From Pseudomonadota bacterium (GTDB taxonomy: Bacteria > Pseudomonadota > Gammaproteobacteria > Burkholderiales > Burkholderiaceae_C), in contig JAFEEH010000262.1 in the NCBI GenBank assembly GCA_018241185.1, positions 1 to 38,295 on the forward strand: a DNA stretch of 38,295 bases, read 5' to 3'. The position numbers were made by a program, and so were the translations under genes. Below the pieces are notes generated by a model. That model had not been told where the DNA came from. It did not search any database and saw only the letters and a list, made by a program, of their open reading frames with translations. Shown piece by piece: positions 1-38,295 of the stretch (position 1 is the first letter of the stretch; every line of letters starts with the position of its first letter).

Positions 1-501
1 GACGCGGCGCTGTGCGAAGGCTTCGCCGCCACCTCCGCCGCCGGGGTTCAGCGCCTGCTGCCGGGCCCGACCGGTGAGCGCAACGTCTACCGGCTCGAAG
101 GGCGCCACGCCGTGCTCTGCCTGGCCGACGACGAACACGATCGTCTCGCGCAACTGGCCGCCGTGCTGGCCGTCGGTTCACGCGCGCTGTGGCCCGATTC
201 GCCCGAGACGCGGGCGCTGCATGCCGCGCTGCCGACCGAGGTGCGGCCGGTCATCGGCTTCGCGCCCGACTGGCGCGCCGCCGCAGGGCCCGACTTCGAT
301 GCCGTGCTGCACCACGGCAGCCCCGATGCGCTGCGCGCCGTGGGCGAGGCGCTGGCCGCGCGCCCCGGCGCCATCGTCGGTGCGCAAGGCCTGGCGCCCG
401 GCGACACGGCCATCGTGCTCGACCGCCTGCTGCTCGAGCGCAGCCTCAGCGTCAACACCGCCGCGGCGGGGGGCAACGCGCACCTGATGACCCTCGGCTG
501 A
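1..501 (+). CDS. putA: Bifunctional proline dehydrogenase / P5C dehydrogenase PutA, C-terminal fragment
   Basis: The frame is open from the first base and encodes the last 166 residues of a protein whose start lies outside the window. The segment LPGPTGERNVYRL near the beginning and the ending ERSLSVNTAAAGGNAHLMTLG are typical of the C-terminus of long (type B/C) PutA proteins. PutA oxidises proline to glutamate in two steps at the inner membrane, and in some bacteria it also represses its own gene. The catalytic domains are not visible here. Only the C-terminal part is present, which in long PutAs follows the aldehyde dehydrogenase domain. Identification rests on recognising the conserved tail and is fairly secure. 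Confidence 0.85.
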   Translation, partial: DAALCEGFAATSAAGVQRLLPGPTGERNVYRLEGRHAVLCLADDEHDRLAQLAAVLAVGSRALWPDSPETRALHAALPTEVRPVIGFAPDWRAAAGPDFDAVLHHGSPDALRAVGEALAARPGAIVGAQGLAPGDTAIVLDRLLLERSLSVNTAAAGGNAHLMTLG

Positions 502-586
502 ACGGCGCGCCCCGGCGGGCTGGCCGCGCACGGCTTCGAGGCATAGACTGTTGCGCCCATCTGCTGGGCCGAAACGGGGTGCCGCC

Positions 587-1009
587 ATGTCCGCCGCCAT
601 CATCGTCGCGCTGTTCTTCACCGTGGCGCTGCTCGTCAACACCGCCTACTTCATCATGGGCGCGATCCCGCTGCTCGTCCTGCGGCACGATACGCCGCTG
701 GATGCGCGCTTCGTGCGCGGTTTCTTCAACCTCTACTACCGCACGGCCTTCATCACCGCCAGCGCCACGGCGCTGAGCTACGCCATCGCCGGGCGCCTGC
801 GCGTGGCCGGTGGCGCGGTCGTGCTTGCCGGGGTGGCCCTGCTGCTGCGGCGGCGCGTGATCCCCGGCATGGACGCGCTGGGCACCCGCATCCAGGGCGA
901 CTTCATGGACGCGATCCCGGGCTTTCGCAAGCTCCACGTGTGGGCCATCCTCATCAACATCGCGCAGCTGGTCGCGATCGTGTGGAGCCTCATCGCGCTC
1001 AGCCCTTGA
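587..1009 (+). CDS. Small integral membrane protein, unknown function
   Basis: This 140-residue protein begins MSAAIIVALFF. The ATG at 587 was preferred to an upstream in-frame TTG at 551 because the hydrophobic segment starts there. Hydrophobic stretches are visible at about residues 1-30, 50-68, 72-87 and 113-138, suggesting three or four membrane helices with short polar loops. The sequence FYRTAFITASATALSYAIAG-like region and FRKLHVWAILINIAQL resemble small DUF-type membrane proteins, but I do not recognise a named family. It lies 85 bp after putA and is followed by a DUF4256 gene on the same strand. No function is proposed. Confidence 0.65.
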   Translation: MSAAIIVALFFTVALLVNTAYFIMGAIPLLVLRHDTPLDARFVRGFFNLYYRTAFITASATALSYAIAGRLRVAGGAVVLAGVALLLRRRVIPGMDALGTRIQGDFMDAIPGFRKLHVWAILINIAQLVAIVWSLIALSP

Positions 1010-1047
1010 AGAACCCGCACTGCCTCACTCCGACCACGACGACCCCG

Positions 1048-1593
1048 ATGACCCCGACCGAACGAGACACCCTGCTGCAGACCTTGAAGACTCGCTTCGA
1101 CCAGCACCCGCAACGCCACGCCGCCATCGCCTGGCCCGAGGTGCAGGCGCGCCTCGCGCCGAACGCGAAGGCGCTGAAAGCCTTGCAGGCCATGGAGGCC
1201 AGCGGCGGCGAGCCCGACGTGATCGGCCGCCATCCCGAGGCCGAGGGTTTCGTGTTCTGCGATTGCGTCGCCGAGAGCCCGGCCGGGCGCCGCAGCCTGT
1301 GCTACGACCGCGCCGCGCGCGAGTCGCGCAAGGAGCACGCACCGGCCGGCAGCGCGATGGAAATGGCGGCCGAACTGGGCATCGAGCTGCTGACCGAAGC
1401 GCAGTACCGCCAGCTGCAGCATTTGGGCGAGTTCGACCTCAAGACCTCGAGCTGGATCGCCACGCCGCCAGCCATGCGCCAACTCGGCGGCGCACTCTTC
1501 TGCGACCGGCGCTATGGCCAGGTCTTCGCGTACCACAACGGCGTGCAGTCGTACTACGCGGCGCGCGGCTTCCGGGCCGCGCTCACGGTCTGA
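1048..1593 (+). CDS. DUF4256 domain protein
   Basis: A 181-residue soluble protein starting MTPTERDTLLQTLKTRF at the ATG at 1048. The organisation, with an N-terminal helix, a central FCDCVAESPAGRRSLCYD segment, and the later TSSWIATPPAMRQLGGALFCDRR and VFAYHNGVQSYYAARGFR, matches my recollection of the DUF4256 family. That family is usually 180-190 residues long and has no established biochemical role. The gene is full length by that measure. Its last 40 nucleotides overlap tail-to-tail with the convergent MarR gene. No signal peptide or membrane segment is seen. Confidence 0.75.
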   Translation: MTPTERDTLLQTLKTRFDQHPQRHAAIAWPEVQARLAPNAKALKALQAMEASGGEPDVIGRHPEAEGFVFCDCVAESPAGRRSLCYDRAARESRKEHAPAGSAMEMAAELGIELLTEAQYRQLQHLGEFDLKTSSWIATPPAMRQLGGALFCDRRYGQVFAYHNGVQSYYAARGFRAALTV

Positions 1594-2099
1594 CGGCGCC
1601 CGCGCCCGGCGCCGCGTTCTGCCGAAGGCGCCATCTCCGAGCGAAGGGCTTGCTGCGTGGCCCGCATCGCGTCTGCGAACTTGCGCAGCAGCAGGGGAAA
1701 CATCTCCTGCTCCTCCTGGCTCCATCGACCCGTCAGCTCCGCCAGCGCCGTCCTGCGTGCCCGGGCCAGGGCGTCAACGATGCGGCCACCGGCCCGCGTG
1801 ACGGCGACGGCGCGCACGCGCAGGTCCTCGCCGCCCTCGACCCGTTTCACGAGGCCCAGCTCCTCGAGCTTGGCCACCTGCCGGCTGATGGTGGATGCAT
1901 CGCGCCCCGCGGCATCGGCCAGCTGGGCCACGCTCATGCCCGGCGATGCGCCCAGCCGCGCCAGCAGGGGGAACATCGCGCGGTCCAGCGAAACACCGGC
2001 CAGTCGCAGCAGCACGTCGTCCTGGCGCGGACTGTTGAGCAGTCCCACCACGTCGAACAGCGCCGCGGCGAGCGCGTCCAAATTACGTGTATCTTGCAT
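1554..2099 (-). CDS. MarR-family transcriptional regulator
   Basis: A 181-residue winged-helix protein. The start MQDTRNLDALAAAL (CAT at 2097-2099) is preferred over an upstream in-frame ATG at 2138 because MarR proteins usually begin with a short helix of this kind. The DNA-binding part runs at about residues 45-100: SVAQLADAAGRDASTISRQVAKLE is the helix-turn-helix and LGLVKRVEGGEDLRVRAVAVT the wing. A C-terminal helix, WSQEEQEMFPLLLRKFADAM, would complete the dimer interface, followed by a basic disordered tail. The gene diverges from an FMN reductase across 55 bp rich in TGCATGCA palindromes, which suggests that it represses both genes. The inducer is unknown. Confidence 0.88.
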   Translation of the reverse strand: MQDTRNLDALAAALFDVVGLLNSPRQDDVLLRLAGVSLDRAMFPLLARLGASPGMSVAQLADAAGRDASTISRQVAKLEELGLVKRVEGGEDLRVRAVAVTRAGGRIVDALARARRTALAELTGRWSQEEQEMFPLLLRKFADAMRATQQALRSEMAPSAERGAGRGRRQTVSAARKPRAA

Positions 2100-2142
2100 G
2101 CAATTGTCTCTTCTGCCTAAAATGCATGCATCGTACATGCAT
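2094..2142. promoter_or_regulatory. Palindromic operator candidates between marR and the FMN reductase gene
   Basis: The short divergent spacer carries TTGCATGCAA (2094-2103, a perfect palindrome overlapping the marR start), ATGCATGCAT (2122-2131, perfect palindrome) and ATGCAT-CGTAC-ATGCAT (2126-2142). MarR proteins bind palindromes of this size in divergent promoters, so these are the best operator candidates. That they bind this MarR is inference. Confidence 0.5.
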
Positions 2143-2154
2143 CAGGGGTCCGAC

Positions 2155-2775
2155 ATGGACAACAGGAACACCGTGCTGCTGGTCATGGGAAGCGCGCGAG
2201 CCGCAAGAAACTGCCCTGCCATCACGGCGTGGGTCGAGCAGCTGGCACACCGCCAGGCCGGGTTCGACTGCGAGGTCATCGACCTGGCCGCGTGGACCCT
2301 TCCGGCCGGCGACGAGCCCGGCATTCCCGCGCTGGGCCATTACGCGCAGGCGCACACCCGCGCCTGGAGCGACAAGGTGCAGTCGGCCAGCGCGGTGGTG
2401 TTTGTCGTTCCACAGTACAACTGGGGCTATCCGGCGGTGCTCAAGAACGCCATCGATCACCTGTATCGGGAGTGGCGGAACATGCCGACGTTGATCGTGA
2501 GCTACGGCGGCCACGGCGGCACGCGGTGCGCGCGCCAGCTGCGTCGCGTGGCTGCGTCGCTGAAGATGCGGGTCGCCAACACCAGCCCTGCGCTCGTGCT
2601 GCCGGATGATGTCATCCGCCGCGGCATCGCATTGCGGCCGCAGCACGACCTGGCGGCTTTCGAGCGGACCGTCGGCCGTGCGTTCAAGGAGCTGGCCGCG
2701 CTGGTGGCGGGAACCGAAGCGCCGCTGTCGCGACTGCGCCGCACGCTCCTGGGGGCGTGGTTCGCGGTGACCTGA
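2155..2775 (+). CDS. NADPH-dependent FMN reductase family protein
   Basis: A 206-residue flavodoxin-like protein starting MDNRNTVLLVMGSARAARNCPAI. The start at 2155 follows GGGGTC; two upstream in-frame ATGs lie within the palindromic operator region. The N-terminal VLLVMGSAR loop binds the FMN phosphate. VVFVVPQYNWGYPAVLKNAIDHL (about residues 82-104) is the characteristic family motif containing PQYN and the NAID helix, and SYGGHGG at about 118-124 forms the isoalloxazine loop. Such enzymes reduce quinones, azo dyes or chromate with NAD(P)H. Divergence from a MarR regulator fits induction by a phenolic or quinone-like compound, though no specific substrate can be assigned. It is somewhat longer than the minimal family because of a C-terminal basic extension. 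Confidence 0.85.
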   Translation: MDNRNTVLLVMGSARAARNCPAITAWVEQLAHRQAGFDCEVIDLAAWTLPAGDEPGIPALGHYAQAHTRAWSDKVQSASAVVFVVPQYNWGYPAVLKNAIDHLYREWRNMPTLIVSYGGHGGTRCARQLRRVAASLKMRVANTSPALVLPDDVIRRGIALRPQHDLAAFERTVGRAFKELAALVAGTEAPLSRLRRTLLGAWFAVT

Positions 2776-2842
2776 CACGCTGCTTCGGCGCAAGCATCCG
2801 ACAGCACAGTGGCGCTGCTGCGCTGCGGTGTAGCCTCGCGCC

Positions 2843-4072
2843 ATGGACCTGGACCCGCTCCTCGCCGCCTCGGCCCGCGCCCTCGCGGTCGGTGACGCCC
2901 TCGGTGCGCTCGGCCGCATCGCGCTGCGCGACGATCCGCCTGCGCTGGCGCTGCGCGGCATCGCCATGGCGCAGCTGGGCGAGCATCCGCGGGCGCGCGA
3001 GCTGCTGCGCCAGGCCGCGCGACGCTTCGGAGCGCACGAGGCCGTGGCCCGCGCGCGCTGCGTGGTGGCCGAGGCCGAAGTGGCGCTGGCCCTGCGCGAC
3101 CTGGGCGGCAGCCCGCGCACGCTGTCCACTGCCGCGGCCACGCTGGCCGCGCACGGCGACCGCGGCAATGCCGTGCAGGCGCTGCTCACGATCGCGCGGC
3201 GTGCCCTGCTGCTGGGCCGGCTCGGTGACGCACAGGCCGCGCTCGACGCCGTCGATCCGGCGCAGCCGCTGCCGCCGCCGCTGGCCGCGCTCGCGGCCTT
3301 GAGCCGCGCCGAACTGGCGTTGCGCTCGCTGCGCACCGAGGCCGCCACGGCGGCGCTGGCGCAGGCGCGCGCCGCGGCACAGCGTGCCGGCATCCCCGCG
3401 CTCGCGGCCGAGGTGGCCGACGCACAGGCGCTGCTCGCACGGCCTGCCGCGCGCCGCCGCAGCGCCGGTCAGGACGCGCCGCTGCGCCTGCACGAGGTCG
3501 CGGCGCTGCGCGCGTCGGGCGCCCTCGTGGTCGATGCCTGCCGGCGCAGCGCGCACGCCGGCGAGCGCGTGCTGGCGCTGGCACGCCGGCCCGTGCTCTT
3601 CGGCCTGCTGCGTGCGCTGGGCGAGGCCTGGCCGCAGGACGTGTCGCGCGAGGCGCTGATCGCCGAGGTGTTCCGCACCCGCGACCCCGACGAGACGCAC
3701 CGTGCCCGCCTGCGCGTCGAGATGGGCCGCCTGCGCGCCCTGCTGCGCGGCCTGGCGCGCATCGAGGCCACGCCGCGCGGCTTCGCGCTGCAGCCTGCGG
3801 GCGACCGGCCCTGCGTGCTGCTGCTGCCGCCCATCGACGGCGAGCAGGGCGCGCTGCTGGCCTTGCTGGCCGACGGCGCCGCATGGTCCACCTCGGCCCT
3901 GGCGCTGGCGCTCGATGCGAGCCAGCGCACCGTGCAGCGCGCCCTGGCCGAGCTGGAGGCCGAAGGCCGCGTGCGCGCGGTCGGCAACGCGCGCGCACGG
4001 CGCTGGGTGGCGCCGCCGCTCACGGCTTTCACGACGATCTTGTTACTCCCTGCCGTGCTGCCGGCTGGCTAG
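2843..4072 (+). CDS. Tetratricopeptide-like / winged-helix transcriptional regulator
   Basis: A 409-residue protein beginning MDLDPLLAASARALAVGDAL. The N-terminal half (about 1-200) is almost entirely alanine-rich helices with TPR-like periodicity. It is followed by an OmpR/SARP-like winged region at about 250-320 (VLFGLLRALGEAWPQDVSREAL, then ETHRARLRVEMGRLRALL), and a second helix-turn-helix near the C-terminus, WSTSALALALDASQRTVQRAL at about 348-368. The extreme C-terminus is hydrophobic. The gene lies 60 bp upstream of the beta-propeller and DUF899 genes on the same strand, so it is the likely regulator of that group. I do not recognise a named orthologue, and the signal it senses is unknown. 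Confidence 0.6.
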   Translation: MDLDPLLAASARALAVGDALGALGRIALRDDPPALALRGIAMAQLGEHPRARELLRQAARRFGAHEAVARARCVVAEAEVALALRDLGGSPRTLSTAAATLAAHGDRGNAVQALLTIARRALLLGRLGDAQAALDAVDPAQPLPPPLAALAALSRAELALRSLRTEAATAALAQARAAAQRAGIPALAAEVADAQALLARPAARRRSAGQDAPLRLHEVAALRASGALVVDACRRSAHAGERVLALARRPVLFGLLRALGEAWPQDVSREALIAEVFRTRDPDETHRARLRVEMGRLRALLRGLARIEATPRGFALQPAGDRPCVLLLPPIDGEQGALLALLADGAAWSTSALALALDASQRTVQRALAELEAEGRVRAVGNARARRWVAPPLTAFTTILLLPAVLPAG

Positions 4073-4132
4073 ATTGCGGTCCACGGCAACGCGATGCCCG
4101 CGTGCCAAAAAAATCCACGGAGTCTTTCCACC

Positions 4133-4831
4133 ATGCCGCAGACCCTTCCCGTCGCCGAGTACCTTCCGCACCCGCCCGGCACGCCCGCCGCCCGACCCGC
4201 CGAGGTGGTGCGCGAGTACGGCCCCTTCGGCGATGCCACCGCCGTCCACGGCGTGACGCACGACGGTCGCCGCGTCTGGGCCGCGACAGGCGCGCGCCTG
4301 GTCGGCTTCGATCCGGCCAGCGGCGAGGCCGCCGACTCGCTGGCCGTGCGCTGCGACGCCGGCACCGCCTTCGACGGCCGGCACTTCTGGCAGATCGCCG
4401 GCGCGCGCATCGACAAGCTCGACCCCGCCAGCGGCCGCGTGCTCGCGTCGATCCCCACGCCCAACCCGGAAGGTGCCAACTCGGGCCTGACCTGGGCCGA
4501 AGGCAGCCTGTGGGTGGGCGACTACCAGGGACGCCGCATCCATCGCATCGACCCCGCCACCGGCGAGGTGCAGCGCAGCATCGAGTCGAACCGCTTCGTC
4601 ACCGGCGTCACCTGGGTCGACGGTGCGCTGTGGCACGGCACCTGGGAGGGCGAAGAGAGCGAGCTGCGCCATGTCGACGCCACCGACGGCCGCGTGCTGG
4701 AGCGCCTGCAGATGCCCGCCGGTGCGGGCGTGAGCGGCCTCGAGTCCGACGGCGCCGACCTGTTCTATTGCGGCGGTGGCGGCAGCGGCCGCGTGCGCGC
4801 CGTGCGCCGGCCCAAGGCCGTGACGGCCTGA
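4133..4831 (+). CDS. Beta-propeller (NHL/SMP-30/PQQ-like) protein
   Basis: A 232-residue protein with a start at 4133, chosen over an upstream ATG at 4094 because ACGGAG precedes it. It contains repeated blade-like units with the pattern G..VWAATG.RL.G.DPASGE, DGRHFWQIAGARIDKLDPASG, EGSLWVGDYQGRRIHRIDPATGE and VDGALWHGTWEGE. These give about four or five short blades, typical of YncE/NHL-like propellers, and are too few for a closed six-blade ring unless it is atypical. There is no signal peptide. It sits 31 bp before a DUF899 gene and probably shares its transcript. A ligand-binding or sensor role is possible; no enzymatic residues are evident. Confidence 0.65.
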   Translation: MPQTLPVAEYLPHPPGTPAARPAEVVREYGPFGDATAVHGVTHDGRRVWAATGARLVGFDPASGEAADSLAVRCDAGTAFDGRHFWQIAGARIDKLDPASGRVLASIPTPNPEGANSGLTWAEGSLWVGDYQGRRIHRIDPATGEVQRSIESNRFVTGVTWVDGALWHGTWEGEESELRHVDATDGRVLERLQMPAGAGVSGLESDGADLFYCGGGGSGRVRAVRRPKAVTA

Positions 4832-4862
4832 GTCCATCCTTCCATCCACCAAGGACCGCACC

Positions 4863-5651
4863 ATGCACGCCACCGACACCGCCCTGCCCGACACCCGCCA
4901 CGCCGTGGCCGACGAAGCCACCTGGACCGAAGCCCGCCTCGCGCTGCTGGCGCGCGAGAAGCAGTTGATGCAGCAGCACGACCGCATCGCCGCCGAGCGC
5001 CGTGCACTGCCCTGGCGCCGCATCGACGTGGCGCGCTATGTGTTCGACACGCCCGAGGGCGCGCGCACGCTCGACCAGCTCTTCGACGGCCGGCGCCAGC
5101 TGCTGGTGCAGCACTTCATGCTCGGCACCGACTGGGACGCGGGCTGCCCCAGCTGCTCGTACATGGCCGACCACACCGACGGCATGCTGCGGCACCTGGC
5201 TGCGCGCGACACCGCCTTCGTCGCCATCTCGCGCGCGCCGCTGGCGCGCATCGAGGCCTTCAAGCGCCGCATGGGCTGGGGCTTCCGCTGGGTGTCGTCG
5301 GCCGGCAACCGCTTCAACCGCGACTTCCACGTCAGCTTCGACGACGCGGACCGCACGGGCGGCGAGGTGCTCTACAACTATCACCGCACCGGCTTCCCCG
5401 CCAGCGAGGCGCCGGGCATCAGCGCCTTCGTGCGCAGCGATGCGGGCGAGGTCTTCCTCACGTACTCGACCTTCGGGCGCGGCGTGGAAGTGATGATGGG
5501 CACCTACGCCATGCTCGACCTCACCGCCTTCGGCCGCCACGAACGCGAGGACGCGCCGAACAAGATGGAGTGGGTGCGGCATCACGACCGCTATGTGCAG
5601 GCCGCCCCCGCAGCCTCGGCCGGCGGCGCGTGCTGCCACCACAAGGCCTGA
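4863..5651 (+). CDS. DUF899 (thioredoxin-like) family protein
   Basis: A 262-residue soluble protein starting MHATDTALPDTRHAVADEAT. The N-terminal helix LALLAREKQLMQQHDRIAAERRALPW, then QLLVQHFMLGTDWDAGCPSCSYMAD at about 79-103, GWGFRWVSSAGNRFNRDF, and the C-terminal STFGRGVEVMMGTYAMLD and KMEWVRHHDRY are hallmarks of DUF899. This is a thioredoxin-fold family of unknown function common in actinobacteria and proteobacteria. The CPSC pair in the GCPSCS motif occupies the position of a thioredoxin active-site CxxC. The C-terminal tail ends GGACCHHKA, a possible metal-binding extension. Translation starts shortly after the propeller gene, and a membrane protein follows within 23 bp. Confidence 0.85.
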   Translation: MHATDTALPDTRHAVADEATWTEARLALLAREKQLMQQHDRIAAERRALPWRRIDVARYVFDTPEGARTLDQLFDGRRQLLVQHFMLGTDWDAGCPSCSYMADHTDGMLRHLAARDTAFVAISRAPLARIEAFKRRMGWGFRWVSSAGNRFNRDFHVSFDDADRTGGEVLYNYHRTGFPASEAPGISAFVRSDAGEVFLTYSTFGRGVEVMMGTYAMLDLTAFGRHEREDAPNKMEWVRHHDRYVQAAPAASAGGACCHHKA

Positions 5652-5673
5652 ACGTGCCGCGCCGGAGCCGCCG

Positions 5674-6258
5674 ATGGTCGACAACAGCCTCGTGCCCTGG
5701 CTGGCCCTGGCTGGCGCCGGGGCCGTGCATGGCCTGAACCCCGCGAGCGGCTGGGCGCTGGCCGCCGTCTGGGGCGCGGGGCGCGACGCGCGTGGCACCG
5801 CATGGCGCGCGCTGGGGCCCCTGGCCGTCGGCCATGTGGCGGCGATCGCCGTGCTCGCGTTGGCCGTGCGTCAAGGCATCGCCTTCGAGGGCGGCGTCGT
5901 GCGCGTGTCGGCGTGGGCGCTGCTGGCCGTGGCCGCGGCGTTGCACTGCTCGCGTCGCGCACCGCCGTGGCTGCGCGCGGTGGCCGGCCCGGTGGGCCTC
6001 GCGCTCGGGGCCTTCCTGATGGCCGGGCCGCAGGGTGCGGGGCTGGCGCTGGTGCCGGCCATGATGCCGCTGTGTGTGGGCACCGTCGCATCGACCGGGC
6101 TGCCGGATGCGCTGGCCTTCGCACTCGCCGGCCTCGGTTTGCACCTTGCAGCGATGCTGCTCGTCACCGGCGCGCTAGCGGCCGTGGGTGCGCGCCTCGT
6201 GCAGGCATGGCGCATCCGTGGGCCACGCCGCTTGCGCGCCCCGTGGCGCGCTTCCTGA
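5674..6258 (+). CDS. Integral membrane protein, unknown family
   Basis: A 194-residue, very hydrophobic protein starting MVDNSLVPWLALAGAGAVHGLNP at 5674 (an earlier in-frame start would overlap the DUF899 gene). Five or six membrane helices can be drawn, with a conserved-looking GLNPASGW near the N-terminus, LGPLAVGHVAAIAVLALAV, and a polar MMPLCVGT loop. The histidines in the first helices (VHGLNP, VGHVA) resemble those of metal or small-molecule exporters, but I cannot assign a family. It is the last gene of the plus-strand group starting at 2843, and its 3' end is followed at once by a dispersed hairpin repeat. Confidence 0.6.
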   Translation: MVDNSLVPWLALAGAGAVHGLNPASGWALAAVWGAGRDARGTAWRALGPLAVGHVAAIAVLALAVRQGIAFEGGVVRVSAWALLAVAAALHCSRRAPPWLRAVAGPVGLALGAFLMAGPQGAGLALVPAMMPLCVGTVASTGLPDALAFALAGLGLHLAAMLLVTGALAAVGARLVQAWRIRGPRRLRAPWRAS

Positions 6259-6262
6259 ATTG

Positions 6263-6330
6263 GTAACGGATGTGACGACTTTGGCGCCAACGCCCGTCTG
6301 GCGGGCGCTGGCGACCGATTGCACTTTGCC
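6263..6330 (+). repeat. Dispersed hairpin repeat, copy A
   Basis: Copy A of a four-copy intergenic repeat, with the other copies at 12672, 19475 and 34251. It shows TAACGGATGTGACGA at the left, the hairpin arms ACGCCCG / CGGGCGCT around a TCTGG loop, and CGATTGCACTTT at the right. It fills most of the gap between two convergent genes, so it may act as a bidirectional terminator. Confidence 0.75.
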
Positions 6331-6351
6331 GGTTTCGGGCGATTCCTGCCT

Positions 6352-7275
6352 TCAGGCCGGCGCGGCACGCCGCAGCAGCGCGGCATAGCCCGGCTCCGTC
6401 GCCATGCGCGGCAGCACGCCGCCATCCCGCAGCAGCCGGTGCGCCTTCGGCAGGTTCCAGCACGGGATCGCCGTGAACATGTGGTGCTCGCAGTGGTAGT
6501 TGACCCAGTAGGGCGCGACCAGTGCACGTTCGACAAGGCCGGCGTGCGTGGTGCGCGCCTGGCGCAGCGGATCGGCCTCGTTCTGCGCGATGAGCGCGTG
6601 CTCGGCGATGTTGCGCACCCGGCTCACCAGCGGCAGCCAGGTCGCCATCGGCAGCAGCCACATCAGCAGCCATGCCCACCACAGCCCGGCGAGGGCGAAG
6701 GCCGCCAGGCCCAGGCCGTTGGCGACGAGGAAGCGCCGGTCCTTGCGCAGCTCGGCCCACAGCACCGGCGCCCACGGCGTGCCGGCAGGCCGTGCGCGCA
6801 GCGCTTCGCCATAGTGGCCGAAGCGCTGCTTCCAGAAGGTCTGGCCCGTCAGGTCGCGCGCCACCTTGCGCCACAGCGACGCGCGCGTGATGGGGAAGGG
6901 CGCCGACAGCACCAGGTCCGGGTCCTCGGTCTGCTGCACGAAGCGGTGGTGCTGCAGGTGGTAGGGGCGGTAGGCCGTGATCGTCGGCGAACACAGCCAT
7001 TCGCCCACCCAGTCGTTGATGCGCCGGTCGCGGTGCAACACCGCATGCGCCGCGTCGTGCATGAGGATGAACAGGCCCAGCTGCCGCGCCCCGACGATCA
7101 GCACCGCGAGAGGAATCGTCACCGGCCACAGCACGCCCATGGCGATGGCCAGCCCGCTCACGCCCCAGCAGTGCGCAATTAACCAGAGGCCACGCCACGA
7201 CGAGCGCGCCGTCAGCGCCTGCCATTGGGCGTCGGTGAAGAAATCCTGAGGTCGGGCGCGAAGGGCAGCGGCCAC
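6352..7275 (-). CDS. Membrane fatty acid desaturase
   Basis: A 307-residue membrane di-iron desaturase. All three histidine boxes are visible: HDAAH (about residue 73), HLQHHR (about 110) and HCEHH (about 263), the last with the spacing expected of acyl-lipid desaturases. Hydrophobic segments lie between them, for example GLAAFALAGLWWAWLLMWLLP. The start is taken as the GTG at 7273-7275 because CAGGAG lies six bases upstream; an ATG 60 bases further up (7335) lacks a good ribosome site. It would introduce a double bond in a membrane lipid acyl chain, or hydroxylate or desaturate a related substrate, using O2 and an electron donor. No partner gene is adjacent. It is full length for the family. 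Confidence 0.85.
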   Translation of the reverse strand: MAAALRARPQDFFTDAQWQALTARSSWRGLWLIAHCWGVSGLAIAMGVLWPVTIPLAVLIVGARQLGLFILMHDAAHAVLHRDRRINDWVGEWLCSPTITAYRPYHLQHHRFVQQTEDPDLVLSAPFPITRASLWRKVARDLTGQTFWKQRFGHYGEALRARPAGTPWAPVLWAELRKDRRFLVANGLGLAAFALAGLWWAWLLMWLLPMATWLPLVSRVRNIAEHALIAQNEADPLRQARTTHAGLVERALVAPYWVNYHCEHHMFTAIPCWNLPKAHRLLRDGGVLPRMATEPGYAALLRRAAPA

Positions 7276-7385
7276 GGGGGGCTCCTGAAGGGGGAGGGGA
7301 CGTACCAGTGTGCGCCGCGCGCTGCGCCTGCGCATCGGGCCGAGCCCGCAATCGTTGTTGCCCGGCGCTGCTCCTGGTCTTGCTC

Positions 7386-7404
7386 CTCTCCCCCCTGGGG
7401 AGAG
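7386..7404. terminator. GC-rich inverted repeat downstream of the GST gene
   Basis: CTCTCCCC-CCT-GGGGAGAG is a perfect 8-bp inverted repeat with a 3-base loop. It lies between the end of the minus-strand GST gene and the minus-strand desaturase. There is no clear U-tract, so it could be a terminator or simply a dispersed repeat; a related element lies at 25311-25399. Confidence 0.35.
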
Positions 7405-7449
7405 GCCGGCTGAGGGGCAGTGCCCCCCGCCCTCAACCCTTCACTACGA

Positions 7450-8157
7450 CTACTTCGGCGCCACCGGAATCTGCAGCCCCCGCTCCACCGCCGGCCGCGC
7501 CACGAAGGCGGCGAGCACGCGCGCCACGTTCTTGAACTCGTCGAAGCCCACCAGCTCGCGCGCCTCGTAGAAGCCGATCAGGTTGCGGATCCACGGGAAG
7601 GTTGCGATGTCGGCCACCGTGTACTCGGTGCCCATGATCCAGTCGCGGCCCGCCAGGTGCTTGTCGAGCACGCCCAGCAGGCGCTTGCTCTCGTTCACGT
7701 AGCGGTCGCGCGGGCGCTTGTCCTCGTAGTCCTTGCCAGCGAACTTATGGAAGAAGCCCAGCTGCCCGAACATCGGCCCGATGCCGCCCATCTGGAACAT
7801 CACCCACTGCAGCGTGTGCCAGCGCCCGGCCGCGTCGGCGGGAATGAAGCGGCCCGTCTTGTCCGCCAGGTACATCAGCATCGCGCCCGACTCGAACAGC
7901 GCCAGCGGCTCGCCGCCCGGCCCGTCGGGGTCGATCATGGCCGGGATCTTGTTGTTGGGGTTGAGCGAGATGAACTCGGGCGAGAGCTGGTCGTTCTTGC
8001 CGAAGTCGATGCGGTGCACCTCGTAAGGCAGCCCGCACTCCTCCAGCATGATCGACGCCTTCACGCCGTTGGGCGTGGGCAGCGAATACAGCTGGATGCG
8101 CTCGGGGTGGGCGGCGGGCCATTTCTGGGTGATGGGGAAGTCGGAGAGGGTGGGCAT
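7450..8157 (-). CDS. Glutathione S-transferase family protein (YghU/Ure2p-like)
   Basis: A 235-residue protein starting MPTLSDFPITQKWPAAHPER. AAGGAC precedes the chosen ATG; further in-frame ATGs lie upstream at 8190 and 8244. The N-terminal thioredoxin-like domain contains LYSLPTPNGVKASIMLEE, with the TPNG glutathione loop seen in Ure2p/YfcG/YghU enzymes, then NPNNKIPAMIDPDG with the cis-proline and LFESGAMLMYLADKTG, the glutathione gamma-glutamyl site. The C-terminal helical domain includes YTVADIATFPWI (N-capping box). Such proteins have disulfide-reductase or transferase activity in the cytoplasm. The gene is intact, and no substrate can be inferred from its neighbours. Confidence 0.88.
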   Translation of the reverse strand: MPTLSDFPITQKWPAAHPERIQLYSLPTPNGVKASIMLEECGLPYEVHRIDFGKNDQLSPEFISLNPNNKIPAMIDPDGPGGEPLALFESGAMLMYLADKTGRFIPADAAGRWHTLQWVMFQMGGIGPMFGQLGFFHKFAGKDYEDKRPRDRYVNESKRLLGVLDKHLAGRDWIMGTEYTVADIATFPWIRNLIGFYEARELVGFDEFKNVARVLAAFVARPAVERGLQIPVAPK

Positions 8158-8425
8158 GGGGGTGTGGTCCTTGGGTGAGGTGTGGGGCATTGTGGCGTGG
8201 GCCGTTTGCCGATGCACAGGCCGGGCCGTCGAGCGGGCTGGCATGCATGCGTGGCCCGATACGCCCTACATTTCGATGCTCGTACCTGGATCGCCAGAAC
8301 CGCCGGTTCGCCCGCCGTGATCTACAACGGCAAGCGTGCCGGGTTTGGCGGAATTTTTATACCAGGATGCTTGAACAGTGAGACGGGTGGAAAGCCAGAC
8401 TGCAAGCCACTTGGAGGGGAAATCG
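8158..8425. other. Intergenic stretch at the left edge of the cassette island
   Basis: This 268-base gap upstream of the GST gene has no convincing gene. GC content drops from about position 8350 onward. No attC half-site (RYYYAAC) was found here, so an upstream cassette or classical attI cannot be shown. The promoter of the minus-strand GST gene is presumably within it. Confidence 0.5.
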
Positions 8426-8488
8426 ATGACGAGAATATCCGGCACCGTCCAGCTTATCCCGCAGGTTTCGCGGAATACATTACGTTAG
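8426..8488 (+). CDS. Possible 20-codon leader ORF ahead of the first cassette
   Basis: An ATG at 8426 follows a strong ribosome site (GGAGGGG, spacing about 6). It opens a 20-codon frame, MTRISGTVQLIPQVSRNTLR, whose TAG stop lies inside the cassette boundary GTTAGCC (8484-8490), 15 bases before the CHAT start codon. It could be a translated leader raising expression of the first cassette gene, as ORF-11 of attI1 is known to do in class 1 integrons. The analogy is inference, and the ORF could be fortuitous. Confidence 0.3.
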   Translation: MTRISGTVQLIPQVSRNTLR

Positions 8489-8490
8489 CC
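8484..8490 (+). mobile_element. Left boundary of gene cassette 1 (GTTAGCC core site)
   Basis: GTTAGCC resembles the integron R' core GTTRRRY with one mismatch. Its reverse complement, GGCTAAC, is exactly the R'' half-site found at the end of the same cassette (9140-9146). A cassette's start and its own R'' are expected to be complementary, because both belong to one attC when the cassette is circular. This makes the boundary convincing despite the mismatch. Confidence 0.7.
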
Positions 8491-8503
8491 ATCAAGGACA
8501 CAC

Positions 8504-9145
8504 ATGCGACTTGCCGAACTTTTCGAACCACAGCAGCCAACCCCACGAAAGAGCAAGGCAGACACAGTTGCGCAAGTGTTCATCATTGAATCGCTGGAAC
8601 TTGTTGATGAAAACAAGGAGAGGCGAGAGGGAGCTGTACTCGCCTCTGTCTTGAAGATGTGCGGCAAGAATCCCCTGTACTACTACATACGAACAAAGGC
8701 GGAACTGGAACACATTGCTAAGGAGTTTGAGGCGTCTGGATATCGTTACCTGCACATTTCCTGTCACGGGGGAGTTGGCACACTCGAAACGACACTCGAC
8801 TCTGTTACCTACCAGGAATTTGCAACGATCTTCAAGGGGAAACTCAAGGACCGCAGGTTGTTTGTCTCAGCCTGCAGTGCCGGCAATGAGCTCTTCGCTG
8901 AGGTTGTCGGAGGAAAGAACAAGGAGCTAATTTCGATTGCAGCATCTGCTACCGACATCCGGTTCGACCACGCCGTCGCCTTCTGGACTTCGTTCTATGT
9001 CAAGACGTTCTCGCTGAATGCAAAGTCAATGAATTCAGCACGCATCGCTGAAGTTGCTAGGCCGCTCGCCGCGTTGTTTGCGGCGCCTCTACACCTGTCG
9101 AAGCGCGCCAATGGCGCTTGGGTCCACGAGGTAATTGATGGCTAA
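8504..9145 (+). CDS. Compact CHAT-domain (caspase-like) protease, cassette 1
   Basis: A 213-residue protein with start MRLAELFEPQQPTPRKSKAD, preceded by AAGGAC five bases upstream. The core matches the CHAT caspase-like fold. A strand and turn YLHISCHGG carries the likely catalytic His (H88), and LFVSACSAGNELF carries the likely nucleophile (C124). A third strand, ISIAASATDIRFDHAVAFWTSFY, follows. There is no TPR, effector or membrane domain, so this is a bare protease domain, much shorter than TPR-CHAT proteins. CHAT proteases in bacteria are linked to regulated cell death and antiphage systems such as gasdermin activation and Craspase; the target here is unknown. The TAA stop lies within the attC R'' site. 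GC content is far below the flanks, consistent with horizontal transfer. Confidence 0.75.
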   Translation: MRLAELFEPQQPTPRKSKADTVAQVFIIESLELVDENKERREGAVLASVLKMCGKNPLYYYIRTKAELEHIAKEFEASGYRYLHISCHGGVGTLETTLDSVTYQEFATIFKGKLKDRRLFVSACSAGNELFAEVVGGKNKELISIAASATDIRFDHAVAFWTSFYVKTFSLNAKSMNSARIAEVARPLAALFAAPLHLSKRANGAWVHEVIDG

Positions 9146-9208
9146 CAAGTCGCTCGAGGCGACTCGCGCCGGAAAGCCGCCGCTCGCGGCTCAGCTTGGA
9201 CGTTAGGC
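9140..9208 (+). mobile_element. attC recombination site of cassette 1
   Basis: This 69-base site runs from GGCTAAC (R'', 9140-9146) to GTTAGGC (R', 9202-9208). Between them are two inverted repeats, GTCGC-TCGAG-GCGAC and AGCCGC-CGCTC-GCGGCT, giving the folded single-strand structure expected of attC. The CHAT stop codon lies in R''. The expected cut is between G9202 and T9203, which starts cassette 2. Confidence 0.75.
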
Positions 9209-9241
9209 GTCCCGGCAACTCCGGAGTCGTACATTTGCCGC

Positions 9242-10456
9242 ATGAACGACGACTACGAGTACTTCAGGAACAAGAGGCCCGATCGGGTCTATCTGAGCCG
9301 CTCGCTTGCGCAGAAGCAGTACCGGAACGACGAGAGCGGACAGGTGCAGGAGTTCGAGCGCCCCTTCAGGGTCGTATCGAAGGTGGTTGACTGCGCTGAG
9401 TCTCACCAATTTTTCAAGGACGGCAAGCAGATCTCCCTGCGCATCACCGACGGTGCTCGCCAAGAGATTGTGGCCAAGTTCTACGAAGACACCCGAAGCG
9501 TCTTCACGCTGCAGATCCAGCGCTATACGGTGGAGAGCGGCTCACCGCACAACACGTACTTCACCTTCAGTGGCGAGGAAATCGCCACCCTCTATAACTT
9601 CCTGCGAAACATTGCGGCTCTACCGCTTCGCGATGGCCAAAGTGCGAAGCTCGATGATCGCTTTGTCTCCAGCCTCGTACTCACGCGCGAGCAAGCGCTC
9701 GACCTTCTTGCCGCCCAACCTGGTCTAGCGGAAGAGTTGCTTCGCACGAAGGTTTCCGCGCGCGATGTCGCCGAACTTGGCCATCGACGTGCGCAACTCA
9801 CGGAGTTCGCCCAACTTCTCGAAGACCAGGTGTACTTCGAGGCAAAACGGCAGAGCCTGGGCGCCAACAAGGGGCCCGAGGCGGTCTGGCAAACGTTTTT
9901 TGAGTGCAACACCTGGATCTTCGGATACGGACTGAACTACGTGCTCAACTCGCCCCTTGATGGCGCGAAGCTCGAGACTGCCGTGAGAGGTCACGACTTC
10001 CTTGGCTCGGGCAAGCGCGTGGACGCACTGCTGAAGACTCAAGGTCTAGTTAGTGCGCTGTCGTTTGGCGAGATCAAGACTCACAAGTCAGTCCTGCTCA
10101 AGCCGGTCGCCCAGCCATATCGAAAAGAGTGCTGGCAAGTGTCAGATGAACTGGCCGGCGGTGTTGCGCAGGTCCAGCGTTCTGTTCAAGCTTCGTTGGC
10201 AAACATCCGCTCCAAGATTGAATTGAAGGACGCGAGTGGTGCGCCTACCGGTGAGACGCTGTTCATGTACCAACCAAGGTCATTCCTCGTCATTGGTTCG
10301 CTCTCGGAGTTCCATGTGGCCCAAGGCATCAATGAGGAGAAGTACTCGTCCTTCGAGCTATTCCGTCGAAGCCTAAACGCTCCCGAGATTGTCACCTTTG
10401 ACGAGTTGTACGAGCGCGCCAAGTACATCGTTGAGAGCACTGGCGCCGCGAAGTGA
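9242..10456 (+). CDS. Shedu (DUF4263) antiphage nuclease, cassette 2
   Basis: A 404-residue protein beginning MNDDYEYFRNKRPDRVYLSR. The first 200 residues are a variable domain of mixed strands and helices. The C-terminal nuclease domain has the Shedu pattern: GPEAVWQTFFECNTWIFGYG (E213), GKRVDALL (D261), LSFGEIKTHK (E277 and K279, the PD-(D/E)XK core), then WQVSDELAGGVAQVQRSVQ and the ending FDELYERAKYIVE. Shedu proteins are single-gene antiphage nucleases whose N-terminal domain senses infection. All expected catalytic residues are present, so activity is plausible. No good ribosome site sits directly upstream; GGAG lies about 17 bases away. The TGA stop is followed one base later by the attC R'' half-site of cassette 2. 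Confidence 0.85.
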   Translation: MNDDYEYFRNKRPDRVYLSRSLAQKQYRNDESGQVQEFERPFRVVSKVVDCAESHQFFKDGKQISLRITDGARQEIVAKFYEDTRSVFTLQIQRYTVESGSPHNTYFTFSGEEIATLYNFLRNIAALPLRDGQSAKLDDRFVSSLVLTREQALDLLAAQPGLAEELLRTKVSARDVAELGHRRAQLTEFAQLLEDQVYFEAKRQSLGANKGPEAVWQTFFECNTWIFGYGLNYVLNSPLDGAKLETAVRGHDFLGSGKRVDALLKTQGLVSALSFGEIKTHKSVLLKPVAQPYRKECWQVSDELAGGVAQVQRSVQASLANIRSKIELKDASGAPTGETLFMYQPRSFLVIGSLSEFHVAQGINEEKYSSFELFRRSLNAPEIVTFDELYERAKYIVESTGAAK

Positions 10457-10457
10457 C

Positions 10458-10500
10458 GCCTAACCCTTCGCTCGAGCGGACCTCCACTAGGAAGGCACCT
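10458..10500 (+). mobile_element. 5' half of attC of cassette 2 (3' half not recognised)
   Basis: GCCTAAC at 10458-10464 is the exact reverse complement of GTTAGGC at 9202-9208, as expected for R'' of the Shedu cassette. The following bases CCTTCGCTCGAGCGGACC are typical of a widespread attC family that yields spurious ORFs reading PNPSLERTST. No convincing GTTRRRY partner was found within about 140 bases. A weak candidate is GGACGCTTACG near 10570, so the site may be decayed or recombined. Confidence 0.6.
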
Positions 10501-10716
10501 TGGCCGCAAGCCAATCAAGCCACTCATCCGTCTCACAGCCAAGACGCCTCGCCGGCGGCGGACGCTTACGATCAGCCGGATGATGTTCCATCGATCAAGT
10601 ACGCGATTCCGCTGCTGCGAGCTGCTCTCGAAAGAAAGAATGGCATCTAGCCAGTCTCTTGAAACAAGTCGTTTGGTCTGGCCGCCGTTCGCGGATCCTT
10701 TTCAAAGTTGGCTTCG
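10501..10716. other. Spacer with attC-like remnants, no convincing gene
   Basis: An open frame at 10453-10650 begins with residues derived from attC and has no ribosome site, so I do not call it a gene. Bases 10651-10716 hold another degenerate palindromic area (CTGGCCGCCGTTCGCGG and AAAGTTGGC) that could be a decayed attC end before the next gene. Confidence 0.4.
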
Positions 10717-11013
10717 ATGAAGAAGCTCTTGCTGCTCTCTGCTCTCGCCGTTGTTGCTTGTTCCGACGCCGCGCCGGAGACGAAGACTATTCTGGTGCTG
10801 CCAGATGGAACATACCGGTTCAATGGAGTGGCTATGTCATTCGCTGATTCGCGCACATTGCTCGGCGACTCCGCGTTGGTCCAGGTCAACATCAAGGGCT
10901 GCCCTCGAACCCGAGAGGAGGCAGTTCTCAAGCTACTCAGGTCGCTTAGAAGCAATGGTTATTCGCGGATTGCGTTCGAAACTGGAAGCGCCGATGCGGC
11001 CTGTCCGCCCTAG
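10717..11013 (+). CDS. Small putative lipoprotein, unknown function
   Basis: A 98-residue protein starting MKKLLLLSALAVVACSDAAP. The N-terminal Lys pair, hydrophobic core and AVVAC lipobox with Cys15 predict a lipoprotein signal peptide and export to the periplasm. The mature part has DGTYRFNGVAMSFADS and a helical KLLRSLRSNGYSRIAF, which recalls periplasmic proteins with a small alpha/beta domain of the ExbD/TolR or cassette-encoded type. I do not assign a family. GC content is below the chromosomal average. Position after the Shedu cassette, on the same strand, suggests it is or was a cassette, but its boundaries are not clear. Confidence 0.6.
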   Translation: MKKLLLLSALAVVACSDAAPETKTILVLPDGTYRFNGVAMSFADSRTLLGDSALVQVNIKGCPRTREEAVLKLLRSLRSNGYSRIAFETGSADAACPP

Positions 11014-11121
11014 CGTGTTCCCTTCCAAAGCGGGGCAATCAGCACGTGTTCGGGAATGCATCAGTTCATCTGGGCACGTTAGCGCTTCTTGGTAAGTTCG
11101 CCGTAGGAAAGCTAAGTCGTC

Positions 11122-11598
11122 GTGCCTCACGCGCCACACATCGCCACCCTTGCCGAGTATTTCCGCATCGGCTTGACCGCAGGCCTTCTTCTACCAGAAG
11201 AGGCATCGAACTGGGCCATTTCAGAGATCGCTCGCCTGGAAGCTCCGCCCTACGAGTTGATCGAGGTGTCCTACGCCAAGACACCGCTCGACGCCATTGC
11301 AGCCCTCGCTTCAGTTCAAGGCGAAAGAGACAGGCAAGTGGCCGGCGCTTGGGCGCTGGCGCGACTGCGTGAGTCCCTTCGCGGCCCCGACTTCGATGTC
11401 CACCTGGCAGCGCACCTAGCCATGCGCATCGTTCGAGCCGCGGAGTTCGGCGACGACATCTACTACCGCTTCGACATGATCGAAGATGAAGCCTCCCTTG
11501 CACTCACCGGCGCCCACGGCACGTTGGAAGATTGCCGGACGCACTTGCTCAATGAACTTGCTTGCTATCCACTGCCGCCCGTAAGTCGCAGTGTCTGA
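11122..11598 (+). CDS. Hypothetical protein in the cassette island
   Basis: A 158-residue, mainly helical acidic protein starting at a GTG (MPHAPHIATLAEYFRIGLTAG). AGGAAA lies about 13 bases upstream, so the start is uncertain. It includes EEASNWAISEIARLEAPPYELIEVSYAKTP-like helices, a central ALASVQGERDRQVAGAWALARLRESL, and an ending DCRTHLLNELACYPLPP. I recognise no domain or catalytic motif. A degenerate core-like GTTAGCG lies about 40 bases upstream, and GTCTGAC (one mismatch to R'') follows near the stop, so it may be a decayed fourth cassette. Coding potential is supported by full-length openness and moderate GC. Confidence 0.55.
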   Translation: MPHAPHIATLAEYFRIGLTAGLLLPEEASNWAISEIARLEAPPYELIEVSYAKTPLDAIAALASVQGERDRQVAGAWALARLRESLRGPDFDVHLAAHLAMRIVRAAEFGDDIYYRFDMIEDEASLALTGAHGTLEDCRTHLLNELACYPLPPVSRSV

Positions 11599-11736
11599 CG
11601 CTCCGGCTCCACATGTGCGAACCGGATTGGGGTCAGGCAGCGGGAGCTGGTGTCCCTGAAGTTGATCTGCCACGCGGCTCGCGACAAAGAGCCCACGCCA
11701 CAATCGACCCACCACGACGATCCCGAGGAGTTGCCC

Positions 11737-12102
11737 ATGTTCGATCACATAGGTTTCGGCGTCACGAACCTGGCCGAGAGCAAGGCGTTCTACCTGCAGG
11801 CGCTGCAACCGCTGGGCGTCGAGGTGGCGATGGAAGGCCCGTATGGCGTGGGGCTGGGGCGCAAGCACAAACCCTCGCTGTGGCTTTCCGAAACCAAGGA
11901 GCGGCCTGCCCATCTGCACCTGGCCTTCGTGGCCGACACCCGCGCGCAGGTCGATGCCTTCTACGCCGCCGCACTCGCAGCGGGCGGCAAGGACAACGGC
12001 GCCCCGGGCATCCGGCCGCATTACCACGCGAATTACTACGGCGCCTTCGTGCTCGACCCGGACGGGCACAACGTCGAGGCCGTCTGCCACGGGCCGGCCT
12101 GA
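11737..12102 (+). CDS. VOC (glyoxalase/bleomycin-resistance) family protein
   Basis: A 121-residue protein starting MFDHIGFGVTNLAESKAFY at the ATG preceded by GAGGAG. It has one complete VOC unit: FDHIGFGVTNLAESKAFYLQAL at the start with a metal-binding His (H4), PAHLHLAFVADTRAQVDAFY in the middle, and YYGAFVLDPDGHNVEAVCH at the end with the typical DPDGHNVE metal glutamate. The family includes lactoylglutathione lyase-like, dioxygenase and resistance proteins; residue positions support metal binding but not a specific reaction. It marks the return to chromosomal high-GC DNA right of the cassette island. Confidence 0.85.
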   Translation: MFDHIGFGVTNLAESKAFYLQALQPLGVEVAMEGPYGVGLGRKHKPSLWLSETKERPAHLHLAFVADTRAQVDAFYAAALAAGGKDNGAPGIRPHYHANYYGAFVLDPDGHNVEAVCHGPA

Positions 12103-12131
12103 CGCCCGCCGCCGGCACCTTCGCGCGCCCC

Positions 12132-12593
12132 ATGCAGTGGCTCGAACACAGGATTCCGCCCCCGCTCGTGGGCGTCCTCGTCGGTGTCGCCATGTGGCTG
12201 CTCGCCCCGCTCGGCTCGGCCTTCGCGCTCGATGCGGCCACGCGCTACGCCATCGCCGCAGCCCTGTTCGTGATCGCGATGACCTTCGACATCGGCGGCC
12301 TGCTTGCATTCCGCGCGTCCCGCACCACGGTCAACCCGCTGGCGCCTGCGCGCGCCTCGTCACTGGTCACCGGCGGCATCTATCGCATCACGCGCAACCC
12401 GATGTATGTGGGCTTCGCGCTGCTGCTGACGGCCTGGGCGGTGGTCCTCGCCGCATGGCCGGTCTTCATCGGGCCGGTGGTCTACGTGCTCTACATCACG
12501 CGCTTCCAGATCGTGCCTGAGGAGCGTGCGCTCGCGCAGCTGTTCGGCGAGTCGTACACGCAGTACACGCGGCGGGTGCGGCGCTGGCTGTGA
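12132..12593 (+). CDS. Isoprenylcysteine carboxyl methyltransferase / PEMT-like membrane protein
   Basis: A 153-residue integral membrane protein starting MQWLEHRIPPPLVGVLVG. Four hydrophobic segments are visible. The C-terminal signature GIYRITRNPMYVGFALLLTAW, then VPEERALAQLFGESYTQYTRRVRRW, is the AdoMet-binding region of ICMT/phospholipid methyltransferase-like proteins. Length is typical of bacterial members, whose substrates are mostly unknown. The gene starts 30 bp after the VOC gene and probably shares its transcript. Its 3' side carries a perfect 14-bp hairpin within a dispersed repeat. Confidence 0.85.
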   Translation: MQWLEHRIPPPLVGVLVGVAMWLLAPLGSAFALDAATRYAIAAALFVIAMTFDIGGLLAFRASRTTVNPLAPARASSLVTGGIYRITRNPMYVGFALLLTAWAVVLAAWPVFIGPVVYVLYITRFQIVPEERALAQLFGESYTQYTRRVRRWL

Positions 12594-12671
12594 GGTCGGC
12601 GCAGTGTCGAGCCGCGGGCCGCGCAGGCCCGCGCCGCGCGATGTCGATCCGACTGCGAGAGTGGCCACCCA

Positions 12672-12747
12672 GCCGATCGTCACGAATGTGACGAATTCGG
12701 CTGCAGCGCCCGCCAGCCGGGCGCTGCAGCCCGATTGCACTTTGCCC
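12672..12747 (+). repeat. Dispersed hairpin repeat, copy B
   Basis: The clearest copy of the four. It starts CGTCAC-GAAT-GTGACG (inverted repeat) and continues with a perfect 14-bp stem, GGCTGCAGCGCCCG (12699-12712), pairing with 12718-12731 around the loop CCAGC. It ends CGATTGCACTTTG. It lies between convergent genes, where such a stem could terminate transcription from both sides. Confidence 0.8.
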
Positions 12748-12759
12748 GTCGAGGCGTCT

Positions 12760-13380
12760 TCAGGCTGTGGGCCGCACGCGCCGACGCGCCAGCGCCATCA
12801 GCATCCAACCCGCCAGCCCGAAGGTGAGCGCGATGCCCACCGCATACACCGCCACGCCGCCGTAGCCGCCCACATTCGCCGGGTTGAGGAACGGGTACGG
12901 ATACCACCCCACGGCCGCGCCGCGCAGCATCGTGTAGACGAGGTAGAGCATGGCCCACGCCAGCACCCAGCGCAGCGGCCGCAGGCCCACGGCGGGCCGC
13001 GGTGGCCACAGCAGCCAGTCGAGCACCAGCACGACGGGCATCACGTGGTGCAGCACCGAGTTGACCCAGGGGCGCAGCGCGCCGAGGTCGACGTCGCGCA
13101 GCAGGGCGACGAAGACCACGCCCACGACCAGCATGCAGGTGGCCGCCACGGCGCGCAGCGTCTCGAAGGCGGGCGACGCGCGTGCGCCGGCCCATTGCCG
13201 CAGCGCACCGGCGACGAGCACGCCGGCGGCGATCAGATTCGACAGGTTGGTGAAGAAGCTGAAGAAGTTCGGCACGCTGAACTTCAGGCCCACGTGCAGC
13301 CAGAGCTGCCAGCCGATGGCGACAAGGGCCAGCAGGCCGAACGCGAGGCGCAACACGGCGGTGAGGGGCGTCGGGGTCAT
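12760..13380 (-). CDS. Pr6Pr family membrane protein
   Basis: A 206-residue protein with about six membrane helices, starting MTPTPLTAVLRLAFGLLALV. The family features are visible: FFSFFTNLSNLIAA after the first helix, VNSVLHHVMPVVLVLDWLLWPP in the centre, and WYPYPFLNP followed by a glycine-rich last pair of helices. Pr6Pr-type proteins (FAR-17a/AIG1-like) are six-helix proteins of largely unknown role; some relatives in eukaryotes hydrolyse unusual lipids. The gene is the last in a minus-strand series after the feruloyl-CoA synthase-like gene, 61 bp away, but functional linkage is not evident. Confidence 0.8.
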   Translation of the reverse strand: MTPTPLTAVLRLAFGLLALVAIGWQLWLHVGLKFSVPNFFSFFTNLSNLIAAGVLVAGALRQWAGARASPAFETLRAVAATCMLVVGVVFVALLRDVDLGALRPWVNSVLHHVMPVVLVLDWLLWPPRPAVGLRPLRWVLAWAMLYLVYTMLRGAAVGWYPYPFLNPANVGGYGGVAVYAVGIALTFGLAGWMLMALARRRVRPTA

Positions 13381-13441
13381 GGCGGCTCCACGAAGTTGGC
13401 GCCATTGTGGCGACGTGTCGCCCGCGCGGGGGGGCCGACCT

Positions 13442-15250
13442 TCAGCGGATCACCGCCGCATCGCCCTCGTCGAACAGCCGCGCCACGGCCTCTGCCCGCC
13501 GCGCCAGCACGGCCCGCTGGTTGATGTAGCCCTTGTCGGTGATCTCGCCGCTGTCCGCGTGCGGCGGGGCGTCGAGCACCAGCGCGCAGACCGGGCAGCG
13601 GGCCGAGCCCAGCCCCTCGTCGCGGCGGCGGCGCAGCACGGTGCGCAGGGCCTCGGCCAGCTTGTCGGGCTCCGCCGCGCCCTGCGGGCTGGCAAAGACC
13701 AGCAGGCCGACGGCCTCGCGGTCGTGGCCGGCGATGACGAGGTCCTGCACCCAGGGTGCGAGCTGCGACACCAGTTCGATGCGCAGCGGGCCGACCGACA
13801 CCCAGGTGCCGCTGCCGAGCTTGAAGTCCTCGGCCACACGGCCGTCGAAGACGATGCCGCGCTCGGGGCGCTGGTCGTCCACCAGCCGGCCCGCGTCGCC
13901 GATGCGGTAGTAGCCTTCGGCGTCGAAGGCGGCCGCGGTCTCGCGCGGCTGGTCGCGGTAGCCGGGCGTCACGGCCACGCCCTTGATGCGCATCTCCAGC
14001 TTGCCGCCGTTGGGCACGAAGCGCACCTCCATGCCGGGCAGGGGGTTGCCGACGCAGCCGGCGCCGTCGAGCTGCCAGTGCGCCGAGGTGATGGCCGGCG
14101 CGGTCTCGGTGCAGCCCCACGAGGTGGTAAGCCACAGCGGCCGGCCCGGCCGCACGCGCTCGGCGACGGCCTGCAGCCGCTGCCAGGTGCTGGGCGACAG
14201 CGCGGCCGCCGCGTAGAAAGCCAGGCGCAGGCGCGCCAGGATGTCCGCCGCCAGCGCCGCGTCGGCCTCCATCAGCGGCAGCAGCATGTCGAAGCCGCGC
14301 GGCACGTTGAACCACAGCGTGGGCTGCACCTCGCGCAGGTTGCGCGCCGTCTTCTCGACCAGGCCCGGCGCGGGCCGGCCCTCGTCGATGTAGAGCGCGC
14401 CGCCGTTGGCGAGCACCAGGTTCAGGTTGTGGTTGCCGCCGAAGGTGTGGCTCCACGGCAGCCAGTCGACCAGCACCGGCGGCTCGTGCGGCTGCGCCTG
14501 CAGGAAGGGCCAGGCCTGCGCCATCATCTGCTGGTTGGCGCAGAGCATGCGGTGCGTGTTGATCACGGCCTTGGGGTGGCCGGTGGAGCCCGAGGTCAGC
14601 AGGTACTTGGCATGCGTCTCGGGCGTCACGGCCTCGAAGGCGGCCTGCACGGCGGGCGTCTCGGCAGTGGCGCGCAGCGCAGCGAAGTCGATGCCGCCGG
14701 GCCGGTCGCCGGCGTGGGCGCTGAACACGCAGGGCACGCCCAGGTCGCAGGCGGCGATCGCCGGGCCATACACCTTCGCGTCCGATGCATAGATGAGCGC
14801 CGGCCCCAGCAGCTGCAGCATGCCGCGCAGGCGGCGGTGGTCCTGCGTGAGGCGCGAGTACGCGCTCGACAGCGAGCAGGCCGCGCGGCCGATGTGCATG
14901 GCCGCGAGCATCATCACCGCGTGGTCGATGGCGTTGTCCGAGAGGATCGCGATCGGCCGCCCGGTCGGCAGCTGCATGTCGAGCAGCGCCTGCGCGACGC
15001 GGCCGATGTCTCGGCGCAGTTCGCCATATGTCAGGCGCCGCCAGTCGCTGCCGTCGGCCGTGCGCTCGGCCAGGGCCAGCGCATCGGGCGTCTCGCGCGC
15101 CCAGCGCTCGATCCATTCGCCCACGCAGCGCGCATAAGGCCGCAGGGCCACCGGCGAGCGCAGCGAAAAGCTGCCGTCGTCGAAGTCGATGCGCACGGTG
15201 CGCGGCGGGGCGACCTGCGTGGGGTCGGCGAGAAAGTCGATGAGGGGCAT
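13442..15250 (-). CDS. Feruloyl-CoA synthase-like acyl-CoA ligase
   Basis: A 602-residue ANL-superfamily adenylating enzyme. The start at MPLIDFLADP (15250) is preferred to an upstream in-frame start at 15304, although neither has a strong ribosome site. Motifs include LLTSGSTGHPKAV (217-229, phosphate-binding P-loop), WLPWSHTFGGNHN, TTSWGCTETAP, YYRIGDAG and the C-terminal lysine in EITDKGYINQ (near residue 573). The SHTFGGN motif and overall length match Fcs, which converts ferulate, coumarate and caffeate to CoA thioesters with ATP. Downstream enoyl-CoA hydratase-lyase (ech) and vanillin dehydrogenase are absent. Neighbours are a binding protein, dehydrogenase and BKACE, so the true acid may differ. 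Confidence 0.8.
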   Translation of the reverse strand: MPLIDFLADPTQVAPPRTVRIDFDDGSFSLRSPVALRPYARCVGEWIERWARETPDALALAERTADGSDWRRLTYGELRRDIGRVAQALLDMQLPTGRPIAILSDNAIDHAVMMLAAMHIGRAACSLSSAYSRLTQDHRRLRGMLQLLGPALIYASDAKVYGPAIAACDLGVPCVFSAHAGDRPGGIDFAALRATAETPAVQAAFEAVTPETHAKYLLTSGSTGHPKAVINTHRMLCANQQMMAQAWPFLQAQPHEPPVLVDWLPWSHTFGGNHNLNLVLANGGALYIDEGRPAPGLVEKTARNLREVQPTLWFNVPRGFDMLLPLMEADAALAADILARLRLAFYAAAALSPSTWQRLQAVAERVRPGRPLWLTTSWGCTETAPAITSAHWQLDGAGCVGNPLPGMEVRFVPNGGKLEMRIKGVAVTPGYRDQPRETAAAFDAEGYYRIGDAGRLVDDQRPERGIVFDGRVAEDFKLGSGTWVSVGPLRIELVSQLAPWVQDLVIAGHDREAVGLLVFASPQGAAEPDKLAEALRTVLRRRRDEGLGSARCPVCALVLDAPPHADSGEITDKGYINQRAVLARRAEAVARLFDEGDAAVIR

Positions 15251-15297
15251 GGGCGCTGTCTCGGGTTGCGACGCGGGAGAGGGGGCGGTTCCATCCC

Positions 15298-15380
15298 CGT
15301 TCACGCTGAGCGCCTCGAAGCGCGGCGCAGGGCTTCGACCCTTCGACAGGCTCAGGACAGGCCAGGCTCAGCCCGAACGG
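15298..15380. repeat. REP-like palindromic repeat, copy 1
   Basis: A sequence of the form GTTCACGCTGAG...TCGAAGC...GCTTCGAC...CAGGCTCAGCCCGAACGG, imperfectly inverted. It differs from copies 2 and 3 by extra bases around CTTCGACAGGCTCAGGACAG. It lies between the dehydrogenase and the ligase on the minus strand. Confidence 0.7.
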
Positions 15381-15402
15381 GTGGGCGACGGGCAGGGCGG
15401 TC

Positions 15403-16348
15403 TCAGGGCAGCGTACCGCCCGCCGCCTTGGCGCGAATCAGGTCGATCAGCAGGTCGTCGCGCGTGCGCTCCAGCGCTTCTTCCTTGCGCGCACCGCGTT
15501 CGTCGGCCACGCCCTGCACCACGCGCGCCTCCAGCGCCTCGGTCATCGACGGGTCGCCGAGGTCGCGCCACCAGCTCTCGATCGGCCCGCCCAGGTGGTC
15601 GAGCAGGTGCGCCATGCCGCCGTCGCCGCCCGACAGGTGCAGGTTCATGAACGGGCCCATCAGCGCCCAGCGCAGGCCGGGGCCGTGCGCGATCGCGGTG
15701 TCGATGTCGGCCACGCTGGCCACGCCCTGGTCGACCAGGTGGAAGGCCTCGCGCCACAGCGCGGCCTGCAGCCGGTTGGCGATGTGGCCGAGGATCTCGC
15801 GCCGCACATGGATCGGCCGCTTGCCCAGCGACGCATAGAAATCCATCGTGCGGCGGATGCTCTCGGGCGCCGTGGCTTCGCCGCCGCCCACCTCGACCAG
15901 CGGGATCAGGTGCGGCGGGTTGAAGGGATGGCCCAGCACCCACGCGCTCGGGCGCTTCGCAGCGCACCTGCATGCCGCTCACGGGCAGGCCCGAGCTGCT
16001 GCTGGCCAGCAGCACGTGGGGCGGCGTGGCGGCGTCCATGCGGGCGTACAGCTCGGCCTTGAAGTCGGCGCGCTCGGGGCCGCTCTCCTGCACGAAGTCG
16101 CAGCCTTGCAGCGCGCGTTCCAGCGCGGGCTCGAAGTGCAGGCGATCGGGCGACGCGCCCTCGGCCAGGCCCATGCGCTGCATCGTCGGCCAGTGGCGTT
16201 GGACCGCGTCGCGCAGGCGCTGTTCGGCGCCGGGCGCGGGGTCGGTGGCCGTGACGTCCAGACCGCGCGCGAGGAAGAAGGCGGCCCAGCTGGCACCGAT
16301 CACGCCGGTGCCGACAACGCCGACGCGGCGGATGACGGGGTCGCTCAC
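15403..16348 (-). pseudogene. 3-hydroxyacyl-CoA / L-carnitine dehydrogenase-like protein, single-base frameshift
   Basis: The protein is split over two frames. From GTG at 16346-16348 (GTGA overlap with the binding-protein stop) the first frame encodes an NAD-binding Rossmann domain, GVVGTGVIGASWAAFFLARG. It then reads VLLASSSSGLPVSGMQ and CEAPERV, where the reading frame breaks. The second frame continues VLGHPFNPPHLIPLVEV, NRLQAALWREAFHLVDQGVAS and GPGLRWALMGPF to the stop at 15403. The junction at the CCC run 15939-15941 (GTG GGTG instead of GTG GTG) explains everything as one extra base. Fused, it would be about 314 residues, normal for carnitine dehydrogenase/HBDH-like enzymes that oxidise 3-hydroxy acids with NAD. 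Real mutation and sequencing error are both possible. Confidence 0.8.
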
Positions 16349-17550
16349 GACTGCTTCCACCGTGCGCACTTCGACTCGGCGCGCGTGGTCCAGGCGGCCT
16401 CGCCGCGGATCGATTCGACCACCTTGTAATAGTCCCACGGTTCCTTGGATTCGGCGGGCGTCTTCACCTGCATGAGGTGCATGTCGTGCACCATCAGGCC
16501 GTCGTCGCGCAGCCAGCCGTCCTTGACGAACATGTCGTTGAACCTCGTCTTCTTCAGCTGCGCCATCACCTTGGCACCGTCGTCGGTGCCCGCGGCCTGC
16601 ACGGCCTTCAGGTACTGCAGCGCGGCCGAGTAGTCGCCGGCGTGGAAGGACGTGGGCATGCGCTTGTACTTGTCGAAGAAGCGCCGCGCCCAGGTGCGCG
16701 CCTCGGGGCTCTGGTTCCAGTACCAGCTGTCGGTGAGGTACATGCCCTGCGCGGTCTTCAGGCCCAGCGCGTGCACGTCCTGGATGGTGATGATCATGCC
16801 GGCCAGCTTCATCTTCTGCGCCAGTCCGAATTCGGCCGCCGACTTGATGGCGTTGACGGTGTCGCCGCCCGCATTGGCCAGCGCCAGCACGTCGGGCCTG
16901 GCGTTGGTGGCCTGCAGCATGTACGACGAGAAGTCGCTGGCACCCAGCGGGTGCTTCACCGCGCCCGCGACGGTGCCGCCGCCGCTTTCCAGCACCTTGG
17001 TGGCGTCGGTCTGCAGTGCGTTGCCGAAGGCGTAGTCGGCGGTGACGAAGAACCAGCGCTTGCCGCCGGTCTTCAGCACCGCGCTGGCCGTGCCGCGCGC
17101 CATGGCCACCGTGTCGTAGGCGTACATGACGGTGTAGGGCGAGCAGTGCTCGTTCGTGAGGCTCGACGCACCCGAGCCGACGACGAAGTACGGCTTGCCC
17201 TTGTCGCGCGCCACGCCCGCCATGGCGATGGCGGCGCCGGAGTTCACGCCGCCGATCAGCATGTCGACCTTGTCGACGTCGAACCATTCGCGCGCCTTGG
17301 CGGCGGCGATGTCGGGCTTGTTCTGGTGGTCGGCCGCGACCAGCTCGATCTTCTTGCCATTGACCGTGCCGCCCATGTCGGCGATGGCCATGCGGATGGC
17401 CTCGGTGCCCGCGGGGCCGTCGTAGTCGCGGTACACGCCCGACATGTCGCTGATGAAGCCGATGCGGATCACGTCGTCCGAGATCTGGGCCGAGGCCGTG
17501 GCCGCGCAGGCGAGGGCGGCGGTGGCGAGTGTGGCGTGTGCGAAGTGCAT
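16345..17550 (-). CDS. ABC transporter substrate-binding protein (Liv-type, type I)
   Basis: A 401-residue periplasmic binding protein. The start MHFAHATLATAALACAATASAQ (after AGGAGA) carries a Sec signal peptide with likely cleavage after ASA near residue 21. The mature part begins IRIGFISDMSGVYRDYDGPAG, the first-domain ligand loop of the leucine/amide/aromatic class, and continues VDMLIGGVNSGAAIAMAGVA and WFFVTADYAFGNALQ. The end is cysteine-containing (ESKCARWKQS). It lies beside BKACE, the dehydrogenase and a CoA ligase, not beside permease genes, so it probably supplies the Liv permease encoded at 19562-23106 or another one. Aromatic acid or hydroxy acid is the likely ligand by context. 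Confidence 0.85.
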   Translation of the reverse strand: MHFAHATLATAALACAATASAQISDDVIRIGFISDMSGVYRDYDGPAGTEAIRMAIADMGGTVNGKKIELVAADHQNKPDIAAAKAREWFDVDKVDMLIGGVNSGAAIAMAGVARDKGKPYFVVGSGASSLTNEHCSPYTVMYAYDTVAMARGTASAVLKTGGKRWFFVTADYAFGNALQTDATKVLESGGGTVAGAVKHPLGASDFSSYMLQATNARPDVLALANAGGDTVNAIKSAAEFGLAQKMKLAGMIITIQDVHALGLKTAQGMYLTDSWYWNQSPEARTWARRFFDKYKRMPTSFHAGDYSAALQYLKAVQAAGTDDGAKVMAQLKKTRFNDMFVKDGWLRDDGLMVHDMHLMQVKTPAESKEPWDYYKVVESIRGEAAWTTRAESKCARWKQS

Positions 17551-17596
17551 GGGGTGTCTCCTCATGGTGGCGGAAAGGCTGTCGGGCGGGTTGGTC

Positions 17597-17656
17597 CGTT
17601 CACGTTGGGCCGGTCGAAGCGCGGTGCAGGGGCTTCGACAGGCTCAGCCCGAACGG
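17597..17656. repeat. REP-like palindromic repeat, copy 2
   Basis: An imperfect inverted repeat of the form CCGTTCACG...TCGAAGCGC...GGCTTCGACAGGCTCAGCCCGAACGG, in the spacer between BKACE and the binding-protein gene. It shares sequence with copies at 15298 and 20304. Confidence 0.75.
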
Positions 17657-17682
17657 TTGAGGGCGCGCGGGTGAACGCGGGT

Positions 17683-18636
17683 TCAGGCCGCGGCTGCCAG
17701 TGCAGCCGGTGCGAAAGCGGGCAAGGGCGTGCCCGTGCGCGGCAGCCCCATGATCTGCCGCGCCTCTTGCGGCGTGGCGACCTCCATGTCCAGCTCGCGG
17801 ATCAGCCGCACGATGCGCTCGACCAGCTGCACGTTCGTCGCCAGCTTCCCGTGGCGGTAGTAGAGGTTGTCCTCCAGCCCCACGCGCGCATGCCCGCCCA
17901 GCAGCAGCGCGGCGACGTTGGCTTCGAGCTGCGAGGGGCCGATGCCGCTCACGCAGAAGATGCTGTTCGCGGGCAGCACGTCCACCATCTGCTGCAGGTA
18001 GCGCGGCGAGAAGGGCATCGCGTTCTGGAAGTTGCGGTGCACGTTCATCACCAGGTTGATGAAGTGCGGCGCGTCGTCGTGCCCTTCGTCGATCAGCGTC
18101 GTCACGTCCTGGAGGATGTGGGTGTGCGCGAACACCTCCCACTCGGGCTTGATGCCGCGCGCCCTCATGCCGGCGGCGAGTTCCCGGCCCTTGGACAGCG
18201 GCGTGTCCATCAGGATCTCGCGCCCGCCGAAGCTCAGGTTCAGCGTGGTGGCGTCCAGGGTGCACATCTCGGCGCCGGCTTCCATGCCCTTGATGCGCTC
18301 CTCCCAGGCGATCTCCCAGCGGTCGTTCGGCAGCGCGCGAATCATGTCGCCGTGCACGCCGCCGCCGGTGGAGTTGTTGATCACGATGTCGCAGCCGGCG
18401 TCGCGGATGCGCGTGTTGATGTCGCGGTAGACCGCGGGGTTGCAGGTGGCGCCGTCGTCTGGCCGGCGTGCGTGGATCGCGGCCACGCTGGCGCCGGCGT
18501 TCCAGCAGCGCACGACGTCCTCGGCGATCTCGTCGGGCTGCGTGGGCAGGTGGGGGTTCTGCGACTTGTGGGCCATGCCGCCCGTGGGGGCGATGGTCAC
18601 GATCACCTTGCGTTTGCTACTGCTGCTGCTGCTCAT
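17683..18636 (-). CDS. BKACE family beta-keto acid cleavage enzyme
   Basis: A 317-residue protein starting [20 protein letters not shown] after GGAGA. The BKACE fold is recognisable: [18 protein letters not shown] (strand 1), [15 protein letters not shown] (strand 2), [25 protein letters not shown] and [12 protein letters not shown], the last carrying a metal-binding Glu. Family enzymes cleave a beta-keto acid with acetyl-CoA, giving acetoacetate and a new acyl-CoA. In typical members zinc is held by an H-x-H pair in strand 2; here the first position is Ala53 and only His55 remains, an uncommon substitution. Together with the adjacent hydroxyacid dehydrogenase it suggests a 3-hydroxyacid pathway as in carnitine degradation, but the substrate may be aromatic. 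Confidence 0.88.
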
Positions 18637-18748
18637 GGCGTCTCCGGATGTCTTCGGGGTGGGGCGCGGCTATTATTTTTTTGGCCCCGCGGCGACTCAG
18701 TCGTTGCGATGACATTTGCGCTCGGGGTAAGTACCCAAGGAGACCGCC

Positions 18749-19456
18749 ATCACCCGCCACGACCGCGCCGCCGCGTCCCGCGCCACGCTCGACGGCCTGC
18801 TCGCGCGCTCGGCCTGGTTTCCTGCGCTCGCGGCGCCGGTGCAGGCCCGCGTGCGCGAGGAGATGCGCGAGGTCGCCGTGCCCGCGGGCGCCGCCCTGTG
18901 CCGCATGGGCGACGCGCCGCTGCACTGGTACGGCGCCATCGAGGGCCTGCTCAAGTGGTCGGTCAGCAGCGCCGACGGCCGCTCGGTCACGCTGGGCGGC
19001 CTGTCGGTCGGCAGCTGGTTCGGCGAAGGCACGGTGCTGCGCGGCGTGGCCCGCACGGCCGACGTGATCGCGTTGCGCGACAGCCGCGTGGCACTGATGC
19101 CGGCCGAGGTCTTCGAGTGGCTGCGCGGGCACGAGCCCGGCTTCGCCGACTTCCTGCTGCGCCAGATCAACGAGCGCATGCACTGGTTTCTGGGCAACTT
19201 CGCGGCGCACCACCTGCTCGACACCGACAGCCAGGTCGCGCGTGCGCTGGTCGGCCTGTTCCACCCCTGGCTGCACCCCGGCAGCGACCCGCACCTGCAG
19301 GTGTCTCAGGAAGAAATCGCGAATCTCTCGGGCCTGTCGCGCCAGCGCTGCAACGCGGCGCTGCGCCGGCTGGCCGATGCGGGGCTGATCGAGATCGAGT
19401 ACGGCGGCATCACCGTGGTCGATCTGGCGCGGCTGCGCGAGCGCGTGCCGGGTTGA
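18749..19456 (+). CDS. Crp/Fnr-family transcriptional regulator, probable ATC start
   Basis: A cyclic-nucleotide-binding-type regulator. The conventional GTG at 18839 would remove about 30 N-terminal residues, cutting into the first helix, and has no ribosome site. In frame upstream, an ATC (18749-18751) lies six bases after AAGGAG, and no ATG, GTG or TTG lies between it and the stop at 18728. Read from there, the 235-residue protein begins with I/M-T-R-H-D. The cupin-like sensory domain spans about 20-140 (PAGAALCRMGDAPLHWYGAIEG). The effector-domain helix-turn-helix VSQEEIANLSGLSRQRCNAAL is near 190-212. It diverges from BKACE by 112 bp and is its likely regulator. Confidence 0.8.
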   Translation: MTRHDRAAASRATLDGLLARSAWFPALAAPVQARVREEMREVAVPAGAALCRMGDAPLHWYGAIEGLLKWSVSSADGRSVTLGGLSVGSWFGEGTVLRGVARTADVIALRDSRVALMPAEVFEWLRGHEPGFADFLLRQINERMHWFLGNFAAHHLLDTDSQVARALVGLFHPWLHPGSDPHLQVSQEEIANLSGLSRQRCNAALRRLADAGLIEIEYGGITVVDLARLRERVPG

Positions 19457-19474
19457 GGTGCCGGCCCCTCGCCG

Positions 19475-19548
19475 GCCGGTCGTAACGAACGTGACGAATT
19501 CGGCCACAGCGCCCGGCTGGCGGGCGCTGCAGGCCGATTGCACTTTCG
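19475..19548 (+). repeat. Dispersed hairpin repeat, copy C
   Basis: Reads CGTAACGAACGTGACGAATTCGG, then a 9-bp stem CAGCGCCCG-GCTGG-CGGGCGCTG, then CGATTGCACTTTCG followed by TTTTTCG. It fills the gap between the convergent Crp-type regulator and livF genes. Confidence 0.78.
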
Positions 19549-19561
19549 TTTTTCGAAGCCC

Positions 19562-20263
19562 CTAGACGCCCAGCCGCTCCGCCAGCACCTGCGGCTGCGC
19601 GAGCAGATCGGCCGACGCGCCGGCCAGCACGATGCGCCCTTTTTCCATCACCACCGCCTGGTCGGTGTGGTGCAGCACCTTGTGCCAGTCGCGATCGACG
19701 ATGAGGGTGGCGATGCCGGTGCCACGGATCTCGGAGATCACGCGCCAGATCTCGGCGACCACCAGCGGCGCGAGCCCCTCGGTGGCTTCGTCCAGGATCA
19801 TCAGCCGCGGGTTGGTCATGAGCGCGCGGCCGATCGAGAGCATCTGCTGCTCGCCGCCCGAGAGCTGCTGGCCGCCGTGCGACAGGCGCTCCGCCAGGCG
19901 CGGAAAGGTCGCCATCACCCGCTCGAAGGTCCAGTCGCGCCGGCCGTCGGTGCCCGCGCGCGCGGCCATGACGAGGTTCTCGCGCACCGTGAGGTTGGGG
20001 AAGATGCCGCGACCCTCGGGCACGTAGCCGATGCCCAGCCGCGCCATCTTCTCGGGCGCCCAGCCGGTGACGGGCCGGCCGTCGCACTGCACCTGGCCGG
20101 AGGCCGGGCGCACATAGCCCATCACGCTGCGGATCAGCGTGGTCTTGCCCATGCCGTTGCGGCCCAGCAGCCCGACGGAGGTGGCGGCGGGCACCTCGGC
20201 GTCGACGCCGCGCAGGATGTGGCTGTCGCCGTAGTAGGTGTGGAGGTCGCGGATGGAGAGCAT
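19562..20263 (-). CDS. livF: ABC transporter ATP-binding protein, LivF type
   Basis: A 233-residue ATPase starting MLSIRDLHTYYGDSHILRGV, chosen over an upstream in-frame start at 20311 because of alignment with the family. It has GLLGRNGMGKTTL (Walker A), YVPEGRGIFPNLTVRENLVM (Q-loop region), LSGGEQQMLSIGRALM (ABC signature), LMILDEATEGLAPLV (Walker B) and a D-loop. The histidine switch is replaced by VDRDWHKVL (Asp instead of His is common in LivF). It powers the branched-chain-like permease with LivG, providing the second nucleotide-binding domain. The upstream gene livG ends 131 bp away, with a REP-like repeat in between, but one operon with livG-livM-livH is likely. Confidence 0.92.
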   Translation of the reverse strand: MLSIRDLHTYYGDSHILRGVDAEVPAATSVGLLGRNGMGKTTLIRSVMGYVRPASGQVQCDGRPVTGWAPEKMARLGIGYVPEGRGIFPNLTVRENLVMAARAGTDGRRDWTFERVMATFPRLAERLSHGGQQLSGGEQQMLSIGRALMTNPRLMILDEATEGLAPLVVAEIWRVISEIRGTGIATLIVDRDWHKVLHHTDQAVVMEKGRIVLAGASADLLAQPQVLAERLGV

Positions 20264-20303
20264 GGCGAGTGTCTCTTCAGGTGGGCCGGGCGGCGGCCCG
20301 GAA

Positions 20304-20363
20304 CCGTTCACGCTGAGCTTGTCGAAGCGCTGCGCAAGGCTTCGACAGGCTCAGCCCGAACGG
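20304..20363. repeat. REP-like palindromic repeat, copy 3
   Basis: CCGTTCACGCTGAGCTTGTCGAAGC and the complementary half GCTTCGACAGGCTCAGCCCGAACGG form a long imperfect palindrome in the livG-livF spacer. It is the most symmetrical of the three copies and could fold in mRNA between the two genes. Confidence 0.78.
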
Positions 20364-20394
20364 CTGTGATGGCGGACGAGCCTGGGTGCTGATC

Positions 20395-21141
20395 TCAATG
20401 CTCCTCACCCAGGTACGCCGTGCGCACGTCGGGATTGCTGCGGATCGCGGCCGGGTCGCCGGTCGCGATCACGGCGCCGTTGACCATCACCGTGATGCGG
20501 TCGGCGATGCGGAACACGGCGTCCATGTCGTGCTCCACCAGCAGGATCGCGTGCGAGGCCTTGAGCTGCGCCAGCAGGCCCAGCATGCGGTCGGTTTCCT
20601 CGGCGCCCATGCCGGCCAGCGGCTCGTCCAGCAGCAGCACGCGCGGGCGCGTGGCCAGGCACATGGCGACTTCCAGCTGGCGCTTGGCGCCGTGGCTGAG
20701 CGTGCCGGCGATGCGGTCCGCGTCGGCGGCCAGGCCCGTGGCTTCGAGCGCGGCCTGCGCGGCGGCGTTGCTGGTCGCGCAGCCGCGGCTCGATTCCCAC
20801 AGCGCCCACGGCCGCGGATGCGCGGCCTGCGCGGCGAGGCGGCAGTTCTCCCGCACCGTGAATTCAGGAAAGATGGTCGTGCGCTGGTAGCTGCGGCCCA
20901 CGCCGTCCAGCGCGCGGCGCGGCTGGCTGCGCGCGGTGATGTCCTCGCCTTCGAGCGTGATGCGCCCGGCCGACGCGGCGATTTCGCCCGAGAGCATGTT
21001 GATCAGCGTCGACTTGCCGGCGCCGTTGGTGCCGATGACGGCATGCACCTCGCCCACGTGAAGGTCGAGCGTGACGGCGTTCACCGCCACCAGCCCGCCG
21101 AAGCGGCGCGTGAGGCCCTCGACCTGGAGGAAGCGGCTCAT
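20395..21141 (-). CDS. livG: ABC transporter ATP-binding protein, LivG type
   Basis: A 248-residue ATPase starting MSRFLQVEGLTRRFGGLVAV. The ATGA overlap with the livM stop (21138-21141) fixes the start and indicates translational coupling. Motifs: VIGTNGAGKSTLINMLSGE (Walker A), RSYQRTTIFPEFTVREN (Q-loop), LSHGAKRQLEVAMCLA (ABC signature, with SHG instead of SGG as in LivG), LLLDEPLAGMG (Walker B) and LVEHDMDAVF (H-switch). It is full length for the LivG class and works with LivF to energise uptake. Given the benzoate/box context, the complex probably imports an aromatic acid rather than an amino acid. Confidence 0.92.
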   Translation of the reverse strand: MSRFLQVEGLTRRFGGLVAVNAVTLDLHVGEVHAVIGTNGAGKSTLINMLSGEIAASAGRITLEGEDITARSQPRRALDGVGRSYQRTTIFPEFTVRENCRLAAQAAHPRPWALWESSRGCATSNAAAQAALEATGLAADADRIAGTLSHGAKRQLEVAMCLATRPRVLLLDEPLAGMGAEETDRMLGLLAQLKASHAILLVEHDMDAVFRIADRITVMVNGAVIATGDPAAIRSNPDVRTAYLGEEH

Positions 21142-22091
21142 CGCGCACCTCCTTGCGGCGACAGGCGCTGCGCGATGCCGATCAGCCCCTTGGGCAGCAA
21201 TGCGACGAAGACGATGATGACGATGCCCAGGCTGAGCTGCCAGTGGTCGGCCAGCGGGCCGACCAGCGCATGGGTCGACAGCAGTTCCTTGAGCAGCGTG
21301 AAGGCCACCGCACCCAGCACCGCGCCGCGCAGGTGGCCCAGGCCGCCGAGGATGATCATCAGCAGCACCTCGCCCGAGTTGTGCCAGGACAGCAGTTCGG
21401 GGTTGACCACGCCGTCGCGCGAGGCGACGAGGCAGCCCGCCAGGCCCGCGAGCGCGCCGGCGATGACGAAGGCCGCAAGCTTGTAGGCGTAGGTGGGAAA
21501 GCCCATCGCGCGCATGCGCTGCTCGTTGACGCGGATGCCCGCCAGTGCGGCGCCGAAGCGCGAGCGGCGGATGAGCGCCAGCAGCCCGTAGGTGGCCACG
21601 AGCGCCGCCAGCACCACGTAGAAGAGCACCGTGCGGTTCTCCAGGTCCAGCGCGCCGATGGCGGGCCGCACGTACATGTAGATGCCGTCGCTGCCCCCGC
21701 CGACCGGCGTGTCGTGGAAGACGAAGAAGGCCATCTGCGCGAAGGCCAGCGTGACCATGATGAAGTACACGCCCTTGGTGCGCAAGCTCAGCGCGCCCGT
21801 GACCAGCGCGTACAGCGCCGCGGCGCCCATGGACAGCGCCAGCACCACCAGCAGGTTGCCGCCGTCCTTGCCCGAGGCCAGCACCGTCGCGTAGGCGCCG
21901 ATGCCGTAGAAGGCCGCGTGGCCCAGGCTCACCAGCCCGGTCATGCCCACGAGCAGTTCGAGGCTGAGCGCGAAGATGGACAGGATCATCACCTTGACCA
22001 CCAGGTCGGACAGGTAGCCGCCGAGCATCGGGCCGGCGATGGCAAGGGCCACGGCGCACAGCAGCGGCAGCGCGAGGGAAAGGCGGTTCAT
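21138..22091 (-). CDS. livM: ABC transporter permease, LivM type
   Basis: A 317-residue inner-membrane permease starting MNRLSLALPLLCAVALA. It has eight or more hydrophobic helices, including LLVGMTGLVSLGHAAFYGIGAY, a highly conserved LivM segment near residues 47-68, and the EAA-like loop ALIRRSRFGAALAGIRVNEQRMRAMGF (about 178-204) that contacts the ATPases. It ends LSPQGGAR and overlaps livG by four bases. The upstream livH gene is separated by 142 bp holding a long inverted repeat, which is unusual within a liv operon. With LivH it forms the translocation pore. Length and motifs are standard. Confidence 0.92.
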   Translation of the reverse strand: MNRLSLALPLLCAVALAIAGPMLGGYLSDLVVKVMILSIFALSLELLVGMTGLVSLGHAAFYGIGAYATVLASGKDGGNLLVVLALSMGAAALYALVTGALSLRTKGVYFIMVTLAFAQMAFFVFHDTPVGGGSDGIYMYVRPAIGALDLENRTVLFYVVLAALVATYGLLALIRRSRFGAALAGIRVNEQRMRAMGFPTYAYKLAAFVIAGALAGLAGCLVASRDGVVNPELLSWHNSGEVLLMIILGGLGHLRGAVLGAVAFTLLKELLSTHALVGPLADHWQLSLGIVIIVFVALLPKGLIGIAQRLSPQGGAR

Positions 22092-22094
22092 GAA

Positions 22095-22218
22095 TGCGGA
22101 CTTCCGGACGCAGAGGACGCAAAGGTTTCGCAGAAGACGCAGAAGGAAGAAAGATAAATTCGAAGGTTTTCTTTTGCGACCTCTGCGGAATCTTTGCGTC
22201 CTCTGCGTCCGGTACCCG
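22095..22218. repeat. Long inverted repeat between livM and livH
   Basis: A 124-base imperfect palindrome with an outer perfect 21-bp arm (22104-22124 pairing with 22192-22212, containing GACGCAGAGGACGC). Inside are further CGCAGAAG/CTCTGCGG-type repeats around an AT-rich loop. A related element occurs at 30432-30557. It would fold into a large hairpin in the operon mRNA. Confidence 0.8.
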
Positions 22219-22233
22219 TACCCGTCTGCGATT

Positions 22234-23106
22234 TCACGTGCGCCTCCCCATCAGCCCCTCGGGCCGCCAGATGAGGACGGCGGCCATCAGCACGTAGACG
22301 CCGATGCCGCTGATCTCGGCGAAGAAGACCTTGCCGAAGGTGTCGACGAAGCCCACCAGCAGCGAGGCGATGAGCGCGCCGGTGATGGAGCCGATGCCGC
22401 CGATCACCACCACCACGAAGCAGATGATGAGCACGCTCGCGCCCATGTTGGGGTACACCGAGGACATGGGCGCCGAGATCATGCCGGCCAGGGCCGCCAG
22501 CGCCACGCCGCCCGCGAAGACGATGCGGTACAGGCGGCGGATGTCGATGCCCAGCCCGCGCACCATGTCGCGGTTGCTGGCGCCGGCGCGGATCATCATG
22601 CCCAGGCGCGTGCGGTTGACCACCCAGTACAGCGCCACTGCCAGCACGATGCAGGCGGCCGAGGCGAAGAGGCGGTACCAGGGGTAGCTCATCACGCTGC
22701 CCAGCGCGAAGCTGCCGTCCAGCCAGGGCGGCACCTTCACGCCGTGCACGTCGTTGCCCAGCAGGATGGAGCGCAGTTCCTCGAAGACGAGGATCAGGCC
22801 GTAGGTCATGAGCACCTGCTGCAGGTGGTCGCGCTGGTACAGGTAACTGAAGAACACCCACTCCAGCACGTAGCCGAAGAGGGCCGCGAGCACCACGCCG
22901 GCCACCAGCATCAGCAGGAACTGGTCGCCGAAGAGCGGCGACAGCGCGAAGGCCATGTACGCGCCGATCATGTAGAAGCTGCCGTGCGCCAGGTTGATCA
23001 CGCCCATGATCCCGAAGATCAGCGTGAGGCCCGAGGCGAGCAGGAACAGCAGCAGCCCGTACTGAACCGAGTTCAGGCACTGGACGAGGAAGGTGCCGAG
23101 ATCCAC
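22234..23106 (-). CDS. livH: ABC transporter permease, LivH type
   Basis: A 290-residue permease starting at a GTG (MDLGTFLVQCLNSVQYGLLL). The start fits the family, although the ribosome site is weak. Conserved LivH features are LTLIFGIMGVINLAHGSFYMIGAY (about residues 28-51), the loop NRTRLGMMIRAGASNRDMVRGLGID (about 164-188) facing the ATPases, and SSVYPNMGASVLIICFVVVVIGGIGSI near 215-241. About eight membrane helices are expected. It follows the binding-protein gene by 147 bp, a gap with a small inverted repeat, and precedes livM. The transporter is complete: two permeases, two ATPases and a binding protein. Confidence 0.92.
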   Translation of the reverse strand: MDLGTFLVQCLNSVQYGLLLFLLASGLTLIFGIMGVINLAHGSFYMIGAYMAFALSPLFGDQFLLMLVAGVVLAALFGYVLEWVFFSYLYQRDHLQQVLMTYGLILVFEELRSILLGNDVHGVKVPPWLDGSFALGSVMSYPWYRLFASAACIVLAVALYWVVNRTRLGMMIRAGASNRDMVRGLGIDIRRLYRIVFAGGVALAALAGMISAPMSSVYPNMGASVLIICFVVVVIGGIGSITGALIASLLVGFVDTFGKVFFAEISGIGVYVLMAAVLIWRPEGLMGRRT

Positions 23107-23171
23107 GAGTGACGGCCTCTGATGAAAAGAGCGTGCGCGAAGCGCCGCGATGTCTCAGGACACCCGCGGAA

Positions 23172-23184
23172 CTGGCTTTGCCAG
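23172..23184. repeat. Short inverted repeat in the gap between the binding protein and livH
   Basis: CTGGC-TTT-GCCAG forms a small stem in a 147-base gap whose sequence resembles dispersed Comamonadaceae repeats (CGCGGAACTGGCTTTGCC...). The gap contains no gene. The stem may reduce read-through from the highly expressed binding-protein gene into the permeases, as seen in other ABC operons. Confidence 0.4.
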
Positions 23185-23253
23185 GCCGCTGGGTGTGCTC
23201 CCTTGAGCGGGGATTCGGCTACACGAAGTGAGCAAGAAACGGGGGTGGGTGAT

Positions 23254-24423
23254 TTACATCCTGCAGCCGCGTGCCGGGTCGGCCAGGCCCTTGATGGCCA
23301 CGCTGACCATCTTGTTCTCCTTGCCCTCGACCTTGCGCAGGTAGATGTCCTGCACCGGGTTGTGCGACTTGCCGACCGTGAACATGCCGCGCGGGCTGTC
23401 GATCTTCGCCTTCTCGATGGCGCTGGCGATCTCGGCCTTCTTGGTGAAGTCGCCCTTGGTGGCGGCCAGGCCCACGCCCAGCATCTGCGCGGCGTCGTAG
23501 CCCTGCACGGCGTACACGTCCGGCTGCAGCTTGAACGCCTTGGCGTACGCGGCGCGGAAGGCGTTGTCGCGCGCGGTGTTCAGGCCGTCGGCGTAGTGCA
23601 GCGTGGTGAGCATGCCCTGCGCCGCGTCGCCCTGCGCATCCAGCGTGCCGTCGGTCAGGAAGCCGGGGCCGTAGAGCGGGATCGACTTGTTCAGGCCTGC
23701 GCCGGCGTAGTCCTTCACGAACTTCACGGCGCCGCCGCCGGCGAAGAAGGAGTACACCGCATCGGGCTTGGCCGCGGCGATCTCGGTCAGCAGCGCCTGG
23801 AACTCGACGTTGGGGAAGGGCAGCGTCAGGCTCTTGACCACCTTGCCGCCGCCCTTCTCGAAGCCTTCCTTGAAGCCCGCCACCGACTCGTCGCCGGCCG
23901 CGTACTTCCAGGTCAGCGTGATCGCGGTCTTCTTGCCCTGCTTGGCGGCCACCTCGCCCATCGCGTAGGCCGGCTGCCAGTTGCTGAAGGAACTGCGGAA
24001 GATGTTGGGTGCGCACATCGGGCCGGTCACCGCGTCGGCACCGGCGTTGGGCACGATCAGCATCGTGCCGCTTTCCTTGGCGGCCTTGGCCATCGCCATC
24101 GCCACGCCCGAGTGCACGGTGCCGATGATCACGTCGACGTTGTCGCGCTTGATGAGCTTGTTGACGTTGTCGGTCGCCTTGGCCGGGTCGGACTCGTCGT
24201 CGACCTTGAAGTACTCGATCTCGCGGCCGCCGAGCTTGCCGCCCTGCTGCTCGACGTAGAGCTTGAAGCCGTTCTCGATGGCCACGCCCAGGGCGGTGTA
24301 GGTGCCGCTGTAGGGGAGCATCAGGCCCACCTTGATCTTGCCGGTGCCCTGGGCGGCGGCGGTGGCGGCGAGGCCGGCGAAGGCCAGTGTGGCCAGGGCG
24401 GTGCGGGCGAAGCGGATGCGCAT
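23254..24423 (-). CDS. ABC transporter substrate-binding protein of the Liv-type aromatic acid transporter
   Basis: A 389-residue periplasmic protein with the signal peptide MRIRFARTALATLAFAGLAATAAAQ (cleavage likely after AAA near residue 24). AGGAGA lies upstream. The mature protein begins GKIKVGLMLPYSGTYTALGVA (ligand loop S/T), followed by IIGTVHSGVAMAMAKAA and PNAGADAVTG. Central features are WKYAAGDESVAGFKEGF and VYSFFAGGGAVKFVKDY. This resembles benzoate- or hydroxybenzoate-type binding proteins found in box clusters. It is the first gene of the transporter set and may have its own promoter with a TAGTTTA-type inverted repeat. The ligand is inferred from context only. Confidence 0.88.
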   Translation of the reverse strand: MRIRFARTALATLAFAGLAATAAAQGTGKIKVGLMLPYSGTYTALGVAIENGFKLYVEQQGGKLGGREIEYFKVDDESDPAKATDNVNKLIKRDNVDVIIGTVHSGVAMAMAKAAKESGTMLIVPNAGADAVTGPMCAPNIFRSSFSNWQPAYAMGEVAAKQGKKTAITLTWKYAAGDESVAGFKEGFEKGGGKVVKSLTLPFPNVEFQALLTEIAAAKPDAVYSFFAGGGAVKFVKDYAGAGLNKSIPLYGPGFLTDGTLDAQGDAAQGMLTTLHYADGLNTARDNAFRAAYAKAFKLQPDVYAVQGYDAAQMLGVGLAATKGDFTKKAEIASAIEKAKIDSPRGMFTVGKSHNPVQDIYLRKVEGKENKMVSVAIKGLADPARGCRM

Positions 24424-24451
24424 GTCTGTCTCCTCTCGGGGGTGGTGAAAA

Positions 24452-24469
24452 TACTTTAACCGTAAACTA
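24452..24469. promoter_or_regulatory. Imperfect inverted repeat upstream of the binding-protein gene
   Basis: On the minus strand, TAGTTTA-CGGT-TAAAGTA is a near-palindrome in an AT-rich patch within otherwise GC-rich DNA, 29 bases before the start codon and overlapping the stop of the hydrolase gene. It is a candidate operator or promoter element for a separate liv transcript. No regulator can be assigned. Confidence 0.35.
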
Positions 24470-25300
24470 TTCAGAACTAAAACGCGTGTTTCCCCGCAGT
24501 GCGGGGGCGTCTCGCGTCGAGGCCGACACCATGCCCGCGGTGGCCGCGATCACCTGTTCGGGTTGATCCCTATGTGGGGAATGTCCGCATGCCGGGATTT
24601 CCAGCAGTTGCGTGCCGGGCACCCGCGCCGCGATGCCGCGGATCTGGGCCAGCGTGCCGTACTCATCATCGACGCCCTGGATCGCCAGGACCGGGCAGCG
24701 GATGCCTTCGATCTCGCGTTCGATGTTCCAGTCGCGAAAGGGCGGGTGCAGCCAGATGCCGTTCCAGCCCCCGAAGGCCGAATCCACATCGTCGTGGTAA
24801 CGCGCGAGGCGGTCGCGCAGGTCGGTGGTCGCGTAGGCCTGGCACGCGAGCTCGATGTTGGCCACGGTCACGTCCTCCACGAAGATGTGCGGCGCGAGCA
24901 GCACCAGGCCCTGCACCCGATCCGGAAAGCGCGACGCGTACAGCAGCGCGATCGAGCCGCCGTCGCTGTGGCCGAAGAGCCAGGGCTTTTCATCCAGGCC
25001 GATGGCGTCGAAGAAAGCGGGCAGCACTTCGTGGGCCTGGCGGTGCATGAAGTCGACGTCCCAGACTTCATCTGCAGCCCGCGGCGTCGAGCGGCCGTAG
25101 CCGGGGCGCGAGAACACCAGGCCGCGCACGCCGGCCTCTGCGCACAGGCGATCGGGGAAATCCTTCCACATCGCCACCGAGCCCAGGCCTTCGTGCAGGA
25201 AGACGACCAGCGGCGCGTCGCTTTCGCGCGGGCCGATCCAGCGGTGCTCGATGCGCACCGGGCGGCCGCGCCAGTCGATGTCGGCGAATTCGGTACTCAC
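24467..25300 (-). CDS. Alpha/beta hydrolase associated with the benzoate (box) cluster
   Basis: A 277-residue alpha/beta-hydrolase starting at a GTG (MSTEFADIDWRGRPVRIEHR) preceded by AAGGAG. The oxyanion strand VVFLHEGLGSVAMW is followed by the nucleophile elbow LFGHSDGGSIAL (Ser near residue 112), the acid in IQGVDDEYG, and the catalytic His in ACGHSPHRDQPE. A cap region at about 140-195 is rich in Trp and aromatic residues. Such hydrolases are regularly found next to benzoate-CoA ligase in box gene clusters and may hydrolyse aromatic or dead-end CoA esters. The true substrate is unknown. It lies 124 bp after bclA, with a GC-rich inverted repeat between. Confidence 0.87.
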   Translation of the reverse strand: MSTEFADIDWRGRPVRIEHRWIGPRESDAPLVVFLHEGLGSVAMWKDFPDRLCAEAGVRGLVFSRPGYGRSTPRAADEVWDVDFMHRQAHEVLPAFFDAIGLDEKPWLFGHSDGGSIALLYASRFPDRVQGLVLLAPHIFVEDVTVANIELACQAYATTDLRDRLARYHDDVDSAFGGWNGIWLHPPFRDWNIEREIEGIRCPVLAIQGVDDEYGTLAQIRGIAARVPGTQLLEIPACGHSPHRDQPEQVIAATAGMVSASTRDAPALRGNTRFSSE

Positions 25301-25310
25301 GGACTTGCTC

Positions 25311-25399
25311 CTTCCCCCTCTGGGGGAAGGTGGGGATGGGGGCGGGCCGTGCCCTGCGAGCGATGCGGTGCCCCCACCCCGGCCCTCCGCCAGAGGGGG
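25311..25399. repeat. GC-rich nested inverted repeat between bclA and the hydrolase
   Basis: CTTCCCCC-TCT-GGGGGAAG (25311-25329) is a perfect 8-bp stem, and CCCCCTCTGG (25314-25323) also pairs with CCAGAGGGGG (25390-25399) across the gap. A related stem occurs at 7386. These are typical dispersed repeats and could act as a partial terminator in the operon. Confidence 0.6.
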
Positions 25400-25424
25400 A
25401 GGGAGACGAAGCGTGCGACAAGCG

Positions 25425-26975
25425 TCATGCGCGCTCTTTCTCCCGCAGCCGGAAGCGCTGGATCTTCCCGGTCGCGGTCTTGGGCAGCTCGTCGATGAAC
25501 TCGATCAGGCGCGGGTACTTGTAGGGCGCGAGCCGCTCCTTCACGAAGGCCTTGAGGGCGGCCTCGTCGGTGTGCTGGCCATCCTTGAGGACCACGAAAG
25601 CCTTGGTCTTGGTCAGGCCCTCGGCATCGGGAATGCCGATCACGGCCGCCTCCAGCACCGCGGGGTGCAGTTGCAGGGTGGATTCGACCTCGAAGGGCGA
25701 GACGTAGATGCCGCTGACCTTCAGCATGTCGTCGCTGCGGCCGGCATAGGTGTAGTAGCCCTCGGCGTCGCGGATGTACTTGTCGCCGCTCTTGGTCCAG
25801 CCGCCCAGGAAGGTGTCGCGCGACTTCTCGCGGTTGCCCCAGTACATGAGGGCGCTGCTCGGCCCCTTGATGTAGAGGTCGCCCACCTCGCCGTCGGCCA
25901 CCGGGCGGCCGTCCTCGCCGCGCAGCTCGACCTCGTAGCCCTCGACCGGCTTGCCGGTGCTGCCGTAGCGCACGTCCCCCGGCCGGTTGGAGATGAAGAC
26001 GTGCAGCATCTCGGTCGAGCCGATGCCGTCGATGATGTCGCAGCCGAAATGTGCCTTGAAGCGCTGCGCGATCTCGGCCGGCAGCGCCTCGCCGGCCGAC
26101 GAACCCATGCGCAGCGCGACCTGCTCGCGCGCCGGCAGGTGGGGCGAGGCGAGCATGCCGGCGTAGCCCGTCGGTGCGCCGAAGAAGACGGTGGGCTTGT
26201 GCTCCGCGGCGGTCCAGCGCTTGAACACCGCGTCGGGCGTCGGGCGCTCGGCCATCAGCACCACGCTCGCGCCGACCGAGAGCGGGAAGGTCAGCGCGTT
26301 GCCCAGGCCGTAGGCGAAGTACAGCTTGGCGGCCGAGAAGCAGACGTCGTCCTCGGTGAGCTGCAGCACGGCCTTGCCGTAGAGCTCGGCGGTCCACCAC
26401 AGGTTGCCATGCGTGTGCACCGTGCCCTTGGGCTTGCCGGTGGAACCCGACGAGTACAGCCAGAAGCCCGGGTCGTCGGGCGTCGTGGGCGCCGGCGTCG
26501 TGCGCGGCGTGGCGGTAGCCAGCGCGGCTTCGAACTCGGTCATGCCCGCGGGCAGCTCGCCGGTGGGCTGCGACACCAGCACCGTCGCCAGCTCGTGCGG
26601 CGCCTTGTCCATCGCACTCCGAAGGACCGGCAGCAGCGCGCCCGACACCAGCGCCGCCTGCGCGCGCGCGTGCTCGAGCATGTACGCGTAGTCCTCGGAC
26701 ATGAGCAGCGTGTTCACCGCCACCGGCACCACGCCGGCATAGAGGCAGCCGAGGAAGCTCACCGGCCAGTCGTGCGAATCGTGCATGAGCAGCAGCACGC
26801 GCTCCTCGCGCCGCACGCCGGCCGCGTTCAGCGCGCCGGCCAGGCGGCGGGCACGCTCCTCGAGCTGGCCGTAGCTCAGCGGGCCGCGGTCATCGACGTA
26901 GGCGACGCGGTCGGCGCGCCCGCGGTTGAGCGTGAACAGGTGGTCGGCGAAGTTGAAGCGGGCGGGCAGGCTCAT
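25425..26975 (-). CDS. bclA: Benzoate-CoA ligase
   Basis: A 516-residue ANL-superfamily ligase starting MSLPARFNFADHLFTLNRGR. Motifs: FWLYSSGSTGKPKGTVHTHG (P-loop, about 171-190), AKLYFAYGLGNALTFPL (aromatic-acid-CoA ligase signature), MGSSAGEALPAEI, DGIGSTEMLHVFISN (A5-like), YTYAGRSDDMLKVSG (hinge) and TATGKIQRFRLRE with the catalytic Lys near residue 504. The YGLGN and GSTEM motifs are typical of benzoate-CoA ligases. It converts benzoate, ATP and CoA to benzoyl-CoA, the substrate of BoxB, in the cytoplasm. It lies 56 bp after the DUF4863 gene and is divergent from boxR, so it probably shares the BoxR-controlled region. Confidence 0.93.
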   Translation of the reverse strand: MSLPARFNFADHLFTLNRGRADRVAYVDDRGPLSYGQLEERARRLAGALNAAGVRREERVLLLMHDSHDWPVSFLGCLYAGVVPVAVNTLLMSEDYAYMLEHARAQAALVSGALLPVLRSAMDKAPHELATVLVSQPTGELPAGMTEFEAALATATPRTTPAPTTPDDPGFWLYSSGSTGKPKGTVHTHGNLWWTAELYGKAVLQLTEDDVCFSAAKLYFAYGLGNALTFPLSVGASVVLMAERPTPDAVFKRWTAAEHKPTVFFGAPTGYAGMLASPHLPAREQVALRMGSSAGEALPAEIAQRFKAHFGCDIIDGIGSTEMLHVFISNRPGDVRYGSTGKPVEGYEVELRGEDGRPVADGEVGDLYIKGPSSALMYWGNREKSRDTFLGGWTKSGDKYIRDAEGYYTYAGRSDDMLKVSGIYVSPFEVESTLQLHPAVLEAAVIGIPDAEGLTKTKAFVVLKDGQHTDEAALKAFVKERLAPYKYPRLIEFIDELPKTATGKIQRFRLREKERA

Positions 26976-27031
26976 GGGGTGTCTCCGGTCATTCGCGGCG
27001 CCGGCCGGGCCGGCGTCGTCGTGCGCAGCGC

Positions 27032-27502
27032 TCAGGCCGCGCGTGTGAAATCGATGCGCCCCTCGGGCAAGAGGTAGAGCACCAGCGCGCGGCCCTGGGC
27101 CACCGTGGGCCGGTGGGCGCTGCCCGGCGGGTACACGCACCAGCCGGCCGGGCGACCGTCGAAGGTCGCGTCGCCGTCCGTCGGCATGATCAGGTCGATC
27201 TCGCCGTCGGGGTGCGTGTGGTGCGGGCCGGCGATGTCCTGCATGTCGACCACGTCGACCGAGAAGCGGTGCAGCGCGTCCTCGGCCTTGAACACGCGAC
27301 CGTAGCGGATGCCGCCGCCTTCGCGCTCGCACAGCCAGCCCTCGGCCACGCCCTGCTCGCAGGCGGACTTCAGGCAGGCGTAGGTGGTGGTGCCGGGGCC
27401 GTGCTCGCGGTTGAGCCAGGCGTCGAGTTCGCGGTCCAGCGGGCGGCCGGCGAGCTCGCGGGTGAGCGTGGCGACCAGCGCGTGAAAGTCTTCCTTGGCC
27501 AT
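27032..27502 (-). CDS. DUF4863 protein, 4-hydroxylaminobenzoate lyase (PnbB)-like
   Basis: A 156-residue cupin-like protein starting MAKEDFHALVATLTRELAGR. Key segments are EREGGGIRYGRVF, VDVVDMQDIAGPHHTHPDGEIDLIMP with a histidine-rich metal-binding-type motif (HHTHPDGEI, about residues 94-102), and GWCVYPPGSAHRPTVAQG with a further His. This architecture is the DUF4863 family, which includes PnbB, the enzyme converting 4-hydroxylaminobenzoate to protocatechuate and ammonium. Members are common in box clusters without nitrobenzoate genes, so another role is likely. The gene is first in the minus-strand operon ahead of bclA, under a TGCA-rich divergent promoter. Confidence 0.75.
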   Translation of the reverse strand: MAKEDFHALVATLTRELAGRPLDRELDAWLNREHGPGTTTYACLKSACEQGVAEGWLCEREGGGIRYGRVFKAEDALHRFSVDVVDMQDIAGPHHTHPDGEIDLIMPTDGDATFDGRPAGWCVYPPGSAHRPTVAQGRALVLYLLPEGRIDFTRAA

Positions 27503-27551
27503 CGTGGTGGGTCCGTCCTTTGACGCGGCCGGCTTGTGGCGGCCAGCGATG

Positions 27552-27616
27552 TGCAGTATCTTGCTTGCGGACGAACCTTAGATGCCGTCAAAATGCATGT
27601 CAAGCAATATAGTGCA
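27552..27616. promoter_or_regulatory. Divergent promoter region of boxR and the DUF4863-bclA operon
   Basis: TGCA elements occur at 27552, 27594 and 27613. Toward the minus strand, TTGACA (27598-27603 read in reverse) precedes TAAGGT at a spacing of 17. Toward boxR, TATAGT (27608-27613) is a good -10. BoxR and its relative BzdR are known to recognise TGCA-containing operators, so these are probably BoxR sites. Confidence 0.5.
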
Positions 27617-27671
27617 TATCAGGTGTTAACCCTGAGCCGCACGAGAATCGGCAGCCGTGACAAGGACACCC

Positions 27672-28616
27672 ATGACTGAGCGCAACGAGGCGCTGCTGAC
27701 GGCGCCGGAGGAGGGCGCCACGGCGGCCAACGAATCGGACGAGGGCCGCGATGCGCTGCTGGCGGCGCTGGGCGAGCGCGTGCGCAGCCTGCGCGCGCGC
27801 CGCGGCCTGACGCGCAAGGCGGTGGCGCTGGCGGCCGGGGTGTCGGAGCGGCACCTGGCCAACCTCGAATACGGCATCGGCAACGCGTCCATCCTCGTGC
27901 TTCAGCAGGTGGCCGGCGCACTGCACTGCTCGCTGGCCGAACTGGTGGGCGACGTCACCACCAGCTCGCCGGAATGGCTGCTGATCCGCGAACTGCTGGA
28001 GCACCGCTCCGAGGCCGACCTGCGCCGCGTGCGCGTCGCCATCGGCGAGCTGCTGGGCACCGCCGCCGTCGACCCGCTGCGCCACCGGCGCATCGCGCTC
28101 GTGGGGCTGCGCGGCGCAGGCAAGTCCACGCTGGGGCAGATGCTGGCCGACGACCTGGAACTGCCCTTCATCGAGCTCAGCCGCGAGATCGAGAAGTTCG
28201 CCGGCTGCAGCGTGCGCGAGATCCACGACCTGTACGGCACCAATGCCTACCGCCGCTACGAGCGCCGCGCGCTCGAGGAGGCGGTGCAGATCTACGGCGA
28301 AGTGATCATCGCGACGCCCGGCGGCATCGTTTCCGACCCCGCCACCTTCAACGAGCTGCTCGCGCACTGCACCACCGTGTGGCTGCAGGCCGCGCCCGAG
28401 GAGCACATGGGCCGCGTGGCCGCCCAGGGTGACACCCGCCCCATGGCCGCCAGCCGCGAGGCGATGGACGACCTGCGCCGCATCCTCGACGGCCGCGCCG
28501 CCTTCTATTCGAAGGCGGACCTGCGCGTGGACACCAGCGGCAAGACCCTGCAGCAGGCCTTCGAGGCGCTGCGCACCACGGTGCGTGCGGCCATGGACGC
28601 CGAATCCCCGCGCTGA
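27672..28616 (+). CDS. boxR: Benzoyl-CoA-responsive regulator BoxR (HTH + shikimate-kinase-like)
   Basis: A 314-residue regulator starting MTERNEALLTAPEEGATAAN, after AAGGAC with spacing about 6. An upstream GTG at 27657 is less likely. Residues about 30-92 form an XRE-type helix-turn-helix (LTRKAVALAAGVSERHLANLE). A linker leads to a shikimate-kinase-like domain with the P-loop GLRGAGKST at 145-153, FIELSREIEKFAGCS and FGTNAYRRYER-like helices. This domain binds benzoyl-CoA rather than phosphorylating shikimate in characterised BoxR/BzdR proteins. BoxR represses box genes until benzoyl-CoA binds. It diverges from bclA and precedes boxC by 136 bp. Confidence 0.93.
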   Translation: MTERNEALLTAPEEGATAANESDEGRDALLAALGERVRSLRARRGLTRKAVALAAGVSERHLANLEYGIGNASILVLQQVAGALHCSLAELVGDVTTSSPEWLLIRELLEHRSEADLRRVRVAIGELLGTAAVDPLRHRRIALVGLRGAGKSTLGQMLADDLELPFIELSREIEKFAGCSVREIHDLYGTNAYRRYERRALEEAVQIYGEVIIATPGGIVSDPATFNELLAHCTTVWLQAAPEEHMGRVAAQGDTRPMAASREAMDDLRRILDGRAAFYSKADLRVDTSGKTLQQAFEALRTTVRAAMDAESPR

Positions 28617-28662
28617 TCCGGCGCGCCCGCAACCCCTCGTCACAAAAACAGCGGTCCCGGGG

Positions 28663-28698
28663 TTGACGCCTCCGTAAACATGCATGATGATGCATGTC
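28663..28698 (+). promoter_or_regulatory. boxCBA promoter with overlapping BoxR-type palindrome
   Basis: TTGACG (28663-28668) is a good -35, followed after 17 bases by GATGAT (28686-28691) as -10. Overlapping the -10 is the perfect palindrome ACATGCAT-GATG-ATGCATGT (28679-28698), which contains TGCA-N6-TGCA, the spacing I recall for BoxR/BzdR-type operators. Binding there would block the promoter. Confidence 0.65.
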
Positions 28699-28704
28699 AT
28701 GGAT

Positions 28705-28726
28705 GAAGCAAAGTGCATTTTGCTTC
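28705..28726 (+). promoter_or_regulatory. 5' leader hairpin upstream of boxC
   Basis: GAAGCAAA-GTGCAT-TTTGCTTC is a perfect 8-bp inverted repeat 26 bases before the boxC start. It may be a second operator containing TGCA or an mRNA stabilising hairpin. No more than that can be said from sequence. Confidence 0.4.
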
Positions 28727-28752
28727 CGGTTCAGGCCCCACAGGAGACTTCC

Positions 28753-30426
28753 ATGAGCGACACCGCCCAGACGACCGGCCCCGCCGTCGACTACCGCACC
28801 GACCCGACGCAGTACCGCCATTGGTCGATCAGCGTCGAGGGGCCCGTGGCCCGCCTGTCGCTGGACATCGCCGAGGACGGCGGCATCCGCCCCGGCTACA
28901 AGTTGAAGCTCAACAGCTACGACCTGGGCGTGGACATCGAGCTCAACGACGCGCTCAACCGCATCCGCTTCGAGCACCCGCAGGTGCGCTCGGTCATCGT
29001 CACCAGCGCCAAGGACCGCATCTTCTGCTCGGGCGCCAACATCTTCATGCTGGGCGTGTCCAGCCACGCCTGGAAGGTGAACTTCTGCAAGTTCACCAAC
29101 GAGACGCGCAACGGCATCGAGGACTCGTCGAAGCACTCGGGCCTGAAGTTCCTGGCGGCCGTGAACGGCGCCTGCGCGGGCGGCGGCTACGAGCTGGCGC
29201 TGGCCTGCGACGAGATCATGCTGGTGGACGACCGCTCGTCCTCCGTCTCGCTGCCCGAGGTGCCACTGCTCGGCGTGCTGCCCGGCACCGGCGGCCTGAC
29301 GCGCGTCACCGACAAGCGCCATGTGCGCCACGACCTGGCCGACATCTTCTGCACCAGCGTCGAGGGTGTGCGCGGCCAGCGCGCGGTCGACTGGCGCCTG
29401 GTCGACGCGATCGCCAAGCCGGCGCAGTTCGGCGCCGCCGTGCAGGAGCGCGCCCTGAAGCTCGCCGAAGGCAGCGACCGCCCGGCCGATGCGAAGGGTG
29501 TCGCGCTGCCCCGCCTCGAGCGCGAGGACAGCGCCGACGGCCTGCGCTATGCGCATGTCGAAGTGGCCATCGACCGCGCCAAGCGCACCGCCACGATCAC
29601 GCTGAAGGCGCCCGAAGATGCGCAGCCCACCGACCTCGCCGGCATCGAGAATGCGGGCGCCGCCTGGTGGCCGCTCGCGCTGGCGCGCCAGCTCGACGAC
29701 GCGATCCTGCACCTGCGCACCAACGAGCTGGACATCGGCACCTGGCTGCTCAAGACGCGCGGCGACGCGCAGGCCGTGCTGGCCGCCGATGCGCTGATGC
29801 TGGCCCACCAGGACCACTGGTTCGTGCGCGAAACGCTGGGCGCGCTGCGCCGCAGCTTCGCGCGCTTGGACGTCTCGTCGCGCAGCCTGTTCGCGCTGGT
29901 CGACGAAGGCTCGTGCTTCGCGGGCCTGTTCGCCGAACTCGCCTTTGCGGCCGACCGCACGTACATGCTGGCCCTGCCCGACGCCCCCGAGAAGGCGCCC
30001 AGGCTCGTGCTCGACGAATTCAGCTTCGGCCTGCTGCCGATGGTCAACGGCCAGAGCCGCCTGCAGCGCCGCTTCTACGAGGAAAGCGCGCCGATGGAAG
30101 CCGCACGCGCCGCGGCCGGCAAGCCCGTCGATGCCGACGAAGCCGTGAAGCTGGGCCTGGTGACGATGGCGCCCGACGACATCGACTGGGACGACGAGCT
30201 GCGCATCGCCATCGAGGAGCGCGCCGCCATGTCGCCCGACGCCCTGACCGGCCTGGAAGCCAACCTGCGCTTCGCCAGCCAGGAGAACATGGCCACCCGC
30301 ATCTTCGGCCGCCTCACCGCCTGGCAGAACTGGATCTTCCAGCGCCCCAACGCCGTCGGCGACAAGGGCGCGCTGAAGGTCTACGGCACGGGCCAGAAGG
30401 CCGGCTTCGACCTCAACCGCGTTTGA
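28753..30426 (+). CDS. boxC: 2,3-epoxybenzoyl-CoA dihydrolase BoxC
   Basis: A 557-residue protein starting MSDTAQTTGPAVDYRTDPTQ after AGGAG. It is a two-part crotonase-fold protein. The first half has ITSAKDRIFCSGANIFMLG, with SGAN forming the oxyanion-hole region, and KFLAAVNGACAGGGYELALACDEIML, the second oxyanion site, then SLPEVPLLGVLPGTGGL. The second half repeats a degenerate crotonase domain (LFALVDEGSCFAGLFAELAFA). BoxC hydrolyses 2,3-epoxybenzoyl-CoA with two waters to 3,4-dehydroadipyl-CoA semialdehyde and formate in the aerobic benzoyl-CoA route. Length matches the family. It is the first structural gene of the box operon. Confidence 0.95.
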   Translation: MSDTAQTTGPAVDYRTDPTQYRHWSISVEGPVARLSLDIAEDGGIRPGYKLKLNSYDLGVDIELNDALNRIRFEHPQVRSVIVTSAKDRIFCSGANIFMLGVSSHAWKVNFCKFTNETRNGIEDSSKHSGLKFLAAVNGACAGGGYELALACDEIMLVDDRSSSVSLPEVPLLGVLPGTGGLTRVTDKRHVRHDLADIFCTSVEGVRGQRAVDWRLVDAIAKPAQFGAAVQERALKLAEGSDRPADAKGVALPRLEREDSADGLRYAHVEVAIDRAKRTATITLKAPEDAQPTDLAGIENAGAAWWPLALARQLDDAILHLRTNELDIGTWLLKTRGDAQAVLAADALMLAHQDHWFVRETLGALRRSFARLDVSSRSLFALVDEGSCFAGLFAELAFAADRTYMLALPDAPEKAPRLVLDEFSFGLLPMVNGQSRLQRRFYEESAPMEAARAAAGKPVDADEAVKLGLVTMAPDDIDWDDELRIAIEERAAMSPDALTGLEANLRFASQENMATRIFGRLTAWQNWIFQRPNAVGDKGALKVYGTGQKAGFDLNRV

Positions 30427-30431
30427 AAAAT

Positions 30432-30557
30432 ACGGACTACCGGACGCAGAAGGAAAACCAAAGCTACGCAGAGGACGCAAAAGAGACATTCAAATCTTTC
30501 TTTGAATCTTTTGCGTCCTCTGCGAAACCTTTGCGTCCTCTGCGTCCGGAAGTCCGA
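30432..30557. repeat. Long inverted repeat between boxC and boxB
   Basis: A roughly 126-base imperfect palindrome with outer arms CGGACTACCGGACGCAG and CTGCGTCCGGAAGTCCG, and a perfect 18-bp inner arm (30467-30484 pairing with 30507-30524). It is related in sequence to the livM-livH element at 22095. It fills almost the whole gap in the box operon. Confidence 0.8.
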
Positions 30558-30586
30558 TCCCGAATCCCCTTACCCAAGGATCCGCC

Positions 30587-32014
30587 ATGAGCAGCATCAA
30601 CTACAGCGAGAAGATCCCGAACAACGTCAACCTGGCCGAGGACCGCACGCTGCAGCGCGCGCTCGAGGGCTGGCAGCCGAACTTCATCAACTGGTGGGAC
30701 GACGTGGGCCCCGAGGGCTCGACCAACTACGACGTCTACCTGCGCACCGCGGTGAGCGTCGACCCGCAGGGCTGGGCGCAGTTCGGCCACGTGAAGATGC
30801 GCGATTACCGCTGGGGCATCTTCCTGAACCCCGGTGACGCCAACCGCGAGATCCACTTCGGCGACCACAAGGGCGAGAAGGCCTGGCAGGACGTGCCCGG
30901 CGAGCACCGCGCCAACCTGCGCCGCATCATCGTCACGCAGGGCGACACCGAACCCGCGTCGGTCGAGCAGCAGCGTCACCTGGGCCTCACGGCGCCGTCG
31001 ATGTACGACCTGCGCAACCTGTTCCAGATCAACGTGGAAGAGGGGCGCCACCTGTGGGCCATGGTCTACCTGCTGCACAAGCACTTCGGCCGCGACGGCC
31101 GCGAGGAGGCCGAGGCGCTGCTCGAACGCCAGAGCGGCGACGAGAACAACCCCCGCATCCTGGGCGCGTTCAACGAGAAGACGCCGGACTGGCTGAGCTT
31201 CTTCATGTTCACCTACTTCACCGACCGCGACGGCAAGTTCCAGCTGTCGGCGCTGGCCGAGTCCGCCTTCGACCCGCTGGCGCGCACGACCAAGTTCATG
31301 CTCACCGAAGAGGCGCACCACATGTTCGTGGGCGAGTCGGGCGTGAGCCGCGTGGTGGCCCGCACCTGCCAGGTGATGAACGAGCTCAAGACCGACGACC
31401 CGGCCAAGATCCGCGCCGCCGGCGCGATCGACCTGGAGACGGTGCAGCGCTACCTGAACTTCCACTATTCGGTCACCATCGACCTCTTCGGCGCCGACCA
31501 GTCGAGCAACGCCGCCACCTTCTACAGCTCGGGCCTCAAGGGCCGCTACGAAGAGGGCAAGCGCACCGACGACCACGTGCTCAAGGGCCAGACCTACAGG
31601 GTGCTCGAAGTGCGTGACGGCCAGCTCGTCGAGAAGGAAGTGCCGATGCTCAACGCGCTCAACGAGGTGCTGCGCGACGACTTCATCAAGGACTCGGTGG
31701 CCGGCGTCGGCCGCTGGAACAAGGTGATCGAGAAGGCCGGCATCCCCTTCCGCCTTACGGTGCCGCACAAGGCCTTCAACCGCCAGATCGGCGCGCTGGC
31801 CGGCATCCGCATGTCGCCCGACGGTCGCGTGGTGAACGAGGCCGAGTGGAACGCGAAGAAGGGCGAATGGCTGCCCACCGACGAGGACCGCGCCTTCGTC
31901 GCCTCGCTCATGGGCCGCGTGGTCGAGCCCGGCAAGTTCGCGAACTGGATCGCGCCGCCGGTGATGGGCATCAACCGCCAGCCGGTGGACTTCGAATATG
32001 TAAGATTTGGCTGA
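30587..32014 (+). CDS. boxB: Benzoyl-CoA 2,3-epoxidase, di-iron subunit BoxB
   Basis: A 475-residue di-iron oxygenase starting MSSINYSEKIPNNVNLAEDR after AAGGATCC. The carboxylate-bridged di-iron ligands can be placed at E122, E152 and H155 (NVEEGRH), D213, and E242 and H245 (LTEEAHH). They fall in ferritin-like helices with the same spacing as I recall from characterised BoxB, offset by two. BoxB epoxidises benzoyl-CoA to 2,3-epoxybenzoyl-CoA using O2 and electrons from BoxA. Length matches the family. It is separated from boxC by a long inverted repeat and from boxA by 81 bp. Confidence 0.95.
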   Translation: MSSINYSEKIPNNVNLAEDRTLQRALEGWQPNFINWWDDVGPEGSTNYDVYLRTAVSVDPQGWAQFGHVKMRDYRWGIFLNPGDANREIHFGDHKGEKAWQDVPGEHRANLRRIIVTQGDTEPASVEQQRHLGLTAPSMYDLRNLFQINVEEGRHLWAMVYLLHKHFGRDGREEAEALLERQSGDENNPRILGAFNEKTPDWLSFFMFTYFTDRDGKFQLSALAESAFDPLARTTKFMLTEEAHHMFVGESGVSRVVARTCQVMNELKTDDPAKIRAAGAIDLETVQRYLNFHYSVTIDLFGADQSSNAATFYSSGLKGRYEEGKRTDDHVLKGQTYRVLEVRDGQLVEKEVPMLNALNEVLRDDFIKDSVAGVGRWNKVIEKAGIPFRLTVPHKAFNRQIGALAGIRMSPDGRVVNEAEWNAKKGEWLPTDEDRAFVASLMGRVVEPGKFANWIAPPVMGINRQPVDFEYVRFG

Positions 32015-32042
32015 GTAATTTCTTGAAGGAAAAGTGGCCATC

Positions 32043-32082
32043 GCGCCCGATTGGCGGGCGCAACCAGCTATCAAATCGATAG
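32043..32082. repeat. Double hairpin upstream of boxA
   Basis: GCGCCCG-ATTGG-CGGGCGC (32043-32061) is followed by CTATC-AAATC-GATAG (32068-32082), just before the ribosome site GTAAGGAG of boxA. It looks like a Comamonadaceae dispersed repeat (AGCTATCAAAT motif). It may affect translation of boxA or processing of the box mRNA. Confidence 0.55.
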
Positions 32083-32095
32083 TAAGGAGAACACG

Positions 32096-33373
32096 ATGGA
32101 CATGGCCGTGAACGAGGCAGTGATCCAGCAGCACCTGATCGACCCCGAGATCTGCATCCGCTGCAACACCTGCGAAGCCACCTGCCCGATCGGGGCCATC
32201 ACGCACGACGACCGCAACTACGTCGTCAGGGCCGATGTGTGCAACGGCTGCATGGCCTGCATCTCGCCTTGCCCGACGGGCTCGATCGACAACTGGCGCA
32301 CCATGCCCAAGGCGCGCGCCTACTCGATCGAAGAGCAGTTGACGTGGGACGAACTGCCCGCCGAACTCACGCCCGAGCAGCTCGCCGAGGCGGGCGTGCC
32401 GGCCGACGCCGAGGCTGCACCCGCAGCCGCCGCGCCGGCCCTCGTCGCCGAGGCCGAGCCCGGCACCGTGCCCTTCAACTCCGCCAGCTACGGCGCCACG
32501 CGCCCGCCGTGGTCGGCCGCGCATGCGTACACCAACCTGCACGCGCCCAAGAGCCCCGTCACCGCCACCGTGACCGGCAACTTCAACTGCACCGAAGCCG
32601 GCTTCGACAGCGAGACGCACCACGTCGTGCTCGACTTCGGCGCCATGCCTTTCCCGGTGCTCGAAGGGCAGTCGATCGGCATCGTCCCGCCGGGCACTGA
32701 CGCGCTGGGCCGCGCGCACCAGCCGCGCCAGTACTCGGTGGCCAGCGCGCGCAACGGCGAGCGGCCGGGCTACAACAACCTGTCGCTGACCGTGAAGCGC
32801 GTCACCGAGGACCACCAGGGCCAGCCGGTGCGCGGCATCTGCTCCAACTACGTGTGCGACCTCAAGGTGGGCGACACGGTGCAGGTGGTCGGCCCCTTCG
32901 GCAGCAGCTTCCTGATGCCGAACCATCCGAAGTCGCACATCGTGATGATCTGCACCGGCACCGGCAGCGCGCCCATGCGCGCCATGACCGAGTGGCGCCG
33001 GCGCCTGCGCAAGAGCGGCAAGTTCGAGGGCGGCAAGCTGATGCTGTTCTTCGGCGCGCGCACCCAGCAGGAGCTGCCGTACTTCGGCCCGCTGCAGTCG
33101 CTGCCCAAGGACTTCATCGACATCAACTTCGCCTTCTCGCGCACCCCCGGCCAGCCCAAGACCTACGTGCAGGACCGCCTGCGCGAGCGCGCGGCCGACC
33201 TGGTCGCGCTGCTCAAGGACGGCGCCAGCCACTTCTACGTCTGCGGCCTCAAGAGCATGGAAGAAGGCGTGGTGATGGCGCTGCGCGACGTGGCCAACGA
33301 GGGCGGGCTGGACTGGGAAGCGGTCGCGGCGCAGCTCAAGCGCGAGGGGCGTCTCCACCTGGAGACCTACTGA
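32096..33373 (+). CDS. boxA: Benzoyl-CoA 2,3-epoxidase, reductase subunit BoxA
   Basis: A 425-residue iron-sulfur flavoprotein starting [20 protein letters not shown] after AAGGAG. Two ferredoxin motifs, CxxCxxCxxxCP, are complete: C20-C30 and C49-C59, each for a [4Fe-4S] cluster. A proline/alanine-rich linker is at about 85-125. The FNR-like FAD/NADP part follows, with [12 protein letters not shown] (FAD), [26 protein letters not shown] (NADPH) and [13 protein letters not shown] near the C-terminus. BoxA transfers electrons from NADPH to BoxB. All parts are present, so the epoxidase should be functional. Confidence 0.95.
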
Positions 33374-33476
33374 TCCGGTCGGAGGCTATGGCCGGCATAG
33401 GCAGCACGTGCTGGGCAGGCGGGCGACGCTGCGGGACACTCCGGGGCTTGCCTTCCCGACGCCCAGGAGCCCCCCG

Positions 33477-33803
33477 ATGACAGCCGCCGCCACCACCGCC
33501 TTCCCCGCGCCCATCGCCGAAGACTCGATGCCGCGCTTCGCCGATTTCGAGGCCGACGTCCGCGCGCGCGGCTTCGACGAGGTGGCCGAGCGCGTGTGGG
33601 AGGCGGGCACGCAGGTCGCCGTGCACGGCCATCCGTTCGCGGTCGAGGCGCTGATGGTGCAAGGCGAACTCACGCTCACCATCGACGACGAGAGCCGTGT
33701 GCTGCATCGCGGCGACCGTTTCGTCCTCACGGCCGACCAGCCCCATGCCGAACGGTACGGCCCCGAAGGCGCCACCTACTGGGCCGCGCGACGGCACGGA
33801 TGA
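33477..33803 (+). CDS. Cupin-domain protein
   Basis: A 108-residue protein starting MTAAATTAFPAPIAEDSMPR after CAGGAG. It contains a single small cupin barrel with VAVHGHPFAVEALMVQGELTLTID and VLHRGDRFVLTADQPHAERYG, which supply candidate metal ligands (HGH...E...H). Length is typical of stand-alone cupins. Its stop overlaps the MaoC start by ATGA, so the pair is co-translated. It lies 103 bp after boxA and may be part of the box operon. No specific substrate can be named. Confidence 0.8.
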   Translation: MTAAATTAFPAPIAEDSMPRFADFEADVRARGFDEVAERVWEAGTQVAVHGHPFAVEALMVQGELTLTIDDESRVLHRGDRFVLTADQPHAERYGPEGATYWAARRHG

Positions 33804-34270
33804 AGTTCGCCGATTTCTTCACCGGCCAGATCATCGAGGCCGGCCCGCACCTCGTCACCGAGCAGGAGCTCGTCGGCTTCGCCCGCCAGTGGGACCCTCA
33901 GTGGTTCCACACCGATGCGCAGGCGGCGGCCGAAGGCGTGTTCGGCGGGCTCATCGCCAGCGGCTGGCACACCTGCAGCATCGCCATGCGGCTGGTGGTG
34001 CGGGCCGCGTTCGAGGGATCGGAGTCCTTCGCCTCGCCGGGGCTGCAGTACGTGCGCTGGCCGAACCCCGTGCGGCCGGGCGATGCGCTGCGCCTGCGTG
34101 CCGAGGTGCTGGCCGTGCTGCGCGACCCGGCCAAACCGCGCCTGGGCACGGTGCACTGGCGCTGGCAGCTGTTCAACCAGCAGGGGTTGGAAGTGCTGGA
34201 TGCCGGCGTCACGAGCCTGTTCCGCCTGGTCGCGCGCGGCCTGCCACCAGGCCGATCGTCACAAACGTGA
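33800..34270 (+). CDS. MaoC-like hotdog-fold protein
   Basis: A 156-residue protein starting MKFADFFTGQIIEAGPHLVT. It has the hot-dog fold sequence pattern with DPQWFHTDAQAAAEGVFGGLIASGWHTCSIAMRL (about 32-65), carrying the characteristic Asp, His pair of R-specific hydratases, and a C-terminal strand region. Such proteins hydrate enoyl-CoAs or act as dehydratases; a role on a CoA intermediate of aromatic catabolism is plausible. ATGA overlap with the cupin indicates coupling. The final residues, GLPPGRSSQT, come from a dispersed repeat that supplies the stop codon, so the natural C-terminus may have been changed. Confidence 0.85.
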   Translation: MKFADFFTGQIIEAGPHLVTEQELVGFARQWDPQWFHTDAQAAAEGVFGGLIASGWHTCSIAMRLVVRAAFEGSESFASPGLQYVRWPNPVRPGDALRLRAEVLAVLRDPAKPRLGTVHWRWQLFNQQGLEVLDAGVTSLFRLVARGLPPGRSSQT

Positions 34271-34324
34271 CGAATTTGCCCGCATCGCAGGCGGGACGGG
34301 CGCTGGCGGCCCATTGCACTTTCG
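34251..34324 (+). repeat. Dispersed hairpin repeat, copy D
   Basis: CGTCACAAACGTGACGAATTTG, a weak hairpin core GCATCGCAGGCGGGACGGGCGCTGG-like segment, and CATTGCACTTTCG. It overlaps the 3' end of the MaoC gene and is the most diverged copy. It is also the only one not between convergent genes, since aacS follows on the same strand. Confidence 0.7.
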
Positions 34325-34406
34325 CGGTCCGGGCCAGTCGCCCAGATGACGGCGCCCGGGGCAATCCGCATTGAGCGCGCTGCCGCTGCGCACTACGCTG
34401 CCCGGC

Positions 34407-36410
34407 ATGAATGCAGCACCCAACATCCCCCAGATCCGCCTCTACCAGAACTGGCTGCGCGAGACGCGCGGCCTCGCCTTCGACTCGTACGCCGACCTGT
34501 GGCAGTGGTCGGTCACCGACCTGAACGCCTTCTGGCAGAGCATCTGGGACTACAGCGGCCTGCACTCGCCCACGCCGCACACGGCCGTGCTGGCCGAGGA
34601 CCGCATGCCGGGCGCCGTGTGGTTCCCCGGCGCGCAGGTCAACTACGCGCGCGAGGTGCTGCGCCACGCCGACGCCGCGCACGCCGCCGGCTGCCCGGCG
34701 ATCGTGAGCGACAACGAACTGGGCGAGGTGCGCGAGATGTCGTGGCCCGAGCTGAAGCGCCAGGTCGCCTCGGTCGCGCTCACGCTCCAGGCGCTGGGCG
34801 TGCAGCGCGGCGACCGCGTCGCGGCCTACCTGCCGAACGTGCCCGAGACGATGGTGGCCTTCCTCGCCTGCTCGAGCATCGGCGCCGTGTGGAGCGTGTG
34901 CGCGCCCGACATGGGCACCGCCGCCGTGGCCGACCGCTTCCGGCAGATCGAGCCCAAGGTGCTCATTGCGGCCGATGGCGTGCACTACGGCGGAAAGCCG
35001 GTGGACCGCAGCGCCATCGTGCAGGAACTGCGCGACGCGCTGCCCTCGGTGCGCAAGCTGCTGCTGGTGAAGAGCCCGTACGCGACGAAATCCATCGCGC
35101 ATGACGCCGACTGGTCGGGCGCTGCGGCCCGAAGCGATGCGGAAGTCGCGGCCTTCGAGCCCGAGTGGCTGCCCTTCGACCACCCGATCTGGGTCGTGTA
35201 TTCGAGCGGCACCACGGGCCTGCCCAAGCCCATCGTCCACGGCCAGGGCGGCATCATCATCAACATGTACGCCTGCGGCCTGCACAACGACGTGGGCGCG
35301 AGCTATGGCGAGAACAACCGCGGCGAACGCTACCACTGGTTCAGCTCCACGGGCTGGGTGATGTGGAACTCGCAGCTCTCGGGCCTGGCCTTCGGCGCCA
35401 CCATCTGCATCTACGACGGCCACCCCGGCGGCAGCAAGGACAAGCCCGACTGGACCGTGTTGTGGCGCTTTGTCGCGCGCCACCGGGTCACCTTCTTCGG
35501 TGCCGGCGCCGCGTACTTCACCAACTGCATGAAGGCCGGTGTCGTTGCCCAGGACTGCGGCGACCTGTCGCGCGTGCGGGCGCTGGGCAGCACCGGCTCG
35601 CCGCTGGCGGAGGACGTGCAGCGCTGGGGCACGGCGCAACTGAAGGCCGCCGGTTCGCCCGATCCGTGGTGGTGCAACATTTCGGGCGGCACGGACTTCT
35701 GCGGCGCCTTCGTCGGTGGCAACCGCGAGCTGCCCGAGGTGCCTGGCCAGATGCAGTGCCGCCAGCTCGGCGCCAGCGTCGAGGCCTGGAACGAGAACGG
35801 CCAGCCGGTGATCGGTGAAGTGGGCGAGCTGGTGTGCAGCCGGCCCATACCGTCGATGCCGCTGTACTTCTGGAACGACCCCGGCAATGCACGCTACCTG
35901 TCGAGCTACTTCGACACGTATCCCGGCGTCTGGCGGCACGGCGATTGGATCAAGATCGGCGAGGACGGCGGCTGCGTCATCTATGGCCGCAGCGACGCCA
36001 CCATCAACCGCCAGGGCCTGCGCATGGGCACCAGCGAGATCTACAACGCCGTCGAGGCGCTGCCCGAGGTCATGGACTCGATGGTGGTCGACCTCGAGTA
36101 CCTCGGCCGCGACAGCTACATGCCCCTGTTCGTCGTGCTGCGCCCCGGCGTGGCGCTGGACGACGCCATGCGCAGGAAGCTCAACGACGCCATCCGCACC
36201 GCGCTGTCGCCGCGCTTCCTGCCCGACGACATCTTCCAGGTCGCGGAGATCCCGCGCACGCTCTCGGGCAAGAAGCAGGAGCTGCCGATCAAGAAGCTGC
36301 TGCTGGGCCAGCCGATCGAGCGCGTGGTGAACCGCGAGGCAATGGCCAATCCGGGCAGCCTCGACTGGTACGTGGCGCTGGCCGAGCGGCGGGCGCAGGC
36401 GGCGGCCTGA
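34407..36410 (+). CDS. aacS: Acetoacetyl-CoA synthetase
   Basis: A 667-residue adenylating enzyme. The start ATG at 34407 (MNAAPNIPQIRLYQNWLRET) was chosen over a TTG at 34371; neither has a clear ribosome site. Signatures: DLWQWSVTDLNAFWQSIWDY near the start, VVYSSGTTGLPKPIVHGQGG (P-loop), FSSTGWVMWNSQLSGL, SGGTDFCGAFVGGN (A5) and ATINRQGLRMGTSEIY, and the terminal Lys motif LSGKKQELPIKKLL. The TGWVMWN and GGTDFCGAF segments mark acetoacetate-CoA ligases. It activates acetoacetate with ATP and CoA. Its position after the box genes, plus BKACE which makes acetoacetate, may be functional. Confidence 0.9.
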   Translation: MNAAPNIPQIRLYQNWLRETRGLAFDSYADLWQWSVTDLNAFWQSIWDYSGLHSPTPHTAVLAEDRMPGAVWFPGAQVNYAREVLRHADAAHAAGCPAIVSDNELGEVREMSWPELKRQVASVALTLQALGVQRGDRVAAYLPNVPETMVAFLACSSIGAVWSVCAPDMGTAAVADRFRQIEPKVLIAADGVHYGGKPVDRSAIVQELRDALPSVRKLLLVKSPYATKSIAHDADWSGAAARSDAEVAAFEPEWLPFDHPIWVVYSSGTTGLPKPIVHGQGGIIINMYACGLHNDVGASYGENNRGERYHWFSSTGWVMWNSQLSGLAFGATICIYDGHPGGSKDKPDWTVLWRFVARHRVTFFGAGAAYFTNCMKAGVVAQDCGDLSRVRALGSTGSPLAEDVQRWGTAQLKAAGSPDPWWCNISGGTDFCGAFVGGNRELPEVPGQMQCRQLGASVEAWNENGQPVIGEVGELVCSRPIPSMPLYFWNDPGNARYLSSYFDTYPGVWRHGDWIKIGEDGGCVIYGRSDATINRQGLRMGTSEIYNAVEALPEVMDSMVVDLEYLGRDSYMPLFVVLRPGVALDDAMRRKLNDAIRTALSPRFLPDDIFQVAEIPRTLSGKKQELPIKKLLLGQPIERVVNREAMANPGSLDWYVALAERRAQAAA

Positions 36411-36542
36411 TCGAAAGCCGTCACCCGCTGCAACGGGCGAGGGCGGGCGGGGTGTGGGGCACTTCCCACAGGCATTGGGCGCGGGGGACGGCGCCGGTGT
36501 AGCGGGAGGCGTGGCGACATGGATGCTCTTCAGGAGATTCCC

Positions 36543-36788
36543 ATGACCGATCCGCGCCAGCCCGTCCCCATCACCCACCCCGAACCCGGCGAAGCCCTCG
36601 CCGGCGACCGCGGCGAACAGTCCGGCGTCAACCTGCAGCAAAGCCGCGCCATCGGGCAGGACCCGCCCGAGGAAGGCAGCCGCATGGGGCGCGAAAAGCT
36701 CAAGCAGCAGGGCTATCCCGGCACGCCCGACATTTCCAACGATGCCTGGCAGGACGAGGAGGCGAAGCGCATCGACGCCGAGCGCTGA
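36543..36788 (+). CDS. Small hydrophilic protein, unknown function
   Basis: An 81-residue polar protein starting MTDPRQPVPITHPEPGEALA. The ATG at 36543 follows CAGGAG with spacing 6; an upstream in-frame ATG at 36519 is less likely. It is rich in Pro, Glu, Asp and Gln, with no hydrophobic core (GVNLQQSRAIGQDPPEEGSR, DISNDAWQDEEAKRIDAER), so it is probably disordered. I recall similar short proteins as conserved hypothetical genes in Variovorax-like genomes, but no function is known. It lies between aacS and an MFS gene with no clear operon link. Confidence 0.6.
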   Translation: MTDPRQPVPITHPEPGEALAGDRGEQSGVNLQQSRAIGQDPPEEGSRMGREKLKQQGYPGTPDISNDAWQDEEAKRIDAER

Positions 36789-36900
36789 CCGTCTCCGCTT
36801 GCTCGATCCGGCGTGCGACAGGGGCGCCGGCGGGCGCGGGTTCTAATGCGGGCCGACCCCCCGCGCCGTCCTTGCGCGGGGTCGCCGTCGATCCTGCTCC

Positions 36901-38118
36901 ATGGTCAGCCCTGCCACCACGCGCGGCCTGCGCGCGCTCACCGTCGCCTTCGCGCTCAGCCAGTTCTTCCGCACCTGCCTCGCCGTCATGGCGCCCGAGT
37001 TGCAGCACGACCTGGCGCTGTCGCCGGCAGGTTTCGGCGCGCTGTCGTCCTGCTTCTTCTTCTCCTTTGCGCTTGCGCAGGTGCCGGTGGGCATCGCCTT
37101 CGACCGTTTCGGCGTAGGCGCCCCCACGCGCCTCCTGCTGGCGGTGGGCGTGGCGTCGGCGCTGCTCTTCGTGGCGGCGCCCAACGGCGGCACGGCGATG
37201 GGGGCGCAGCTGGGCCTGGGACTGGCTTTCGCGCCGGTGTTCATGGGCTTGATGCACCACGCGTCGGCGACTCTGCCGCCGCAGCGCTACGTGGCCTTCA
37301 TCGGCCGCACGAACGCGCTGGGCATGGTGGGCGCCCTGCTGGCGACGGCGCCTTTGGGCTGGGCCGTGCATGCGGTGGGATGGCGGATGCCGATGGCGCT
37401 GGCGGCGCTGTGCATCCTGCTGGCGTGCATCGGCGTGTGGCGCCAGGTACGCGACCACGGCCATGCCGATGCGAAGGGCGAGGCGCCACTGGCGATGCTC
37501 GGGGCGAGTGCACGCCTGCTGGGGCGGCCCGCCCTGTGGACCTTGATTCCGCTGTGCATCGCCATGGCAGCCGGCACGGCGTTCCGCAACGCCTGGGGCG
37601 GGCCCTACCTGGCCAACGTGTTCGGGCTGGAGGCCGGCGCGCGCGGCATGGCGTTGACGGTGCTGAGCCTGGGCGGCTTCTGCACCGCGCTGTTCCTGCC
37701 CTGGCTGGTACGGCGCAGTTCGATCAAGCGCACGGTGCTCGGCTGGTCGACGCTGTCGCTGGCGGCTGCGCTGGCCCTGGCCGCGTGGCCGGCCGCAGGC
37801 CTGGGGGCCGACCTCGCGCTGCTCACGCTGTTGGCCACGGTAGGCATGCTGCATCCGCTGGTGATGGCGCATGGCCGCGACCTGGTCGCGCCCGCGCTGC
37901 GCGGGCGCGGCCTGGGCCTGCTCAACAGCTTCGTCTTCCTCGGCTCGGCGCTGGCCGCGTGGGCTTTCGGTTTGATCGCCGACGCAGGCCAGCGCAGCCA
38001 ATGGCCGCCGGCCGCCAGCTACGGCGCCATCTTCGGCTGTGCGGCGGCGCTCGTGCTCGCGGGCCTGCTGCCCTACGCGTTCAGCCCGCGGCCGACGGCG
38101 GTGGTCGACCGGTCCTAG
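36901..38118 (+). CDS. MFS transporter
   Basis: A 405-residue protein with about 12 membrane helices, starting MVSPATTRGLRALTVAFALS. The N-terminal half includes the loop FDRFGVGAPTRLLLAVG between helices 2 and 3, an A-motif-like region of major facilitator proteins (GxxxDRxGxR), and EAGARGMALTVLSLGGF in the second half, followed by RRSSIKRTVLGW (the second A-like loop). A central cytoplasmic loop, RQVRDHGHADAKGEAPLAML, separates the halves. The substrate is unknown. No ribosome site is obvious, and the start is uncertain by a few codons. Confidence 0.85.
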   Translation: MVSPATTRGLRALTVAFALSQFFRTCLAVMAPELQHDLALSPAGFGALSSCFFFSFALAQVPVGIAFDRFGVGAPTRLLLAVGVASALLFVAAPNGGTAMGAQLGLGLAFAPVFMGLMHHASATLPPQRYVAFIGRTNALGMVGALLATAPLGWAVHAVGWRMPMALAALCILLACIGVWRQVRDHGHADAKGEAPLAMLGASARLLGRPALWTLIPLCIAMAAGTAFRNAWGGPYLANVFGLEAGARGMALTVLSLGGFCTALFLPWLVRRSSIKRTVLGWSTLSLAAALALAAWPAAGLGADLALLTLLATVGMLHPLVMAHGRDLVAPALRGRGLGLLNSFVFLGSALAAWAFGLIADAGQRSQWPPAASYGAIFGCAAALVLAGLLPYAFSPRPTAVVDRS

Positions 38119-38295
38119 CCTTCGCCCTCATCGTCATCGGCCAGGCTTTGCGCGGCCTGCGCATCGCGCTCGTCGCTGGGTTCGCCCGGCACGCGGCCGG
38201 TGCGATCGGGAAGCACGTCGGCGTCGGCTCGCGGCGGTGCCGGGTCGGCGGAGGCGCTCTCGCCGGTGCCGGCCGAGTCGCTCGTGCTGTCGTGG
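38115..38295 (-). CDS. C-terminal end of an acidic hypothetical protein (partial)
   Basis: The minus strand is open from the window edge to the TAG at 38115-38117. The 59 residues read ...ADADVLPDRTGRVPGEPSDERD and end SLADDDEGEG, very rich in Asp, Glu, Ser and Pro. The frame overlaps the convergent MFS stop by four bases. It looks like a disordered tail of an unknown protein whose start is outside the window, and I assign no function. Confidence 0.45.
   Translation of the reverse strand, partial: HDSTSDSAGTGESASADPAPPRADADVLPDRTGRVPGEPSDERDAQAAQSLADDDEGEG

Follow-up and report, generated by a model that had tools for sequence, protein, structure and literature searches.

The stretch of DNA analyzed here, referred to as the window, is an entire contig of 38,295 nucleotides (C180) from a genome of 5.34 Mb in 269 contigs (G000). 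Between positions of about 8000 and 11500 its GC content dips to 0.55–0.59 against about 0.70 around, as had been predicted. The island of lower GC lies between two divergent chromosomal genes of the glutathione S-transferase (GST) and glyoxalase families (Table 1). A 23-nt inverted repeat (8189–8211 and 11682–11704) brackets the island, lies upstream of both flanking genes, and is conserved in the sister loci L068 and L070; it may serve the two genes jointly as a promoter or operator. Neither a sigma-70-like promoter (looked for at 8100–11800) nor an Rfam match (7500–12500, E ≤ 1) was found.

Table 1. Features of the island and its flanks, in window coordinates
Feature	Position	Strand	Basis or remark
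GST-family gene	7450-8178	-	left flank of island
Left part of island	8202..8483	.	absent from sister species; attI of the sisters missing here
GTTAGCC core, left end of cassette 1	8484..8490	+	sequence
P0001 gene, 213 aa, putatively caspase/CHAT-like	8504-9145	+	sub-threshold Pfam match, His/Cys columns, cassette homologue
attC1 (R'' GGCTAAC 9140-9146, R' GTTAGGC 9202-9208)	9140..9208	+	covariance model R1, subtype profile, identity to G111 attC
SduA gene (P0002), 404 aa	9242-10456	+	PADLOC, Pfam, PDB 8ti8 alignment, attC-flanked homologue
65-aa ORF, starts in attC2, stops in attC3	10453..10650	+	ORF list
attC2, truncated: 5' half (R''-L'') of long attC	10458..10520	+	R1, subtype profile, G197 similarity
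attC3, degenerate	10645..10713	+	identity count, subtype profile
98-aa ORF, probably cassette 4 gene	10717..11013	+	ORF list
158-aa ORF, cassette 5 gene	11122..11598	+	homologue as cassette in G174
Glyoxalase-family gene	11737-12102	+	right flank of island

The original prediction read 8484–10464 as two integron gene cassettes with a CHAT protease and a Shedu nuclease as their products. Most of what it observed was borne out; the parts that were not are attC2, the antiphage match of both products and the end of the island at 10464. As predicted, the GTTAGCC core that opens cassette 1 and the R'' of attC1 are exact reverse complements, with a match that reaches 12 nt, and so are the R' of attC1 and the GCCTAAC at 10458–10464. 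Both ORFs lie on the plus strand, with a stop codon in R'' or one base before it. A search of the whole genome with TIGR02249 gave no integron integrase match on the window's contig, again as predicted, and no IntI was found by tblastn in 7001–13000. The pairing of cores had been taken as evidence of an integron; the pairs are indeed exact, but such pairing is weak evidence alone, because it is uncommon in a real array. In the G120 array, 3/23 R'' sequences pair completely with the start of their own cassette and 1/23 with the R' in their own attC, the means being 5.96 and 5.43 of 7; because match ends were off, as many as four of these 23 rows are out of register.

In order to score attC sites, we used a covariance model (R1) built from 31 attC of 11 arrays in 10 genomes, all taken from intI-adjoining arrays of other genera of the family. 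The 110 distinct candidates found at 27 array loci were reduced to 92 by a length filter and the removal of three prefixes, to 34 by clustering, and to 31 by taking out the 69-nt subtype that resembles attC1. The candidate finder demanded complementarity, so that attC pair counts are biased towards structure. In an unfiltered search R1 scored attC1 at 40.5 bits (E 6.9e-8), the runner-up among the 20 matches listed in the 38,295 bases being a site with 14.9 bits at 28171–28211. The site is identical at 62/69 positions to an attC repeated in the intI-linked array of G111, a genome of another genus. A profile of the subtype (17 members) placed attC1 at 9142–9207 with 61.5 bits (E 2.8e-18); its top three matches in the window are all on the plus strand inside the island, and the fourth has 4.1 bits. 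The best scores in the controls were 11.1 bits in 200 Markov-shuffled islands and 4.8 bits in eight sister loci (146,406 bases, a background other than L068, L069, L070 and L072). Since their profile scores exceed both of these, attC1 and attC3 are above chance. A finder of the strict pattern RYYYAAC/GTTRRRY returned nothing in the window and overlooked attC1 because the R'' of this site is GGCTAAC. attC1 is a genuine attC. The gene of cassette 1 thus ends, as expected for an integron gene cassette, in an attC in which R'' pairs with R' and L'' with L'.

The canonical bottom-strand fold of attC1 has 13/15 R/L pairs, two being broken. Its predicted pfold of 5e-5 is the lowest of 18, the 17 members of the subtype spanning 1e-4 to 0.72. 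The best structure predicted for the bottom strand is not the canonical hairpin, and its stability is no better than that of shuffled sequences (z -0.85). When the site is modeled as in the excised circle, with R' taken from 8484–8490, the predicted pfold is 0.0054, within the range of the subtype. These predictions fit a site that would have been functional at the entry of the cassette and would be a poor one now.

The assignment of P0001 to the CHAT family, which had been made as a firm one, was not supported. The protein scored 13.2 bits against the Pfam CHAT model (PF12770; cut-off 24, E 0.062), below what Pfam accepts; PADLOC gave no match, and a profile of three sequences found none among PDB chains at E ≤ 1. 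Only half of the claim that both products match antiphage families can therefore stand, that is, the half concerning Shedu. His88 and Cys124 are invariant in 3/3 sequences (84 and 42% identical to P0001) and lie in HG and SxC motifs, which we take to be the dyad motif of CHAT/caspase-type enzymes. P0001 shares these motifs with CHAT/caspase-like proteases and, unlike them, is a stand-alone protein of 213 aa for which no partner gene was seen. With moderate confidence, we regard the protein as caspase-like. Comparison with the relative from Tepidiphilus (L112, 84% identity) gave dN 0.10 and a saturated dS of 3.3; therefore, P0001 was kept by selection at some point in its history. The most likely identity of P0001 is that of a small CHAT-type protease, caspase-like and with a His/Cys pair, on which purifying selection acts.

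P0001 is rare. It occurs in 2/349 sampled genomes of the family (its own and G120, 45% identity) and in 1/369 genomes of the class (its own). No relatives were found in phages, nor in viral_contigs by two peptide patterns, and there was one among 72,556 plasmid records. The G120 relative is an integron cassette: its ORF (L082, 11265–11945) starts 10 bases after one attC (11196–11255) and ends one base before another (11946–12005) in an array of 24 attC sites that adjoins a full-length intI, with all 315 model positions matched. A site of 17.3 bits lies about 270 bases downstream of the Tepidiphilus relative. An Xre/MbcA/ParS antitoxin and RES toxin pair (L112, 4233–5313) is located just upstream of that relative. 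The relative from Aromatoleum toluolicum (L113) is 88% identical over the first 120 residues and then has an insertion. The sequence GTTAGCCAT precedes both the P0001 gene and its L113 homologue, and the sequence further upstream differs. Among the literature matches listed, "integron" and "CHAT domain" were not found together, which does not prove absence.

The Shedu identity of the second product was confirmed, and the family call is strong: SduA matches PADLOC PDLC00394 with E 3.7e-151 over 387/392 positions and Pfam SduA_C/DUF4263 (PF14082) with 88.4 bits (cut-off 27, E 7.4e-25). Its match to the Shedu SduA structure PDB 8ti8 (E 2e-6) covers residues 212–397 and omits the N-terminal half. 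Residues D261, E277 and K279 (D...E-x-K) are aligned with those of 8ti8; in chain 8ti9, A occupies the position of this E. These are presumably the catalytic residues of a PD-(D/E)xK nuclease. By analogy with its family, SduA is most likely a functional PD-(D/E)xK nuclease with phage DNA as its target; given the full-length PADLOC match and the intact residues, the protein probably works if expressed. Relatives of SduA are present in 5 other genomes of 349. The one in G052 (47% identity) lies between two attCs, at 13709–13773 and 12450–12537, with scores of 34.1 and 16.0 bits; a truncated intI, present as an N-terminal fragment, is about 0.6 kb away. For the four others (L119–L122) no attC was found at E ≤ 1 within 1.5-kb flanks. 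Joint action of P0001 and SduA is supported by nothing; they are two independent cassettes.

The covariance check envisaged in the original prediction located a site after the P0001 gene and failed to find a full one after SduA. At 10458–10520 R1 gave 12.6 bits (E 0.37); the subtype profile matched 10458–10481 with positions 1–24 of 69 only (10.8 bits, E 0.019), and neither detected a matching L'/R' half, so the Shedu gene is followed by the 5' half of an attC and cassette 2 is not intact. Among the 200 shuffled islands, one scored higher (11.1 bits) than this half-site, which by the shuffle control is not above chance. Over its first 52 nt, attC2 is 81% identical (E 5e-7) to the beginning of a stretch in array L103 of G197 that resembles a long attC with GTTAGG at its end.

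Although 10464 had been proposed as its end, the island continues to about 11598, with a degenerate attC3 and more genes, or gene remnants, of cassettes. Missed by R1, attC3 has 45/69 identities, with 38 at the next best place on the plus strand, and was found by the subtype profile at 10646–10709 (19.4 bits, E 4e-5). The 65-aa ORF between attC2 and attC3, which has no Pfam or PADLOC match, probably corresponds to the 3' end of a cassette 3 gene that has been truncated. The product of the 98-aa ORF appears to start like a lipoprotein signal; its best Pfam match (ExbD, E 0.098) is below the cut-off, and PADLOC gave none. The 158-aa product is 49% identical over 155 aa to that of L094:19606–19142 in G174, which is followed by an attC (19135–19034) and is the first cassette, nearest to intI, of an array of 37 attC sites.

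We compared the site with that in three sister species (G071, G254 and G250), in which GST is 98, 98 and 96% identical to that of the window. They share the left flank of the window to 8201–8202 (the alignment ends at 8201 for L068 and L069 and at 8202 for L070; at 8224 in L068 with looser scoring) and the right flank from 11510–11518, so that the 3' part of the 11122–11598 gene is kept in all three (from 11510 in L068 and L069 and from 11518 in L070). Their insert of about 1.76 kb carries two other ORFs (193 and 199–223 aa) and an attI that resembles the attI next to the broken intI in the window's genome. A 29.8-bit attC is present in L068 and L069, and a search of L068 and L070 for IntI gave no match. 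Consistent with the original prediction, no homologous chromosome examined carries both P0001 and SduA. Because the sisters share the flanks and the 3' end of the 11122–11598 gene and hold other cassettes, we see here one integron site with cassette turnover and not a recent single insertion. The site is thus occupied in four species of the genus with differing cassettes; three of them keep attI without intI, and in the window's genome attI is missing from the site too.

We therefore consider the island at about 8202–11598 to be, with a probability of about 0.93, a decayed chromosomal integron between the GST and glyoxalase genes, whose cargo includes a likely working Shedu nuclease and a likely CHAT-type protease. 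The reading as integron cassettes is supported by the score of attC1 with an independent model, the intI-linked homologues and the turnover at the same locus in three sisters. Homologues of three island genes occur as integron cassettes, namely those of 8504–9145 (in G120), of 11122–11598 (in G174) and of SduA (in G052, by the truncated intI); a Paracoccus relative (L178) without an attC at E ≤ 1 counts against it. An IntI would have captured single-gene circles through attI × attC recombination, and the integrase would have been lost afterwards. Deletions and point mutations would then have fixed and eroded the array, with attC1 mutated, attC2 halved and attC3 degenerate, and the cargo would now act like ordinary chromosomal genes. 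What stands of the original interpretation is the integron cassettes without a local integrase and the Shedu nuclease; a firm CHAT assignment, the intactness of both cassettes and an island boundary at 10464 do not.

In R1 scans of the genus attC sites at E ≤ 0.01 were found in 12/15 genomes; 150 first-look candidates were scored per genome, so these attC counts are lower bounds. An intI above the family cut-off is present in only 2/15 genomes, cut by a contig end in both (G071 C47:1 and G254 C5:104142, where the contig ends within the N-terminal part of the gene), and the adjoining arrays are unassembled for this reason. The one intI found in the window's genome is frameshifted, lying in three frames on contig C106, where the integron is cut off 114 bases past its attI. 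All 15 genomes have one weak match to the integrase model (77–82 bits, positions 241–303), which is probably Xer. IntI fragments are well supported on other attC-bearing contigs (G251 C12, G260 C186, G253 C56 and G177 C14) and occur, more weakly (E about 1e-10), on G177 C6 and G259 C3, making six contigs; the query set, like that of the tblastn search at 7001–13000, consisted of longest ORFs, some of which, such as L021, may not be IntI. An attI was found in 6/15 genomes: G000 and G251 have two copies apiece, and G261, G250, G071 and G254 have a single one.

Several of these sites may be described individually. The second attI of the window's genome (C145, 51869–51959; L115, L123) is 89% identical over 64 bases to the attI by the broken intI. 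One cassette and an attC of 52.7 bits come after it, and the 12.9 kb covered there gave no match to IntI. The attI sites of G251 (C12:31183–31244 and C13:73484–73542) and G261 (C2:249592–249649) are in genomes without an intI above the cut-off, and G251 C12 keeps an N-terminal fragment of intI (residues 2–74) near its attI. An 8.3-kb contig of the window's genome (C24, L124) has two attCs at its start (44–103 and 535–595, 54.8 and 23.8 bits), which possibly belong to the array adjoining the broken intI.

One can imagine that attI platforms without an integrase are satellites that were loaded in trans by one IntI located elsewhere until it was lost, the Shedu and protease cassettes of the window being satellite cargo; we regard this as unlikely. 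Still less likely is a clean integrase-less CALIN of two intact, re-mobilisable defence cassettes, the form in which the array had been predicted. Its R''/R' cores are exact, attC1 is recognised by the model and the pfold predicted for the attC of the excised circle falls inside the subtype range, but attC2 has its 5' half only, the pfold of attC1 in place is the lowest in the set, a degenerate attC3 and more cassettes follow downstream, and the only intI found in the genome is frameshifted. By the rule of at least two attC sites for a CALIN, as given in the part of PMC12444791 used here, the window has one attC by R1 and a second, attC3, by the subtype profile alone (E 4e-5). We rejected as highly improbable that the 23-nt inverted repeat marks the ends of a transposon or genomic island: the repeat does bracket the island, with 87% complementarity, but in L068 and L070 the same motif pair, ATTGTGGC/GCCACAAT, which occurs just twice in each 19.9-kb locus, stands at the same positions around other cargo, a position upstream of two divergent genes suits a shared promoter or operator element, and target duplication was not seen by eye.

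The decayed integron that we favor is an arrangement of an already known kind, since integron-borne defence cassettes, Shedu included, and CALINs have been published. In Xanthomonas, as described in the sections of PMC12444791 that we draw on, CALINs are found at fixed chromosomal loci and Shedu is among the integron defence cassettes. The island resembles these sedentary chromosomal integrons and CALINs in its lost or broken intI, conserved chromosomal locus and defence genes; it differs in the bacterial family, in the one full attC left and in the different cassettes held by sister species at the site. Vibrio and mobile integrons carry defence cassettes as well, according to the excerpt of PMC12409362 considered here, in which the integron antiphage cassettes of Darracq, Getz and Kieffer (2025) are described (they are also cited in PMC12444791). 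Small single-gene defence cassettes in attC arrays are common to both cases, whereas integrase and phage tests are available there and the present island, which has no integrase, is known from sequence alone. According to PMC2426708, roughly one intI gene in three is a pseudogene.

P0001 is a candidate for phage-defence testing because it is rare and under strong purifying selection relative to its nearest relative. Since sister species hold other cargo at the same site, capture, turnover and decay can be traced at one locus. The island would add to the documented cases in which defence genes entered an integron and became fixed in the chromosome after the integrase had died.
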